Positions 1 through 64,000 of a stretch of 64,000 nt of DNA are shown piece by piece. A model generated the notes under the pieces. That model was not told the origin of the DNA. It searched no databases and saw only the letters and a list, made by a program, of their open reading frames with translations. The stretch's first letter is position 1. The number at the start of each line of letters is the position of its first letter. The DNA lies in the NCBI RefSeq assembly GCF_006974125.1, contig NZ_CP037858.1:1550001-1614000 (forward strand). The letters run 5' to 3'. This stretch comes from Stenotrophomonas maltophilia. GTDB lineage: Bacteria; Pseudomonadota; Gammaproteobacteria; Xanthomonadales; Xanthomonadaceae. The position numbers and the translations under genes are program-made.

Positions 1-734
1 CGCTGTCGGTGGCCCGTGGCTACGCCGTGTTCGCCAATGGCGGCTCGCGCGTGGATACCTGGCTGATCGACCAGGTCAATGACCGCGACGGCAACCTGGT
101 GTTCAAGGAGAACCCGGCGCTGGCCTGCCGCGACTGCGCCGGCAGCAGCGACCAGCCTGTCAACCAGGTGGTGGACGGTTTCAACTTCGGCGCTCCGGCC
201 CCGAAGGTGGACCCGGCTGCTGCGGCCAAGGCCGAAGCCAGGACCGAAACCCCGGCCGCGCCGGTCAATCCCGATGCCCGCACCGCCCCGCGCGCGATCG
301 ACGCCCGCACCGCCTACCAGCTGGTGTCGATGATGCGCGACGTGGTCCAGCGCGGTACCGGTGCCCAGGCCAAGGTGCTCGGCCGCGAGGACGTGGGCGG
401 CAAGACCGGCTCCACCAACGACCACCGCGACGCCTGGTTCTCCGGCTTCGGCGGCCCGTACGTGACCACCGTGTGGGTGGGCCGCGACGACTTCCGCTCG
501 CTGGGTTACCGCGAATACGGTGGCAAGGCCGCCCTGCCGATCTGGATCGACTACATGCGTACCGCGCTGAAGGACACCCCGATCGCGCAGAACGACCCGC
601 CCAGCGGCATGGTCCAGGCCACCCTCAACGGCGCGACCGAGTGGGTGAAGGTGGAAGACATGGACCGCCTGACCGACTACGACCTGAACCTCAATACGCC
701 GCAGGCCGACGCCGCCGCGTTCGATATCTTCTGA
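1..734 (+). CDS. mrcA: penicillin-binding protein 1A, C-terminal part (5' end outside the window)
   Basis: This is the last roughly 244 residues of a class A penicillin-binding protein, the bifunctional inner-membrane enzyme that polymerises and cross-links peptidoglycan. The reading frame is open from the first bases (codons CTG TCG GTG GCC), so the GTG at 9 is internal and not a start. The transpeptidase KTGST box is visible with its lysine codon at 402, followed by the usual NDHRDAWF and VWVGRDD segments. A proline/alanine-rich insert at about 200-290 separates the conserved blocks. The stop is TGA at 732-734. Family assignment rests on the motifs and is firm; the paralogue name (1A) is inferred from the overall pattern. 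Confidence 0.9.
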
Positions 735-747
735 GGAAGGATCAGGT

Positions 748-958
748 GGGTGCCAACTGTGGGTTGGCACCGCCGCGGCTCTGGTAGCGGCCAACCTTGG
801 TTGGCGCCGCCTTTGTAGAGCCGAGCCATGCTCGGCTCCGGGCGCCCTCGGTAGAGCAGCCGAGCATGGGCTCGGCTCTACAGGATCAACGGCACCCTTT
901 TGCCGTGGTAGCGGCCAACCTTGGTTGGCGCTCTGTGCCGACCAAGGTCGGCACCTAC
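748..958. repeat. cluster of SMAG/REP-type palindromes (GTAG family)
   Basis: Several short imperfect palindromes fill the gap downstream of mrcA. GTAG-headed units start at 784, 815, 851 and 908, and a related GTGCCAAC...GTTGGCAC hairpin lies at 750-770. The unit at 815 carries CCGAGCCATGCTCGG and the one at 851 has the same arms in the other loop orientation. The pair within 908-958 is head-to-head, GTAG at one end and CTAC at the other. The GTAG start plus a short hairpin matches the SMAG elements described in Stenotrophomonas maltophilia. Confidence 0.8.
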
Positions 959-1041
959 CAGAGCAGCAACATCCGAAATACCCACGCAGATGTCACATCC
1001 GTGCGCTAGTCTGTAGCCAGGTCGCAACAGGGAGTCATCGC

Positions 1042-1686
1042 ATGCATCGCGCCCGTCAGCATGCTGCCAGCCAGACCCGCGAGCGGCGCCACCGCCTCGC
1101 CCACGAAGCCGCCCGCCTGATGGCCGAAGGCGGCATCCGCGACTACCACCAGGCCAAGTTGAAGGCCGCCAGCCGGCTCGGCATCCACGACGATGCCTCC
1201 CTGCCCCGCAATACCGAGATCGAAGACGCCCTGCGCGAGTACCAGCGGCTGTTCTCCGGGCCCCAGCACGACAACGAACTGCAGCGCCGCCGCGAGGCCG
1301 CAATGCGTGCGCTGGAGTTCCTGCACGGCTTCTCCCCGCGCCTGGCCGGCCCGGTGCTGGAGGGCACCGCCGATGCCAACAGCCCCGTGCAGCTGCACCT
1401 GCACAGCGACGACCCGGAAGCCGTACACCGCTTCCTGGAAGACCACCGCATTCCGGCCGAGTCGCGCACGCGACGCCTGCGCCTGGACCGCGAGCGCATC
1501 CTGGACGTACCGGTCTGGGTATTCAGTGCCGAGGAACTGACCTTCGACCTGGCTGTGCTGCCCTACGACGCGTTGCGACAGGCGCCGCTGTCGCCGGTGG
1601 ATGAAAAGCCGATGCGGCGCGCCTCGATCAGCCAGTTGCGGCAACTGCTGGCCGAGGCCGAGATCACCGCCTACATCGGCGGCTGA
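1042..1686 (+). CDS. unassigned 214-residue protein with a degenerate nucleotidyltransferase-like segment
   Basis: The chosen ATG at 1042 follows a GGAG at 1031-1034; upstream codons in the same frame run through SMAG repeats and are unlikely to be translated. No signal peptide or membrane segment is visible. The N-terminal 60 residues are rich in Arg and Ala and look helical. The central stretch around residues 110-135 (GTAD...SPVQLHLHSDDPEAV) resembles the GS/GT...D-strand pattern of nucleotidyltransferase folds, but the metal-binding aspartates are not clearly in place. This is a weak inference. The gene stands alone, between a repeat cluster and a convergent autotransporter gene. Function unknown. 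Confidence 0.75.
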   Translation: MHRARQHAASQTRERRHRLAHEAARLMAEGGIRDYHQAKLKAASRLGIHDDASLPRNTEIEDALREYQRLFSGPQHDNELQRRREAAMRALEFLHGFSPRLAGPVLEGTADANSPVQLHLHSDDPEAVHRFLEDHRIPAESRTRRLRLDRERILDVPVWVFSAEELTFDLAVLPYDALRQAPLSPVDEKPMRRASISQLRQLLAEAEITAYIGG

Positions 1687-1700
1687 CCCCTGGTGCACGA

Positions 1701-4700
1701 TTACCAGTCATAGGCGACGCGAAGCTGTGCATTGGCTTCCCTGTAGCCCTGGTCGCCCCGCATCAGGCCGAAGCCGCCCCAGGCGTTCAGTCCGGAGCGG
1801 AAGGCAATGCGCGCGCCGGCGCTGACTTCATAGCGATCGCGCGCAACGCCTGCGCCCATCGCTTCGCCATCGAACGCAACCTGCGGTGCGGTGCCCTGGC
1901 GGTACCAGTTGGCCGCCAGGTACGGGTTGACGGTTGCACCCGACTCCATGCGCGACTCGGCCTGCAGGCGCAGCCCCAATCGACCAGACAGCCGGTTGGA
2001 CTGCAGCAGGCGCACTTCGGTACCGGTGTGCTCCACATGCGTGCCCATCTGCGAACGGCTGTGGACCAACTGCAGTTCGGGCTGCAGGCTTACTGCGGTG
2101 GAACCCACGCGGCCCACACCGAAGCGGTAGCCCGCTTCCAGCGAGGACTGCCACAGATGGCTGCGATAGCGCTCACGCGCCAGTGCATCGCCACCGACAC
2201 CGTTGCGGAACCGACCGCGCTGTGTCCACGCATCCACATAGGCCGCCTCGGATGCCCAGTTCGCGTAGATACCCACGGCGGCGCCCTGCACGTCGCCCTG
2301 CGCCTGGTAATCGGTCAACACCGACCGCGCCTGGGTTCTGGCACGTGCAGCAGTCAGCATCACGCCCAAACGGGTGCGCGCTGCATCGAATACACCCACG
2401 TCGGCGCCCAGCTGCAGCACGGAATGCTGCGACCGCAGGGACAACTGGTTGTCCACGCCAGGCAGCCGCACCTGCGCGGCCTGCGTGCGGATCCAGCCCT
2501 GCACACCGTCGCCTGTACGAACGCCTCGGTCCTGTGCGCCGTGCTGCAACAGCCGGTCCATGGCGAAGCGGTTGGCCAGATAGGTACCCGCCTCCGGACG
2601 CAGGATGCGTGGCTGCAACCCAGCGCACCCATCGCCTTCAATCACCTCGCAGGGATCAGGCGTTACACCCGGGCCGTCTTCGCACGACGACCCATCCAGG
2701 CCTTCACTGCAGAGTTCCGGCGGCGGCTTCACCGAGCAGCCTGTACCCTGCGGATCGCTCTCGCAGGGGTCGGGCACGGTGGCCAGCGCCGAACGCAGGT
2801 ACCAGCCACCGTCGGCAGGGTCGGCAATGCCGCCTTTGTGCAGGAAATACTCGTAGCGGCCCGCAACGGCACGCCCGGACAGCGAATAGTGCGCGTCCGA
2901 GCTGCCTTCCACCTGGATCAGCTGGATACCGTTCTGCGTCTGTGCGCCCAGCCCGCCCACGTTGTTGACCTGGACCGCCGCATCGCCGCGGGTGCTGCCC
3001 AGCACGTGCAGGAAGTCGGTCGCGGACGCGTCGCCGCCCAGCGCCGCATTGAACACCAGCAGACTGCCATGCGTATCCAGGTCACCGCCCACGACAAGCC
3101 GGTGGAAGCGACCGGCATACCCCTGGGAGAGCTGCACCGCACTGCGATCAAGCGACAGCGATCCGACCCGCGAATCACCGGTCAGCGTCCATTGGCTCTG
3201 CCCGGACAACCTCGCCTGCCCAAGCACGGTACTGCTTCCCTGCCACCGTGATCGACCGGCAAGATCCAGCCGCAGGTCCACGGCGACCGGAATGCCTGCA
3301 GCAAGGTCTTCCGGGGTGATGACGATGTCACCCACCGCGTCCACATCGCCACTGAATTCGAACGTAAACGGTGCAGCGAATGCGGCGTCGACCTGCGCCA
3401 GCACACCATTGCCGCCGGCCAGTCGTGCGCCGTTGCGCGCGGTGAACTGGCGGGCGCTGCGCACCCACAGCGCACCATGGCGCTCGGCCAGCAACGACCC
3501 ACCGTCAATGTCCAGTACGCCGTTGTCATTGATCACCGCCGCCCAGGCACCACGGCCGGTCGTGGTCACATCGGTGCCAGACAGGGACATGCGGCCGGCA
3601 CCGCCGGTCAGCACGCCATAGCTTTTTTCGCCGGACGTGACGATGGAGCCACCAGACAACGCCACCTGGCCACCCAGCCGCGCCACCGCACCGATGCCGC
3701 CTGCGCCACGGGTCTGGATGGCGACCCCATCGGCCTGGATGGACGGCTGGCCACGGCCTGTATCCATCGATGCGTACAGGCCGTGCGAGGACTGCCCAAG
3801 CGTAGTCAATCGCACATCGAACAGGCGGGCGTTGCCTGCACGGTTGTCCAGTGCCACCGCGCGGTCAGCGGACGTGCCGATACTGCCACCGTACATCGCG
3901 AAGTTGGCCGCACCGCCCAGGTGAACCGCCGCAGCAATGCCACCATGGGTGTAGATGTCCACGCCATCCAATCTCGCGTCATCGCCGTCCGTGGCAGAAA
4001 CTGCATGGAAACCGGTCTCGATACGCAGGTTCTCGAGTTCGGCAACGCTGTCGCCCCGCAGCGCGATGCCGCTACTGCGTTCCGAAGATGCGATCAGTTC
4101 CCCCCCGCGCCAGTGCAGCGTGCCGCCATCGACTTCGGCCATCGGCACGACACCGATCGGATCACCAACTGCGTCGATATGGGTATCAACCAGCACCGCG
4201 GTGCCACCGCGTTCCACCAGCAGGCCTTTCGCAGAGGGTCCGGCAATGAGCGAGCTGCCCTGCAGACGCAGGCTGCCGCCACCGGCCACGGCCGCTGCGG
4301 CACTGCCCCAACCGTTGGCGCGCAGCACCGATCGGGTCACCTCAGCAGTGGCGCGCTGCCCGATACGCAGGGCCTCGGAACCGGCGCCGGCCACGGTGAG
4401 CTCACTGTCGTCCACCTGCACCCGTGCACCGCCGGCAGCGATCACCGCCATGGCCGAATTGCCCGTGGTGCTGAGGTGCGCACCCTGCATCAGCAGCGAT
4501 CCGCCATCGACCCGGGCAGCGGCACTGCCAAGGCCGAGAGTGGACACCCGCACACCGGTTCCATCGGCGGCGCGCAGCAGCTCCACCCGCCCGCCCGACG
4601 CCACCGAAATGGCGTCGGACACGCGCCCGTGCTGCGTGCTGACTGCTCCGCCGTGCAGCCGGATCAGGCCATCGGATTCAGCGCGCAGGGCTGCGGCGCC

Positions 4701-4958
4701 CTGCCCGCGGGTAATGACCGACACTGGCGCGGCCGCGTCGATGCGACCGCCGTTGAGTGCGAACAGCGCATGACCCGCCGCCCCTGCCTCACTCGTCTCG
4801 TAGCTGCCTGCAGCGTCGTGCGCGCTGCCATCGGCAATCAACTGCGGCAGCGGCGTGCTGGCAAAGGCGGGAGCAGGCAGCACACAGGCGAAGATCGCCA
4901 TGGCCAGCAGATTGCGGGGAAGAGGCCGTGAAGCTGAATGGCGGGCAGGGACATGCAT
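1701..4958 (-). CDS. classical (type Va) autotransporter, pertactin/AIDA-like passenger with beta-barrel
   Basis: The 1085-residue protein starts at the ATG at 4958, because a typical signal peptide follows directly (residues 1 to about 28, ending APAFA). The frame is open further upstream but lacks such a signal. The passenger is a long run of Gly/Ser/Val-rich short-strand repeats (GG-x-L, SG-x-S) typical of a right-handed beta-helix. A Cys-rich linker at about 2600-2790 carries six cysteines in Pro/Asp/Gly-rich sequence. The PEAGTYLANR motif then introduces a roughly 290-residue C-terminal barrel ending in Tyr-Asp-Trp, the usual outer-membrane terminus. Expected role: surface adhesin or biofilm factor. 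No protease active site was noticed. No good Shine-Dalgarno is visible. It is last in a minus-strand adhesin series. Confidence 0.87.
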   Translation of the reverse strand: MHVPARHSASRPLPRNLLAMAIFACVLPAPAFASTPLPQLIADGSAHDAAGSYETSEAGAAGHALFALNGGRIDAAAPVSVITRGQGAAALRAESDGLIRLHGGAVSTQHGRVSDAISVASGGRVELLRAADGTGVRVSTLGLGSAAARVDGGSLLMQGAHLSTTGNSAMAVIAAGGARVQVDDSELTVAGAGSEALRIGQRATAEVTRSVLRANGWGSAAAAVAGGGSLRLQGSSLIAGPSAKGLLVERGGTAVLVDTHIDAVGDPIGVVPMAEVDGGTLHWRGGELIASSERSSGIALRGDSVAELENLRIETGFHAVSATDGDDARLDGVDIYTHGGIAAAVHLGGAANFAMYGGSIGTSADRAVALDNRAGNARLFDVRLTTLGQSSHGLYASMDTGRGQPSIQADGVAIQTRGAGGIGAVARLGGQVALSGGSIVTSGEKSYGVLTGGAGRMSLSGTDVTTTGRGAWAAVINDNGVLDIDGGSLLAERHGALWVRSARQFTARNGARLAGGNGVLAQVDAAFAAPFTFEFSGDVDAVGDIVITPEDLAAGIPVAVDLRLDLAGRSRWQGSSTVLGQARLSGQSQWTLTGDSRVGSLSLDRSAVQLSQGYAGRFHRLVVGGDLDTHGSLLVFNAALGGDASATDFLHVLGSTRGDAAVQVNNVGGLGAQTQNGIQLIQVEGSSDAHYSLSGRAVAGRYEYFLHKGGIADPADGGWYLRSALATVPDPCESDPQGTGCSVKPPPELCSEGLDGSSCEDGPGVTPDPCEVIEGDGCAGLQPRILRPEAGTYLANRFAMDRLLQHGAQDRGVRTGDGVQGWIRTQAAQVRLPGVDNQLSLRSQHSVLQLGADVGVFDAARTRLGVMLTAARARTQARSVLTDYQAQGDVQGAAVGIYANWASEAAYVDAWTQRGRFRNGVGGDALARERYRSHLWQSSLEAGYRFGVGRVGSTAVSLQPELQLVHSRSQMGTHVEHTGTEVRLLQSNRLSGRLGLRLQAESRMESGATVNPYLAANWYRQGTAPQVAFDGEAMGAGVARDRYEVSAGARIAFRSGLNAWGGFGLMRGDQGYREANAQLRVAYDW

Positions 4959-5098
4959 GGCGGGGAGCCCGGTTGAAAAAAGGAGGGTGCGCAGTGTCCG
5001 TACAGGGCGGGGCCAATGCCATGCAACAAGTTGCAGATTCGCCCTTCCCTCATCACTTCCAGGGGGACCCGCCGCCCACCCTCCCGATGGCCAATGCC

Positions 5099-5848
5099 CT
5101 ACAGCGGCATTCCGCTGCCGGTTGTGGGCCCGGAGCCCAACAGCCACTCCGGCAACCAGGGGGCGGGCGCACGCCTGGGATACTCCGCCATCATCCGCGC
5201 GTGCATGGTCCGAAGATCGTTCAACAACCATGCCTGGTGGTAGATGTCGCTGAACGAATCCGACCAGCCGCTCTTCACCCGCTGGCGTTCGACGCCTTCG
5301 AGACTGGGTACCCGATCAGGTGGGCCATCCAGGATGGGCTGCAGCGCCCGGTTGACGCCCCTGTTTTCCGCTGCGGCCTCGCGCAGCAGGCTGATGTGCG
5401 CCTGCACCCGCGCGCATTGATACGGCACACAGCCATTGGTCGCCTCGATGTAATCGGCGATGTCCGCCAGCAGCGTGGCCTTCAACCGCCATGCAACCTC
5501 GCCATCCAGTACCTGCCGCACCCGCATCGTGCGCAGTGTACTGGCGCGGATGTCCTCCCCGGAGGTGAAGTCCTGGCCCGGCGGGCTGCCGGCGCGGCGC
5601 ACCATCGCGATGCGGAGGATCGCCTCATTGGTGATGCCTTCCACCCGCAAGGCTGCCGCCTGCGGATGCAGCCGCGGGGGTGGCACCGTACTGAACTTCC
5701 AGTAGTACCAGAGCACGAACACCACAACCGCAAAGCACAGCACGTTGGACAACAGCAAGACATCCACGCGCCGGGTGTAGTAGTAATACCGCGCACGCCA
5801 CAGATAGAACGTGCGGTAGCTGATGAATCGACTTGCCCATCGGTACAT
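5099..5848 (-). CDS. single-pass membrane protein of unknown function between two adhesin genes
   Basis: About 249 residues. The ATG at 5848 is preferred because GAGGAG sits six bases before it; an ATG two codons upstream (5854) would touch that Shine-Dalgarno. A Tyr/Arg-rich N-terminus (about residues 1-28, with a run YYYY) is followed by one transmembrane segment at about 29-50. A soluble, probably periplasmic, domain of about 195 residues follows; it contains one CVPYQC pair and no recognised motif. It is co-oriented between the trimeric adhesin and the type Va autotransporter, with 69 bases to the former, so a helper role in adhesin export or regulation is possible. That is inference from position only. 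Confidence 0.7.
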   Translation of the reverse strand: MYRWASRFISYRTFYLWRARYYYYTRRVDVLLLSNVLCFAVVVFVLWYYWKFSTVPPPRLHPQAAALRVEGITNEAILRIAMVRRAGSPPGQDFTSGEDIRASTLRTMRVRQVLDGEVAWRLKATLLADIADYIEATNGCVPYQCARVQAHISLLREAAAENRGVNRALQPILDGPPDRVPSLEGVERQRVKSGWSDSFSDIYHQAWLLNDLRTMHARMMAEYPRRAPAPWLPEWLLGSGPTTGSGMPL

Positions 5849-5917
5849 TGCCATCTCCTCGGCAAGGGCCCCGGCGCGGCGGGGGTCTTTACGCGCACCA
5901 CGCCGGGGCTGCACTGC

Positions 5918-7366
5918 TTACCAGCCGATACCCACACCGACGCCGACGGTGCGTTCGCCACTGTTGGTGAACGCGCCGTTGAGGCTGAAGGTGGCCGAGC
6001 CCTTGTCATTGAGCACACGCTGGTAGCCGACCGCCATGGCCGATTCACCCTCGCTGTAGCCCACGCCCGCGCCCAGGCGGTTGTAGGTGTTCAGGCCCGC
6101 GGTGTTCATCGCCATTGCGCTCTGCGCGCTGCCCATCGCCGCCATCCGGTTGAAGCGCTTGTCCATCTTGTCCAGGCGGCGTTCGACGCTGCTGATGGCG
6201 CCATCGGTGTACTCGTTGGCACGCGCCAGCATCTTCTCCAGCTCGGCGGTATCAACCTGCGCCTTCGGTGCCGGCTCGTCCTTCTTCTTCGGGGAACCCG
6301 CCGGCTGGCCGCCACCCTCGTTGGAGGCAACCTTCGGTGCACCACCGGCTTCGGCCACCGGCGATTCCTCGGTGGCAGGCGGCAGGGTCACCGGCACTTC
6401 GGTCGATGCCAGGCGCTGCGAACGCCCCTGCGGCTGCCCATCCAGACGGCTTTCCAGCCCATCCACGCGGCCGTTGAGCTGCTGCTGCATGGCATGCAGC
6501 TGGCCACCATTGACCGCATCACGGCTGCCCGCCGCGATCAGGCCGTTGGCCACGTTGGAAATGACCATGCCCTGTGCACCGGCCAGCGTCAGCTGACCGA
6601 TGCCGTCGGTGCGGCTGGTGGGCGTGTCCTGGAACACCGAGCGCAACTGGCCTTCCACGCGATCCATGCGCGAACCGGTGGACGTGACGGCGCCGTCGAG
6701 CATACTCAGAGCATCGCCTACATTCGTATGAGCGCCGCCTTGGACCTTAAAGGAGGGGGAGACAACATTCCCTTGCTTGTCCAGCGTAGCGCCACCACCA
6801 AACAATGCCAGAGAATCGCGCAACTGACCTGCTGTAGCCGCGTCATAAGAAGCTACGCCACTTGCAACGTTCGTCAACCTGCGCAAATTGGTACGGCTAC
6901 CAATCGAAAACTCATTGGAGCGCAGCGCTTCAGAACCTGCACCAATAGCTACGGAGTTCTCCGCACCAGCGAAGACCCAAGCTCGATCCCCTATTGCCAT
7001 GCTTCGGGAACCGTCCGCCCTTGCCCTTGAGCCGATTGCTACCCCGCCTTCATTTCCGCCTGCCACCGATGAAGACTGACCGAGAGCCACTGAATTTTCT
7101 GCATAAGCCTGAGCAAAGTGTCCAACGGCCGTGCCACCTGCACCATTCACGCTCGCTGAGGCGTACTCGCCAACTGCTACCGCGCGATCACCGATCTTCG
7201 CATGAGAATTGCTTTCATACTTGGAGCTAACGGCGACTCCCCCTGAAGACTTTTCAAGATCGGATACGCGCTCATTGGTTGCAAAGAGCTGTGAACCAGT
7301 TACAGCATCCGAGCTTGTACTGGAAACCTGCCCTTGCGCAACATCAGTCAATCGAGCCCCCCCCAA
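5918..7366 (-). CDS. trimeric autotransporter adhesin, C-terminal stalk and YadA-type anchor (out of frame with its N-terminal part)
   Basis: This frame encodes about 480 residues. It begins at a non-credible TTG inside a G8 run and continues directly into GGARLTDVAQG, which matches an internal motif of the upstream half. Low-GC head repeats (7200 to about 6900) come next, then a neck/stalk and a Pro/Lys-rich segment near 6250-6300. A coiled coil near 6150-6240 leads into the roughly 90-residue YadA_anchor beta-barrel ending GVGIGW. It has no signal peptide or ribosome-binding site, so it is almost certainly the 3' part of the gene starting at 11165, separated by one base in the G tract. Alone it would not be made or exported. 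Confidence 0.85.
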   Translation of the reverse strand: MGGARLTDVAQGQVSSTSSDAVTGSQLFATNERVSDLEKSSGGVAVSSKYESNSHAKIGDRAVAVGEYASASVNGAGGTAVGHFAQAYAENSVALGQSSSVAGGNEGGVAIGSRARADGSRSMAIGDRAWVFAGAENSVAIGAGSEALRSNEFSIGSRTNLRRLTNVASGVASYDAATAGQLRDSLALFGGGATLDKQGNVVSPSFKVQGGAHTNVGDALSMLDGAVTSTGSRMDRVEGQLRSVFQDTPTSRTDGIGQLTLAGAQGMVISNVANGLIAAGSRDAVNGGQLHAMQQQLNGRVDGLESRLDGQPQGRSQRLASTEVPVTLPPATEESPVAEAGGAPKVASNEGGGQPAGSPKKKDEPAPKAQVDTAELEKMLARANEYTDGAISSVERRLDKMDKRFNRMAAMGSAQSAMAMNTAGLNTYNRLGAGVGYSEGESAMAVGYQRVLNDKGSATFSLNGAFTNSGERTVGVGVGIGW

Positions 7367-10300
7367 AACTGATATCAGTCAGAGCCGAGCTCTCAGACAC
7401 CAGAGCGGCCAGTACTGATGCGTTTGCCTTGCCCTGGAGTTCCTCAAGGCCGTTTCGGTTACGTGCGATATCCTGCTTCGCCGCATACAGCTGGCTGCCG
7501 GTAACTGCATCCCGGCTGCCCGGAGCCAATCGACCATCAGCCAGGTTGGTCAGGACCATACCGTGTGCGCCAGCAAGGGTCAGCTGACCAACGCCACCCG
7601 TACGTGCAGATGCCGTGTCGTCGAACATCGAACGAAGCTGGTTCTCGATCACGCCCACTCGGGTACCGGTCTTGGTGGTGGTGCCATCCAGTACATTCAG
7701 CGCATCCGCAACCGTGCGCTGGGTGCCGCCCTGCATGGTGTAGGTCGGAGCGATCACGTTGCCGTTCGCGTCCATGCCTGCACCACCGCCAAGGGTAGCC
7801 AGGGATTCGTTGAGCTGTGCAATGGTGGTTGCATCATGAACTCCAGTTCCTCGGCCAACATTGACCAAGCGACGCTTCATTGATCCGTCACCAAAGGAAA
7901 CCGTATTCGACTCAGCTGCAACTGAGTATGCGCCTATAGCCACTGCATTGAGCGCGCCAACTTCAATACTTGAAGATGCACCAATCGCAACACCAAATTC
8001 CTCCTCAACGAATGATCCTGCACCAAGTGCAAAACCACTATCCGCCAATGTGCTCACGTACGCTGCCCGCCCCAGTGCAACAGAGTTTCTACCCAGGGCG
8101 TTTGTGAAACTTCCGACGGCAGTCCCGCCCTCCCCGCTCGGCGTCGCATTTGCAGAGTTGCCGAAGGCGACACTGAAGTCGCCTGCACGTGCTGACTGCG
8201 TGGCCTGCTCAGTACCCACTGCAACCATTCTCACCGTATCTTCAATCTTCTCCACGCGACTATTCGTCGAGAAAATCTGCCCACCATTGACAGCATCCGT
8301 ACTAGCCGAAGAACTGATATCCCCATCAGCAATCCCCGTCACCCGCGCACCGCCCATCTCCACCAGACTGCGGTCGTCGCTGAACTTCACCACGCCGTCC
8401 AGATCCGGATTGAAGGCTTCAAACTCTTCGCGAAGGCGGTCCAGGCCATCACGGTTGTCATCAATGCGACCCGCATGTGCAGTGAGCTGCGTGGCATGTG
8501 ACGAGAGCGCCAGACCCTGCGCCTTCGCTGTCTCGTTGGTGGCAAACAGCTGCTGACCGCTCACGGCATCGGAGCTGGTGGCGCTGAGGACGCCATCGGT
8601 GACATTGCTGATACGGCGCTTCGCACCGGCCTTGTTGGCAACATCCAGCACGGTGCCGCTGTTCTCGGCACCCAGTCGTACGTTTCCGGTGGCAGACACC
8701 TGCCCCACCAGCCCACCCAGGGTGGTGGCCTGTGCCAGTGCGTTGTCAGCAGCAGTCCTGGCAGCACCCGCAGTGGTCTGCGCCGTGTTGGCGGTGTTCT
8801 GTGCGGCGGTAACGTTGCTGTTGGTGGTGTTGAGCTGCCGGCCGGTCACGGCCTCGGTGCTGGTGCCGTTCAGGGCCGCATCGGCAACGCCGCTGATCTT
8901 CCTGTTCGCATTGGCCTTGTTTCGCACGTCCAACACGCTACCGGTATTTTCGGCACCCAGCCGCACGTTACCGGTCGCGGACACCTGCCCCACCAGCCCA
9001 CCCAGGGCATTCGCCTGCGCCAGGGCATAATCCGCGGCGGTCTTCGCGGCACCGGCCGTGGTCTGCGCCGCGTTGGCGGTGTTCTGCGCCGTGGTGACGT
9101 TGTTGTTGGTGGTAGTGAGCTGGCGGCCCGTCACAGCCTCGGTACTCGTTGTACTCAGCACTGCATCGGCAACGCCACTGATCTTGCGGTTGGCATTGGC
9201 CTTGTTGCGCACGTCCAGCACGGTGCCGGTGTTTTCGGCACCCAGCCGCACATTGCCGGTAGCCGATACCTGCCCCACCAGGCCGCCCAGCGTGGTTGCC
9301 TGCGCCAGAGCGTTATCAGCAGTGGTCTTCGCGTTACCGGCGGTGGTCTGTGCCGCGTTGGCGGTGTTCTGTGCGGTGGTGACGTTGCTGTTGGTGGTGT
9401 TGAGCTGGCGGCCGGTCACAGCCTCGGAACTGCTATCGCCCAACGTAGCGTCCGCCACATTGACGATCTTGCGCTTGAGCGTAGCGTTGCCGACCGAAAT
9501 CTGGTTGTTTCCCGCAGTCTGGGCGCCATTGCCCAACGCCACCGAACCCGCGTGGGAAGCTACGGCACGGTCACCCAGTGCTGTCGCGCCGGCCGCGGAC
9601 GCATTGGCCAGATTGCCGAGCGATGCCGCCTGGGCGCCGGCGGCGATGCTGCCACGCCCTACCGCGACCGCCTGCGCACCCGTGGCATTGCTCTGGAAGC
9701 CAAGAGACGCTGCGTACTGCCCCTGGGCAGATGCCTGGTGACCGACTGCCACGCTTCGATCTGCAGCGGCATTGGCCTGCAGCCCCACGGCGACCGCACC
9801 ATTGCCGCTACGCGTACGGGCGCCGATGGAAACACCGCCATTGGCGCCAGCCACCTTGGCGCCCTCCTGGTCGACACCGGCCAGAGCGTCGAAGCCAAGG
9901 GCGACACCCTGGCCGTTGTATGCCTTGGCGTTGTGGCCCACTGCGGTACTGATGCCATAGCTGTTGGTTTCAGCCGAGGCGCCCTCCCCCAGCGAAAGCG
10001 CCCGCGCGCGGACGGTCGCATTGACCGCATCCGCGGTGGACTTGGCCGCGGTCGCTGCCGTCTGCGCGGCAGTAGCAGTCGCGCTGGCAGCGTTCGCCGT
10101 CTGCTGGGTCGCATGCAGCTGCTGGCCGGTCACTGCATCGGTACTGGTGGCGCTGACCACGCCATTGGCGATGTTCTGCACCACGCGCTTGGTGCCGTTC
10201 TTGTTGGCCACGTTGATGACCGTTCCGGTGTTGTCACTACCCAGGCGGATGGCACTGCTGGCCGAGGTCTGTGTCACCAGACGGGTGTTGGCCAGCGCCT

Positions 10301-11165
10301 GGTCGGCGGTGGTCCTGGCGGCGTTGGCGGTGGTACGCACCACGCCCAGATCGGCGTTGGTCTTGTGCAGCTGCTTGCCGGTGACCGCATCGGTACTGGT
10401 ATCGGACAAGCGCGCATCGGCGACGTTGACGATGCGGCGTTGGGTGGATGCGCTGCCAACGGAGACGCTGTTTCCTTCGTTGGCGACTGAGCCACGGCCC
10501 AGCGCCACGGCGCCGCTTGCGCTGGCAGTCGCATGGTGACCCAACGCGACACCGTCGTGCGTTGCGTCGGCACTCGCCCCCAGTGCGATCGCACCACTCC
10601 ATCCTGCCGTACCGGCACGCGCGTTGCCGCCGATGGCGATGCCACCCAGACCTGCGCCCGTGGCAACGTTCGCACCGCTACCGACGACGACGGCATTCCG
10701 CCCCGATCCTGATGCATCGTTGCCGATCACGATGGCCCCGATACCGTCTGCCATCGCCCAGGACCCCAAAGCGGTACTGTAGCCCTGGTAGGCCCTTGCG
10801 TAGTAACCCAGTGCCGTCGCGCGGTCACCCAGAACCTTGCTGCGATGGCCGAATCCAGTTGAGAAGCGACCGTCGATTTCAGTTCCATTACCTGTGATCA
10901 TCGAGTTGCGGGTATTGCTTCCAACCAGAGTGTAGATGCGACTGTCGTCGTGCCCATAGGAGGGCGTACAGGTGTAGTAATCCGCTATCAGGGGTGAGCA
11001 GCTCTCATTGAAGACGGCCGCACCGACCGGCGACGACGCACAGAGAACGGCCGCCATCAGGCAGAGTTGCGCTCCATTGCGCTTGCCTTTGGTGGCACTC
11101 AGCTCACTCGCAACTACCCAGCACTGACGGGCAGTCGACCACAATCTACGATAGATCTTGTTCAT
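7344..11165 (-). CDS. giant trimeric autotransporter adhesin (type Vc, YadA/Hia-like), N-terminal 1273 residues, frameshifted
   Basis: The start ATG at 11165 has AAGGAG five bases upstream. The protein opens with an extended signal peptide region (MNKIYR..W...R..WVV.SE) and a hydrophobic core ending near GAA. Many YadA head repeats follow (A-A-A-L-G-x-x-A pattern), then neck motifs (DAVTGQQL) and long coiled-coil stalks. Among these are three 95-residue tandem repeats and a second head block at about 7900-8200. The frame stops at 7344-7346 just after a run of eight G. Removing one G would fuse it to the downstream frame and give one 1748-residue adhesin with an outer-membrane anchor. As read here the product is secretable but lacks the anchor. 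Confidence 0.92.
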   Translation of the reverse strand: MNKIYRRLWSTARQCWVVASELSATKGKRNGAQLCLMAAVLCASSPVGAAVFNESCSPLIADYYTCTPSYGHDDSRIYTLVGSNTRNSMITGNGTEIDGRFSTGFGHRSKVLGDRATALGYYARAYQGYSTALGSWAMADGIGAIVIGNDASGSGRNAVVVGSGANVATGAGLGGIAIGGNARAGTAGWSGAIALGASADATHDGVALGHHATASASGAVALGRGSVANEGNSVSVGSASTQRRIVNVADARLSDTSTDAVTGKQLHKTNADLGVVRTTANAARTTADQALANTRLVTQTSASSAIRLGSDNTGTVINVANKNGTKRVVQNIANGVVSATSTDAVTGQQLHATQQTANAASATATAAQTAATAAKSTADAVNATVRARALSLGEGASAETNSYGISTAVGHNAKAYNGQGVALGFDALAGVDQEGAKVAGANGGVSIGARTRSGNGAVAVGLQANAAADRSVAVGHQASAQGQYAASLGFQSNATGAQAVAVGRGSIAAGAQAASLGNLANASAAGATALGDRAVASHAGSVALGNGAQTAGNNQISVGNATLKRKIVNVADATLGDSSSEAVTGRQLNTTNSNVTTAQNTANAAQTTAGNAKTTADNALAQATTLGGLVGQVSATGNVRLGAENTGTVLDVRNKANANRKISGVADAVLSTTSTEAVTGRQLTTTNNNVTTAQNTANAAQTTAGAAKTAADYALAQANALGGLVGQVSATGNVRLGAENTGSVLDVRNKANANRKISGVADAALNGTSTEAVTGRQLNTTNSNVTAAQNTANTAQTTAGAARTAADNALAQATTLGGLVGQVSATGNVRLGAENSGTVLDVANKAGAKRRISNVTDGVLSATSSDAVSGQQLFATNETAKAQGLALSSHATQLTAHAGRIDDNRDGLDRLREEFEAFNPDLDGVVKFSDDRSLVEMGGARVTGIADGDISSSASTDAVNGGQIFSTNSRVEKIEDTVRMVAVGTEQATQSARAGDFSVAFGNSANATPSGEGGTAVGSFTNALGRNSVALGRAAYVSTLADSGFALGAGSFVEEEFGVAIGASSSIEVGALNAVAIGAYSVAAESNTVSFGDGSMKRRLVNVGRGTGVHDATTIAQLNESLATLGGGAGMDANGNVIAPTYTMQGGTQRTVADALNVLDGTTTKTGTRVGVIENQLRSMFDDTASARTGGVGQLTLAGAHGMVLTNLADGRLAPGSRDAVTGSQLYAAKQDIARNRNGLEELQGKANASVLAALVSESSALTDISFGGGSID
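7357..7364 (-). repeat. homopolymeric G8 tract (C8 on plus strand), candidate phase-variation switch
   Basis: Eight consecutive G on the coding strand lie in the codons for Ser-Phe-Gly-Gly of the trimeric adhesin. With eight G the frame ends seven codons later at TGA. With seven (or ten) it would read Phe-Gly-Gly-Ala-Arg-Leu-Thr and continue to the YadA anchor. The equivalent sequence in the first copy of the duplicated module (about 8345-8360) has no G run. Confidence 0.85.
8571..9425 (-). repeat. three tandem 285-bp repeats in the adhesin stalk (95 residues each)
   Basis: Units run 9425-9141, 9140-8856 and 8855-8571. Each encodes EAVTGRQL at its start, a coiled-coil stretch (NTANAAQTTAG...ADNALAQ), then GGLVGQVSATGNVRLGAEN and a KISGVAD-type neck. 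The period is exactly 285 bp, measured from the shared GGTGGT..TGAGCTG block at 8821, 9106 and 9391. It is a multiple of three, so copy number can change without losing frame. Confidence 0.9.
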
Positions 11166-11196
11166 GGAAACTCCTTAACAGGACAAACGAAGGGAA

Positions 11197-11220
11197 CGCC
11201 GTGGCGCTGCAGCCACGGCG
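11197..11220 (-). terminator. hairpin after the pilus operon
   Basis: A perfect 9-bp stem (CGCCGTGGC / GCCACGGCG) with a 6-base loop is followed on the minus strand by a T/C-rich stretch. It lies between the chaperone stop (11232) and the adhesin start (11165), so it probably separates the pilus operon from the adhesin gene. Confidence 0.6.
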
Positions 11221-11231
11221 GGTGTCGGAGA

Positions 11232-11930
11232 TCAGGGGGCGAAGGTCTGCAGGTGTTCGCGATAGCCATCGCGGGTGAGGCGATAGCGCAGTTGCAGGGT
11301 GCTTCCCGCAACGGGAACGAACGGCAGGTCCAATGCGCTGCCGGGGTACAGGCTTCGCGACACGTCATGCGCAGTGCAGCGGCTGCCCTGGCATTCGGCG
11401 ATGCTGGTGATGCCCAGGCGCAGGGTTCCGGTGTTGCGCAGCTGGTTGCCGTCCAGGCGGAAGCCGACGGTGCCGTCATCCGGCAGCACGTTCACCAGCG
11501 CGCCCCACACCAGGCTGACGCCGACGTTGGCCTGCGCGCCCTGCCCGCTGGGTTCGAGTGGTGTTTCGTCCGGGCCGCGCACGCCCTCGAAGTAGACGCG
11601 GTAGGCGGTTTCCTGGGTGACCGGTTGCAGCGGAATGACGCGGATCAGGCGATTGCCGCCCCCGGCCAAAGCAAACTTGCCCGGGGTGATGGCGATGGCC
11701 GCCTCGGCCGGCTCGATCTCCACCTCGTTCTCGTCGGCCTGCGCGGCGTTGTCGATGCGGCGGATTGATGCCTGCACGTACTGCGGCTGGGTGGACTGCG
11801 AATAGACACGGATGTTGGTGCCCTTCTTCACGTCCACCGATGCACGCATGGGGTGCACGGTGAGGTTGGCATGGGCGGGAACGGCCGCCGCAAGGGCGAT
11901 CGACAGTAGTCCGAACGTGATCGGTTTCAT
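11232..11930 (-). CDS. periplasmic pilus chaperone (CblB/CooB-like, alpha-fimbrial type)
   Basis: 232 residues with a clear signal peptide (about 1-21, ending AHA) and two immunoglobulin-like domains. The first carries the pattern NLTVHPMRASVDV and the subunit-binding region RLIRVIPLQP, the position where chaperones donate the basic residue and strand to pilin subunits. The second holds two cysteines (ECQGSRC). It is expected to cap pilin and tip subunits in the periplasm and hand them to the usher. It lies last in the operon, 14 bases after the tip gene. The family is certain; the alpha/CS1 subclass follows from its partners. Confidence 0.88.
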   Translation of the reverse strand: MKPITFGLLSIALAAAVPAHANLTVHPMRASVDVKKGTNIRVYSQSTQPQYVQASIRRIDNAAQADENEVEIEPAEAAIAITPGKFALAGGGNRLIRVIPLQPVTQETAYRVYFEGVRGPDETPLEPSGQGAQANVGVSLVWGALVNVLPDDGTVGFRLDGNQLRNTGTLRLGITSIAECQGSRCTAHDVSRSLYPGSALDLPFVPVAGSTLQLRYRLTRDGYREHLQTFAP

Positions 11931-11944
11931 CAGGGTCTCCAGGA

Positions 11945-13078
11945 TCAGGGACGCGTAGTGGGCAGGCGCAGCTCGACCTTCAACTGGCCCTCGTAGCCAC
12001 CGGCGCGCTGTTCGGTGATCGGCACGCGTGGTGTGGTCAGCAGCAAGGGGGTGGGGACGCAGAACACCGGCTGGGTCATGCCTGGCAGCAGCACCAGCCG
12101 CAGCTTTGCGGTGTCGATGCCGCGCAGTTGTTCTTCCACGCCGTTGGCCATGCGGCGACGCACGCCGGCATGTTCCAGTTCGATCATGTAGTCCAGCCGC
12201 TGGTCATCACTGCTGCCGCCATCGTCATGCCACAGCGAGTACCCCAGTGGCCCGGGGGAGCGCCCGCTGGTGTCGGTGACAGTCAGGCCCAGGTACTCAC
12301 TCTGTGAGCCGAGGCCGTCGTAGAGGCACATCTCCAACGGCTTGCGCCCGCCCACGGTCTGGGCGAGTGGGTCGTAGCTGAGATTCAGATCGACGTTGGG
12401 CGTGGTCTGCGGGAACTCCGGGAAGTAGATGGAGACCGCGTCGTAGTCGGTGATAGTGAAGTCGATTTTGAACGTATAGCTGGCGAGCGCAAGGCCATCA
12501 ATTTCGCCCACCAGATTTAGCACCAGCTCACCCACCCATCGACCTGCAACAAGCCGGGCGACCTCTGAAGCCGGGATCACCAGCTCGGCACCGATTCCAG
12601 CAGGTGAGTCGGGACCGCAACGATCCAAGCGTGCTGACCAGATCGGCCTATTCACGGCATACCAGTAGTCCGCACCGCAGGCCTGACCTGTCATGGGCCG
12701 CTGCAATCTTCCACGCGCCGCCAGATCCGTGACCATCCCTGAACGCTTCTCGTTGAATCGAACTACGACATCCCCATACCCAGACATCGCAGCATCGTTT
12801 CCGCGCATGGGACAGCGTCCTTTACTGGAGTCAGCGTCGGAATCACACACCAAGTGCGCGGTCGCGTACGCTCCTTCCGCTGATGTGGACTCGTAAGCCA
12901 ACACCGTCCGCGGCGCCCACAACTCGATATCTCCCGGCATCGCCGAACGGTCCCAGCTCATCACGATGTCCTGCCGTGCGCTCGACGGATGCGTCTCCGG
13001 CGGCCGTTGCGCCCACGCGCCCGGCACCAGCAGCACGCCGGCCAGCACCACCCACACCCACACAACACCCCGCCTCAT
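11945..13078 (-). CDS. pilus tip/initiator protein (CblD/CfaE family)
   Basis: 377 residues. The ATG at 13078 is preceded by AGGAGG and overlaps the usher stop in ATGA, so the two are translationally coupled. It has a signal peptide (about 1-23, ending AWA). The rest is a two-domain beta-rich minor pilin with a donor-strand-like C-terminal half (ADYW...; MCLYDG; VFCVPTPL). In CS1-type systems the large minor subunit sits at the tip, starts assembly and binds the receptor. DNA at about 12480-12900 is visibly lower in GC than its surroundings, suggesting a diverged adhesin domain. Confidence 0.85.
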   Translation of the reverse strand: MRRGVVWVWVVLAGVLLVPGAWAQRPPETHPSSARQDIVMSWDRSAMPGDIELWAPRTVLAYESTSAEGAYATAHLVCDSDADSSKGRCPMRGNDAAMSGYGDVVVRFNEKRSGMVTDLAARGRLQRPMTGQACGADYWYAVNRPIWSARLDRCGPDSPAGIGAELVIPASEVARLVAGRWVGELVLNLVGEIDGLALASYTFKIDFTITDYDAVSIYFPEFPQTTPNVDLNLSYDPLAQTVGGRKPLEMCLYDGLGSQSEYLGLTVTDTSGRSPGPLGYSLWHDDGGSSDDQRLDYMIELEHAGVRRRMANGVEEQLRGIDTAKLRLVLLPGMTQPVFCVPTPLLLTTPRVPITEQRAGGYEGQLKVELRLPTTRP

Positions 13079-15798
13079 GGCGTTCCTCCTGCAGCAGCGG
13101 TCTGGGGCGTCGCGGCAATCAGCGCCTGTTCCTGCAGCAGGCGGGTCACCCGTGCCTGCTGGCGGATCTCTGCTGGCAGCTGGGCCACGGCAAGCGGCTC
13201 GCACTGCACGGTGCCGACCAGCAGCACCACGCTGCGCCGCTCGCGCACCTGCAGCGGGCAGTGCAGCAGGCGGTCGTCCTGCAGCAGGTAGAGCGTGCGT
13301 TCGCGACGCGGAAAATCGGCGACGAAGCCGCCGTTGCTACCGGTGCCCGGCACCGGTGCGTTGAGGATGCGGGCGCCGCCCAGCGGCAGCCCGGCAATGT
13401 CCTGTGCGTTGCCGATGAAGGTGTAGGTCACCTCGATCGGAATCGGCATGCGCAGCAGCTTGCCCGGCGGCAGGAACAGCGGGCGCGAACCGCCCACGCC
13501 GGTCACCCGGATCGCAGCAATGCTGTCCATGGTGCTGGCGTCCTGCACTTCGGCGCGGTGCGACTGGTAGGCCGACAGCGGCAGCAGGCGGCGCTCGCCC
13601 AGGGCCAGCTTCTGCCGGCGCAGGCCGCCAACCTGCAGTTCGGCGGCCACCCCACTCAGGTCCAGATCGTCGGTGTCATCCACCTGCACGGCCAGCCCGG
13701 ATTCAGCCCCCAGGCCGCCGCCCCAGTAGAGGCCTCGGGCGCCCAGCGCCAGGCCCGAACTGTGCGTGGCGCTGTAGGCCATTTCGTTGCGGCCACGCTG
13801 CTGGTACCCCACCACGGTGGCACCGGTGTGGCCGATGGCGTTCTGCAGCTGCGCCGCGAGGCTGGCGCTGTAGCGGTCGCTGTTGTTGCCGCGCAGTTCG
13901 GCAGAGATTTCGCGGTACTGGTTGTCGTATTCCTGGCGCAGGCTCTGGCTGACGCCGTAGTTGATATCCGGCCGTGCGTGTTCAGGCTGGCGGAGGTCGG
14001 CGCTGTAGCGCCGCTGCGACGAACCGCGCTCGCTGCGCTGCAGGCGGGTCAGGCTCAGGTTGAGATACACACCGCGGTCGCGCCCGCTGCGCAGGCTGCC
14101 ATCGGTATCCTGCTGCCACAGGCCCACGCGCGCGGCCACGCTGAATTCGTTCCAGCGCTGGGTGCGGCCGTAGCTGGCCTGCCAGGTGCGGCTGAGCTGC
14201 GGCTGCCGGGTCGGCGCCGGCAGCAGCGGTGGCAGCAGCGGATCCAGCCCGGCCAGTGGATCATCCACGGCGCCAGGCAGGTCCAGCCCCGGCCGCCAGG
14301 TCTGCCGGCGGGTATAGCCAACGTAGGCGCTGCCACCGGCCAGCGGCAGCGCTACCGACGCGCTGAGCGAATCGGCGCAGCCCAGCCGGTCACGCGCGTC
14401 GTCTTCGAAGTTGCAGGCGTTGCCGCGCAGGCGCTGGTGGTAGACGTTCCAGGACGCGCCACGCCGGTACGACAGCTGGTGCTGCTGCCCGTTGCTGCCA
14501 TCGCTGCCCTGCATGCCACTGAAGCTGGCGCGGACCTCCTGCGTGGCGAACACGCGGCGCAGGTCCACGCGCAGTTCGCCATAGCTGTAGCCACCGATGT
14601 CGGCCACGCCGGCGGTGGCCGCAACGTTGCGGCCCAGAGGAATGCGCAGGCCGGCCATCGCCGCCAGTTCATCGTTGTGGCGTGCTGACCGGCGCTCCTG
14701 CCGGCGCCCGCCCTGCAGGAACCACTGCACGCTGCTGTCGGTCCAGTCGCCGCCCTTGTCGAACGGTGCTTCCTCGCTGCGCACCAGCACGCCGTCTTCA
14801 TGGATACGCAGGCTGACGGTGTAGCTGCCGAACGGGAAGCGGCGGGTATCGAGCTGGTTGATGCCGGCCTGCAGGTAGTAGGTCTGCAGCAGACGGTTGC
14901 CGTCGAAGGCATCCACGCGCGCATCGCGTGCCAGCAGCACGGTGAGCGGGGTGGCCTGCACGGCGGCATCGGCATCCACATAGGCCTGGGTGGTGCCCAG
15001 GCGCAGGCCCTGGAAGCGGTCCAGCGGCAGCATGCCAAAGCTGAAGGTGCCGCCCAGCGGGCTGGAAAGATTGCGGCGGTCCATGCGGCCCAGCTGCAGG
15101 TAGTGCTGCGGGCCCAGGTCGTGCCGGTAATAGGCGTTGTCGAGCTGGAAGTCATCGCGCATGCGCTGGTTGCGATAGCGCTGCTGGCTGTAGTTCCACT
15201 CTGCCGCCAGGTGGCCACGCTCGAACATGCCCAGCATGCCCATGCCCTGCGCCGACAGCGCCTGCATGCCGCGACCACCGCTGAGGTTGATGGACTGCTG
15301 GTGCAGGAAGGCGTTTTCGGCATTGGCGCTGACGCTGTGGAAGCGGGATGCGGCCGGCTCACCGTTGATCCACTGGCGCGCGACGAACAGCCGCACCGTG
15401 CCCTCGCCTTCGTCATACAGGGCCCGCACGGCGGCAGGATCCTGCGGCGGCTCCAGATAGCCGCAGCCCGCGCTGCCCGCGCCGAAACGGCAGGCCAGAT
15501 GGCTGTTGCGGGGGAGTGGCTGCGAGGCTGCTGCCAGCAGCGCCTGCTGCGCTTCTGCGGACAGCTGCAGAGCGGCCAGCACCGCGGTGGGGTCTTCCAG
15601 CTGCACGTGTTCCAAAGTGACGCGCACCGGCATGAGCCCGGTCGAACGACCGAACAGGCTGATGTCGAGTTGTTCGGTCTGACCTTCGACCAGATCCTCG
15701 AAACCGGGTGGCACGCCACGCGCCATCACCCACGGTGTGGGCAATGACAAGGCGAGCGCGATCGCCAGCCGGGTGACGGCGGGTGCAGGTGTTTTCAT
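13075..15798 (-). CDS. outer-membrane usher of a CS1/cable-type pilus (CblC/CooC-like)
   Basis: 907 residues, ATG at 15798, signal peptide ending VMA at about residue 26. The N-terminal domain (LFGRSTGLMPVRVTL) and the long beta-barrel region (QLDNAYYRHDLG; PLGGTFSFGML; the FPFGSYTVSLRI plug-like segment) match ushers of the alternative, CS1-type chaperone-usher family. It translocates and polymerises pilin across the outer membrane. C-terminal plug/E-set-like domains end with a Cys-containing segment (LHCPLQVRERR). It lies downstream of the pilin, from which it is separated by a strong hairpin. Confidence 0.9.
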   Translation of the reverse strand: MKTPAPAVTRLAIALALSLPTPWVMARGVPPGFEDLVEGQTEQLDISLFGRSTGLMPVRVTLEHVQLEDPTAVLAALQLSAEAQQALLAAASQPLPRNSHLACRFGAGSAGCGYLEPPQDPAAVRALYDEGEGTVRLFVARQWINGEPAASRFHSVSANAENAFLHQQSINLSGGRGMQALSAQGMGMLGMFERGHLAAEWNYSQQRYRNQRMRDDFQLDNAYYRHDLGPQHYLQLGRMDRRNLSSPLGGTFSFGMLPLDRFQGLRLGTTQAYVDADAAVQATPLTVLLARDARVDAFDGNRLLQTYYLQAGINQLDTRRFPFGSYTVSLRIHEDGVLVRSEEAPFDKGGDWTDSSVQWFLQGGRRQERRSARHNDELAAMAGLRIPLGRNVAATAGVADIGGYSYGELRVDLRRVFATQEVRASFSGMQGSDGSNGQQHQLSYRRGASWNVYHQRLRGNACNFEDDARDRLGCADSLSASVALPLAGGSAYVGYTRRQTWRPGLDLPGAVDDPLAGLDPLLPPLLPAPTRQPQLSRTWQASYGRTQRWNEFSVAARVGLWQQDTDGSLRSGRDRGVYLNLSLTRLQRSERGSSQRRYSADLRQPEHARPDINYGVSQSLRQEYDNQYREISAELRGNNSDRYSASLAAQLQNAIGHTGATVVGYQQRGRNEMAYSATHSSGLALGARGLYWGGGLGAESGLAVQVDDTDDLDLSGVAAELQVGGLRRQKLALGERRLLPLSAYQSHRAEVQDASTMDSIAAIRVTGVGGSRPLFLPPGKLLRMPIPIEVTYTFIGNAQDIAGLPLGGARILNAPVPGTGSNGGFVADFPRRERTLYLLQDDRLLHCPLQVRERRSVVLLVGTVQCEPLAVAQLPAEIRQQARVTRLLQEQALIAATPQTAAAGGTP

Positions 15799-15816
15799 GG
15801 GGATGCTGCCGGAAGC

Positions 15817-15841
15817 GGCCGGCCCGGTGATCGGGCCGGCC
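15817..15841 (-). terminator. intercistronic hairpin between pilin and usher (attenuator or mRNA stabiliser)
   Basis: A perfect 10-bp stem GGCCGGCCCG / CGGGCCGGCC with a 5-base loop fills the 50-base gap between the pilin stop and the usher start. No T-run follows, so partial termination or protection of the pilin mRNA 3' end is more likely than full termination. Either would keep pilin far above usher. Confidence 0.65.
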
Positions 15842-15848
15842 CGGGGTG

Positions 15849-16361
15849 TTACGGCGAAGTGGTCGTCTGCGCCATTGCAATGCTGACCATGCCTTCATAC
15901 TTGCCGGCCACGGTGATCGGCGCACGGGTCGCCTGGGCGACGACCAGCGGCATCGCGACCGAACCACCCGGAACGCCACCGCTGTACAGGTCCGCTGCCG
16001 GGAACTTGGTGTTGACCAGGGTCAGCTCCTGGCGATTCAGGGTGACCGTCAGCGGCACGGACGGCGCGGCGCCGGCGGCATCGGTGGCGATCAGCGATGC
16101 GGCATTCACCAGCCGCACCTCGACATCCTTGGCAATGTCATTGGTGTAGATGCGCACCTGCTGGCTCCAGGGCGACAGGCCGCTGGCCGGGTTGTGCACC
16201 AGGTTGACGACATCCGGCAACGCCGTGCCATCGTCCTTCAGCAGGGCCAGCGACGTATCAACCTGGGCCCAGACGGAGATGTTCGCTTCGGCGGCGTTGG
16301 CGGACAGGGAAGCAGTGGCCAGCGCAGCAGCGAGCGCGGCCTTCTTGAGAATGGCGTTCAT
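15849..16361 (-). CDS. CS1-type major pilin (CblA/CooA-like)
   Basis: 170 residues starting at the ATG at 16361, with a signal peptide of about 23 residues ending SANA. The mature protein begins with a hydrophobic alternating strand (ANISVWAQVDTSLALL) of the kind donated in donor-strand exchange. It has the PDVVNLVHNPASG and VRIYTNDIAKDVEVRL patterns of CS1-family major subunits and no cysteines, as usual in this class. It is first in the operon pilin-usher-tip-chaperone. No strong Shine-Dalgarno is visible. A 7-bp hairpin (16428-16449) lies in the leader. Confidence 0.88.
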   Translation of the reverse strand: MNAILKKAALAAALATASLSANAAEANISVWAQVDTSLALLKDDGTALPDVVNLVHNPASGLSPWSQQVRIYTNDIAKDVEVRLVNAASLIATDAAGAAPSVPLTVTLNRQELTLVNTKFPAADLYSGGVPGGSVAMPLVVAQATRAPITVAGKYEGMVSIAMAQTTTSP

Positions 16362-16747
16362 GGGGAGTCTCTCTCGGACAGGGAAAATGAAAGCCGCCCT
16401 CCCCCTGGAAAGAGGAAGAGCGGCGCCGCCCGCAGAGGTGGTTGCGGGCAACGGAGAGAATGTTAGGAACCCATTGCCATGCAGACCATTCAAGCTTTCC
16501 TAAAACATTGAACGCTAAGGAGAAACCTTGAAGACGCTCAATGTTTGAGAGTTATGCAAATTCCCTCACTGATTAAATGCAATAAACCTCATTGCCTTGC
16601 CTATGCAGGGTCGAACCGCGCCGAAGAATCCGTGGACGCGCTCCAGATGAACGCATCGCCATGCGCGCGGAACCTGTCGCCGGGCGGAGAACATGATTCG
16701 CGCTCGACTGCTGTTCGCATTGCGCGCGATTCAACTGCCGGTCGACG
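16362..16747. other. 386-bp pilus upstream region, AT-rich, no credible gene
   Basis: Between the pilin start and the hydrolase stop. The part at 16480-16600 is markedly AT-rich for this genome and is the likely promoter/operator region of the pilus operon. A small plus-strand frame at 16545-16823 shows no coding features. Confidence 0.6.
16503..16546. promoter_or_regulatory. inverted repeat upstream of the pilus operon, candidate operator
   Basis: AAACATTGAACG at 16503-16514 faces CGCTCAATGTTT at 16535-16546; 11 of 12 positions pair, with a 20-base spacer. It lies in the AT-rich stretch about 140 bases upstream of the pilin ATG. Regulator unknown. Confidence 0.45.
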
Positions 16748-17512
16748 CTACCTCCCGGGCAATGACAACAGGAACGACTCCATGGCCGCCACCAATGCCA
16801 AGGGTGTCTCATTCATCGGGTAGTGCCCTGCACTTTCGATGACCTCCAGCGTTGCGTGGCGATAGCGGCACAGATAGGTCTTCTCCATCAGTGATCGGTT
16901 GAACGTTGGATCCTTCCCGCCCACCACCACCTTCAACCGATGTTCGCCGATGATCTCATCGCTGAAATCCGTATCTGCCCACGCGGAAAGATAGGCAGCA
17001 AATGCGCCGGGCGTGGAGTGCTCCATTGAGTAGTCGGCCTTCCAGTCCAACCAGGCGGCAGGCAGCCGCCCACCGGTGCTGCGGTCGATGATGGTCCGCC
17101 GGTTGGCCAGGCTGTCGGCAGCACCCTCCAGCAGGTGGCGCGTGGCCGCGTCATAGGCAATACCACCGCAGGGAACGGGTGCGATGGCCAGCATGGATCG
17201 CACACGCTGTGGCGCGAGCACGGCGATGCGTTCGATCGCCATGCCTCCCATGGAATGCCCGACCAGGCTGAAGGTGCCGATCCGCAGCGCATCGGCGAGC
17301 GCCAACGCATCATGCGCGATCTCGTCGATGCTGAACTGACCCGTCGCATCGCGCATGCCTCCGTAGCCACGGCAATCCATGAAGACGTAGCTGAAGTGAT
17401 CGCGCGACAGCCACGGCTCGATCGGCTCGAACGCATGCGCGTCGCCGAACCAGCCATGCAGGACCAGGACGAAGTGAGGCCCCCGCCCCACGCGATGAAA
17501 AGTGTTGGCCAT
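16748..17512 (-). CDS. alpha/beta-fold hydrolase
   Basis: 254 residues. An oxyanion-side LHGWFGDAH motif lies at about 19-26. The nucleophile elbow GHSMGG has Ser87, and a catalytic-type His occurs in ESAGHYPM near the C-terminus, with acid candidates before it (GGKDPTF). No signal peptide, so cytoplasmic. Substrate cannot be read from the sequence; relatives include esterases and C-C hydrolases. It is divergent from an AraC-type regulator that may control it, with 93 bases between starts. Confidence 0.85.
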   Translation of the reverse strand: MANTFHRVGRGPHFVLVLHGWFGDAHAFEPIEPWLSRDHFSYVFMDCRGYGGMRDATGQFSIDEIAHDALALADALRIGTFSLVGHSMGGMAIERIAVLAPQRVRSMLAIAPVPCGGIAYDAATRHLLEGAADSLANRRTIIDRSTGGRLPAAWLDWKADYSMEHSTPGAFAAYLSAWADTDFSDEIIGEHRLKVVVGGKDPTFNRSLMEKTYLCRYRHATLEVIESAGHYPMNETPLALVAAMESFLLSLPGR

Positions 17513-17592
17513 GAAGAATCGCCACAGTCAGAAGGAGCACTGATGCTAGGCAGGGCAAGTGCGGCCCGCCGTCGATGGCGGGTCAACCGCTA

Positions 17593-17598
17593 TAGAAT
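17593..17598 (+). promoter_or_regulatory. TAGAAT -10 box immediately before the AraC-type regulator
   Basis: TAGAAT ends only seven bases before the ATG at 17606. If used, transcription would start at or next to the A of the ATG, giving a leaderless mRNA. No Shine-Dalgarno is present, which agrees. The -35 match is poor. Confidence 0.45.
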
Positions 17599-17605
17599 CC
17601 GGGCC

Positions 17606-18379
17606 ATGCGCAATTCGCTGCTCGATCCCTACGAAGACCTGCCGCGCGATGTTGTGGTCACCTCGAACAACTACGCGGCCGCGTCCACGTTTCCCCGGCA
17701 TGCCCACCGACGCGGTCAGTTCGCGTTTGCGGCCCGCGGCACCATCAGCGTGACGACACCGCAGGGACGCTGGCTGGTGCCTCCGCAGCGCGCCTGTTGG
17801 GTACCGGCGGGGCTGGCCCACGAGATGACGATGCGCGGGCCGGTAACGATGCTCAATGCCTTCCTTTCCATCGAGGCGGCCGCCGCCGTGGCACTGCCAA
17901 TGCACTGCAGCGTGTATGCGGTCTCTCCCTTGCTGCGGCAGCTGCTGGAGGATGCAGTGGACCTGCCGCCGCTCTACGACGAGGACGGGCGTGCGGGCAA
18001 GCTGATGCAACTACTGGTGGCGGAGATCGCGTCGATGCCGACGCTTTCCCTGCATGCGCCATTGCCTGCCGATGCACGCCTCGCACGTATCTGCCGGGCG
18101 CTGTTCGATGCGCCTTCGCTCGCCATTGGGCTTGATGAGGTGGCTGCGGAAGCGGGCATGAGCCGTCGCACGTTCACGCGGATGTTCCGCGCGGATACCG
18201 GGGTGAGTTTTGCCGAGTGGCGGCAGCAGGTGTGCCTGCTGGTGGCCATCGAACGACTGGGGCAAGGGCAGGCGGTGACGCGCGTGGCACTGGACCTGGG
18301 ATACGCAAGCCCGAGTGCGTTTTCTGCGGCATTCCGGCGTGTGCTGGGGAGTTCGCCGAGCCAGTATTCAGAGGTGTAG
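17606..18379 (+). CDS. AraC-family transcriptional regulator with N-terminal cupin domain
   Basis: 257 residues. Residues about 20-90 form a small cupin sensor (FPRHAHRRGQF, then WLVPPQRACWVPAGLAHEM), as in the NimR/YeaM-like subgroup. The C-terminal 100 residues hold two helix-turn-helix motifs, the second with the family signature (VALDLGYASPSAFSAAFRRVLG.SPSQY). It likely senses a small ligand and controls the divergent hydrolase gene; the target is inferred from orientation. Its TAG stop is part of the GTAG start of a SMAG repeat. Confidence 0.88.
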   Translation: MRNSLLDPYEDLPRDVVVTSNNYAAASTFPRHAHRRGQFAFAARGTISVTTPQGRWLVPPQRACWVPAGLAHEMTMRGPVTMLNAFLSIEAAAAVALPMHCSVYAVSPLLRQLLEDAVDLPPLYDEDGRAGKLMQLLVAEIASMPTLSLHAPLPADARLARICRALFDAPSLAIGLDEVAAEAGMSRRTFTRMFRADTGVSFAEWRQQVCLLVAIERLGQGQAVTRVALDLGYASPSAFSAAFRRVLGSSPSQYSEV

Positions 18380-18440
18380 CAAGAGCAGCCGAGCATGGCT
18401 CGACTCTACAGAAGCGTGCCAACCAAGGTTGGCACCCACC
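18376..18440. repeat. SMAG palindromes overlapping the AraC stop codon
   Basis: GTAG at 18376-18379 opens a palindrome running to CTAC at 18409 (arms GAGCCGAGC-type). A second hairpin, GTGCCAACC/GGTTGGCAC, lies at 18416-18437. The stop codon TAG (18377-18379) of the upstream gene is the TAG of GTAG. Confidence 0.8.
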
Positions 18441-18451
18441 AGGGTGGCGGC

Positions 18452-18481
18452 AAAAAAAACGCCCCGCGGATGCGGGGCGTT
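18452..18481 (-). terminator. rho-independent terminator of gltA
   Basis: Read on the minus strand: AACGCCCCGC, short loop, GCGGGGCG, then eight T. Located 23 bases past the gltA stop. Confidence 0.9.
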
Positions 18482-18504
18482 CCCAGCACAACCTACGCGG
18501 GCGA

Positions 18505-19782
<1,278 letters not shown>

Positions 19783-20022
19783 TGTGTGCGCTCCTTCATG
19801 GGAAGGCGCCTGCCCAAGCGCATTGGTCAGGCACGTGAATGACGTCCTCGGCCTGTGCCGGGGATCAGGTCATTATCGCACAGCAGCATTTGTCGGGTGC
19901 TAGACGGAAGTCGTATACGACAGGCGGCCAGACGCCGGCCGTTGAGCGGCCCGGATCGGCAAAAGCGCTGTCACACGAACGCAGTGTTCCGCCCATCCAA
20001 ACGCCCGTTGGGCAGGCGTTGG

Positions 20023-20055
20023 GGAAAAACAAACGGCCGCGCAGAGCGCGGCCGT
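20023..20055 (-). terminator. terminator of rpmE2
   Basis: Stem ACGGCCGCGC / GCGCGGCCGT (20033-20055) with a 3-base loop, followed on the minus strand by TTGTTTTT. It lies 23 bases after the L31 stop. Confidence 0.85.
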
Positions 20056-20078
20056 CGGTTCGAAGCAGGATCGACAGA

Positions 20079-20321
20079 TCAGCGCGCGTAGCGCTTCTGG
20101 AACTTGTCGATACGGCCCGAGGTGTCGATGACCTTGTGCTTGCCCGTGTAGAACGGGTGCGAAGCCGAGGAAATTTCAACCTTCACCAGCGGGTAGTCGT
20201 TGCCGTCTTCCCACTTGATGGTTTCCTTCGTCGCCATGGTCGAGCGGGTCAGGATCTTGAAATCGGAGGTGACGTCATGGAAGACGACGTCGCGGTAGTT
20301 CGGATGGATATCGGCCTTCAT
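20079..20321 (-). CDS. rpmE2: 50S ribosomal protein L31, type B (zinc-independent)
   Basis: 80 residues starting [16 protein letters not shown]. It lacks the CxxC zinc ligands of the type A paralogue, so it is the YkgM-like form that replaces zinc-binding L31 when zinc is scarce in bacteria that carry both. It ends with the usual KRYAR-type basic tail. A promoter is visible upstream (20360-20389) and a terminator downstream, so it is a monocistronic unit. No convincing Zur box was found by eye. Confidence 0.93.
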
Positions 20322-20359
20322 GGGCTCACACCGTAAATGGGCTGGTGGTCAAGAGCGGC

Positions 20360-20389
20360 ATTATAAGCACCGGTTGCCGCCCGGGGCAA
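20360..20389 (-). promoter_or_regulatory. sigma-70 promoter for rpmE2
   Basis: Minus strand: -35 TTGCCC (20389-20384), 18-base spacer, perfect -10 TATAAT (20365-20360), 38 bases from the start codon. The spacer lies inside a 12-bp palindrome. Confidence 0.7.
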
Positions 20390-20396
20390 CCGGTGC
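20367..20396. terminator. 12-bp stem hairpin after the nucleoside hydrolase gene
   Basis: GCACCGGTTGCC / GGCAACCGGTGC, perfect, with a 6-base loop. It is placed to end transcription from the nucleoside hydrolase gene (stop at 20410) although no T-run follows. It overlaps the rpmE2 promoter. Confidence 0.5.
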
Positions 20397-20409
20397 CGGG
20401 CAATTGACT

Positions 20410-21348
20410 TCAGTCCGCGCCCAGGGCCTGGCGTACCAGGGCCTCGAAACGCTGCTGGTCGTAGGCCATCAGCAGATCGCAGTTGTCCGGCTGGCCGGTC
20501 TGGCGGTTCCAGTCGACGATGGTGGCACCGCGGCTGAACGTGCCGTTCAGTTCCACGTTCAGCGGCCGCGACTCGACCTGCAGCTGCCCTTCCGGGTTCA
20601 GTGCCCAGGCCATGGCCACCGCATCGGCGGTGTACCAGCGGCCGCCTTTGGCGTCTTCAGACAGCGCGCGGGTCTTGCGCGAAATCAGCTCGTAGAAGCG
20701 GGCGCGATCGGAGTCGGCCTGCAGCCACGTCTCGGCATCTTCCAGCGGCAGGCCATGGGCGACGGTTGCCTCCCAGTCCGACACCAGCAGGTGCTTGAAC
20801 GAGGTGAACACCACGTGCGCCGCTTCAGGGTCGAAGGCGATGTTGAACTCGGCCGCCGGGGTGATGTTGCCGTGGCAGGTGACTGCGCCTCCCATCACCA
20901 CGATGCGCTTGATGCGCTGGGGCAGGGTCGGGTCCAGCTTCAGTGCCAGGGCCAGGTTGGTCAGCGGGCCGAGCATCACCAGCATCAGTTCGCCGGCGTG
21001 CTCATGCGACAGGCGCAGGATGGCCAGTGCAGCGTGCTCGGCTTCAGCCTGGCGGCTCGGCGGCGGCAGGTCCACGTCGCCGTAGCCGTCACGGCCATGC
21101 ACGTGGGCAGCGTCGACGGAAGGATGCAGCAGCGGATCCGGGCTGCCGGCAAACACCGGTACGTCGGCGCGGCCGACGATGTCGCAGAGCTTGAGGGCAT
21201 TGCGGACGGTGTACTGCAGGCCGACATTGCCGGCGGCGATGGTCAGGGCGACCACGTCATGCCGTTCATCGGCAAAGGCCATCAGCAGGGCCAGGGCGTC
21301 GTCCACACCGGGGTCGGTGTCGATCAACAGGGGGATCTTGTGGGTCAT
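20410..21348 (-). CDS. inosine-uridine-preferring nucleoside hydrolase family protein
   Basis: 312 residues, the usual length. The metal-binding signature DTDPGVDDA is at about residues 10-18. Later blocks include LGPLTNLALAL, the VVMGGA strand and the EFNIAFDPEAA segment that binds ribose. The enzyme cleaves the N-glycosidic bond of ribonucleosides for purine/pyrimidine salvage. Base preference cannot be told. Cytoplasmic, no signal peptide. Apparently transcribed alone. Confidence 0.93.
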   Translation of the reverse strand: MTHKIPLLIDTDPGVDDALALLMAFADERHDVVALTIAAGNVGLQYTVRNALKLCDIVGRADVPVFAGSPDPLLHPSVDAAHVHGRDGYGDVDLPPPSRQAEAEHAALAILRLSHEHAGELMLVMLGPLTNLALALKLDPTLPQRIKRIVVMGGAVTCHGNITPAAEFNIAFDPEAAHVVFTSFKHLLVSDWEATVAHGLPLEDAETWLQADSDRARFYELISRKTRALSEDAKGGRWYTADAVAMAWALNPEGQLQVESRPLNVELNGTFSRGATIVDWNRQTGQPDNCDLLMAYDQQRFEALVRQALGAD

Positions 21349-21655
21349 CGTTGCCGTCTTCAGATCGGCAACGAAGTGTGGACCGGGATGATGACCGTTG
21401 CAAGTACGGGGGTTCTGGCAGGGCTGCGCCCTGCACCCGCAGAATCAACGGCAAACGCCAGAGCAACGGCAAAAGCTGGTTTCCTGGGGGATGCGGGGTG
21501 GGTCCGATTGCGGGGGACGCCGTAAACCCGTCCTTGGGGGCTTGGCCGCGGCATCCATGCCGCGGACACCCCCGCAACCGGACCCACCCCGCCTTCGACA
21601 GATTTCCACGGCTGTTGGTGGGTGTCGACCAAGGTCCACACCCATCAAGGTGGCA
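21349..21655. other. repeat-filled 307-bp intergenic region
   Basis: Contains a GGGCTGCGCCCTGCACCC-type fragment (21421-21440) also seen at 32.6 kb, the 100-bp inverted-repeat element (21493-21592) and a GGTGGGTGTCGACC hairpin at 21619-21648. No gene seen. Confidence 0.7.
21493..21592. repeat. dispersed long inverted-repeat element, copy A
   Basis: Arms 21493-21516 and 21569-21592 pair at 23 of 24 positions. Between them lies a core ACGCCGTAAAC..., then GGGGGCTTGGCCGCGGCATC and its own small palindrome CCGCGGCAT..ATGCCGCGG. The same core occurs at 46701-46804 with different but again complementary arms. Confidence 0.85.
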
Positions 21656-23767
21656 TTACGCCGAGGCGTAACGCACGGCGGTGCCGATCCAGCGCTGCAC
21701 CACGCGGTCGGCCAGCGCGGGTTGCTGGTCCAGCAGGCGCTCGGCGAGGTCATGCACGCCGGGCAGCAGGCCGGCGTCGCGGGCCAGGTCGGCGATGCGG
21801 AAACCGGCCAGGCCGGTCTGCCGCGTACCCAGCAGTTCGCCGGGACCACGCAGCTCCAGATCCTTTTCGGCGATGACGAAGCCATCGTTGGTTTCACGCA
21901 TGGTCTGCAACCGCTCGCGTGCCATCTGCGAGAGCGGCGCCTGGTACAGCAGCACGCAGCGCGACACCGCCGAACCACGGCCGACGCGGCCGCGCAGCTG
22001 GTGCAGCTGGGCCAATCCGAGGCGCTCGGCGTTCTCGATCACCATCAGCGAGGCGTTCGGCACATCCACGCCCACTTCAATCACCGTGGTTGCCACCAGC
22101 AGGTCGATGTCGCCGGCCTTGAACGCCACCATCGTCGCCAGCTTCTCGGCGGCTTTCAGGCGGCCATGCACCAACCCCACGCGAACGCCGGGCAGCAGCG
22201 CCTGCAGCGATTCGTAGGTGGCCTGCGCGGGCGTTGCATCCAGCTCTTCGCTTTCCTCGATGAGCGTGCACACCCAGTACACCTGCCGCCCTTCCTGGCA
22301 GGCCAGCGCGATGCGCTCGATCAGCTCCGGGCGGCGATCGTTGTTGAGGGCCACGGTCTGCACCGGCGTGCGGCCGGGCGGCAGTTCGTCGATGGCAGAG
22401 ACATCCAGGTCCGCGTATTCGGACATCGCCAGCGTGCGTGGAATCGGTGTGGCGGTCATCACCAGCTGGTGCGGGACGCTGTTGCCGCCCGCGCCCTTGT
22501 CACGCAGGGCCAGACGCTGGTGCACGCCGAAGCGGTGCTGCTCGTCGACGATGGCCAGGGCCAGGTCCTGGAACACCACCGCCTCCTGCATCAGCGCGTG
22601 GGTGCCGACCACCACCTGCGCTTCGCCATTGGCGACCTGTTCCATCACCTTGGCGCGCGCCTTGCCGGTGACCTTGCCGGCCAGCCAGGCGATGCGCACA
22701 CCGAGCGGTTCCAGCCAGCCGCGCAGGTTGTTGAGGTGCTGCTCGGCCAGCAGTTCGGTGGGAGCGGCCAATGCGACCTGCTTGCCCTGCTCCACCGCCA
22801 GCATCGCCGCCAGCGCGGCGACCACGGTCTTGCCCGAGCCGACATCGCCCTGCACCAAGCGCAGCATCGGGCTGGGCCGTGCGAGATCCTCACGGATCTG
22901 CTTGAACACGCGCGCCTGCGCACCGGTCAGTGCGAATGGCAGCTGCTTCAGCAGCGCCTTGGCCAGCTTGCCAGGACCGCCCAGCGGCGGCGCATGGTGC
23001 GCCTGCAACGCGATGCGCTGGCGACGCAGGCTGAGGTGGTGGGCCAGCAGCTCTTCCATCGCCAGGCGGCGCTGCGCCGGGTGGGTGCCGGTGGCCAGCG
23101 CGGCCAGATCGGCATCCGGCGGTGGCCGATGCACGGTCAACAGCGCGCTGCGCAGCGACGGCAGGCCGAGGCCATCGAGCCAGCCGCTGGGCAGCAGTTC
23201 CAGGGTGCTTTCCTCGGGCAGGCGATCCAGGGCCTGGCCGATCAGCTTGCGCATGGTCATCGGGCCCACGCCTTCGACGGTGGGATACACCGGGTCGAGG
23301 CGGTCGCCGAGTTCGGGGTCGTCGTTGCGGCCCAGCACCTGGTAGCTGGGATGGACGATCTCCAGGCCGAGGTGGCCTGGCTTGGGCGTGCCGAAGCAGC
23401 GCAACCGGTTGCCGACCGCGAACTGGCCGACCTGCTGCTGGCGGAAATGGAAGAAGCGCAGCACCAGGGTGCCCTGCCCCTCGTCCTCCACCGCCACTTT
23501 CAGCATCGGCCGGTAGCGCATGCCGCGTTCGACCGCGACCACCCGCACTTCCACCTGCGCCGGTACACCCGAACGCAGGTCTTCGATGCGGGTCAGCCGG
23601 GTCCGGTCTTCATAGCGCAGCGGCAGGTGAAGCCAGAGATCCTGCAGGGTGGCCAGGCCACGCGCCTGCAGTTTGGCGGCCACAGCCGGACCGACGCCCG
23701 CGAGCATCGCCAGGGATGCTTCGCCGGACGGTGACAGTACCGGAGTGACCGCCGCCTTGCGTGCCAC
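21656..23767 (-). CDS. recG: ATP-dependent DNA helicase RecG
   Basis: 703 residues, typical length. It has an N-terminal wedge/OB domain (GVGPAVAAKLQARG; LPLRYEDRTR) and helicase motifs Walker A (GDVGSGKTVVA), DEQHRFG (motif II) and TATPIPRTLA (motif III). The C-terminal helicase lobe follows (QLRGRVGRG). It remodels stalled replication forks and branched recombination intermediates. The start appears to be GTG at 23767, seven bases after the ridA stop, so it is probably co-transcribed with spoT and ridA. Confidence 0.96.
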   Translation of the reverse strand: MARKAAVTPVLSPSGEASLAMLAGVGPAVAAKLQARGLATLQDLWLHLPLRYEDRTRLTRIEDLRSGVPAQVEVRVVAVERGMRYRPMLKVAVEDEGQGTLVLRFFHFRQQQVGQFAVGNRLRCFGTPKPGHLGLEIVHPSYQVLGRNDDPELGDRLDPVYPTVEGVGPMTMRKLIGQALDRLPEESTLELLPSGWLDGLGLPSLRSALLTVHRPPPDADLAALATGTHPAQRRLAMEELLAHHLSLRRQRIALQAHHAPPLGGPGKLAKALLKQLPFALTGAQARVFKQIREDLARPSPMLRLVQGDVGSGKTVVAALAAMLAVEQGKQVALAAPTELLAEQHLNNLRGWLEPLGVRIAWLAGKVTGKARAKVMEQVANGEAQVVVGTHALMQEAVVFQDLALAIVDEQHRFGVHQRLALRDKGAGGNSVPHQLVMTATPIPRTLAMSEYADLDVSAIDELPPGRTPVQTVALNNDRRPELIERIALACQEGRQVYWVCTLIEESEELDATPAQATYESLQALLPGVRVGLVHGRLKAAEKLATMVAFKAGDIDLLVATTVIEVGVDVPNASLMVIENAERLGLAQLHQLRGRVGRGSAVSRCVLLYQAPLSQMARERLQTMRETNDGFVIAEKDLELRGPGELLGTRQTGLAGFRIADLARDAGLLPGVHDLAERLLDQQPALADRVVQRWIGTAVRYASA

Positions 23768-23774
23768 GTAGCGG

Positions 23775-24161
<387 letters not shown>

Positions 24162-24225
24162 GGGTCGCTCCGGTGCTTGGGGGAAAACAGAGCGGTGATT
24201 GTACCGGCTGGGCGCGGCATCGGCT

Positions 24226-24266
24226 GGGGTCGGATCCGTTTCCCGGCGGGAAACGGATCCGACCCC
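24226..24266. repeat. GGGGTC-family hairpin, copy 1
   Basis: Perfect 19-bp stem: GGGGTCGGATCCGTTTCCC, 3-base loop, and its complement. It lies between ridA and spoT. It shares its outer ends with elements at 52487-52524 and 56928-56966 but has a different inner stem. Confidence 0.85.
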
Positions 24267-24288
24267 GTGCGTCGTGTGCGCGGAACGT

Positions 24289-24312
24289 CATCCACGCATG
24301 GCGTGGACCTAC
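24289..24312 (-). repeat. SMAG palindrome supplying the spoT stop codon
   Basis: Minus strand: GTAGGTCCACGCCATGCGTG followed by GATG. The TAG of GTAG (24311-24309) is the spoT stop codon. A near-identical unit lies at 46926-46950. Confidence 0.85.
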
Positions 24313-26471
24313 TGGCGGCGTACCGACTGCACGACCGACAGGCGGCGCAGGCGGCGCATCACTTCGGCCAGGTGGTTGCGGTCGCGCACCTGGATGTTGA
24401 ACGCCAGCACGGCGGCGTTGAAGTCACGGTCCAGGTAGTCCACGCGCTCGATGTTGGAGTGACTCTGCGCGATGGCGGCAGCCAGCTGCGCCAGCACGCC
24501 GGTGCCGTTCTCCACTTCCACCACCAGCGAGGTGTCGTAGTCGCCGGACACGGTGGTGTCCCAGCCGATCGGCACCCAGCGCTCGGGCGACTTGCGCAGC
24601 TCGGCCAGGTTCGGGCAGTCCATGCGGTGCACCACGATGCCCTTGCCGGCGGTGTGGTAGCCCATGATCTCGTCGCCGGGAATCGGCTGGCAACAGCCGG
24701 CGAAGGTGACCACGCCGCGCTCGCTGCCGTTGATCAGGATCTTTTCCTGCGAATGGTGGCGTGAATGCGGGCCGCCGCGCAGTTCGGCGTAGGCCATCAG
24801 CGCCTGCGCCGCCTGGGTCGGCATCCAGTTGCCCAGGGCGACCTCGGCCAGCAGCGCCTCCAGGCGCGGGAAACGGTGTTCGGCCAGGAATGCATCCAGG
24901 CGCCCCTTCGGCAGCCGCTCCAGCGAGGAATCCATCGCCTCCAGCGCACGGTCGAGCATGCGGTGGCCCAGCTGCACGGCATCTTCGTGCTCCAGCTGCT
25001 TGAGCTGGTGGCGGATGGCGGTGCGCGCCTTGCTGGTGACCACGAATTCCAGCCACTGCGGTTTCGGCGTGGCCGAGCGTGCGGTGATGATCTCCACCGA
25101 CTGCCCCGACACCAGCTTGGTGCGCAGCGGCACCAGTTTCTTGTCCACGCGCGAGGCCACGGCCATGTTGCCCACGTCGGTATGCACGGCGTAGGCGAAA
25201 TCGAGTGCAGTGGAGTTGCGTGGCAGGGCCAGGATCTTGCCCTTCGGGGTGAACAGGTAGACCTCGTCCGGGAACAGGTCGACCTTGACGTTGTCGAGGA
25301 ACTCCAGCGAGGAACCGGCGGCGCGCTGCGAGTCGATCAGCTCGACGATCCAGGCGTGCGCGCGGCTCTGCGCGCTGTTGGGCGAATCGCCGCCGAACTT
25401 GTAGGTCCAGTGCGCGGCCACGCCGCGTTCGGCGATCAGGTCCATTTCCTCGGTACGGATCTGCACTTCGATCGGCGAACCATACGGCCCGAACAGCACC
25501 GTGTGCAGCGACTGGTAACCGTTGGCCTTGGGAATGGCGATGAAGTCGCGGAAACGGCCATCGAGCGGCTTGAAGGTGGCGTGCACCGAGCCCAGCGCGT
25601 GGTAGCAGCTGGGCACGCTGCGCACGACCAGGCGGAAGCCGAACACGTCCATCACCTGGTCGAAGGATTTGTTCTCGTCGCGCATCTTGTTGTAGATGCT
25701 CCACGGGGTCTTGATGCGGCTGATCAGCCGATGCTCGATCCCCTCCTTGGCCAGGCGCTGCGACAGCTGCACTTCCACCTGCGCCATCGCCTCGCGGCGT
25801 ACCACCGGCTGGCTGCGGATGTGCTTTTCAATGATGGCGTGGCGCCACGGGTACAGCGCCTTGAACCCCAGGTTCTGCAGCTCGCTCTTGACCAGGCTCA
25901 TGCCCAGGCGCTGGGCGATGGGCGCGTAGATCTCCAGCGTCTCGCGGGCGATGCGGCCGCGTGCTTCGCGGCTCTGCGCGCCCAGCGTGCGCATGTTGTG
26001 CAGGCGGTCGGCCAGCTTGATCATGATCACGCGCAGATCGCGCGACATCGCCAGCAGCATCTTGCGGAAGCTCTCGGCCGCCGCTTCCTGGCGGTCGCGG
26101 AACTTCAGCTTGTCCAGCTTGGTCACGCCGTCGACCAGTTCGGCCACGGCTTCGCCGAACTCGGCGGCCAGCGCCTCACGGGTCAGCGGGGTGTCTTCGA
26201 TGGTGTCGTGCAGGATCGCGGCGATCAGCGCTTCCACGTCCAGGCCGAGCTCGGCCAGCACCTGGGCCACGGCCACCGGATGGGTGATATAGGGCTCGCC
26301 CGACTTGCGCGTCTGCCCAGCGTGCGCGGAGGCTCCGACTTCCCAGGCACGGCGCAGCAGCGGCAGCTGTTCCGGCGGCAGGTAATGAGCGGCGCGTTCA
26401 AGCTGGAGGACGTAGTCGGGTACGGCGGCAGCGGGGGCTGCGGCGACCTTGGCAGTGGGGCCTGGGTTCAT
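24309..26471 (-). CDS. spoT: bifunctional (p)ppGpp synthetase/hydrolase
   Basis: 720 residues with the full RelA/SpoT layout. The HD hydrolase domain holds an intact HDTIEDT (about residues 88-94). The synthetase domain includes RIKTPWSIYNKM and the MDVFGFRLVV strand. A TGS domain carries FTPKGKILALP, a helical/zinc-finger region holds the CCQPIPGDEI motif, and an ACT domain is C-terminal. The intact HD residues favour a SpoT with hydrolase activity over monofunctional RelA. It controls the stringent response. It is downstream of rpoZ on the same strand, the classic gmk-rpoZ-spoT order. Confidence 0.96.
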   Translation of the reverse strand: MNPGPTAKVAAAPAAAVPDYVLQLERAAHYLPPEQLPLLRRAWEVGASAHAGQTRKSGEPYITHPVAVAQVLAELGLDVEALIAAILHDTIEDTPLTREALAAEFGEAVAELVDGVTKLDKLKFRDRQEAAAESFRKMLLAMSRDLRVIMIKLADRLHNMRTLGAQSREARGRIARETLEIYAPIAQRLGMSLVKSELQNLGFKALYPWRHAIIEKHIRSQPVVRREAMAQVEVQLSQRLAKEGIEHRLISRIKTPWSIYNKMRDENKSFDQVMDVFGFRLVVRSVPSCYHALGSVHATFKPLDGRFRDFIAIPKANGYQSLHTVLFGPYGSPIEVQIRTEEMDLIAERGVAAHWTYKFGGDSPNSAQSRAHAWIVELIDSQRAAGSSLEFLDNVKVDLFPDEVYLFTPKGKILALPRNSTALDFAYAVHTDVGNMAVASRVDKKLVPLRTKLVSGQSVEIITARSATPKPQWLEFVVTSKARTAIRHQLKQLEHEDAVQLGHRMLDRALEAMDSSLERLPKGRLDAFLAEHRFPRLEALLAEVALGNWMPTQAAQALMAYAELRGGPHSRHHSQEKILINGSERGVVTFAGCCQPIPGDEIMGYHTAGKGIVVHRMDCPNLAELRKSPERWVPIGWDTTVSGDYDTSLVVEVENGTGVLAQLAAAIAQSHSNIERVDYLDRDFNAAVLAFNIQVRDRNHLAEVMRRLRRLSVVQSVRRQ

Positions 26472-26520
26472 GCCCGAAGCCTATTCCAGCGCGACGTTTA
26501 CGGCAAATCCTGAATGCGAA

Positions 26521-26543
26521 ACAGCCCGCACGGGGCGGGCTGT
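26521..26543 (-). terminator. hairpin between rpoZ and spoT
   Basis: ACAGCCCGC / GCGGGCTGT, 9-bp stem, 5-base loop, followed on the minus strand by a short TTCGCATT. The weak T-tract suggests partial termination. Confidence 0.55.
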
Positions 26544-26576
26544 TCGGCGATCCAGCAATGACGTTGATCGATGCGA

Positions 26577-26876
26577 TCAATCGTCGTTCTTGGACATGTC
26601 TTCGTCGGCGACCACTTCGGCGGCGGCCCACTCCAGCGCTTCGCGCTCGGCGCGCTCACGCTCGGCCTTCTCGACTTCGTCGATCAGCGCGTTGTCGATC
26701 TTGCGGGCGGCGATTTCGCGCAGCGCCAGCACGGTCGGCTTGTCCTCGGTCTCGCTGTTGTCCAGCGTGGCCTGCACGCCGTTGGCGAGCTGGCGGGCAC
26801 GCTTGGAAGCCATCATGACCAGTTCGAAACGGTTGTTAACGACTTCCAGGCAATCTTCTACGGTGATGCGGGCCAT
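26577..26876 (-). CDS. rpoZ: RNA polymerase omega subunit
   Basis: 99 residues beginning [20 protein letters not shown], with the conserved ASKRARQL segment. It helps assemble RNA polymerase by chaperoning beta-prime and forms part of a ppGpp site, which fits its place between gmk and spoT. The acidic C-terminal tail is longer than in E. coli. Confidence 0.96.
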
Positions 26877-26986
26877 ACGGGCTCCCGGCGACCGGTCGGC
26901 CGCTCAGTCGAATGAGGGAAAGGGGACGGAGTGTACTGGCAGGGGCTGGACAAAATCAAGCCAACCCCCACCCGATTCTTTTGGAA

Positions 26987-27652
26987 TCAGTCAGTTGCGC
27001 CCGGATCGGGGGTCAACAGGGCCTGGATCAGGCCGGCATGGCGGACCTTCTGGGCCTCCCGGCGCAGGCGGCTGGCGGTGAAGATGGCGCACAGCTCGTC
27101 CACGGCGGTGTCGAACACCTCGTTGACGATGACGTAGTCGAACTCGTTGAAGTGCAGCATTTCATCGCGGGCCGCGCCCAGGCGCTGGGCGATGACCGCC
27201 TCGCTGTCCTGGCCGCGCTTGCGCATGCGGTCCTGCAGGGCCTGCTTGGACGGCGGCAGGATGAACACGGTGACCGTGCCCGGCACCAGCTGGCGCACCT
27301 GCTGCGCCCCCTGCCAGTCGATTTCCAGCAGCACGTCCTGGCCGGCAGCCAGCTGCGGCTCCACCGACTGGCGGGCGGTGCCCTTCCAGTCTCCGTGCAC
27401 CCAGGCATGCTCGAAGAAGTCGCCGGCGGCGATCATTTCCTCGAACTTCTCCGCAGAGACGAAATGGTAGTGCTGGCCGTTCACTTCACCGGGGCGCATC
27501 GCGCGCGAGGTGAAGGAGATCGACAGGGCGATCTGCGGGTCACGCGCCAGGGTCGCATTGACGATGCTGCTCTTGCCGGCGCCGGACGGGGCGGCAACGA
27601 TGTACAGCGTGCCGCGCGCAACGGCGTCCGACGGCTTCGACGGGGCGCTCAT
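26987..27652 (-). CDS. gmk: guanylate kinase
   Basis: 221 residues from the ATG at 27652. The frame is open a further 47 codons but the upstream part is Arg/Pro-rich noise. P-loop APSGAGKSS is at about 21-29. GMP-binding residues lie in SFTSRAMRPGEVNG, followed by YHFV, and the lid and DWQGAQQVR blocks are intact. It phosphorylates GMP to GDP. The gap to rpoZ is 110 bases. Confidence 0.95.
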   Translation of the reverse strand: MSAPSKPSDAVARGTLYIVAAPSGAGKSSIVNATLARDPQIALSISFTSRAMRPGEVNGQHYHFVSAEKFEEMIAAGDFFEHAWVHGDWKGTARQSVEPQLAAGQDVLLEIDWQGAQQVRQLVPGTVTVFILPPSKQALQDRMRKRGQDSEAVIAQRLGAARDEMLHFNEFDYVIVNEVFDTAVDELCAIFTASRLRREAQKVRHAGLIQALLTPDPGATD

Positions 27653-27942
27653 GCGGCGGATCCAACGGCTTGATTTCGCAAAATTTTTCCTCGGTGTTCC
27701 AGATCCGGCGCGGAGGATCGCGCCAGGACGGCGGGGGCTGCGCGGAACATCCTGGAACCAGGCCCGGCAGACGCTTCCCCGGGGTACGGGCACGCAACTT
27801 TACCAGAGCGGCCCCGTTGCGCGCCCGCCCGGCAGGCGCCGGGCCTTGTGCCACATGGACGTGCGGGGGCCTGTGCTATAACCGGGCCGTACCCAACGAC
27901 AGCCCGGAGGCCTGCGCCTCCCCGCCATCCCAGGAGAACGGC

Positions 27943-30900
27943 ATGCCATCGATGAGCCGCCGCCAGTTCCTGAAAGTGACCGGGACAACCCTGGTCGGCT
28001 CCAGCCTGGCATTGATGGGCTTCGCGCCCGGCATCGCGCTCGCGGAGGTCAGGCAGTACAAGCTGACCCGCGCGACCGAGACCCGCAACACCTGTACCTA
28101 CTGTTCGGTGGCCTGCGGCATCCTGATGTACAGCCTCGGCGATGGCGCCAAGAACGCCGAGCCGAGCATCTTCCATATCGAGGGCGACCCGGACCATCCG
28201 GTCAACCGCGGCACGCTGTGCCCGAAGGGTGCCGGCCTGGCCGACATCATCCACAGCAAATCGCGCCTGCTCTATCCCGAGTACCGCGCGCCGGGCTCGA
28301 ACGAGTGGAAGCGGCTGAGCTGGGATGATGCGCTGGACCGCATCGCGCGGCTGATGAAGGAGGACCGCGACGCCAACTTCGTGCAGAAGAACGAAGCCGG
28401 GCAGACGGTCAACCGCTGGCTGACCACCGGCATGCTGGCGGCCTCGGCCACCAGCAATGAAACCGCGGTGCTGACCCACAAGGTCGTGCGCTCCCTGGGC
28501 ATGCTGGCATTCGACAACCAGGCACGTGTCTGACACGGCCCGACGGTGGCAGGTCTTGCCCCGACGCTAGGCCGTGGTGCGATGACGAATCACTGGGTCG
28601 ACATCAAGAATGCCGACCTGATCCTGATCATGGGTGGCAATGCCGCCGAGGCGCACCCGTGCGGGTTCAAATGGGTGACCGAGGCCAAGGCACACAACAA
28701 GGCACGCCTGATCGTGGTCGATCCGCGCTTCAACCGCTCGGCCGCGGTGGCCGACGTGTACGCGCCGATCCGCACCGGCACCGACATCGTGTTCCTGGGC
28801 GGCCTGATCAACTACCTGTTGACCGAGGACCGCATCCAGCACGAGTACGTGCTGAACTACACCGACATGTCGTTCCTGGTGAAGGACGAATTCGCCTTCA
28901 AGGACGGCCTGTATTCGGGCTACAACGAAGAGAAGCGCAGCTACGACCGCTCCAGCTGGGACTACGCCTACGGTGACGATGGCTTCGTGCGCAGCGACCC
29001 GACGCTGAAGGACCCGCGCTGCGTCTACAACCTGCTCAAGCAGCACTACGCGCGCTACACCGTGGAGATGGTCGAACGCATCTGCGGCACGCCCGCCGAC
29101 AGCATCCGACAGGTCTGGGACATGATCGCGTCCACCGCCGGCAAGGACAAGGCGATGACCATCCTGTACGCGCTGGGCTGGACGCAGCACTCGATCGGTG
29201 CGCAGAACGTGCGTGCCGGCACCATGGTGCAGCTGCTGCTGGGCAACATCGGCGTGGCCGGTGGTGGCATGAACGCGCTGCGCGGGCATTCCAACATCCA
29301 GGGCCTGACCGACATCGGCCTGATGTCCGACCTGCTGCCCGGCTACCTGACGTTGCCGAAGCAGGACGAGCAGGACTACGACGCCTACATTGCCAAGCGC
29401 ACGCAGAAGCCGCTGCGCGCCAACCAGATGTCGTTCTGGCAGAACTACCCGAAGTTCCACGTCAGCCTGATGAAGTCGTGGTGGGGCGATGCCGCCACCG
29501 CCGACAACAACTGGTGCTTCGACCACCTGCCCAAGCTCGACAAGCCGTACGACATGCTGCAGGCGTACGAGCTGATGAACGAGGGCAAGATCCACGGCTA
29601 CATCTGCCAGGGCTTCAATCCGCTGGCCTCGGCGCCGAACAAGGGCAAGCTGATCAGTGCGTTCTCCAAGCTGAAGTTCATGGTCAGCATGGACCCGCTG
29701 GAAACCGAGACCATCGCCTTCTGGCAGAACCACGGTGCGCTGAACGACGTCGATCCGGGCACGATCCAGACCGAAGTGTTCCGCCTGCCGACGACCTCCT
29801 TCGCCGAGGAGAACGGCGCAGTCGTGAACTCCTCGCGCTGGCTGCAGTGGCACTGGAAGGGTGCCAATCCGCCAGGCGAAGCGCGCAGCGACATCGAGAT
29901 CATGTCCGAGCTGTTCCATCGCATCAAAGCGATGTACGAGAAGGACGGCGGTGCATGGTGGGAGCCGGTGCGCGACCTGGCCTGGAAGTATTCCAACCCG
30001 GAACTGCCGACGCCGGAAGAACTGGCGATGGAATACAACGGCAAGGCACTGGTCGACGTGTTCGATCCGAAGGATCCGACCAAGCTGGTACGCAAGGCCG
30101 GCGAACAGCTGGCCGCATTCGGCGATCTGCGCGACGACGGCAGCACCTCCTCCGGCTGCTGGATCTACATCGGTGCCTGGGGCCCGACCGGCAACATGAT
30201 GGCGCGGCGTGACAACAGCGACCCCACCGGCATCGGCAACACGCTGGGCTGGGCCTGGGCGTGGCCGGCCAACCGCCGCGTGATGTACAACCGCGCCTCG
30301 TGCGACGTGGCCGGCCAGCCGTTCGATCCGCGACGCACGCTGCTGGCATGGAACGGCAAGAACTGGGGCAGCGTGGACGTGCCCGACTTCAAGGCCGACG
30401 AGGATCCGGCCGGCGGCATGGGCCCGTTCATCATGAACCCGGAGGGCATCGCCCGCTTCTTCGCCAAGGCCGGCATGGCCGAGGGACCGTTCCCGGAGCA
30501 CTACGAACCGTTCGATACACCGCTGCGCAGCAACCCGCTCAGCCCCGGCCAGGCACTGACGCTGAACAACCCGGCCGCGCGCGTGTTCGCCAGCGACCGT
30601 GCACAGATCGGTTCGCCGGACGAGTTCCCGCATGTGGCCACCACCTACCGCCTGACCGAGCATTTCCACTTCTGGACCAAGCACGGCAAGCTCAACGCCA
30701 TCATCCAGCCCGAGCAGTTCGTCGAGATCGGCGCGGCGTTGGCCGACGAGCTGGGCATCAACAACGGCAGCCGCGTGCGGGTCAGTTCCAAGCGCGGCCA
30801 CATCGAAGCGGTGGCCATGGTGACCAAGCGCATCAAGGCCCTGCAGATCGATGGCCGGACCGTGCACCAGGTGGGCGTGCCGATCCACTGGGGCTTCCTC

Positions 30901-31011
30901 GGTGCGGCCAAGCCCGGATACATCGCCAACACGCTGACCAACGCCATCGGTGACGGCAACTCGCAGACGCCGGAATCGAAGTGCATCCTGGTCAAGGTCG
31001 AGAAGGTGTAG
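27943..31011 (+). CDS. fdnG: formate dehydrogenase-N/O alpha subunit, selenocysteine-containing (UGA at 28531)
   Basis: One gene of 1022 residues read through an in-frame TGA at 28531-28533 as selenocysteine 197. The context ...[18 protein letters not shown] is that of FdnG/FdoG. The ATG at 27943 follows AGGAGA. The N-terminus carries a twin-arginine signal ([10 protein letters not shown]). A Cys cluster (CTYCSVACG...GTLCPKG) binds one [4Fe-4S], followed by molybdopterin-binding domains. The enzyme oxidises formate to CO2 in the periplasm at Mo/W-bis-MGD and passes electrons to FdnH and FdnI. A SECIS hairpin follows the UGA. fdnH starts 11 bases after the stop. FdnG (nitrate-inducible) and FdoG (aerobic) cannot be separated here. 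Confidence 0.96.
28531..28577 (+). promoter_or_regulatory. bacterial SECIS element directing UGA to selenocysteine
   Basis: Starting at the UGA, CACGGCC (28534-28540) pairs with GGCCGTG (28570-28576). The upper stem GGCA/GCC carries the apical GGUCU (28552-28556), the SelB-binding loop sequence known from E. coli fdhF and fdnG. Position and loop sequence match that class closely. Confidence 0.93.
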
Positions 31012-31021
31012 GAGACACGCC

Positions 31022-31939
31022 ATGTCACTGCAATCCCTGGACATCATCCGCCGCTCGGCCACCACCACGCCCTCGCCGGAGGCGCGTGGTGCGCACACCG
31101 GCCAGGTCGCCAAGCTGATCGATGTGAGCAAGTGCATCGGCTGCAAGGCCTGCCAGGTCGCCTGCATGGAGTGGAACGACCTGCGCGACGAAGTGGGCAG
31201 CTGCGTCGGCAGCTATGACAACCCGCCCGACCTGAGCGAACAGTCGTGGACGGTGATGAAGTTCCGCGAGTACGAGGACGAGAAGGGCAAGCTGGAGTGG
31301 CTGATCCGCAAGGAAGGCTGCATGCACTGCAGCGATCCGGGCTGCCTGAAGGCCTGTCCGTCACCCGGCGCGATCATCCAGTACGCCAACGGCATCGTCG
31401 ACTTCCAGGAAGAGAACTGCATCGGCTGCGGCTACTGCGTGACCGGTTGCCCGTTCGACGTGCCGCGCATCTCCAAGAAGGACCACAAGGCCTACAAGTG
31501 CACGCTGTGTTCGGACCGGGTGGCGGTAGGCCAGGAACCGGCCTGCGTGAAGACCTGCCCGACCGGCGCGATCACCTTCGGCAGCAAACAGGCGATGACC
31601 GAGCACGCGGCCGGACGGGTGGAAGACCTGAAATCGCGCGGCTACGAGAACGCCGGCCTGTACGACCCGCAGGGCGTGGGTGGCACCCACGTGATGTACG
31701 TGCTGCAGCACGTGGACAAGCCCGAGCTGTACGCCGACCTGCCCAAGGACCCGCGCATCAGCCCGATGGTGGAAGTCTGGAAGGGCGTGGCCAAGCCGCT
31801 GGGCGTGCTGGCCATCGCCGCCACCGCCTTCGCCGGCTTCCTGCACTACATCGGCATCGGCCGCAACACGGTCAATGACGAGGAAGAAGAGGAAGCCGAA
31901 CACGAGGCGAAGAAGATCGAAGAGGAGCAGCGGCCATGA
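31022..31939 (+). CDS. fdnH: formate dehydrogenase beta subunit, four [4Fe-4S] ferredoxin-type
   Basis: 305 residues. The ATG at 31022 has GGAG eight bases upstream. Cys motifs occur in order: [35 protein letters not shown] and CTLC..., completed by CVKTC, enough for four clusters. A single C-terminal transmembrane helix (about 262-280, [18 protein letters not shown]) anchors it, followed by a Glu-rich tail. It transfers electrons from FdnG to the cytochrome b subunit. It overlaps fdnI by 4 bases (ATGA). Confidence 0.95.
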
Positions 31940-32583
31940 AGTACGCCCCGCACCCGCGCCAGATCATCCGCTACCGCGCGCCGACCCGCATCAATCACTG
32001 GATCGTGGCGATCTGCTTCGTGCTGACCGCGCTGTCCGGGCTGGCATTGTTCCACCCTGCCCTGTTCCCGTTGACGCAGCTGTTCGGTGGTGGACCGTGG
32101 ACGCGCATCCTGCATCCGTTCATCGGCCTGGCCATGGTGGTGGGCTTTGCGCTGCTGGCGTTCCGCATGTGGCGTGACAATCTGCCGACCGCCGACGATG
32201 GAAAGTGGATGCGTGGCATGCGCGATGTGCTGCGCAACGAGGATGAGAAGCTGCCGCCGGTGGGCCGCTTCAATGCCGGCCAGAAGCTGCTGTTCTGGGC
32301 CATCATCGGTTGCCTGTCGGCGCTGCTGCTGACCGGCTTCGTGATCTGGCGGCAGTACTTCAGCCACTTCTTCCCGATCGGGGTGATCCGCTTCTCGGTG
32401 CTGGCCCATGCGCTGTTCGGCTGGGTGCTGGTGTGCGCGATCGTGGTGCACATCTATGCAGCGATCTGGATCAAGGGCTCGGTGCGGGCGATGACCCAGG
32501 GCAAGGTGACCTATGGGTGGGCGTACAAGCATCACCGGCAGTGGTTCCGGGACATCCTGCGCGGACGTCGGGAAGAGGGTTAG
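31936..32583 (+). CDS. fdnI: formate dehydrogenase gamma subunit, cytochrome b556
   Basis: 215 residues with four predicted membrane helices. Haem-ligating histidine candidates occur in [23 protein letters not shown] and VVHIYAAIW. It takes electrons from FdnH and reduces menaquinone or ubiquinone, conserving energy through a redox loop. Its start overlaps the fdnH stop, so the three subunits are coupled. A 243-base repeat-rich gap follows before fdhE. Confidence 0.95.
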
Positions 32584-32826
32584 CGGCAGGGCCTGCGGCC
32601 CTGCACCCGCTTCAAGCCAAGGCAACAGCAGCAGCGGCTATCCGTGGGATTGCGGGGTTCTGCGTTGCTGTTGGTGGGTGTCGACCTTGGTCGACACGAT
32701 GAACACGGCAACGACAGAAACCAGTTTTTGTAGAGTCGAGCCATGCTCGACCGCGTTGCTTGAACAGGCTGGACGCCAGCGCCGACAACGGCGAGGATGG
32801 AGGCTGGTTCTTCTGGCTGGCCCTGC
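32584..32826. other. repeat-filled gap between fdnI and fdhE
   Basis: Holds a GCAGGGCCTGCGGCCCTGCACCCG hairpin-type fragment (32583-32610), the palindrome GTGTCGACC/GGTCGACAC (32677-32697) and a SMAG unit GTAGAGTCGAGCCATGCTCG at 32730-32749. No gene or strong promoter seen. Confidence 0.65.
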
Positions 32827-33810
32827 ATGGCGCAACGCATCCTTGAACCCGGTGAGATCGAGACGCTCGCCTCGCGCGATGTGCCGCGCATCATCCTGCC
32901 CGATGTCACGTCCCTGTTCGCTGAGCGCGCCACGCGCCTGCGCAGCCTGGCTGCGCACAGTGCCATCGGCGGTTACCTGCAGCTGCTGGCGGCGTTGGCC
33001 GATGCACAGCAGGCGCTGCTGGATGAGCTGACACCGCAACAGCGCGAGGCACTGCAGTCGCAGGCGCGCGCGCAGCAGTCGAGTGCGGCGGTCGGTGCCG
33101 GCATGCCGTTGCGGCCGGCCAACACGCTTCAGTTGGACGGGCGTTGGCGCGACTGGCTGCGCACGCTGTGCCAGCACTGTGCCGACGAAGCCGGGCTGCC
33201 GGTGGAAACCCGCCAGGAGCTGCAACGCGTCGCCGCGGCCGACGATGCCTGGCTGGATGCACAGGCCCATGCCGTGCTGGAGCGCGATGACGCGCCGTCG
33301 GTGGATGCGGTCGCTGCGCTGCTGGTGATGAACGCACTGCAGGTTTACTGGGCAGTGCTCGCAGCCAGCTTCCGCCCCACCGACCTGAAGCCGCTGGCCG
33401 ATGCGCCAGGGCTGTGCCCGCTGTGCGGCACGTTGCCGGTGACCAGCGTGGTGCAGGCGCGTCCGCCCTATGCCTCCTACCGCTACCTGTCGTGCTCGCT
33501 GTGCGCCTGCCAGTGGCACTACGTGCGCGTGCAGTGCAGCCAGTGTGGTGCCGCCGGCAAGGATATCGCCTATCGCGCCCTGGCCGATGTGGACGGCGAC
33601 AGCGGCGAGGCGGTGCGCGAGAGCGCGGTACGCGCCGAGACCTGCGACCACTGCCACAGCTACCGCAAGATCCTGTATCTGGAAAAGGACCCGTCACTGG
33701 AACCGGTGGCCGATGACCTCGGCACGCTGTCGCTGGATCTGCTGCTGGCCGAGGAAGGCTATGCGCGTGCCAGCCAGAATCCGCTGCTGTGGCAATCCGA
33801 CGGCGATTGA
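32827..33810 (+). CDS. fdhE: formate dehydrogenase accessory protein FdhE
   Basis: 327 residues from the ATG at 32827 (MAQRILEPGEIE, as in homologues); an in-frame ATG at 32797 would add ten residues. Neither has a good Shine-Dalgarno. Four CxxC pairs (CPLCG, CSLCAC, CSQCG, CDHCH) form the rubredoxin-like metal-binding C-terminal half. FdhE is needed for maturation or activity of respiratory formate dehydrogenases and interacts with the catalytic subunit. selA follows after 4 bases. Confidence 0.94.
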   Translation: MAQRILEPGEIETLASRDVPRIILPDVTSLFAERATRLRSLAAHSAIGGYLQLLAALADAQQALLDELTPQQREALQSQARAQQSSAAVGAGMPLRPANTLQLDGRWRDWLRTLCQHCADEAGLPVETRQELQRVAAADDAWLDAQAHAVLERDDAPSVDAVAALLVMNALQVYWAVLAASFRPTDLKPLADAPGLCPLCGTLPVTSVVQARPPYASYRYLSCSLCACQWHYVRVQCSQCGAAGKDIAYRALADVDGDSGEAVRESAVRAETCDHCHSYRKILYLEKDPSLEPVADDLGTLSLDLLLAEEGYARASQNPLLWQSDGD

Positions 33811-33814
33811 GGCG

Positions 33815-35239
33815 ATGACAGCCTCGCCCCCCACCCCGGCATCGGCCGCCGCCCTGCCCTCGCTGGACCGATTGCTGCGCCTGCCTGCACTGGCGGCACT
33901 GATCGAAGGCCACGGCCGCAGCCGCATCACCCAGCTGCTGCGTTCGCACCTGCAGGTGCTGCGTGACCGTATCAGCGCCGGGCAGCTGTCGACCGCGCAG
34001 CTGCAGGAAGCCATTGATGGCCCGGCACTGGTCGCGGCACTCAACGCCACACTGGCGGCCGATGCACGGCTGGGCCTGCAGCCGATGTTCAACCTGACCG
34101 GCACCGTGCTGCACACCAACCTGGGCCGTGCCCTGTTGCCCGAGGCCGCGGTGCAGGCAGTCACCCGCGTGATGACCGCGCCGGTCGATCTGGAATTCGA
34201 CATCGCCCGTGGTCGTCGCGGCGACCGCGATGCGCGGGTACAGGCACTGATCTGCGAGCTGACCGGTGCCGAAGCCGCAACCGTGGTCAACAACAATGCG
34301 GCAGCGGTCCTGCTGCTGCTCAACAGCCTGGCCAACCGCCGCGAGGTGGTCGTCTCCCGCGGCGAGCTGGTGGAGATCGGCGGCGCTTTCCGCATCCCGG
34401 ATGTGATGCGCAGCGCGGGCGCGCGGCTGCTGGAAGTGGGTACCACCAACCGCACCCATCCGGCCGACTTCACCAACGCCATCGGCGCGTGCACAGCGCT
34501 GCTGATGGAGGTGCACGCCAGCAACTACGCGATCACCGGATTCACTGCCAAGGTCGACACCACGGCGATGGCCGCGATCGCGCACGAGCATGGCCTGCCG
34601 CTGGTGGTGGACCTGGGCAGTGGCAGCCTGTGCGATCTGGCCACGTTCGGCCTGCCGCACGAGCCCACCGTGCAGGAAACATTGACGGCCGGCGCCGATC
34701 TGGTTTCGTTCAGCGGCGACAAGCTGCTGGGTGGCCCGCAGGCCGGCATCATCGCCGGCCGCGCCGACCTGATCGCGCGGATCAACCGCAACCCGCTCAA
34801 GCGCGCACTGCGCATGGACAAGATGGGACTGGCTGCACTGGAAGCGGTGCTGGCCCTGTACCGCGAACCGGAGCTGCTGGCACAACGCCTGCCGACCCTG
34901 CGCACGCTGTCGCGCACGCAGGATGACATCGATGCGCAGGCCGAGCGCCTGCTGCAACCGATGCGGTCCGTGCTGGCAGCCGCCTACACCCTTGAACGGG
35001 CATTGATGCATAGCCAGATCGGCAGCGGCGCGCAGCCACAGGCGCAGCTGGCAAGCGCCGGACTGCGCATCACGGCCGCGCGGCGCGGTGGGCTGGACCG
35101 CCTGGCCAAGCGACTGCGCCAGCTGCCCCGACCAGTGCTGGGCCGAATCGCCGAAGACGCACTGTGGCTGGACCTGCGCTGCCTGGAACCCGGGGACGAA
35201 GCGGCCTTCCTCGCCCAATGGAGCGCGCTGCAGGCATGA
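33815..35239 (+). CDS. selA: L-seryl-tRNA(Sec) selenium transferase
   Basis: 474 residues, a little longer than E. coli SelA at the N-terminus. The ATG at 33815 gives the expected N-terminal domain ([13 protein letters not shown]...[12 protein letters not shown]). The PLP lysine is Lys303 in [30 protein letters not shown] is a family hallmark. It converts Ser-tRNA-Sec to Sec-tRNA-Sec using selenophosphate from SelD. It overlaps selB by 4 bases. Confidence 0.97.
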
Positions 35240-37167
35240 TCGTCGGCACCGCCGGGCATATCGACCATGGCAAGACAAGCCTGCTGCGCGCACTGACCGG
35301 CATCGAAACCGATCGCCTGCAGGAAGAGCGTACGCGCGGCATCTCCATCGAATTGGGCTATGCCTATGTCCCGGTGGAAAGCACGCACGACGACCGTCCG
35401 GCGACAACACTGGGCTTCGTCGACGTGCCGGGCCATGAGCGCTTCGTGCACACGATGGTGGCCGGCGCCACAGGTATCGATGTCGCCCTGCTGGTAATCG
35501 CCGCCGACGACGGTGTGATGCCGCAGACCCGCGAGCATCTGGCCATCCTGCAACTGCTGGGCGTGAACCGTGGTGCGGTGGCCCTGACCAAGATCGACCG
35601 TGTGGATGCGGCGCGCATCGCCCGGGTCGAGATCGAGATCGCTGCGCTGCTGGCCGCGACACCGCTGCAGAATTCCCCTCTGTTCGCCTGCAACAGCACC
35701 GCGCCCGGCGATGCCGGCATCAGCGCACTGCGAACCCAGCTGCACGCGTGGGCGGCGGATGACGCCAGCACGCGCCAGGCCGAACTGCGCTGCGAACTGT
35801 TCCGCATGCCGGTGGACCGCGTGTTCTCATTGGCAGGCCACGGCACGCTGGTGACCGGCGCAGTGCACGGGGGCATCGCCGCGGTGGGTGAGCATCTGCA
35901 GCTGATGCCGGCCGCCACGGAAGTGCGAATACGCAGCATCCACGCGCAGAACCAGGCCAGCGACCACGCAATGGCCGGGCAACGCTGCGCGTTGAACCTG
36001 GCGGCAATCGCCCGCGACGACATTCACCGCGGCGACTGGATCGCCGACCCTCGCGCACTGCTGGCCACCACCCGCGTTGATGTGCGCCTGCGGCTTTCCG
36101 CGTTGGCCGCACCATTGCGCGACTGGGCGCCGCTGCATATCCACTGGGGCACGATGCACCAGCAGGCCCATGTGGTGCTGCTGGAAGACGACGATCACGG
36201 CAATGGGCAGTTGGTGCAACTGGTGTTCGATGCACCGGTCTGTGCGATGTGTGGGGATCGCTTCATCGCCCGCGATTCAGCGGCGACCCACACGCTGGGC
36301 GGTGGCCTCGTACTCGATCCGGACCCGCCACAGCGGCGCCGGCGCAGCCCTGCACGGCTCGCGTGGCTGGGAGCACTGGAGCAACTGGCCGCGGGTGCGG
36401 GAATCGGCCCGCTGTTGCAGCAGGCGTCCTTCGGCATTGCCATGGCCGCGCTGCAACGCTACTGCCGGCGCGCCGCCGACCAGATCAATCTGCCTGCAGG
36501 CGCACAGCGCATCGTCACCCGCGAAGACACGGTGATCATCCTCGCCTCGCACTGGCGGGCGCTGCGCGAACAGGCGATCACATCGCTGCGCAGCTGGCAT
36601 GAGCGACGCCCGGACGAACCCGGTGTCGACAGCGGGCGCCTGCAGCGCAGCACCCTGCCCTCGCTTGCAGTGGGTTTGTGGAACGCGCTTCTTCAGGACC
36701 TGCTGGACGACGGCAGCGTGCAACGCGTGGGTGCCTGGTGGCGCCTGCCCGGCCATGACCATGCGCCGCCGGAACGCGAACGCCTGCTGCTGGAACGCGT
36801 GCTGCCGCAGCTGCACGCCGGTGGCTTCGATCCACCGTGGGTGCGCACTCTGGCCACCGACATCGGACTGGCCGAAGACGAGGTCCGAGCCGTCCTGCGT
36901 CGCGCCGCGGCGCGCGGTGAACTGTTCCAGGTGGTACCAGACCTGTTCTATGCACCGGCCCGCATTGCCGAGCTGGCCGCGATCGTCGCGCAGCTGTCAC
37001 AGGCCAGCGGCACGGTGGATGCGGCGGCCTTTCGCGATGCCATCGGCCTGGGCCGCAAACGCAGCATCCAGATCTTGGAGTTCTTCAATCGCGTTGGCTA
37101 CACTCGACGCGTCGGTGACCAGCATCGGCCGCGTGGCGACCTGCAGTGGAACGCAGCCCGCGACTGA
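35236..37167 (+). CDS. selB: selenocysteine-specific elongation factor SelB
   Basis: 643 residues. G domain: G1 GHIDHGKTS (residues 7-15), G2 [10 protein letters not shown]3 DVPGHERF, G4 TKID. EF-Tu-like domains 2 and 3 follow, then four C-terminal winged-helix domains (last about 200 residues) that bind the SECIS loop. The start overlaps the selA stop (ATGA). It carries Sec-tRNA-Sec to ribosomes stalled at the fdnG UGA. tRNA-Sec begins 24 bases after its stop. Confidence 0.96.
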
Positions 37168-37191
37168 GCCCACCGGCACCGCCGTACTTTC

Positions 37192-37287
37192 GGAAGGCAT
37201 GCGCATCCGGGCATGCGGCTGGGCTTCAAACCCAGCAGGGGGCGTCGATCGCTCCCTGGTAGGTTCGACTCCTGCTGCCTTCCGCCA
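37192..37287 (+). tRNA. selC: tRNA-Sec (anticodon TCA)
   Basis: Ninety-six bases with the Sec-specific long form: an 8-bp acceptor stem (GGAAGGCA / TGCCTTCC), an extended D stem and anticodon loop CTTCAAA with TCA at 37226-37228. It has a long variable arm (AGGGGGCG...CGCTCCCT), a T-loop GGTTCGACTCC and an encoded GCCA end. Arrangement and several blocks match E. coli selC. It sits between selB and selD on the same strand with 24- and 26-base gaps and has no evident promoter of its own. Confidence 0.97.
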
Positions 37288-37313
37288 TTCGTGTTTCCGC
37301 AGGAGATGTCGGC

Positions 37314-38393
37314 ATGGCCACGCACGCGCAGTCCCCCGCTCCTTCAACGGCCGCTGCCCCGCAACGACTGACGTCTCTCGCGCATGGCGGCGGCTGCGGC
37401 TGCAAGATCGCGCCGGGCGTGCTGAGCGAACTGCTGCGCGGCGTGCCAGCGCTTCCGGCACCGGCTGAGCTGCTGGTCGGCCGCGAGACCAGCGACGACG
37501 CCGCGGTGTACCGCCTCGATGATCACCAGGCCATCGTCGCCACCACTGATTTTTTCATGCCGATTGTCGACGATCCGTTCGACTTCGGCCGCATCGCCGC
37601 CACCAACGCGTTGTCGGACCTGTACGCGATGGGCGCCCGGCCATTGTTCGCGCTGGCCATCGTCGGCATGCCGATCAACACGCTGCCGCAGGACACCATC
37701 CGCCGCATCCTGCAGGGCGGCGAGCGTGCCTGCGCCGATGCAGGCATCGTGGTGGCCGGTGGCCACAGCATCGATTCGGTAGAACCGATCTATGGCCTTG
37801 CCGCGATCGGCGTTCTCGACCCGCAGCAGCTCAAGCGCAATGCCGATGCCCGCGCCGGCGACGTGCTGGTGCTGGGCAAGCCATTAGGCGTAGGCGTGTA
37901 TTCGTCGGCATTGAAGAAGGAAGTGCTGGATGCCGACGGCTACCAGCAGATGCTGGATTCAACCACCCGCCTGAACACCGTGGGCGTGCCCCTGGCCACG
38001 CTGGACGGCGTGCATGCGATGACCGACGTCACCGGCTTCGGCCTGCTCGGCCACCTGCTGGAAGTGTGCCGCGCCAGTGGCGTTGCCGCCGAAGTGGAGA
38101 GCGCACGGGTGCCGCTGCTGCCTCAGGCCCTGGAACTTTTGCAGCGCGGCTGCGTGACCGGTGCCTCCCACCGCAACTGGACCTCGTATGGCGCCCAGGT
38201 GCAGTTCGCCGAAGGCCTGGCTGCGCATTGGCAGCCACTGCTGACCGACCCGCAGACCAGCGGTGGGTTGCTGGTCTCGTGCACACCGGAGGCGGTGGAC
38301 GCGGTGCTGGCCTGCTTCCGCGATGCGGGCTTTACCCAGGCCACGGTGGTGGGGCGGCTGAACGACGCGACGCCGGGCGTCAGCGTGCGCTGA
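37314..38393 (+). CDS. selD: selenide, water dikinase (selenophosphate synthase)
   Basis: 359 residues, ATG at 37314 after AGGAGA. The catalytic GGGCGCK motif has Cys28 and Lys31 in the places of E. coli Cys17 and Lys20, so this is the Cys form, not a selenoprotein. AIRS-type ATP-binding blocks (DDAAVYRLDD, TTDFF.PIVDDPFDFG, ATNALSDLYAMG) are intact. It makes selenophosphate from selenide and ATP for SelA. It is the last gene of the selenium block. Confidence 0.97.
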   Translation: MATHAQSPAPSTAAAPQRLTSLAHGGGCGCKIAPGVLSELLRGVPALPAPAELLVGRETSDDAAVYRLDDHQAIVATTDFFMPIVDDPFDFGRIAATNALSDLYAMGARPLFALAIVGMPINTLPQDTIRRILQGGERACADAGIVVAGGHSIDSVEPIYGLAAIGVLDPQQLKRNADARAGDVLVLGKPLGVGVYSSALKKEVLDADGYQQMLDSTTRLNTVGVPLATLDGVHAMTDVTGFGLLGHLLEVCRASGVAAEVESARVPLLPQALELLQRGCVTGASHRNWTSYGAQVQFAEGLAAHWQPLLTDPQTSGGLLVSCTPEAVDAVLACFRDAGFTQATVVGRLNDATPGVSVR

Positions 38394-38401
38394 AACGATG
38401 A

Positions 38402-38419
38402 GGGCGCCCGAAGGCGCCC
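38402..38419. terminator. hairpin between selD and convergent yicC
   Basis: GGGCGCC / GGCGCCC with loop CGAA lies between two convergent genes. It has no T-run on either strand, so efficiency is uncertain. Confidence 0.5.
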
Positions 38420-38428
38420 CCTGCAGCA

Positions 38429-39289
38429 TCACTCGATGTTCTGCACCTGTTCGCGGATCTGGTCGATCAGCACCTTCAGCTCCACCGCGGCATTGGACGT
38501 GCGGCTGTCCACCGACTTCGAGCCCAGCGTATTGGCTTCGCGGTTGAACTCCTGCAGCAGGAAGTCCAGGCGGCGGCCGACCGGCTCGCGCTGCTTGAGC
38601 ACGCGGCGGATCTCGACGATGTGGCTGCCAAGACGGTCCAGTTCTTCATCCACGTCCAGCTTCTGCAGCCACAACACCAGTTCCTGCTCGGCACGACCCG
38701 GGTCGACCGGGTGCGGCAGGTCAGCCAGGCGTGCGGCCAGCTTGGCGCGCTGACCGTCGCGAATGGCCGGAATCAGCGTCCGGACTTCGGTGGCGATGCG
38801 TTCGATGCCGTCCACGCGCTCGCTGATGGCCGCGGACAACTTGCCGCCTTCGCGCTCACGGGCCTCGACGAAGCCATCCAACACCTGGTCCAGCAGCGCC
38901 AGTGCCTCGACCTGCAGGGCGGCGGCGTCGGTGGCCTCGCCACGGGTCACGCCCGGCAGCTGCAGCAGGTCGGTGAAGCTGACCTGCAGATTGGGGAAAT
39001 CGGAGGTCAGGCGGTGCGCCAGGCGGCCCAGCTGGCCCAGCAGGGCCTCGTCCACCTGCAGGTTGGCCGCCGCTTCCGGCGCACGCAGGCGCAGCACCAG
39101 ATCCAGCTTGCCGCGGCTCAGGCGCACGGCAATGCGCTCGCGCAGCTGCGGTTCCAGCGCCCGCAGTTCCTCGGGCAGGCGGGTGCCGACCTCCAGGAAG
39201 CGGTGGTTGACCGAGCGCAGCTCGCAGCCCAGCGTGCCCCACGGGGTGACCCGCTCGCCGCCGGCGTAGGCGGTCATGCTTCGAATCAT
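38429..39289 (-). CDS. yicC: YicC family endoribonuclease
   Basis: 286 residues, standard length. The N-terminal signature is [10 protein letters not shown], then [15 protein letters not shown] and SRGKLDL. The C-terminal domain holds [22 protein letters not shown] and ends with a helix ([18 protein letters not shown]). Family members cleave RNA and destabilise specific mRNAs/sRNAs. It is divergent from rph with 124 bases between. Confidence 0.93.
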
Positions 39290-39413
39290 GGATTGTGTCC
39301 GGTGCGTGCAAAGGGGGAATGGTACCCTAGCGCCCTCACCAGAGCCCCCTTGCCCGCCCCGTGAAGGCCGCGGGCGTGGCGGCGTACTCCCTCGCCATTA
39401 CGGAACCCGCACC

Positions 39414-40139
39414 ATGTCCGATTCCCGCCCCAGCGGCCGCCAGCCCGACCAGCTCCGCCCGGTCGTCATCCAACGCGGCTTCACCCGCCATGCCGAAGGT
39501 TCGGTGCTGGTGTGCTTCGGTGAAACCCGTGTGCTGTGCACCGCCAGCGTCGAGAACCGCGTGCCGGGCTTCCTGCGCGGCAAGGGCGAAGGCTGGGTCA
39601 CCGCCGAGTACGGCATGCTGCCGCGCGCCACCCACACCCGCAGCGACCGTGAAGCGGCCCGTGGCAAGCAGGGTGGCCGCACACTGGAGATCCAGCGCCT
39701 GATCGGCCGCAGCCTGCGCGCGTGCGTGGACCGCAACGCGCTGGGCGAGCGCACCATCACCCTCGACTGCGACGTGCTGCAGGCCGACGGCGGCACCCGC
39801 ACCGCTGCCATCACCGGCGCCTACGTGGCCCTGGTCGATGCGGTGAACGTGCTGATGAAGCGTGGCGACATCAAGCGCAACCCGATCCTTGGCGCGGTGG
39901 CCGCTGTGTCTGTGGGCGTGTACCGCGGCACGCCGGTACTGGACCTGGACTACGCCGAAGACAGCGACTGCGACACTGACATGAACGTGGTGATGAACGA
40001 CGGTGGTGGCTTCATCGAGCTGCAGGGCACCGCCGAAGGCCACGCCTTCCGTCGCGATGAGCTGGACGCGCTGCTGGGCCTGGCCGAAAAGGGCGTGAGC
40101 GAACTGCTGGCCGCACAGCAGGCGGCGCTGTCGGCATGA
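39414..40139 (+). CDS. rph: ribonuclease PH
   Basis: 241 residues. Phosphorolytic exoribonuclease that trims tRNA 3' ends. The start at 39414 gives [17 protein letters not shown]. Characteristic blocks are [17 protein letters not shown], the phosphate-binding [35 protein letters not shown] and [14 protein letters not shown]. It overlaps the next gene by 4 bases and heads the set rph-VOC-rdgB. Confidence 0.96.
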
Positions 40140-40525
40140 ACCGCCGCATCGCCCTGACCACCCTGGTGGTGGCCGACTATGACGAAGCCATTGCCTGGTA
40201 CACCGGTAAGCTCGGCTTCGCACTGTTGGAGGACATCGACCAGGGCCACAAGCGCTGGGTGGTGGTCGGGCCGACCGATGGCAGCGCTGCCGCCCTGCTG
40301 CTGGCCCGCGCCAGCGACGAGGAACAGCGCAGCCGTGTCGGCAACCAGACCGGTGGCCGCGTCGGCTTCTTCCTCAACACCGACGACTTCCACCGCGACC
40401 ACGCGGCGATGCTGGCCGCCGGCGTCGAGTTCCTGGAAGCGCCACGCGAAGAACCCTATGCAACGGTCGCGGTGTTCCGCGACCTGTATGGCAACACCTG
40501 GGACCTGCTGGAGCCCCGCCAATGA
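40136..40525 (+). CDS. VOC (glyoxalase/bleomycin-resistance fold) protein
   Basis: 129 residues, two beta-alpha-beta-beta-beta modules: the first from [17 protein letters not shown], the second from [15 protein letters not shown]. Possible metal ligands are the late Glu in WDLLEP and acidic/His residues in the first module, but the set is not clearly that of glyoxalase I. Substrate unknown. It overlaps rph and rdgB by 4 bases each, so it is translated together with the RNA/nucleotide quality genes. Confidence 0.88.
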
Positions 40526-41118
40526 AGAAACTGGTACTGGCCAGCCACAACGCCGGCAAGCTGGTGGAGATGCAGGAGATCCTTGCCGATCTGCCGCTGC
40601 AGATCACCTCGGCCGCCGAGCTGGGCCTGGGCGACGTGGAAGAGACCGGCCTGACCTTCGTCGAGAACGCGCTGCTGAAGGCACGCGCGGCCTGCGAGGC
40701 GACCGGCCTGCCGGCGCTGGCCGATGATTCGGGCCTGATCGTCGATGCCCTCGGCGGTGCGCCCGGCCTGTACAGCGCGCGCTACGCCGGCCATCCGACC
40801 AATGCTGCGGCCAACAATGCCAAGCTGCTGGACGCGATGGCCGACATTCCCGATGGCCAGCGCAGCGCCCGCTTCTATGCGGTGATCGTGCTGCTGCGCC
40901 ACGCCACCGACCCGCAGCCGCTGATCTGTGAAGGCCGCTGGGAAGGACAGATCATCCGCGAACTGCGTGGCACCAATGGTTTCGGCTACAACCCGGTATT
41001 CCTGGATACCACCCACGGCCTGACCGCCGCGGAAATGGAGCCGGCGCTGAAGAACACCATCAGCCACCGCGCCATTGCCCTGCAGCAGCTCAAGCAGCAG
41101 CTGGCGACGCTGTACTGA
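40522..41118 (+). CDS. rdgB: XTP/dITP (non-canonical purine NTP) pyrophosphatase
   Basis: 198 residues of the HAM1/RdgB family. Motifs: SHNAGKLVEMQ at the N-terminus, ETGLTFVENALLKARAA, ADDSGL, APGLYSARYAG and the C-terminal GTNGFGYNPVF with SHRA. It removes ITP, dITP and XTP from the nucleotide pool. hemW follows after 56 bases that contain a SMAG-like palindrome. Confidence 0.96.
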   Translation: MKKLVLASHNAGKLVEMQEILADLPLQITSAAELGLGDVEETGLTFVENALLKARAACEATGLPALADDSGLIVDALGGAPGLYSARYAGHPTNAAANNAKLLDAMADIPDGQRSARFYAVIVLLRHATDPQPLICEGRWEGQIIRELRGTNGFGYNPVFLDTTHGLTAAEMEPALKNTISHRAIALQQLKQQLATLY

Positions 41119-41141
41119 CGCCACCCGATCGAACCAGGGAA

Positions 41142-41163
41142 GCCGGCCAGCAGCCGGCATTAC
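41142..41163 (-). repeat. SMAG-like palindrome between rdgB and hemW
   Basis: GCCGGCCAGCAGCCGGC followed by ATTAC, the reverse of GTAAT plus the GCCGG arms seen at 42425 and 52451. It lies 12 bases before the hemW ATG. Confidence 0.6.
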
Positions 41164-41174
41164 CGAAGAAGCCC

Positions 41175-42407
41175 ATGCCGCACGCCCACGACCACGACCA
41201 CTGCAACCACCTGCCCGGCGAAGCCTGCTCCGCCGACCACGACAGCCCGCCGCGGCTGGTGCCGCCTCCGCTGTCGTTGTACGTGCACCTGCCGTGGTGC
41301 GTGCGCAAATGCCCGTACTGCGATTTCAATTCGCACCAGGCCAAGGGCGAGCTGCCGTTCGATGCCTACATCGATGCACTGCTGCGCGACCTGGACCAAG
41401 ACCTGCCGCTGGTCTGGGGGCGGGTGGTGCACAGCGTGTTCTTCGGTGGCGGGACGCCCAGCCTGTTCCCGCCGGAAGCGATCGACCGCTTCCTGCAGCA
41501 GGCCAGCGCGCGCCTGCGTTTCGCGCCCAATGCCGAGATCACCCTGGAAACCAACCCGGGCACCGCCGAGCATGGCCGCTTCGACCGCTATCGCGCGGCC
41601 GGCGTGAACCGCCTCAGCTTCGGCATCCAGAGCTTCGACGACGCGATGCTCAAGCGCCTGGGCCGCATCCACGACAGTGGCGAAGCCGAGCGCGCGGTGA
41701 AGATGGCGCAGGACGCGGGTTACGACAACTTCAACATCGACCTGATGTACGCGCTGCCGGAACAGACTCTGGCCGGCGCCGAGGCTGACCTGGAGCGCGC
41801 CTTCGCGCTGCAGCCGGCGCACATCTCGCATTACCAGCTGACCCTGGAACCGAACACGGTGTTCTTCGCGCGGCCGCCGCAGGGCATTCCCGATGAAGAC
41901 AACGCCTGGGACATGCAGGAACACTGCCAGGCCCTGCTGGCGCAGGCCGGTTTCGGCCAGTACGAAGTCAGCGCCTATGCGCGCCCCGGCCGGCAGAGTG
42001 CGCACAACCTGAACTACTGGCGTTTCGGCGATTACCTGGGCATCGGTGCCGGCGCGCACGGCAAGATCAGCTCGGGCGCCGAGGAACACGTGCTGCGCCG
42101 CTGGAAGCTGAAGCACCCGCAGGCCTACCTGGACAGCGCAGGTACTCCGGCCTCGTTCGGTGGCGACGACGTGATCGCAGCCGAACGCCTGCCGTTCGAA
42201 TACATGCTGAACCTGCTGCGCCTGCACGAAGGTTTCAGCCTGCGCGATTTCGAATCGCGCACCGGGCTGCCGCGCAGCGTGCTGGACGCTCCCCTGGCCG
42301 AGGCCGTCCAGTGCGGCTGGCTGCAGCTGGCCGATGGCCATGTGCAGCCGACCGAGCTGGGCCGCCGCTTCACCAACGACGTGGTGAGCCTGTTCCTGGA
42401 GGAATAA
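41175..42407 (+). CDS. hemW: radical SAM heme chaperone HemW
   Basis: 410 residues. The radical-SAM cluster is C42-x3-C46-x2-C49 (WCVRKCPYC), followed by FFGGGTPSLF (SAM binding), ETNPGT and RLSFGIQSF. The HemW/HemN-like C-terminal domain holds NYWRFGDYLGIGAGAHG. It lacks coproporphyrinogen-oxidase features and is expected to insert haem into respiratory enzymes. Odd feature: a His/Cys-rich N-terminal extension (HAHDHDHCNH, residues 3-12) ahead of the normal core. The next in-frame ATG is too far inside to be the start. Confidence 0.92.
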   Translation: MPHAHDHDHCNHLPGEACSADHDSPPRLVPPPLSLYVHLPWCVRKCPYCDFNSHQAKGELPFDAYIDALLRDLDQDLPLVWGRVVHSVFFGGGTPSLFPPEAIDRFLQQASARLRFAPNAEITLETNPGTAEHGRFDRYRAAGVNRLSFGIQSFDDAMLKRLGRIHDSGEAERAVKMAQDAGYDNFNIDLMYALPEQTLAGAEADLERAFALQPAHISHYQLTLEPNTVFFARPPQGIPDEDNAWDMQEHCQALLAQAGFGQYEVSAYARPGRQSAHNLNYWRFGDYLGIGAGAHGKISSGAEEHVLRRWKLKHPQAYLDSAGTPASFGGDDVIAAERLPFEYMLNLLRLHEGFSLRDFESRTGLPRSVLDAPLAEAVQCGWLQLADGHVQPTELGRRFTNDVVSLFLEE

Positions 42408-42424
42408 GCCTTCCGCCGCAAGGG

Positions 42425-42488
42425 GTAGTGCCGGCCGCTGGCCGGCAATCCGGTGCGGATCGCGTTGCCGGCCAGCGGCCGGCACTAC
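42425..42488. repeat. head-to-head SMAG dimer
   Basis: GTAGTGCCGGCCGCTGGCCG plus GCAA at 42425-42448 and its exact reverse complement at 42465-42488, separated by 16 bases. Each half is itself a hairpin, and together they can form a 24-bp stem. It lies between hemW and the DUF1631 gene. Confidence 0.85.
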
Positions 42489-42606
42489 CGCGCATCGGGG
42501 CCATGCCCTGCAGATGCATTTCACGTTCAGCCTAAAGTAGCGCCGACATCGGCCGACACGGTAGATTCACCAGATCGATCCGCGGGAATCCGGGTACCGC
42601 TCGCAG

Positions 42607-44883
42607 ATGTCAGCTGTCTTTTCCCCAACCCCTGCCGACAAGGCCCGCCTGGCTGCGGCCGACCTGCCGCCGCGGGTACGCGAACTGCTGGGCGCGTTGA
42701 TCGGCCTCTGCCGGCAGACCCTGGCCGCGCCTCTGATCCTGACCGTTGAAGCGCTGGAACAAGCGCTGCTGCACGACGCGGATCGCGCGCGCAATCCCAT
42801 GCAGCAGGCGGACCTGATGGCCCAGCGCGGCCAGCTGCATGCCTTCGCCGGCCATTTCCCCGATCGCATGCTCGATGCAGTCGCCGAATCCCTGTCACGC
42901 CTGCGTGACCCTGCGGCGGCGCCGCCGGCGCTTTCCACGCCACCACCGCTGCCCGGCATGCTGGGCCTGTCCCTGGTCGCCGAACACGATGTCGACCGCG
43001 ATCTGCTGCTGACCGAGATGGTGCGGCGCGAAACCCTGCGTTCAACCAACTCGCTGAACCTGCTGGGCCAGCGGTTGGGCGTACTCGCCGCTGCGCCGGC
43101 ATTCGAGACCGACGCCCTGCCCCTTGCACCGCAGTCCTTGTGTGCAATGGTGCGCAGGCTGGCCGAACAGGACAGTCTCAGCACCGAAGTGCAGCTGGCG
43201 CTGTACCGCAGCTTCGAACGCCAGGTACTGGAGCGCCTGGGCGATGTACTCGACCGCGCCAATGCCCTGCTGTCCCAGCAGGGCGTCCTGCCCGGGCTGG
43301 TCTACACCCCTTACCTGGCACGCTCGGCGAGCACGCGGCGCATCATCACCCAGTCGGTGGGGGGGGGCCGCGCGACGCAGCCCGCCAAACGTACTGCAGC
43401 GCCGCTGACCGGCTGGAACGGGGCGGCCCCCTCCGGCTCGTGGTCGAACCTGCTGCAGGATGCTATCAGCGACAGTGGTACCGTCGGCTCGGCCATCCCC
43501 GGGATGACCACCTCCGCCGGCAGCGCCCTGCATGAACTGCTGCAGCAGGCCCGGCAGGCCGGCGCAGCGCCCGCGCAGAGCGTTGCCGTGCCCAGCGCCG
43601 CCGTGGATGCCGTACTCGCGCGACTGCAGGCCCAGTCCAGCGCCGCCACCGGCGTTGCCGATCTGCAGGCGGCCGTTGTCGCCCAGCTCCGCAGCGAGCA
43701 TGGCGTACAGGCGCAGCTCGGCAGCCATGACCGTGACAACCTCGACCTGCTGCGCCTGCTGATGCAGCAGGTGCAGCAGCAGCAACGCCCAGACCCGGTG
43801 CCGGCGGCCCTGCTGGCACGCCTGCAGGTGCCACTGGCGCGCGCCGCCATGGCCGACCCCGGCTTCTTCGTGCGTGACGAGCACCCCGCCCGCGAACTGC
43901 TCAACCAGGTCGCCGAAGCCGGCGCCAGCTGGCTGGGCGATGATGATGTCGATCCGCAGCTGCTGCAGCGCATGGCGCAGAGTGTGCAGGGCCTGCTGGG
44001 CCAGGACGTCCGTACCCCGGAAGCCTTCGCCACCGCCAGCGAGGACGTGCAGCAGCACCAGCGTGCGGCGGTTCACCGCGCCGAGCTGGCTGAGCGCCGC
44101 CACGTCGAAGCCGCGCGCGGCAAGGAACGCCTGGAACTCGCCCGGCGCCAGGCCAATGCGCAGATTGACCAGTGCTGCGATGCGCAGGCACCGCCGCGCT
44201 TCGTGCAGACGCTGCTGCGCCAGGCATGGGCCGATGCCCTCACCCTGACCCGCCTGCGCCACGGCGATGATTCACCGCAATGGCAGGAACGCCTGCAACA
44301 GACCCAGCGCATTGCAGCGGTGACCGCGCAGGCCGTGGACGCCCCCGGTGGCACCGATGCCGCACTCGCCAGCGACGTGGAAGCCGCGCTGGTACAGGTG
44401 GGCTACCACGCCGAGGAAGCCGCCGCGGTCGCGCGCAGGCTGGCGACACCCGGCGGCGAGGATGACAGCACCTCGCGCACCGAACTCAGTGCGCGCCTGA
44501 AGGCGCGCGCACGGCTGGGAGAGCAGGCCGGGCCTACCACCACAGCACCGTCCAGCCCACGCAACGCCGCCGAGGAAGCCGCCTACCAGCTGCTGTCCGC
44601 GCTGCCGTTCGGCAGCTGGTTCGACATCGACAATGGCGATGGCACGCTGCGCCGCCAGCGCCTGTCCTGGTACAGCCTGCTGACCGGCCATGCCCTGTTC
44701 GTCAATCCGCGCGGACAGAAGATCGCCGATACCGACCTGGATACGCTGGCCCGGCAGCTCAGCGCGGGCCGCGCGCAGCTGGTCACCGAAGACAAGGGGC
44801 GACTGGTTGATCGTGCCTGGCAGGCCAGCCTCGACGCACTGCGCGCACTGGCCGACGGCCACGCCGGGGAGACATCCGCATGA
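42607..44883 (+). CDS. DUF1631 family protein
   Basis: 758 residues, alanine/glutamine-rich, largely helical, no signal peptide. The DUF1631 pattern runs over most of its length: N-terminal AAADLPPRVRELLG and TEVQLALYRSFERQVLERLGDVLDRANALL; C-terminal AYQLLSALPFGSWFDI and RLSWYSLLTGHALFVNPRGQK. The C-terminal part resembles PilZ-like beta structure found in some c-di-GMP-linked proteins, and a PilZ gene follows with a 4-base overlap, so a role in c-di-GMP signalling is likely but inferred. A run of nine G at 43359-43367 in codons 251-254 makes the gene prone to slippage. Confidence 0.85.
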   Translation: MSAVFSPTPADKARLAAADLPPRVRELLGALIGLCRQTLAAPLILTVEALEQALLHDADRARNPMQQADLMAQRGQLHAFAGHFPDRMLDAVAESLSRLRDPAAAPPALSTPPPLPGMLGLSLVAEHDVDRDLLLTEMVRRETLRSTNSLNLLGQRLGVLAAAPAFETDALPLAPQSLCAMVRRLAEQDSLSTEVQLALYRSFERQVLERLGDVLDRANALLSQQGVLPGLVYTPYLARSASTRRIITQSVGGGRATQPAKRTAAPLTGWNGAAPSGSWSNLLQDAISDSGTVGSAIPGMTTSAGSALHELLQQARQAGAAPAQSVAVPSAAVDAVLARLQAQSSAATGVADLQAAVVAQLRSEHGVQAQLGSHDRDNLDLLRLLMQQVQQQQRPDPVPAALLARLQVPLARAAMADPGFFVRDEHPARELLNQVAEAGASWLGDDDVDPQLLQRMAQSVQGLLGQDVRTPEAFATASEDVQQHQRAAVHRAELAERRHVEAARGKERLELARRQANAQIDQCCDAQAPPRFVQTLLRQAWADALTLTRLRHGDDSPQWQERLQQTQRIAAVTAQAVDAPGGTDAALASDVEAALVQVGYHAEEAAAVARRLATPGGEDDSTSRTELSARLKARARLGEQAGPTTTAPSSPRNAAEEAAYQLLSALPFGSWFDIDNGDGTLRRQRLSWYSLLTGHALFVNPRGQKIADTDLDTLARQLSAGRAQLVTEDKGRLVDRAWQASLDALRALADGHAGETSA
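43359..43367 (+). repeat. homopolymeric G9 tract inside the DUF1631 gene
   Basis: Nine consecutive G within codons for Ser-Val-Gly-Gly-Gly-Arg. The gene is in frame with nine; plus or minus one would truncate the protein after roughly a third of its length. Confidence 0.85.
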
Positions 44884-45254
44884 ACACCCAACCGCCCCAG
44901 GACACCCGTCGCGCACCACGCCGGCAGGTCTCGGACCTGGTACCGGTCACCGACCAGATGCGCGACTGCGTGGTGGGTCGCCTTGGCAACGTGTCCGAAA
45001 CCGGCATGCTGATGCTGGCCAGCACGCCATTGCGCGAGGACGCGCTGTACCAGCTGCGTTTCCCATTGCCGATGGGCGACGGCCGCCAGGAGGCCATCGA
45101 CGTGGGCGTGCACCTGCTGTGGAGCGAGCCTGCGCACGCCCCCGGGCAGAGCTGGACCGGCTTCCGCTTCCTTACCCTGTCACGCGAACATCGGCAGCTG
45201 CTGCGGCAGTGGGTGGGTGAGGACAGCGACGAGGGGTCGGTTTCGACGGCCTGA
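44880..45254 (+). CDS. PilZ domain protein
   Basis: 124 residues, one PilZ domain. The c-di-GMP-binding motifs are RRAPRRQ (RxxxR) near residue 10 and NVSETGM (D/N-x-S-x-x-G) near residue 38, with Asn replacing the usual Asp. The rest is a compact beta-barrel (LLWSEPA...WTGFRFLTLS). It probably binds c-di-GMP and relays it, perhaps together with the overlapping upstream DUF1631 protein. Target unknown. Confidence 0.88.
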   Translation: MNTQPPQDTRRAPRRQVSDLVPVTDQMRDCVVGRLGNVSETGMLMLASTPLREDALYQLRFPLPMGDGRQEAIDVGVHLLWSEPAHAPGQSWTGFRFLTLSREHRQLLRQWVGEDSDEGSVSTA

Positions 45255-45329
45255 GTGCCGGTTCCAGCACAGCGGTTTCTTGCGGTATGCGGCAGAATCT
45301 AGGGCCGTTTTCCGTGTCGAGCCACCGCA

Positions 45330-46661
45330 ATGATCCAGCAAGACCCCGGCGTCCTGTATTCCGACCACCTGGCCGTGCTGTGCCGACGCGCCGAACAGGC
45401 GCTGGCCCGCGGCGGCTTCGACCACCTGGTGGTGCCCAGCGGCACCCTGCATTACCAGGTGTTCGACGATCGGGACTACCCGTACGCGGTAAATCCTCAG
45501 TTCAAGGCGTGGCTGCCGCTCACCCGCGTGCCCAACAGCTGGATCGTGTTCACCCCGGGCAAGCGCCCGGCGGTGATCTTCCACCAGCCCTTCGATTACT
45601 GGCACGTGGTGCCGGACGCGCCCAGCGGCTGGTGGGTGGAGCACTTCGACATCCACATCATCCGCAAGCCCGAAGAGGCGCTGGCCCTGCTGCCGGCCGA
45701 CCCGTCGCGCTGCGCCATCCTCGGCGAGCCGCAGAGCGCGCTGGGCAACTACGTGCCGAACAACCCGGCGCCGGTGGTGAACTACCTGGAATGGCACCGC
45801 GGCAGCAAGACACCGTATGAAATCGCACTGATGCGCCAGGCGCAGGTGCTGGGCGTGCGCGGCCACCGCGCCGCCGAAGCCGCGTTCCGCAATGGCGCCG
45901 ACGAATTCAGCATCCACATGGCGTACTGCCAGGCCGTCGGCCAGGATGCCAACGAACTGCCCTACGGCAACATCGTGGCCCTGAACGAACATGCCGCCGT
46001 GCTGCATTACACCGAGCTGGGCCGCAAGGCACCGCAGCCGCTGCGCAGCTTCCTGATCGATGCCGGCGCCAGCGCGCACGGCTACGCCAGCGACATCACC
46101 CGCACGTACGCTGCGCACGGCCACGACGAATTCGCCGCGATGATCGCCGCCGTCGATGCCGCCCAGCAGCAGATGTGCGCCGCAGTACGCCCGGGCTTCG
46201 ACTACAAGCAGCTGCACGTGGATGCGCACCTGTCGCTGATGGGCGTGCTGAAGGACTTCGGCGTCATCAAGGTCTCGCCGCAGACCGCGCTGGAAACCGG
46301 CGTCAGCGCCGCGTTCTTCCCGCACGGCATCGGCCACCTGATCGGTCTGCAGGTGCACGACGTGGCCGGCTTCGCGGCCAGCGACGAAGGCGGCCGCATC
46401 GAGCGCCCGGCCGGCCACCCGTACCTGCGCCTGACCCGCGTGCTGGAACCGGGCATGGTGGTGACCATCGAGCCCGGCCTGTACTTCATCGACATGCTGC
46501 TGAACGAAGTGAAGGATGCCGGCCATGGCGATGCAATCAACTGGGACCGCGTGGACTTCTTCCGTCCGTATGGCGGCATCCGCATCGAAGACGAAGTGCT
46601 GTGCACTGATGGCGAGGCTGACAACCTGACGCGGCCGGAGTTTGCTGCGGCGAACGGCTGA
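45330..46661 (+). CDS. pepQ: Xaa-Pro dipeptidase (prolidase)
   Basis: 443 residues, PepQ length. The C-terminal pita-bread metallopeptidase fold has metal ligands in LIDAGASAHGYASDITRTY (two Asp), HGIGHLIGLQVHD (His), VVTIEPGLYF (Glu) and GGIRIEDEVL (Glu). The N-terminal creatinase-like domain holds FDHLVVPSGTLHYQVFDD. It cleaves dipeptides with C-terminal proline in the cytoplasm. The next 600 bases are repeats. Confidence 0.95.
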   Translation: MIQQDPGVLYSDHLAVLCRRAEQALARGGFDHLVVPSGTLHYQVFDDRDYPYAVNPQFKAWLPLTRVPNSWIVFTPGKRPAVIFHQPFDYWHVVPDAPSGWWVEHFDIHIIRKPEEALALLPADPSRCAILGEPQSALGNYVPNNPAPVVNYLEWHRGSKTPYEIALMRQAQVLGVRGHRAAEAAFRNGADEFSIHMAYCQAVGQDANELPYGNIVALNEHAAVLHYTELGRKAPQPLRSFLIDAGASAHGYASDITRTYAAHGHDEFAAMIAAVDAAQQQMCAAVRPGFDYKQLHVDAHLSLMGVLKDFGVIKVSPQTALETGVSAAFFPHGIGHLIGLQVHDVAGFAASDEGGRIERPAGHPYLRLTRVLEPGMVVTIEPGLYFIDMLLNEVKDAGHGDAINWDRVDFFRPYGGIRIEDEVLCTDGEADNLTRPEFAAANG

Positions 46662-46700
46662 GCCCCTCGTGGGTGGCCGCTGAATTCAGAAGCCGCGCTT

Positions 46701-46804
46701 GGTGGGGCGGGGTGGGTTCGCGGGGGACGCCGTGACCCCGTCCCTGGGGGCTTGGCCGCGGCATCCATGCCGCGGACACCCCCGCGAACCCACCCCGCCC
46801 CACC
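46701..46804. repeat. dispersed long inverted-repeat element, copy B
   Basis: Perfect 26-bp arms (46701-46726 and 46779-46804). The 52-bp core is nearly identical to copy A at 21.5 kb, including the small CCGCGGCAT palindrome. Confidence 0.9.
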
Positions 46805-46883
46805 TCTGACAGTTTCCTGCGCGCGTCCAACCACGGAAAAGAAAAAAGAAAAGCAGAAGCGGGTCGCTCGCTGCGCTCGCTCT

Positions 46884-46997
46884 GTGTCGACCAAGGTCGA
46901 CACCTACCAACAGCCGCAATTGCCAGTAGATCCACGCCATGCGTGGATGATTCATTCGATATCTGACAGATGTGCCGATCAACGATCGGCACCCACC
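46884..46997. repeat. three SMAG-type palindromes
   Basis: GTGTCGACC..GGTCGACACCTAC at 46884-46907 (minus orientation), GTAGATCCACGCCATGCGTG at 46926 onward, and TGCCGATC..GATCGGCACCCACC at 46972-46997 (minus orientation). Confidence 0.75.
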
Positions 46998-47020
46998 AAC
47001 AGCCGCGTGAACCTGTCGAA

Positions 47021-47196
47021 GGCGGGGTACTGTGGGTTTGCGGGGTGTGAGCGGCATGGATGCCGCGACCAAGCCCCCATGGGTGAGGGCGCTTTGCTTG
47101 CGGAGCACTGCTTCGCAAGCGCCCGAACGCACAGCCGCCAGCGGCTGGGCCGGACTGGGGGTTTACGGCGTCCCCGCAAACCCACAGTGCCCCGCC
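47021..47196. repeat. dispersed long inverted-repeat element, copy C, inverted and carrying about 80-90 bp of extra sequence
   Basis: Arms 47021-47045 and 47172-47196 pair at 24 of 25 positions. The core appears in reverse orientation (GCGGCATGGATGCCGC, CCAAGCCCCC) and is split before GGTTTACGGCGT by additional sequence. That insert includes a GGCGCTTTGCTTGCG..CGCAAGCGCC hairpin and an AGCCGC..GCGGCT one. Confidence 0.8.
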
Positions 47197-47272
47197 ATCC
47201 CACGGAATGCCCGCTGTTGCTGTTGCTCTGGCGCGCAGCAGGTGCAGGGCTGCAAGCCCTGCAGAACCCCCC

Positions 47273-48601
47273 TTACCCCGCCATCACCGCTTCGATCTCG
47301 TCGGCGCTGCGCGCCAGGCCTTCGGTCAGCACCCGATGCCCATCGTCGGTGATCAGCACATCATCCTCGGTACGGATGCCGATACCACGCCAGCGCGGTT
47401 CCACCGTCGTGTCGTCCACGCCGATGTACAGCCCCGGCTCGATGGTGAACGCCATGCCCGGCTCCAGCAGGCGCGAATCGCCCGCCAGGCGGTAATCGCC
47501 CACGTCATGCACGTCCAGCCCGATCCAGTGCCCGGTCTTGTGCCGGTAGAAGCGCTGGTACAGGCCCTCGGCCAGGTTCTTTTCCAGCGTGCCCTTCAGC
47601 AGGCCCAGGCGCAGCAGGCCCTCGGTCAGGGTCTGCACCGCCGCGAGGTGACCGGCCTCGTACGGCACGCCCGGCCTGGCCTGGGCCAGTGCAGCGGCCT
47701 GCGCGTCGCCAACCAGATCGTGCAGCGCACGCTGCTCGGCGCTGAAGCGGCCATTCACCGGGAAGGTGCGGGTGATGTCGCTGGCGTAGCCGCGGAACTC
47801 GGCACCGGCATCGATCAGCACCAGCTCGCCATCGCGCGAACGCGCGTTGTTGTCGCGGTAATGCAGGATGCAGCCGTTGCGGCCGGCGCCGACGATGCTG
47901 CAGTACGCTGGCACGGCATCGTTGGCGCGGAACACGCGCTCCAGCTCGGCCTGCAGTTCGTACTCGTGGATGCCCGCCTTCGCTGCATGCATCGCGGCCA
48001 GGTGCGCACGCACGCTGATCTGTGCGGCGCGGTGCATCAACGCGACTTCCGCGCCGGACTTGAACAGGCGCTGCTCGTGCAGCAGGTGGCCCAGTTCCAG
48101 GAACTCATGCGGTGGCTGCGCACCATGGCGCACCTGCGAACGCACGCGGTTGACCCAGCCGATCAGTTTCAGGTCGAAGTCGGCATCGCGGCCGAAGTGG
48201 TAGTAGACGCGCGAGCGCCCTTCCAGCAGGCCCGGCAGGATGTCGTCCAGATCGTCGATGGGGTAGGCATCGTCCATGCCGAACTGCGCTACCGCGCCTT
48301 CCTGGCCGGCACGGCTGCCGTCCCAGGCCTCGCGTTCGGCATCCCGCTCGCGGCAGAACAGGATGGCCTCGCCGTGGCGGCGGCCCGGGATCAGCACCAG
48401 CACCGCTTCCGGCTCCGGGAAGCCGCTGAGGTACTGGAAGTCCGAATCCTGCCGGAACGGATAATGGGTATCGAGGCTGCGCACCTTCTCGGCCGCGGCC
48501 GGCAGCACCAGGATCGCGTCCTCGCCGGCCATGTCCATCAGCTGGCGGCGGCGACGCTTGTATTCGCCGGCCGCGATGCCGGTGCGCTGCTTGATGTCCA
48601 T
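47273..48601 (-). CDS. pepP: Xaa-Pro aminopeptidase (aminopeptidase P)
   Basis: 442 residues. An N-terminal creatinase domain (RRRQLMDMAGEDAILVLPAA; YPFRQDSDFQYLSGF) precedes the metallopeptidase fold. Metal ligands lie in VLIDAGAEFRGYASDITRTFP, HKTGHWIGLDVHD, AFTIEPGLY and GIGIRTEDDVLI. It removes N-terminal residues preceding proline. The ATG shares its A with the stop of ygfB (TGATG), so the two are coupled. Confidence 0.96.
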   Translation of the reverse strand: MDIKQRTGIAAGEYKRRRRQLMDMAGEDAILVLPAAAEKVRSLDTHYPFRQDSDFQYLSGFPEPEAVLVLIPGRRHGEAILFCRERDAEREAWDGSRAGQEGAVAQFGMDDAYPIDDLDDILPGLLEGRSRVYYHFGRDADFDLKLIGWVNRVRSQVRHGAQPPHEFLELGHLLHEQRLFKSGAEVALMHRAAQISVRAHLAAMHAAKAGIHEYELQAELERVFRANDAVPAYCSIVGAGRNGCILHYRDNNARSRDGELVLIDAGAEFRGYASDITRTFPVNGRFSAEQRALHDLVGDAQAAALAQARPGVPYEAGHLAAVQTLTEGLLRLGLLKGTLEKNLAEGLYQRFYRHKTGHWIGLDVHDVGDYRLAGDSRLLEPGMAFTIEPGLYIGVDDTTVEPRWRGIGIRTEDDVLITDDGHRVLTEGLARSADEIEAVMAG

Positions 48602-49149
48602 CAGTTCAGGCGCTGCCGATGGCGCGAGGCCAGCACCACGTCGCCGTGCAGCAGCAGCACCGCCACGCGGATGAATTCCTCGATCTCCGACAGGGCTTCG
48701 TCATCATCATCGCCACCGGCCTCGAAATCCTCGCTGGAGGCGCGGGCCAGGCTGGCCATGTCGGTCAGCGCTTCTTCGCCTTCCTCGGACAGGGCCGGGC
48801 GGCGGCCGCCGCTGCCCAGGCCGAAGCCGCCCAGGAACGAGCGGGTCCAGCTGAACACGGCGTCGGCCTGCGCGGACACGTCGTCGGTGTCGGTCAGCAG
48901 CAGTTCGAAGGCGAAGTCGCGGTCTTCCAGCTGCTTGATGGTGACCTGCAGCAGCTGCGCCAGCACGCTGTCGTCGGCCACCGGCGGCAGGTTGTCGTCG
49001 GCCAGCACGCGCGCCGGCCAGTCGTTGCCGGCGGCGCCGCCAGCGGCCAGCCAGCCGCACAGCGCGCCATGCAGCTCGGCAGCGGTGGCGCCCAGGCCCA
49101 GTTCGTGGCTGGCGCGGGTAACGTCGTCGACGGAGGGAAGTTCGGTCAT
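48601..49149 (-). CDS. ygfB: UPF0149 (YgfB/YecA) family protein
   Basis: 182 residues from the ATG at 49149 (MTELPSVDDVTRASHELGLG). The family pattern is clear: ELHGALCGWLAAG, LAQLLQVTIKQLED and SWTRSFLGGFGLG, with an acidic EDFEAGGDDDDEALSEIEEFIRV block. It is a small helical protein found beside pepP in many gammaproteobacteria; homologues have been linked to gene regulation but its activity here is unknown. It is divergent from the zapA cluster. Confidence 0.9.
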   Translation of the reverse strand: MTELPSVDDVTRASHELGLGATAAELHGALCGWLAAGGAAGNDWPARVLADDNLPPVADDSVLAQLLQVTIKQLEDRDFAFELLLTDTDDVSAQADAVFSWTRSFLGGFGLGSGGRRPALSEEGEEALTDMASLARASSEDFEAGGDDDDEALSEIEEFIRVAVLLLHGDVVLASRHRQRLN

Positions 49150-49303
49150 CGTGCGGCTCGTTCGGATAAGGAAACCCGGGACGCGCACGCGCGCGCCCGT
49201 GAGACCCGGTAGTGTAGCAACCCGACGGCATCCTCTCCGCAGCCGTCCAGCCTTGCTGCGACAACGCTTGACCGCCCTTACCCGGCTTGCCTATCGTGCC
49301 CGC

Positions 49304-49525
49304 ATGGAACCCGCCGATCCCCTTGCCCAGCTGCAGGACTTCGCCGCCCGCGTGGAAGCGTTGCTTGAACGCAACCAGCGCCTGGCCGAGGAGAACCGCA
49401 GCCTGCGCCACCAGCAGGAACAGCTGGTGGCCGAGCGCTCGACGCTGCTGGCCAAGAATGAGCAGGCACGCTCGCGGGTGGAAGCAATGATCAGCCGGCT
49501 CAAATCCCTGGAGCAGCACACATGA
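49304..49525 (+). CDS. small coiled-coil protein (TIGR02449-type) upstream of zapA
   Basis: 73 residues forming almost one continuous coiled coil (LQDFAARVEALLERNQRLAEEN, then LRHQQEQLV). It sits directly upstream of zapA with a 4-base overlap, where many gammaproteobacteria carry a protein of this type. A role alongside ZapA in division-ring assembly is suggested by position and its ZapB-like build, but is not shown. Confidence 0.8.
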   Translation: MEPADPLAQLQDFAARVEALLERNQRLAEENRSLRHQQEQLVAERSTLLAKNEQARSRVEAMISRLKSLEQHT

Positions 49526-49818
49526 GCGCCGAACCGGTCAGTGTCCGCATCCTCGATCGTGAATACACCGTGGGCGTCGGCGGCGACGAACGCGACAGCC
49601 TGATGGCCGCCGCGCGCCTGCTGGATGCGCGCATGCGCGAGATCCGCGGCAGCAACCGCATGGCCGCCGTCGACCGCGTCGCCGTGCTGGCCGCGCTGAA
49701 CCTGGCTCACGAACTGCAGCTGCTGCGCGACGAGAATGCCCGCCAGGCCGTGGCGCTGCAGCAGACGCTGGCCGACCTGAACCGGCGCCTGGACCGCGCG
49801 ATCGACGGCACCCCATAG
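49522..49818 (+). CDS. zapA: cell division protein ZapA
   Basis: 98 residues: an N-terminal beta-alpha head (VSVRILDREYTVGVGGDERDSL, then AARLLDARM) and a long C-terminal coiled coil. It bundles FtsZ filaments and supports Z-ring stability. Conserved order zapA-6S RNA-fau is seen downstream. The stop at 49816-49818 directly abuts a large hairpin. Confidence 0.93.
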   Translation: MSAEPVSVRILDREYTVGVGGDERDSLMAAARLLDARMREIRGSNRMAAVDRVAVLAALNLAHELQLLRDENARQAVALQQTLADLNRRLDRAIDGTP

Positions 49819-49819
49819 A

Positions 49820-49895
49820 AAAAGGGGACGGAGGGAATCAAGGCGCATTCGCCCCTTCCGTGCTGGAAACGCCTTAATTCCCTCCGTCCCCTTTT
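49820..49895. repeat. AAAAGGGGACGGAGGG-family hairpin, copy 1
   Basis: The outer arm AAAAGGGGACGGAGGGAATC and onward to AAGGCG pairs with the opposite arm ending CCCTCCGTCCCCTTTT, with one mismatch. The loop is about 24 bases and itself partly paired. It begins one base after the zapA stop codon and could act as a terminator (T4 tail on plus). Confidence 0.85.
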
Positions 49896-49958
49896 CGCGT
49901 ATCTGAATTGGCACGGACTGTTGCCGACGAACGGCCTATCCAGATCCTGCGCGCTGGC

Positions 49959-49964
49959 TATAAT
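49959..49964 (+). promoter_or_regulatory. -10 box of the 6S RNA promoter
   Basis: A perfect TATAAT seven bases upstream of the predicted 5' end of 6S RNA. The -35 match is poor. Confidence 0.65.
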
Positions 49965-49970
49965 GGCCAC

Positions 49971-50158
49971 GCGTTCTCTGCGGTACTCGACGGCATGTGC
50001 AAACATTCGCCTTGTCCCTTAAGAACGACACCGGGAGCGCGACAGCGCCGGGAGTGCAGGTCCGCCTTGTAGCGGGAAGCCCGATGGTTCTCCAGCGTTC
50101 CCACTTGAGCCCCCGGGTTCAAGGTCGTTTCGCATGCATCGACATTGCGGAGAATGCA
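49971..50158 (+). ncRNA. ssrS: 6S RNA
   Basis: Position between zapA and fau is the conserved location of ssrS in gammaproteobacteria. The 5' end GCGTTCTCTGCGG pairs with the 3' end CGGAGAATGC to close the molecule. Between them are the two imperfect arms around an open central region, as expected for the RNA that mimics a melted promoter and holds sigma-70 RNA polymerase in stationary phase. Ends are estimated from pairing and the -10 box, to within about 5 bases. Confidence 0.85.
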
Positions 50159-50167
50159 ATATTCCAG

Positions 50168-50203
50168 CAAGGGCGGCGTCTTCGGGCGTCGCCCTTGTTC
50201 TTT
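50168..50203 (+). terminator. hairpin after 6S RNA
   Basis: CAAGGGCG...CGCCCTTG with internal TTCGGG-type loop, followed by TTCTTT, just before the fau gene. Confidence 0.7.
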
Positions 50204-50240
50204 CCGGCACAATGACGGCTGATCCTTGCCGCACGCTGCC

Positions 50241-50834
50241 ATGACCGACCCGCGCCAGGCCCTGCGCCACGACCTGCGGCAACGCCGCCGCGACCTTTCC
50301 GCCGCTGAGCGCATCGCCGCCGCCGAATCGCTTGCCGATGCCCTGCTGACCCTGCCGTTCGCCCCGCGCGAAGGCGCCGTGGCCGGCTACTGGGCGCTGG
50401 ATGGCGAAATCGCCCTGCACCGCTGGCAGCTGCAGCTGCCCGAAGGACTCACCTACTGCCTGCCGGTGCTGGCCGGCGACGTGCTGCGCTTCGCACCGTG
50501 GCGGCCCGGGCAGCCGCTGACCAGCAACCGCTACGGCATTCCCGAGCCGGACGTGGCGCTGGAAGACACCCTGGAACCGGCGCAGATGGCGCTGGTGGTG
50601 ACCCCGCTGGTGGGTTTCGACACGCAGTGCCGGCGGCTGGGCATGGGGGGCGGCTGGTATGATCGCAGCTTCGCCTTCCGCCACGACCGGCCGGCGCCGC
50701 CCTGGCTGGTCGGTGCTGCGTTCGCGGTGCAGCAGGTCGAGTCCTTGCCGGTGGCGTCGTGGGACGTGCCGGTGGATGCGATCTGCACCGAAGACGGCAC
50801 CTTGTTCCCCTCCGCTGCCCCCGTGAACGCATGA
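50241..50834 (+). CDS. fau: 5-formyltetrahydrofolate cyclo-ligase
   Basis: 197 residues from the ATG at 50241. Motifs: LRQRRRDLSAAER at the N-terminus, NRYGIPEP and the C-terminal signature LVGFDTQCRRLGMGGGWYDR, which binds ATP and folate. It converts 5-formyl-THF to methenyl-THF. Linkage to 6S RNA (ssrS-ygfA) is the classic arrangement, so it is probably partly read through from ssrS. It overlaps the next gene by 4 bases. Confidence 0.95.
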   Translation: MTDPRQALRHDLRQRRRDLSAAERIAAAESLADALLTLPFAPREGAVAGYWALDGEIALHRWQLQLPEGLTYCLPVLAGDVLRFAPWRPGQPLTSNRYGIPEPDVALEDTLEPAQMALVVTPLVGFDTQCRRLGMGGGWYDRSFAFRHDRPAPPWLVGAAFAVQQVESLPVASWDVPVDAICTEDGTLFPSAAPVNA

Positions 50835-51310
50835 CCGCCCGCAAGCGCTACTGGCTGATGAAGTCCGAACCGGACGCCTTCTCCATCGATGACCTGGCCA
50901 AGGTCAAGGTCGAACCCTGGAACGGGGTGCGCAACTACCAGGCGCGCAATTTCATGCGCGATGGCATGCAGGTGGGTGACGGCATCCTGTTCTACCATTC
51001 CAATACCAAGGTGCCGGGCATCGTTGGCCTGGCCACCGTGGCCAGCCCGGCCTACCCCGACGACACCCAGTTCGACCCGACATCCGACTACCACGACCCC
51101 AAGAGCACGCGCGAGAACCCGCGCTGGATGCTGGTGGACGTGGGCTTCGACCGCAAGCTCAAGCAGGTGATCGCGCTGGACGAGATCAAGCTGCACGCCG
51201 AAGAACTCGGCGAGGGCTTCCCGCTGGTTGCCAAGGGCAACCGCCTGTCGGTGTTCCCGGTGACCGCCGCGCAGTGGAAGCTGCTGCTGTCGCTGGAAAA
51301 GAAATCCTGA
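50831..51310 (+). CDS. EVE domain (PUA-like) protein
   Basis: 159 residues, essentially one EVE domain as in thymocyte nuclear protein 1. It starts [17 protein letters not shown], with [11 protein letters not shown], the [10 protein letters not shown] core and DYHDPKS. PUA-like folds bind modified bases in RNA or DNA; the ligand here is unknown. It overlaps fau and precedes rpiA by 22 bases. Confidence 0.92.
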
Positions 51311-51332
51311 TTCCCTGCCTGAGAGTTCTCCC

Positions 51333-51980
51333 ATGTCCGAAGCCAAGCGCCTGGCCGCCGAGAAAGCCATCGAGTACGTTGAAGACGGCATGATCGTCGG
51401 TGTCGGCACCGGTTCCACCGTGGCCTATTTCATCGATGCCCTGGCCCGCATCCAGCACCGCATCAAGGGCGCCGTGTCCAGCTCCGAGCAGAGCACCGCG
51501 CGCCTGAAGCAGCACGGCATCGAAGTGATCGAGCTGAACCACAGCGGCAACCTGTCGCTGTACGTGGACGGCGCCGATGAGTGCGACGCCAACAAGTGCC
51601 TGATCAAGGGCGGCGGCGCCGCGCTGACCCGCGAGAAGATCATCGCCGAGGCCAGCGAGCGCTTCATCTGCATCGTCGACCCGAGCAAGCAGGTGCCGGT
51701 GCTGGGCAAATTCCCGCTGCCGGTGGAAGTGATCCCGATGGCACGCAGCCTGGTCGCCCGCCAGATCCGCGACATGACCGGCGGCCAGCCGACCTGGCGC
51801 GAAGGCGTGGTCACCGACAACGGCAACCAGATCCTGGACATCCACAACCTGCAGATCACCGATCCGGAAAAGCTGGAGCGCGAGCTCAACCAGCTGCCGG
51901 GCGTGGTCTGCGTCGGCCTGTTCGCGCGCCGCCGTGCCGATGTGGTGATCGTCGGTGGCGAGCCGCCGGTCGTGCTCTGA
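51333..51980 (+). CDS. rpiA: ribose-5-phosphate isomerase A
   Basis: 215 residues. Family blocks: [39 protein letters not shown] and the [13 protein letters not shown] active site. It interconverts ribose 5-phosphate and ribulose 5-phosphate in the pentose phosphate pathway. It begins [12 protein letters not shown], full length. Confidence 0.97.
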
Positions 51981-52001
51981 CCCTTTCGAAGGATCCTGAC
52001 G

Positions 52002-52448
52002 ATGTCGCTGTTGCGTTCGCTGCTGATGCTCCCGCTGCTGGCCCTGGCCGGCTGCGCCACCGATGCGGCCCGCCACTGGGTCGAACTGGATGGCGCCCGC
52101 TACCAGGTCGAGCTGGCCACCAACGATGAAACCCGCGCGCGCGGGTTGATGTTCCGCGACCAGATGGCCGCCGACCACGGCATGCTGTTCATCCACGACC
52201 GCGAGGAAATGCAGGCGTACTGGATGAAGAACACCAGGATCGCGCTGGACATCCTGTACTTCGACAGCGAGCGCAGGCTGGTCAGCCAGCAGCGCGACGT
52301 TCCGCCGTGCTCGGCCGGCGACATGTGCCCGCCGTATCCCAGCGGTGGTCCGGCCCGGTACGTGCTGGAGCTCAATGCAGGCCAGGCCGAGAAGCTCAAG
52401 CTGAAGGACGGCACCGCGCTGACCTTCGGCCCGGGCATCGAAAAATAA
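52002..52448 (+). CDS. DUF192 family lipoprotein
   Basis: 148 residues with a lipoprotein signal peptide (lipobox LAGC, Cys18). The rest is one DUF192 domain: VELATNDETRARGLMFRDQM, GMLFIH, MKNTRIALDILYFD and the conserved VPPC..CPPYPSGGPARYVLELN. It should be lipid-anchored and face the periplasm. Biochemical role not established for the family. Confidence 0.9.
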   Translation: MSLLRSLLMLPLLALAGCATDAARHWVELDGARYQVELATNDETRARGLMFRDQMAADHGMLFIHDREEMQAYWMKNTRIALDILYFDSERRLVSQQRDVPPCSAGDMCPPYPSGGPARYVLELNAGQAEKLKLKDGTALTFGPGIEK

Positions 52449-52450
52449 GG

Positions 52451-52474
52451 GTAGTGCCGGCCGCTGGCCGGCAA
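52451..52474 (+). repeat. SMAG palindrome
   Basis: GTAGTGCCGGCCGCTGGCCG plus GCAA, identical to one half of the dimer at 42425-42488, two bases after the DUF192 stop. Confidence 0.85.
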
Positions 52475-52486
52475 TCCAACCCGACC

Positions 52487-52524
52487 GGGGTCAGATCCCT
52501 TTCGCAAGCTAAAGGGATCTGACC
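52487..52524. repeat. GGGGTC-family hairpin, copy 2
   Basis: GGTCAGATCCCTTT (52489-52502) pairs perfectly with AAAGGGATCTGACC (52511-52524). Outer GGGGTC is shared with copies at 24.2 and 56.9 kb. Confidence 0.85.
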
Positions 52525-52583
52525 ACTGAATTTTTCACGCGACACTGCTTGAAACCGCCTGCGAATGACGCCAGTCTGTGGTC

Positions 52584-53429
52584 ATGCAGGACCGGATCAC
52601 ACTCCCCGACTGGGATGCACTGGCCGACCTCGAAGACGAGGCGCTGCCCTTGTTGCCGACCGCGCTGCTGATCGCGCGCGATGAATACCCCGATCTGCAG
52701 CCGTCCACCTACGACGCGCTGATCCAGAGCCATGTGGATCACCTCCGCTCGGAAGTGGAGAGCATCGACAACAGCCCATTGAAGATGGCGGCGATCAACC
52801 GCCACCTGTTCGACGAGCTGGGCTACAGCGGCGACCACGACGAGTATTACGACCCGCGCAACAGCTACCTCAACCAGGTGTTCGAGCGCCGCCTGGGCAA
52901 CCCGATCTCGTTGGCGCTGGTGCAGATGGAAGTCGCGCGCCGGCTGGGGATCCCGCTGGATGGCGTGTCCTTCCCCGGCCACTTCCTGGTGCGCCTGCCA
53001 GTGGACGACGGCGTGCTGGTGATGGACCCGTTCAACGGTGGCCGCCCGTTGGACGTGGACGAACTGCGCGAGCGGGCCAAGTCACACCTGGGTGGGCAGA
53101 TGCCCGACGACCAGGTGCTGGCGCAGATCCTCGACCCGGCCCCGGCACGCGCCATCCTCATGCGCATGCTGCGCAACCTGCATGGTGTCTACGCCGAAGC
53201 CGGTGAATGGGACCGTGCCGCGCGCAGCGCCGACCGCCTGTTGAAGCTGGCACCCGAACAGGACGACGCCCTGCGCGACCGCGGCCTTGCGTACCTGCAG
53301 CTGGAGTACCTGGCCGGTGCCCGTCACGACCTGGGGCAGTATCTGAAGCGCAACCCGGAAGCCAGCGATGCGCAGTGGCTGCGTGAGAAGCTGATCGACC
53401 TCGGCGGGCCGGTACCGCGGCTGCATTGA
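52584..53429 (+). CDS. SirB1/transglutaminase-like protein with TPR
   Basis: 281 residues from the ATG at 52584; a GTG two codons earlier is possible. The N-terminal half is the SirB1 (transglutaminase-like) domain: LFDELGYSGDHDEYYDPRNS, GNPISLALVQMEVARRLGI and GVSFPGHFLVRLP. The C-terminal 90 residues form tetratricopeptide-type helices (YAEAGEWDRAARSADRLLKL and onward). The usual catalytic Cys is not evident (ISLA instead of a Cys at that turn), so it is more likely a non-enzymatic or altered member. Function unknown. Confidence 0.85.
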   Translation: MQDRITLPDWDALADLEDEALPLLPTALLIARDEYPDLQPSTYDALIQSHVDHLRSEVESIDNSPLKMAAINRHLFDELGYSGDHDEYYDPRNSYLNQVFERRLGNPISLALVQMEVARRLGIPLDGVSFPGHFLVRLPVDDGVLVMDPFNGGRPLDVDELRERAKSHLGGQMPDDQVLAQILDPAPARAILMRMLRNLHGVYAEAGEWDRAARSADRLLKLAPEQDDALRDRGLAYLQLEYLAGARHDLGQYLKRNPEASDAQWLREKLIDLGGPVPRLH

Positions 53430-53439
53430 GGGTGTGGGT

Positions 53440-53460
53440 GTGTGGACCAACGGTCCACAC
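53440..53460. terminator. hairpin between convergent SirB1-like and rubredoxin genes
   Basis: GTGTGGACC / GGTCCACAC, 9-bp stem with a 3-base loop. No T-run; possibly a degenerate SMAG unit. Confidence 0.45.
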
Positions 53461-53488
53461 CCACCGGATGGGCCGGGTGGCCCACCAA

Positions 53489-53680
53489 TCAATCGACCTC
53501 GACCATCTCGAAATCGGCCTTGGTCACGCCACAGTCGGGGCAGGTCCAGGTCTCGGGAATGTCCTCCCAGCGCGTCCCGGGCTCAATACCCTCTTCCGGC
53601 AAGCCTTCCGCTTCGCTGTAAAGAAAGCCGCAGACCACGCACATCCAGGTTCGCAGGGTGGTGGGGGTGGCGTCGCTCAT
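53489..53680 (-). CDS. rubredoxin
   Basis: 63 residues from the ATG at 53680 (MSDATP). Two iron-binding loops, [13 protein letters not shown] and [15 protein letters not shown], with the conserved [11 protein letters not shown] between. A one-iron electron carrier in the cytoplasm. Partner reductase not in the window. Divergent from thiE with 67 bases between. Confidence 0.94.
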
Positions 53681-53747
53681 CGGATAATCGGGGCTGGATT
53701 CACGGGCCGCCATTGTCCCATTGCGGCCCACGCACCGGTAGCCATCG

Positions 53748-54374
53748 ATGACTTCTGCTTCCCCGGCGCCCCGCGGCGTCTACCTGATCACCCCGGATGA
53801 GCCCGATACCGCACGCCTGCTGGCCCGTACCGCGCCGCTGCTGGCCGCCGGCGCCACCTGGCTGCAGTACCGCAACAAGACCGCCAGCGATGCACTGCGG
53901 CAGGAGCAGGCGATCGCGCTGCAGGCGCTGTGCGCACACTACGGCGTACCGCTGATCATCAACGATGCCCCCGCGCTGGCCCATGCGGTGGGCGCAGCCG
54001 GCGTGCACCTCGGCGGCACCGACGGTGACATCCCCAGCGCGCGCGCCCTGCTCGGCCCTGACGCCATCATCGGCGCCTCCTGCTACGACCAGCTGGCCAA
54101 TGCCGAGAAGGCCGTGGCGGCAGGCGCCAGCTACGTGGCTTTCGGCGCCTTCTTCCCGACCACCACCAAGGTCACCAGCAGCCGCGCCCATACCGACCTG
54201 CTGCGGCAAAGCGCCGCACTGGGCGTGCCGCGGGTGGCGATCGGCGGGCTGACGCCGGACAATGTCGGTCCCATCATCGACGCCGGCGCCGATCTGGTGG
54301 CCGTGGTCAGCGGTATCTATGCCGCACCAGACCCGGTCGCGACCCAGCGCGCCTACCTCGCCCAGTTCGCGTAA
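53748..54374 (+). CDS. thiE: thiamine-phosphate synthase
   Basis: 208 residues of the ThiE TIM barrel: [36 protein letters not shown] and [16 protein letters not shown]. It joins HMP-PP and THZ-P to thiamine phosphate. No TPP riboswitch fits in the 67-base upstream gap. hemL follows after 16 bases. Confidence 0.95.
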
Positions 54375-54390
54375 TGCCCAGGAAAGCCCC

Positions 54391-55680
54391 ATGAACCACG
54401 ACCAGTCCCACGCCCTGTTCTCCCGTGCCCAGCAGCTGCTGCCGGGCGGCGTCAATTCGCCGGTACGTGCGTTCAAGTCGGTTGGCGGCGAACCGTTCTT
54501 CGTCGAGCGCGCCGACGGCGCCTACCTGTACGACGTCGACGGCAACCGCTATATCGATTACGTCGGTTCGTGGGGCCCGATGATCGTCGGCCACAACCAC
54601 ACGGCGGTACGCCAGGCGGTGAAGAAGGCGATCGACAACGGCCTGTCGTTCGGTGCGCCGTGCGCGGCGGAAGTGACCATGGCCGAAACCATCACCCGCC
54701 TGGTGCCGTCGTGCGAGATGGTGCGCATGGTCAACTCCGGCACCGAGGCCACGCTGTCCGCGATCCGCCTGGCCCGCGGTGCGACCGGCCGCAACCGCAT
54801 CGTCAAGTTCGAGGGCTGCTACCACGGCCACGGTGACTCGTTCCTGGTCAAGGCAGGCAGCGGCATGCTGACCCTGGGCGTACCGACCTCGCCGGGCGTG
54901 CCAGCCGGCCTGAGCGAACTGACCCTGACCCTGCCCTACAACGACTTCGAAGCCGCCACTGCGCTGTTCGAGCAGCAGGGTGACGACATCGCCGGCCTGA
55001 TCATCGAACCGGTGGTCGGCAACGCCAACTGCATTCCGCCGCGCGACGGTTATCTGCAGCATCTGCGCGAACTGTGCACGAAGCATGGCGCGCTGCTGAT
55101 CTTCGACGAAGTGATGACTGGCTTCCGCGTCGCCCTCGGTGGTGCACAGGCGCACTACGGCATCACCCCGGACCTGACCACCTTCGGCAAGATCATCGGC
55201 GGCGGCATGCCGGTGGGTGCCTACGGCGGTCGCCGCGAGCTGATGCAGCAGATCGCACCGGCCGGCCCGATCTACCAGGCCGGCACGCTGAGCGGCAATC
55301 CGGTGGCGATGGCCGCCGGCCTGGCAATGCTGGAGCTGATCCAGCAGCCGGGTTTCCATGCCGACCTCGCCGAGCGCACCGCGCGCTTGTGCGCCGGCCT
55401 GGAAGCGGCCGCCGCCGACGCGGGCGTGGCCGTGACCACCACCTGCGTGGGTGCGATGTTCGGGCTGTTCTTCACCAGTGAGAAGGTGGAGACCTATGCG
55501 CAGGCCACCGCCTGCGACATCCCGGCATTCAACCGCTTCTTCCACGCCATGCTGGACCAGGGCGTGTTCCTGGCACCGTCGGCGTACGAGGCCGGCTTCC
55601 TGTCCAGCGCGCACGACGATGCGGTGATCGAAGCGACGCTGGCCGCCGCCCGCGTGGCGTTCAAGGCCGCCAAGGGCTGA
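54391..55680 (+). CDS. hemL: glutamate-1-semialdehyde 2,1-aminomutase
   Basis: 429 residues from the ATG at 54391, which has AGGAAAG five bases upstream. PLP lysine in [18 protein letters not shown]; other hallmarks are [28 protein letters not shown] and [10 protein letters not shown]. It makes 5-aminolevulinate in the C5 haem pathway. The pairing with thiE is common in proteobacteria. A 66-bp palindrome begins 5 bases after the stop. Confidence 0.97.
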
Positions 55681-55684
55681 TCGC

Positions 55685-55750
55685 AAAAAGGGGACGGAGG
55701 GGATTAAGTCGTTTGTGCACAAACGACTTAATCCCCTCCGTCCCCTTTTT
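55685..55750. terminator. perfect 66-bp palindrome, bidirectional terminator; second copy of the AAAAAGGGGACGGAGGG family
   Basis: Thirty-three bases starting AAAAAGGGGACGGAGGGG are followed by their exact reverse complement ending CCCTCCGTCCCCTTTTT. It lies between convergent hemL and the azurin gene, with A5/T5 ends that give a U-tract on both strands. The right end touches the azurin stop codon at 55751. Confidence 0.85.
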
Positions 55751-56200
55751 TCAACCGAAGACGAACTTGCCCTTCATCATCGCGAAGTGGCCGGGGAACG
55801 AGCAGAAGAAGGTGTAGTCGCCGCCCTTCTGCAGGCCCTGGGTGGAGAAGCGCACGCGCGTGGTCTCGCCACCGCCGATCACCTTGGTGTGTGCCAGCAC
55901 GCGCTTGTCAGCCTTCGGCAGGTAGCTGTCGGCCAGGGTCATGCGCATGCCCGCCATCGCCACCGGCTGGTAATCGGCACTGCGGGTCAGCACCCAGTTG
56001 TGGCCCATGGCAGTGGCGGCCAGCTTGCCGGTGTGACGCAGGGTCAGGTCCACGGCGGAGCAGTCGGCGGCGACCTTGATCTCGCGGCTGCTGAAGCTCA
56101 TCTGGTCGGTGCTGTCGATGCTCACCGCGCACACCCGTGCCATCGCCGACGGCGCCAGCATCAGCGCGCCCAGTCCCACTGCCACCATCCAAGCCTTCAT
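55751..56200 (-). CDS. azurin (blue copper protein)
   Basis: 149 residues with a 21-residue signal peptide ending AMA. ATG at 56200 with AGGAG upstream. Copper ligands align with azurin: His in MGHNWVL, Cys and His in FFCSFPGH, Met in FAMMKG. The disulfide Cys pair CAVSID / DCSAVDL is present. A periplasmic one-electron carrier, possibly linked to respiration or redox stress. Confidence 0.94.
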   Translation of the reverse strand: MKAWMVAVGLGALMLAPSAMARVCAVSIDSTDQMSFSSREIKVAADCSAVDLTLRHTGKLAATAMGHNWVLTRSADYQPVAMAGMRMTLADSYLPKADKRVLAHTKVIGGGETTRVRFSTQGLQKGGDYTFFCSFPGHFAMMKGKFVFG

Positions 56201-56322
56201 CGTTGCGTCTCCTGCAGGTTCAAGCGCCATTCTAGGCAGGCACCTGCAGCCGTGTCTGCGACCGTCTGTCGCACGCGTCCTCCAGGGTTTCCGCACATCG
56301 GCCACGATGGCATGCTCGGCCG

Positions 56323-56925
56323 ATGCGGATCGATCTGTTGCTGCTGGATGTGGATGGCGTGCTGGTGCAGTACCAGCGCGCGCAGCGTGTGCTGCACCTG
56401 GCGCGGGCGCTGGGGGTTCCGACGCAGGCCGTGCAGGCTGCGCTGTACGACAGCGGGCTGGAAGCCGCGCATGACAATGGCGCGCTGGATGGCCCGGCCT
56501 ATCTGGCGCGATTGGGGGAGCTGCTGGGCACGACTGTCGACGTGGCTACATGGACCGCGGCGCGACGGGCCGCCAGCCATCCGCAGCCAGCCGTATTGCA
56601 ACGGCTGCAGGCCCTGCAGCTGCCGATGGCGGTGCTGACCAACAATGGCGCACTGATGAAGCAGGCCTTGCCTGCCCTGCTGCCGGAGCTGTTCCCTGCC
56701 CTGCTGGGTCGCGTGTTCTGCAGCGCCGATTTCGGCCTGCGCAAACCGGCACCGGAGGTGTTCCTGCGCACGCTGGAGATGCTCGATGCAGCGCCTGCAC
56801 ACACGCTGTTCGTCGATGACCTGTTCGCCAACGTGCGCGGTGCACGCGCCGCCGGCCTGCATGCGGAAACCGTGCGCGATGGCCGTGGACTGGGCAAGGT
56901 GTTGAAGCGTTACGCGGTGAGCTGA
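56323..56925 (+). CDS. HAD-superfamily hydrolase
   Basis: 200 residues. Motif I DVDGVLVQYQ, motif II LTNNG, motif III lysine in LRKPAPEVF and motif IV FVDDLFANV. A helical cap lies between I and II, as in subfamily IA phosphatases. The catalytic Asp pair (D9, D11) is intact. Substrate unknown. No strong Shine-Dalgarno. Confidence 0.9.
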   Translation: MRIDLLLLDVDGVLVQYQRAQRVLHLARALGVPTQAVQAALYDSGLEAAHDNGALDGPAYLARLGELLGTTVDVATWTAARRAASHPQPAVLQRLQALQLPMAVLTNNGALMKQALPALLPELFPALLGRVFCSADFGLRKPAPEVFLRTLEMLDAAPAHTLFVDDLFANVRGARAAGLHAETVRDGRGLGKVLKRYAVS

Positions 56926-56927
56926 TC

Positions 56928-56966
56928 GGGGTCAGAGCCCTCTCCGCAGGAGAGGGATCCGACCCC
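56928..56966. repeat. GGGGTC-family hairpin, copy 3
   Basis: GGGGTCAGAGCCCTCTCC (56928-56945), 3-base loop, GGAGAGGGATCCGACCCC (56949-56966); 16 of 18 positions pair. Between convergent HAD and argD genes, three bases after the HAD stop. Confidence 0.85.
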
Positions 56967-56978
56967 ACTGCCATGGCT

Positions 56979-58205
56979 TCAGCGCGCTGCGATGAACGCA
57001 GCAATCGCCGCACGCAGGCGCTTGAGGCCTTCGGCCACTTCTTCGTCGGTGATGTTCAACGACGGCACGAAACGCAGCACGTCCGGGCCGGCCTGCAAGG
57101 TCAGCAGGCCCTGCTCGGCAGCGTGGTCGAGGATCGCGCCAGCCTGGCCGGCAAAGTCCTTGCTCAGCACTGCGCCCAGCATCAGGCCACGGCCACGCAC
57201 GTCGCTGAACACGCCGAATTCTTCGTTGATGCGCGCGAAGCCATCGCGCAGCGCCTTCGACTGGCGGCTGACATTGGCGGCGATCTCCGCCGAGGCCAGC
57301 TTGCGCAGTGCCACGCGGGCCACCGCAGCAGCCAGCGGGTTGCCGCCGAAGGTGGTGCCATGCGCGCCGAACTGCATGGTCTCGGCCACCTTCGGGCCGG
57401 CCAGCATCGCGCCGATCGGGAAGCCGCCGCCGAGTGCCTTGGCCAGGGTGACCATGTCCGGCACCACGTCGTCCTGCCAATGCGCGAACAGGGTGCCGGT
57501 GCGGCCCATGCCGGCCTGGATCTCATCCAGCACCAGCAGCGCGTTGTGCTGGTCGCACAGCTCACGCACGCGCTTGAGGAAACCGGACTTGGCCGGCATC
57601 ACGCCGCCCTCGCCCTGGATCGGCTCCAGCATCACCGCGGCGACGTCGCCGGCGGCCATCGCGGTTTCCAGCTGCACCTCATCGTTGAAATCGATGTAGC
57701 GGAAGCCACCGGGCAGCGGCTCGTAGCCTTCCTGGTACTTCGGCTGGGCAGTGGCGGTCACCGCACCCATGGTGCGGCCATGGAAGCTGCCACGGAAGGT
57801 GATGATCACCCGCTTGTCGGCCGGGCGCCCTTGGCTGGAGGCCCACTTGCGGACCATCTTGATCGCCACTTCGTTGGCTTCGGCGCCGGAGTTGCACAGG
57901 AACACGCGCTCGGCGAAGCGGCTGGCCTTCACCAGCTCCTCGGCCAGGTGCAGCGGCGGCGCGCTGTAGAACACGTTGCTGGTGTGCCAGAGCTTGCCGG
58001 CCTGCTCGACCAGCGCGGCCACCAGGTCCGGATCGTTGTGGCCCAGCCCGCACACGGCGATGCCGGCGGCCAGGTCGATGAACTCACGGCCCTGGCTGTC
58101 CCACACGCGGGCGCCCTGGCCTCGCTCCAGTACCACCTGGCGGGGCTTGTAGACCGGCAGGTAATAGTGCGAAAGGGAGATCAGCGGATCGGTAGCGGCG
58201 GTCAT
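56979..58205 (-). CDS. argD: acetylornithine aminotransferase
   Basis: 408 residues, class III PLP aminotransferase. Blocks: YLPVYKPRQVVLERGQG, NSGAEANEVAIKM, SFHGRTMGA, DEIQAGMGRTG and the PLP lysine in TLAKALGGGFPIGA. It transaminates N-acetylglutamate semialdehyde in arginine synthesis (and may act on succinyl substrates, as relatives do). It stands alone here. Confidence 0.9.
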   Translation of the reverse strand: MTAATDPLISLSHYYLPVYKPRQVVLERGQGARVWDSQGREFIDLAAGIAVCGLGHNDPDLVAALVEQAGKLWHTSNVFYSAPPLHLAEELVKASRFAERVFLCNSGAEANEVAIKMVRKWASSQGRPADKRVIITFRGSFHGRTMGAVTATAQPKYQEGYEPLPGGFRYIDFNDEVQLETAMAAGDVAAVMLEPIQGEGGVMPAKSGFLKRVRELCDQHNALLVLDEIQAGMGRTGTLFAHWQDDVVPDMVTLAKALGGGFPIGAMLAGPKVAETMQFGAHGTTFGGNPLAAAVARVALRKLASAEIAANVSRQSKALRDGFARINEEFGVFSDVRGRGLMLGAVLSKDFAGQAGAILDHAAEQGLLTLQAGPDVLRFVPSLNITDEEVAEGLKRLRAAIAAFIAAR

Positions 58206-58268
58206 GGCAGTCGGCAGGGTTCAGGAATCCCCATTCTCGCGCCGGAACCCCTGCGGCACAATGCGCCC

Positions 58269-59141
58269 ATGCGACCGTTTTCCGCCCCCCAGCTGAACCC
58301 CGCCACCGAGACCGGCTGGCGCCGTCGGTGGTTCGACATCATCTACCGCCACGACTCGCGACCCTCGCGCAATTTCGACCTGCTCCTGGTGGTGGCGATC
58401 GTCGCCAGCATCCTGGTGGTGATGATCGACAGCGTGCAGCACCTGCATGCCGAATGGTCCACCGGCCTGTACATCCTGGAATGGGGCTTCACGATCATCT
58501 TCACCGCCGAGTACCTGTTGCGGCTGGCGGTGGTCAAGCGCCCGCTGCGTTACGCGGTGAGCATCTGGGGCATCATCGACCTGCTGTCGATCCTGCCCGC
58601 CTACCTGTCGTTGTTCATCCCCGGCGCGCAGAGCCTGCTGGTGGTGCGCGCGCTGCGCATCCTGCGCGTGTTCCGCATCCTCAAGCTGACCCGCTACATC
58701 GAGGAAAGCGGCGTCCTGATGACGTCGCTGTGGCGCAGCCGGCGCAAGGTGCTGGTGTTCCTGTTCACGGTGATCACCATCACCATCATCGCCGGTGCGC
58801 TGATGTACGTGATCGAGGGCCCCGAACACGGCTTCACCAATATCCCGGCCAGCATGTACTGGGCGGTGGTGACCATGGCCACGGTCGGCTTCGGCGACAT
58901 CGTGCCGCAGACCGTGCTCGGCCGCTTCGTCACCTCGGTACTGATCCTGATCGGCTACAGCATCATCGCCGTGCCCACCGGCATCTACACCGCCGAACTG
59001 GCCAGCACCATGCGCGAAGCCGAGCTGGCCGCGCGCCGTGATGCGCGCGGCTGCCCGCATTGCGGGCTGGAAGGCCACGAGCCGGATGCACGGCACTGCC
59101 GCAAGTGCGGCGGCGAACTGCCGGATGCGTTCAACCATTGA
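58269..59141 (+). CDS. voltage-gated potassium channel-type protein with C-terminal zinc ribbon
   Basis: 290 residues, six membrane segments. S4 carries regularly spaced arginines (RALRILRVFRILKLTRY). The pore loop has the selectivity filter TVGFGD, close to TVGYGD of K+ channels. The cytoplasmic tail ends in two Cys pairs (CPHCG ... CRKCG) forming a zinc-ribbon-like knuckle. The bacterial Kv family assignment is firm; gating and physiological role are unknown. It is divergent from argD with 63 bases between. Confidence 0.9.
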   Translation: MRPFSAPQLNPATETGWRRRWFDIIYRHDSRPSRNFDLLLVVAIVASILVVMIDSVQHLHAEWSTGLYILEWGFTIIFTAEYLLRLAVVKRPLRYAVSIWGIIDLLSILPAYLSLFIPGAQSLLVVRALRILRVFRILKLTRYIEESGVLMTSLWRSRRKVLVFLFTVITITIIAGALMYVIEGPEHGFTNIPASMYWAVVTMATVGFGDIVPQTVLGRFVTSVLILIGYSIIAVPTGIYTAELASTMREAELAARRDARGCPHCGLEGHEPDARHCRKCGGELPDAFNH

Positions 59142-59147
59142 GGGGTT

Positions 59148-59170
59148 CGCCGGGCATGGCCCGGCGCTAC
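59148..59170 (-). repeat. SMAG palindrome
   Basis: Minus strand GTAGCGCCGGGCCATGCCCG plus GCG, seven bases after the channel stop codon. Confidence 0.8.
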
Positions 59171-59201
59171 CCGTGGGCGGTCACACGTGGATGCCCGCGC
59201 C

Positions 59202-60020
59202 TCAATCCAGGAACAGGTCCGGCAGCAACGGCCGCGACGGATCCACCGCGTAGCCCGAAAGATCGGTGACGCCGGCCTGCGCCAGCACTTCATCATCGAT
59301 CAGGAACTGGCCATGGAAGCCGGCCGCTTCGCGCACCAGCACCGCATGCGCGGCGTCGGCCATGATCTGTGGCGTGCGGCAACCGGCCGCATCCACGCCC
59401 GGAATCATGTTGATCGCATCGGTGGCGATCACCGTGCGCGGCCACAGCGCGTTCACCGCCACACCCTGCGGACCGAACTCCGCAGCCAGGCCCAGGGTGA
59501 CGAAGCTCATGCCCATCTTTGCCAGCGTGTAGCCGGTGTGCGGTGCCCACCACTTCGGCTCCAGGCTCGGTGGTGGTGCCAGGGTGAGGATGTGCGGGTT
59601 CGGCGCCTGCAGCAGGTACGGCAGGCAGGCCTGCGTGCACAGGAAGCTGCCGCGTGAGTTGACCTGCTGCATCAGGTCGAAACGCTTCATCGGCGTATCC
59701 AGCGTGCCGCGCAACCAGATCGCGCTGGCGTTGTTGATCAGGATGTCGATGCCACCGAAGGTATCGACCGTGGCGGCAACTGCGGCCTGTACCTGCTCTT
59801 CCTCGCGGATGTCACACTTCAGCGCCAGGCCCTGGCCGCCGGCCGCCGTTACCGCCTCGGCAGCGCTGTGGATGGTGCCCGGCAGCTTCGGATTCGGCAC
59901 CGACGACTTGGCCGCGATGGCCACGTTGGCGCCGTCGCGCGCAGCACGCAGTGCGATGGCCAGGCCGATGCCACGCGAGGCACCGGTGATGAAAAGGGTT
60001 TTGCCCTGCAGACTGCCCAC
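59202..60020 (-). CDS. SDR family oxidoreductase (HSDL2-like)
   Basis: 272 residues. The start is taken as the GTG at 60020, eight bases after GGAG; a GTG three codons upstream (60029) lies almost on that site. Rossmann motif GASRGIG, catalytic Tyr-x3-Lys in YTLAKMG, NNAS and Asn-Ser residues in place. The Ser of the triad region reads LAPPPSLEP as in HSDL2-like proteins. NAD(P)H-dependent; substrate unknown, possibly fatty-acid or steroid-like. Confidence 0.88.
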   Translation of the reverse strand: MGSLQGKTLFITGASRGIGLAIALRAARDGANVAIAAKSSVPNPKLPGTIHSAAEAVTAAGGQGLALKCDIREEEQVQAAVAATVDTFGGIDILINNASAIWLRGTLDTPMKRFDLMQQVNSRGSFLCTQACLPYLLQAPNPHILTLAPPPSLEPKWWAPHTGYTLAKMGMSFVTLGLAAEFGPQGVAVNALWPRTVIATDAINMIPGVDAAGCRTPQIMADAAHAVLVREAAGFHGQFLIDDEVLAQAGVTDLSGYAVDPSRPLLPDLFLD

Positions 60021-60128
60021 GTTCCACACTCCAGCGTATGCAATGAGCCGCTAGTATGCCGCGCCGACGCGGAGTTCACCCGGCCTTGACGATACTCGGG
60101 CCTCCAGACAACGCACGAGGTCCACGCC

Positions 60129-60812
60129 ATGCGCCGTTCCCGCCTGTTGCTGCCTGCCCTGGGGCTTGTTCTGCTGACTGCCTGCCAGGGCCGTTCGCCG
60201 GAACCCGGCAAGGAGCCGCCCGCCGGTGACGCGCCCAGCGCGGAGAAGGCCGCCGCCGACGGAAAGATGCGCTGGAGCGAAGCCGTGGTCTGGGATGGCG
60301 ATCTGAACGCATGCCGCCAGGGCGAGACTGCCGCCACCCGCGACTGCCTGCGCGATGCGATGCGTGCGGGGGGAGCAAGCGCCGAGGCGATCACGGCCGC
60401 CGAGCAACTGTCCAGCGCCGGGGAACTGGCGTATGTCACCGCTTGGCATGAGAACGAGGGGCTGGGCATTGCCACGGTCGAGTATCCCTTCCGCGCCAAC
60501 ACGAACGAAGGCACCCGCCTGGTCGACGCCGGCGGCAAGCGCATCGATGTGGACGCCGTGCAGCTGGACGACACACTGCGTGCCGACCCGGTCGTGCAGG
60601 AGCTGCTGAAAGCCAATCCGCAGGCCACGCCGTTCGCGCCTGCGCAGTCGGCCGGAGCGACACCGCTGGAGGGTGGCGGCATCCGCCTGCTGTACCGCAC
60701 ACCGCTGCGCGACTGCCACGCCTGCCCGGACGTGGGCCAGCTGCAGATCGCCTATGACTTCGATGCCAAGCGCAACTTCATCGGCCAGCAGGTGGTACCG
60801 GCAACGCCGTAG
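60129..60812 (+). CDS. putative lipoprotein of unknown function
   Basis: 227 residues with a lipoprotein signal (LLTAC, Cys19) and a Pro/Glu/Lys-rich linker. A soluble domain with two Cys pairs (ACRQGE...RDCLRDA and RDCHACPD) follows, likely disulfides. No recognised motif. Probably anchored in the outer membrane, facing the periplasm. Its stop codon TAG is within a GTAG followed by CCGGGCCACGCCCGG, perhaps a degenerate SMAG. Confidence 0.8.
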   Translation: MRRSRLLLPALGLVLLTACQGRSPEPGKEPPAGDAPSAEKAAADGKMRWSEAVVWDGDLNACRQGETAATRDCLRDAMRAGGASAEAITAAEQLSSAGELAYVTAWHENEGLGIATVEYPFRANTNEGTRLVDAGGKRIDVDAVQLDDTLRADPVVQELLKANPQATPFAPAQSAGATPLEGGGIRLLYRTPLRDCHACPDVGQLQIAYDFDAKRNFIGQQVVPATP

Positions 60813-60863
60813 CCCGGAAACGCCGCGTGTCACCGGGCCACGCCCGGCGGACGCAGTGTCGCG

Positions 60864-61352
60864 TCACCGGTACGCCTGCACCTGCTTCTGCAGCAGATGC
60901 GGCACGATCAACCTGTGCACGGGCGCGACCGGCAGCATGTAGAGGCGCCCGAACGCGTTGTGCGTGTGCACCACCGTCGCCACTTCCAGCACGTCGCCCT
61001 GCCATTGCAGGGCCAGCTGTACGCGCAGGTGGCGATCATCGTCTTCCAGCACGATGGCATCGTCATCCAGCGACTGCAGGGTGAAGATGCCCAGCCGCTG
61101 GCCGGGAGCCGGATCGACAGTGTCCTGCACCGCCCGCAACGAACCCAGATGTTTCATGCCCAGCAGGCGCATGCCGTGGTTGCGCAGTGCCATCAGGCCA
61201 TCGAACCAGCCGGGAATGGTCGCCGCCATGTCGCGGTAGGCCTGCAGTGCGGTACGCCCGTCGCGCCGGGTGGTGGCCTGGCAGGCGTGCACGAACTCCG
61301 CACCGGGCAGCTGAGCAAGCAGCACGCTGCCCGCGCTGGGCGGGGCGCTCAT
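60864..61352 (-). CDS. DUF2867 family protein
   Basis: 162 residues from the ATG at 61352. It matches the DUF2867 pattern: a core with TLQSLDDDAIVLEDDDRHLR and VATVVHTHNAFGRLYMLPV, and a C-terminal VHRLIVPHLL helix. No signal peptide. It follows the kinase-like gene by 14 bases, so the two are probably one transcript. Function unknown. Confidence 0.82.
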   Translation of the reverse strand: MSAPPSAGSVLLAQLPGAEFVHACQATTRRDGRTALQAYRDMAATIPGWFDGLMALRNHGMRLLGMKHLGSLRAVQDTVDPAPGQRLGIFTLQSLDDDAIVLEDDDRHLRVQLALQWQGDVLEVATVVHTHNAFGRLYMLPVAPVHRLIVPHLLQKQVQAYR

Positions 61353-61366
61353 CACCTGCGATGCAC

Positions 61367-62029
61367 TCACGGCTTCGATCCCTGCCCCTCGTTGTCTTCC
61401 CAGTGCAGGATGCGGCGGGTGATGAAGCGGTAGACCGGCTTGCCGGTGGCGAACCACAGCTCGCGCACCCACGAGGTACGCTTGAGCACGCGCTTTTCCA
61501 CCGGAGTGAGCGATTCACGGCAGTACATGCGCTTGTGCTTGAGCAGGTGGCGCAGGTCCTCGCGGGCCAGCAGCCGCATCCAGCGAGAGCGCGGGTTGCC
61601 GATCACCGCCAGCTGGAAGTCGATCAGCGCCGGGCGGCCATCCTCGGTGACCAGCCAGTTGGCCTCCTTGGCCAGATCGTTGTGGGCCACGCCACGGCGG
61701 TGCAGCTGCTGCAGCAGGCGCCGTGCGGAACGGAACCAGGCCAGGTCGCCGCGCGGCGGACGCTGGTACATGGCATCGCCGGCCATGAAGCTGCGGTCGA
61801 GGTGGCGGCCATCCCAGGCCAGCAGCTGCGGCACATCGGCCATGCCATGGATATGGCGCAGCGCGCGCGCCTCGCGACGTGCAAGCCACCACGCGGGCAA
61901 CCGCAGCCACAGCGGCGTGGCGCCCAGATCGCGGCGTACGAACCGGCCGTCGGGCCCTTCAACCAGAAGGATCTGACCGAAACTGTCGGCCTTCAAAGCA
62001 TGGTGGGGAGCGTCTGGCATATGCGGCAT
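61367..62029 (-). CDS. small kinase-fold protein (LPS/Kdo-kinase or RIO-like)
   Basis: 220 residues. The catalytic loop VAHNDLAKEANWLV (H-N-D-L-x-K-x-x-N) and a following metal-site IDFQLA (DFG-like) mark a protein-kinase-fold phosphotransferase of the small bacterial type that includes lipopolysaccharide core kinases. N-terminal Gly-rich loop and Lys are weak. A basic C-terminus (MRLLAREDLRHLLKHKRMYC) suggests membrane association. Substrate unknown. Confidence 0.78.
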   Translation of the reverse strand: MPHMPDAPHHALKADSFGQILLVEGPDGRFVRRDLGATPLWLRLPAWWLARREARALRHIHGMADVPQLLAWDGRHLDRSFMAGDAMYQRPPRGDLAWFRSARRLLQQLHRRGVAHNDLAKEANWLVTEDGRPALIDFQLAVIGNPRSRWMRLLAREDLRHLLKHKRMYCRESLTPVEKRVLKRTSWVRELWFATGKPVYRFITRRILHWEDNEGQGSKP

Positions 62030-62102
62030 GCCCCCATTCTAGGCGATGGCGCCGGTTGCAAACGGTCACGAAGCGGCTGGGAACCAGTCACCTTCACGCC
62101 CC

Positions 62103-62108
62103 TATAAT
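62103..62108 (+). promoter_or_regulatory. -10 box directly before the DedA-PAP2 gene
   Basis: TATAAT ends six bases before the ATG at 62115, implying a leaderless transcript; there is no Shine-Dalgarno. The opposite kinase-like gene has TAGAAT at 62041-62036, also six bases from its ATG. Confidence 0.5.
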
Positions 62109-62114
62109 CGGGCA

Positions 62115-64000
62115 ATGGACTCTTCATGGATCGACGCCACCCTCGCGTGGATTGCCGCTCACCCCGTGCTGGCGGGTGCCGTTATCTTCCTCATCGCCTT
62201 CTGCGATGCGGCGATCATTCTCGGCGCCATCGTGCCGGCCCTGCCGCTGCTGTTCGCGGTGGGCGTGTTCATTGGCCTGGGCCAGATCTCCGGGCCGTAC
62301 GCGGTGGCGGCTGCGGCATTGGGTGCGTTTGCCGGCGATGGCATCAGCTACTGGATCGGCCGTCGCTGGGGCGATCGACTGCGCGGCATCTGGCCGTTCA
62401 GCCGCTATCCGCAGCTGCTCGACCGTGGCGAGAACCTGTTCCGCCGCAATGCATTCAAGAGCATCCTGGTGGCGCGCTACGTTGGCGCGATCCGCCCATT
62501 CGTGCCGGCCATCGCCGGCATGATGAAGATGCCCGCCAGCCGCTATGTGCAGGCCAGCGGCATCGCCAGCATTTCCTGGGCAGTGCTGTTCCTGGCCCCC
62601 GGCTGGATCCTCGGCGAAGCGTATGACGCGGTGGCTGCCGTGGCCGGTCGACTGGTGGTGGTGGTCGGCCTGCTCGCGGTGATCCTTGGCCTGGTCTGGG
62701 CCATCGTGCTGTACGGCTACCGCTGGTCGGCCGCACGCATGGACAACTGGCTGGCACGCCTGCTGGACTGGTCCAACCGCCACCCGACGCTGGGCCGCTA
62801 CACCGTCGGCGTGCTGGACCCGAAGCGCCGCGAATCGGTGCCGCTGGCGATGCTGGCGTTGATGCTGCTCTTGCTGGGCTGGGGCTGGTTCGCGCTGCTG
62901 ACCGTGGTAGTCGCACACGGCGAGCCGCTGGCCATCGACCTGCTGGTGCACCAGGCCATGCTGGCGCTGCGTAATCCTCTGGCCGACTACCCGATGGCGG
63001 CCCTGGCCTCGCTCGGCGCCTGGCAGGTGCTGTTGCCGGCCACGGCCGCGGCGATGGGCTACCTGATCTGGCGCCGGCGCTGGATGGCCGCCGCGCACTG
63101 GTTGGCGGCCCTGGCCTTCGGCCTGGCGTTGACCATGCTGCTCGGCGCCACCGTGGATGTGGTGCGGCCGGTCGATGCCAGCAGTGGCTTCGGCTTCCCG
63201 TCGGTGTCGGTGACCATGGCCACCATCACCTTCGGCTTCTTCGCGGTGCTGATCGCACGCGAGATGCCCGGCCGCACCCGCGTCTGGCCGTACCTGGTCT
63301 CGGGCATCGTGGTCAGCCTGATCGGCTTCTCGCGCCTGTACCTGGGCGCGCATTGGCTGAGCGACGTGATCGGCGGCATGCTGTTCGGCACGTTCTGGCT
63401 GCTGGTACTGGGCATCGCCTACCGCCGCCGCTTCAACCGCTCGTTCTGGGTGAAGCCGGTCGCCTGGCTGTTCTACGGCGTCTTCGCCGTGGCGGCGATG
63501 TGGTACGCGCCACGCCACATTCCGGTGAAGCTGGAACGCTTCGAACCGACCCTGCCGGCCCCGCAGGCGATGGACATGCAGGCCTGGTGGCAGCACGACT
63601 GGGCGCAGTTGCCGGCACGCCGCAACGAATTCGACGATGATCAGCGCTGGCCGCTGGACGTGCAGGTGGCCGGGCCGCTGGCGCCACTGCAGGCACAGCT
63701 GGAAGCGCGCGGCTGGAAGCGGCAGGAACAGGCCGGCTGGCAGCAGGCGCTGCTGATGCTGGACAAGAACACCGGCGCCGACGAACTGCCGGTGCTGCCA
63801 GCCACGCTGGACACCCGCGTGGAAGCACTGCTGATGGTGCGCCAGGGTGCAAAGCCGGATGAGCGCTACGTGCTGCGACTGTGGCCGGCACCCGCGCAAC
63901 TGCAGCCGGGCAACACGCCGCTGTGGCTGGGCAGTGCACAGACCCTGCGTTACGAGCGCCACTTCGAATGGATCGGCATGTGGCACCCGCTGCGCGGTGT
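62115..64000 (+). CDS. bifunctional DedA / PAP2-like membrane protein with LssY-like C-terminus (runs off the window)
   Basis: At least 628 residues, open to the end of the window. Residues about 1-200 are a DedA (VTT) domain with the motif VARYVGAIRPFVPAIAGMM. Residues about 230-440 form a PAP2-type phosphatase membrane domain with C1 VVRPVD and C3 SRLYLGAHWLSDVIGG. The C2 motif reads FPSVSVTM instead of PSGH, so the usual histidine is missing. A soluble segment (from about 475; WPLDVQVAGPLAPLQAQLEA) resembles LssY_C. Probable role: flipping and dephosphorylating undecaprenyl or lipid phosphates; phosphatase activity is doubtful. Confidence 0.88.
   Translation, partial: MDSSWIDATLAWIAAHPVLAGAVIFLIAFCDAAIILGAIVPALPLLFAVGVFIGLGQISGPYAVAAAALGAFAGDGISYWIGRRWGDRLRGIWPFSRYPQLLDRGENLFRRNAFKSILVARYVGAIRPFVPAIAGMMKMPASRYVQASGIASISWAVLFLAPGWILGEAYDAVAAVAGRLVVVVGLLAVILGLVWAIVLYGYRWSAARMDNWLARLLDWSNRHPTLGRYTVGVLDPKRRESVPLAMLALMLLLLGWGWFALLTVVVAHGEPLAIDLLVHQAMLALRNPLADYPMAALASLGAWQVLLPATAAAMGYLIWRRRWMAAAHWLAALAFGLALTMLLGATVDVVRPVDASSGFGFPSVSVTMATITFGFFAVLIAREMPGRTRVWPYLVSGIVVSLIGFSRLYLGAHWLSDVIGGMLFGTFWLLVLGIAYRRRFNRSFWVKPVAWLFYGVFAVAAMWYAPRHIPVKLERFEPTLPAPQAMDMQAWWQHDWAQLPARRNEFDDDQRWPLDVQVAGPLAPLQAQLEARGWKRQEQAGWQQALLMLDKNTGADELPVLPATLDTRVEALLMVRQGAKPDERYVLRLWPAPAQLQPGNTPLWLGSAQTLRYERHFEWIGMWHPLRG

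What the first reader, a model, noticed from the sequence alone, without database searches (positions are those of the whole stretch)
7344..7366. Slippable G8 tract splits a giant trimeric adhesin: candidate phase-variation switch in the OFF state
With eight G the adhesin frame stops after 1273 residues without a membrane anchor. The next frame continues precisely with GGARLTDVAQG and ends in a full YadA anchor but has no start or export signal. Deleting one G gives one 1748-residue protein whose junction matches the homologous GGAR(V/L)T motif in the other copy of the module. Poly-G slippage is an established on/off mechanism for surface adhesins (for example in Neisseria and Campylobacter), so a switch is plausible here. 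A sequencing or assembly miscall of the run is the main alternative.
Basis: partly seen in the sequence, partly recalled or inferred. Interest (0 to 1): 0.85.

Follow-up and report, generated by a model that had tools for sequence, protein, structure and literature searches.

The report
Split adhesin gene, probably no switch
A surface-adhesin gene is cut in two at a run of eight Gs, but relatives lack the run and four unrelated genes of this genome record are cut at the same kind of run, so a sequencing slip or a chance mutation is more likely than an on/off switch.

Summary
On the minus strand a 1273-residue frame (export signal, YadA heads and stalks) ends just after a G8 tract (7357-7364), and the next frame (5918-7378) carries the rest with a YadA anchor.

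The switch reading is weak. Four orthologues beside the same pilus genes are single open frames without a long G tract at the site. In 25 of 29 relative loci examined both sides of the site lie in one frame, with at most 5 G nearby.

The record has 37 runs of G8+. At four other G8 runs unrelated genes are also split while relatives are in frame: a YhdP homologue, a GAF-GGDEF-EAL protein, a GDSL autotransporter esterase and a CshA-type surface protein. Elsewhere the record looks clean: no private one-base indel in 46.7-50.5 kb aligned to each of four relatives.

So this is a property of G tracts in one genome record, not a conserved adhesin switch. I favour a homopolymer miscall (about 0.45), then a real unprogrammed slippage mutation (about 0.35), then an evolved switch (about 0.13). 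Reads were not available.

Noticed: mutL carries an in-frame G12 tract absent from 29 of 29 relatives examined.

The parts
7344..11165 (-). N-terminal piece of the trimeric autotransporter adhesin, 1273 aa, no membrane anchor
   Evidence: ORF; Pfam ESPR, YadA_head, YadA_stalk; 69% identical to the G035 orthologue over residues 1-1254
11067..11165 (-). extended signal peptide (ESPR), residues 1-33
   Evidence: Pfam PF13018, E 1.5e-11
7357..7364 (-). G8 tract (C8 on the + strand) at which the frame changes
   Evidence: sequence; homology of the pieces on either side
5918..7378 (-). C-terminal piece in the next frame, 486 codons, no export signal found by Pfam
   Evidence: translation; Pfam YadA_stalk, YadA_head, YadA_anchor; 66-69% identical to the C-termini of four orthologues
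5921..6079 (-). YadA membrane anchor
   Evidence: Pfam PF03895
11232..11930 (-). neighbour: TcfA-like fimbrial chaperone
   Evidence: NCBIfam NF011836, 117 bits, below its cut-off of 500; present in 9 of 9 relative stretches tested
11945..13204 (-). neighbour: CblD-like pilus initiator
   Evidence: Pfam PF07434; present in 9 of 9 relative stretches tested
13075..15798 (-). neighbour: TcfC-type usher
   Evidence: Pfam Usher_TcfC, TcfC, CooC_C; present in 9 of 9 relative stretches tested

Best explanation
A YadA-type trimeric autotransporter adhesin gene, in one frame in relatives, is split in this one genome record by an unprogrammed change of length in a G tract that relatives lack. It is one of at least five genes of the record split at a G8 tract. 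The cause is homopolymer slippage of some kind: most likely in base calling or consensus (about 0.45), next most likely in the chromosome, as an ordinary frameshift mutation (about 0.35). If real, the cell would export a protein without an anchor, so the surface adhesin would be off. Shown: the split, its place, the lack of the tract in relatives, the other split genes. Inferred: the cause and the effect on the protein.
For: Four orthologues are single frames of 1673-2063 aa with at most 4 G in a row at the module motifs inspected, and 25 of 29 relative loci have both sides of the site in one frame. Four other genes are split at G8 runs: two cytoplasmic or envelope genes (GAF-GGDEF-EAL cut inside its EAL domain; YhdP cut inside its single domain) and two surface genes; the in-frame length is found in 29/29 (YhdP), 28/29 (GGDEF-EAL), 29/29 (GDSL) and 10/17 (CshA-type; 8/8 of the closest) relatives examined. 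All frame changes in the G8+ census are of one direction class, 7 of 7 at window 150 and 5 of 5 at window 240, one of them a gene junction. No private one-base indel elsewhere in 46.7-50.5 kb of the window, so the breaks are specific to G tracts. Both adhesin pieces are otherwise open and conserved, so the lesion is recent or not real.
Against: Four G9 runs, three G8 runs and a G12 run inside genes are in frame, which a length-dependent miscall would not favour. Two of the four other split genes, like the adhesin, are surface proteins, as contingency loci tend to be. Orthologues in G008 and G072 do hold G7 runs elsewhere in the gene. The G8+ census is small: only 12-14 of 37 runs could be classed by the codon test, and strains of the same species could not be compared.
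Confidence: 0.8

Rival explanations
1. An evolved phase-variation switch: the poly-G tract slips reversibly during replication and turns the anchored adhesin on and off; the sequenced clone is off.
For: In-ORF poly-G tract in a trimeric autotransporter, as in Mid/Hag of Moraxella catarrhalis, whose tract has 6, 7, 9, 10 and 8 G in five strains (PMC7302503, passages). The gene is otherwise intact on both sides. Another surface protein (CshA-type) and an autotransporter esterase of the record are split at G8 as well, and in G002 a GLUG-motif protein changes frame at a G8.
Against: The tract is not kept in relatives. The same kind of break hits a YhdP homologue and a GGDEF-EAL enzyme. The other two YadA-anchor loci of the genome have no G or C run above 6 in the 14-kb and 16-kb stretches read. 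G8 is short for a fast switch (general knowledge).
Confidence: 0.13
2. A mutator lineage (a special case of real mutation): weakened mismatch repair lets G tracts slip all over the genome, and the adhesin is one casualty.
For: mutL holds an in-frame G12 tract with one codon more than in 29 of 29 relatives examined. Several G8 genes are split at once. Mutators occur in S. maltophilia: 28 of 91 strains in one cystic fibrosis study (PMC5581383, passages) and 17 of 78 in a table of a review (PMC8875331, passages).
Against: MutS and MutL are open frames (908 and 657 aa) and MutL scores over the NCBIfam cut-off. The extra residue lies in a loop and is probably tolerated (inference). No private one-base indel in the window comparison. 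In one cohort three isolates with a mutL deletion had no raised rate (PMC10308010, passages).
Confidence: 0.08
3. Programmed or leaky recoding: RNA polymerase or the ribosome changes frame on the G tract, so some full-length adhesin is made from the split gene.
For: A G8 run is a place where slippage can occur (general knowledge), and the downstream frame is open and conserved.
Against: Relatives encode the protein in one frame without such a run, so no recoding is conserved. I did not test for a stimulatory structure.
Confidence: 0.03

Closest known systems
Mid/Hag of Moraxella catarrhalis (trimeric autotransporter with an in-ORF poly-G tract)
   Same: Trimeric autotransporter whose reading frame holds a run of G; tract length decides whether the protein is complete (PMC7302503, passages).
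   Different: There the tract is present in five of five strains tabulated, at 6-10 G, and varies within cultures. Here relatives lack it and variation in a culture is unknown.
UspA1 of Moraxella catarrhalis (upstream poly-G tract)
   Same: Adhesin with a G tract (PMC7302503, passages).
   Different: There the tract lies upstream of the ORF and tunes transcription; here it is far inside the ORF.
Homopolymer frameshift errors in finished genome records
   Same: Otherwise open genes of unrelated function split at long single-base runs.
   Different: Some of the longest in-gene runs of this record are in frame; no reads were seen. The comparison rests on general knowledge; the papers listed were not read.

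Membership tests
Trimeric autotransporter adhesin | Export signal, heads, stalks | tested here: met
   ESPR, YadA_head, YadA_stalk in the N-piece
Trimeric autotransporter adhesin | C-terminal YadA anchor in the same frame as the signal | tested here: not met
   Anchor present but in the next frame; in four orthologues it belongs to one frame with the rest
Repeat-driven phase-variable gene | Slippable repeat at which the frame changes | tested here: met
   G8 at 7357-7364
Repeat-driven phase-variable gene | Repeat kept in orthologues at varied length | tested here: not met
   0 of 4 orthologues has a long tract at the site; at most 5 G near the site in 25 of 29 relative loci, 4 of 29 not placed. 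Species level only.
Repeat-driven phase-variable gene | Repeat polymorphic between strains of the species | not testable with these tools
   One genome per species is held
Repeat-driven phase-variable gene | Such tracts concentrated in surface genes of the genome | tested here: inconclusive
   Of five split genes checked with relatives, three are surface-type (and this gene); open runs lie in FlgK, a response regulator, an amino acid kinase with PUA domain, a TonB-type receptor, DUF1631, DeoR, MFS and MutL
Repeat-driven phase-variable gene | Reversible switching in a culture | not testable with these tools
   No reads or cultures
Homopolymer miscall in the record | Same class of site broken in unrelated genes that are in frame in relatives | tested here: met
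   L051, L054, L089, L090
Homopolymer miscall in the record | Longer runs affected at least as often | tested here: not met
   Four G9 runs and one G12 run in genes are in frame; one G11 (L075) looks shifted but was not compared with relatives. Small numbers.
Homopolymer miscall in the record | Raw reads disagree with the consensus | not testable with these tools
   No reads held

The most novel reading that the evidence does not exclude
A two-level system: an in-frame G12 tract in mutL could slip to give mutator cells, in which G tracts in two adhesins, an esterase autotransporter and a GGDEF-EAL gene then change frame together, so that surface and biofilm traits would change as a set.
Probability: 0.04. 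Interest if true: 0.75.

Novelty: new member of a known kind. Interest (0 to 1): 0.27.

Why it matters
As it stands it is a caution: an apparent adhesin switch in a finished genome should be held against the other runs of the same length in the same genome before it is called a switch. If the tract lengths are real and mixed in the population, it would be a first hint of poly-G contingency loci in this genus: titles and abstract starts listed for Stenotrophomonas maltophilia with 'phase variation' (51 papers, 20 listed) and for Stenotrophomonas with 'homopolymeric tract' and 'frameshift' (1 paper, a review of mutators) showed no such report; the listed papers other than PMC8875331 were not opened.

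Tried and rejected
Adhesin-specific switch: tested by orthologues and by the genome's other G8+ runs, and lowered.

Gene decay with many lesions: rejected, since both pieces are open and homologous up to the site.

Poor assembly throughout: rejected for the part of the window that aligns to four relatives, with no one-base indel private to this genome and one 8-base difference at 38394 whose place in or out of a gene I did not check. The adhesin region itself did not align in that comparison.

Excess of G8 in this genome: not seen, 63 overlapping sites in G000, while the other 90 genomes run from 20 to 1693.

Loss of mutS or mutL: both are open frames.

False positives of the frame test: L085 (two adjacent regulator genes), L117 (run just before a gene start), L299 and L325 (gene junctions in control genomes) are not breaks. 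Of the two confident frame changes among 30 of 87 G7 runs, L117 is such a case; L119 (FecR/LysM protein) may be a real break but was not compared with relatives. L083, L075 and L052 look shifted but were not compared with relatives; L083 and L075 have no Pfam match. The tract of the finding itself (L057) falls in the unclear class of the codon test and is counted as split by homology alone.

Led nowhere: genome-contig search for the organism's name gave one relative, S. maltophilia PC315, records of the window's own genome possibly being left out; paper search for the genome length gave nothing; the listings were not read further.

Full report
What is there. The window is G000:C1:1550001-1614000 of a single-contig genome of 4,554,224 bases. 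On the minus strand, ORF 7344-11165 encodes 1273 residues with an ESPR export signal, YadA heads and YadA stalks. It ends a few codons after a G8 tract at 7357-7364. The next frame is open from 7378 to 5918 and has stalk, head and YadA anchor. The genome has three YadA anchors in all; the other two lie in open frames of 1860 and 2420 residues. Upstream lie a TcfA-like chaperone (below the family's cut-off), a CblD-like initiator and a TcfC-type usher.

Relatives. A 1-kb DNA search matched 51 of 91 genomes of the genus, the own one included. In G008, G013, G035 and G072 the adhesin is a single frame of 2063, 2034, 1767 and 1673 residues. The neighbouring chaperone, CblD and usher genes are found in nine of nine relative stretches tested. 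The N-piece is homologous to these proteins nearly to its end, and the C-piece from its fifth residue. The longest G run at the module motifs inspected in these four is 4; elsewhere in the gene G008 has two G7 runs and G072 one, in frame. I then took the 29 relative loci that one search had returned (of 50 other matching genomes) and placed the end of the N-piece and the start of the C-piece separately: 25 of 29 have both in one frame with at most 5 G around the gap, and 4 of 29 gave no adjacent pair. The linker just before the site differs in many of them, so most are not aligned base by base there. One genome per species is held, so strains of the same species could not be compared.

Other runs in this genome. 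The census has 37 runs of G8 or longer. A codon-usage test of the frame on each side gave, at window 240, 7 open, 5 with a frame change and 25 unclear; at window 150, 7, 7 and 23. The frame changes are all of one direction class. One of them (L085) is a junction of two genes. The same test on G002 (21 runs) gave 1 open, 2 changed, 18 unclear, and on G004 (20 runs) 5-7 open, 0-1 changed, 13-14 unclear. On inspection L299 (G002) and L325 (G004) are gene junctions, while L295 of G002 is a GLUG-motif protein that changes frame at a G8, in the other direction class. Among 30 of the 87 exact G7 runs of G000, 6 were confidently open and 2 changed, one of these a run just before a gene start; the other 22 were not confident.

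The split genes. Four besides the adhesin were checked with relatives. L051: a YhdP homologue, profile positions 4-399 in one frame and 395-887 in the other, in-frame length in 29 of 29 relatives examined. L089: a GAF-GGDEF-EAL protein whose EAL domain is cut between profile positions 77 and 85, 28 of 29 relatives (the exception may be an alignment slip). L054: GDSL lipase in one frame and autotransporter barrel in the next, 29 of 29. L090: a CshA_NR2/GEVED protein, in-frame length in the 8 closest of 17 relatives examined and in 2 others, 6 more divergent ones with other lengths, 1 not placed. One search looked at 29 relatives of the 90, 90 and 88 that had a match; at 17 of 28. No relative examined has a run of 8 or more at these sites; for L051 and L089 a G7 occurs in frame in 2 and 1 of 29.

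Miscall or mutation. For a miscall: one class of site, unrelated genes, relatives in frame, and otherwise clean sequence (no one-base indel private to this genome in 46.7-50.5 kb of the window aligned to each of four relatives). Against: four G9 runs, three G8 runs and a G12 within genes are in frame. For mutation: the split genes look individually dispensable (general knowledge), and mutators are known in S. maltophilia (PMC5581383 passages; PMC8875331 passages), although another cohort found three isolates with a mutL deletion and no raised rate (PMC10308010 passages). The numbers do not separate the two; I lean to a miscall.

Switch. The best parallel is Mid/Hag of Moraxella catarrhalis, with an in-ORF G tract of 6, 7, 9, 10 and 8 in five strains (PMC7302503 passages). 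The feature that defines such loci, a kept tract of varied length, is not met between species and could not be tested within the species.

mutL. The longest G run of the census, G12, lies in mutL, which is open (657 aa) and scores over the NCBIfam cut-off. The 29 relatives examined (of 88 with a match) have 2-3 G in a row there and one codon less. The extra residue falls in a loop before the conserved DNG motif (the loop is inferred from the alignment). It is a harmless variant, a miscall, or a slippable site in a repair gene; nothing here decides.

Verdict.

Noticed in passing
L044; G000:C1:1004142-1004153 (outside the window): mutL holds an in-frame G12 tract, the longest G run of the census; 29 of 29 relatives examined have 2-3 G in a row there and one codon less.
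   Followed up: partly
L051, L054, L089, L090 (G000 near 1165375, 1486894, 3901225, 4029176): Four further genes of the record are split at G8 runs: YhdP homologue, GDSL autotransporter esterase, GAF-GGDEF-EAL protein, CshA-type surface protein.
   Followed up: yes
L295 (G002:C1:722105): In another genome of the genus a GLUG-motif protein also changes frame at a G8 run; relatives were not compared.
   Followed up: partly
L119 (G000:C1:1185677): A LysM/FecR protein seems to change frame at a run of seven; relatives were not compared.
   Followed up: no
window 1701-5231 (-): A classical autotransporter (1176 aa, AC_1 and barrel domains) holding a C7 at 4100 on the + strand is open; among nine relative stretches tested it was found in G035 only.
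   Followed up: partly
window 43359-43367 (+): G9 run in a DUF1631 gene, in frame and of the same length as in four relatives, three of which have other letters inside the run and one a G6 there.
   Followed up: yes
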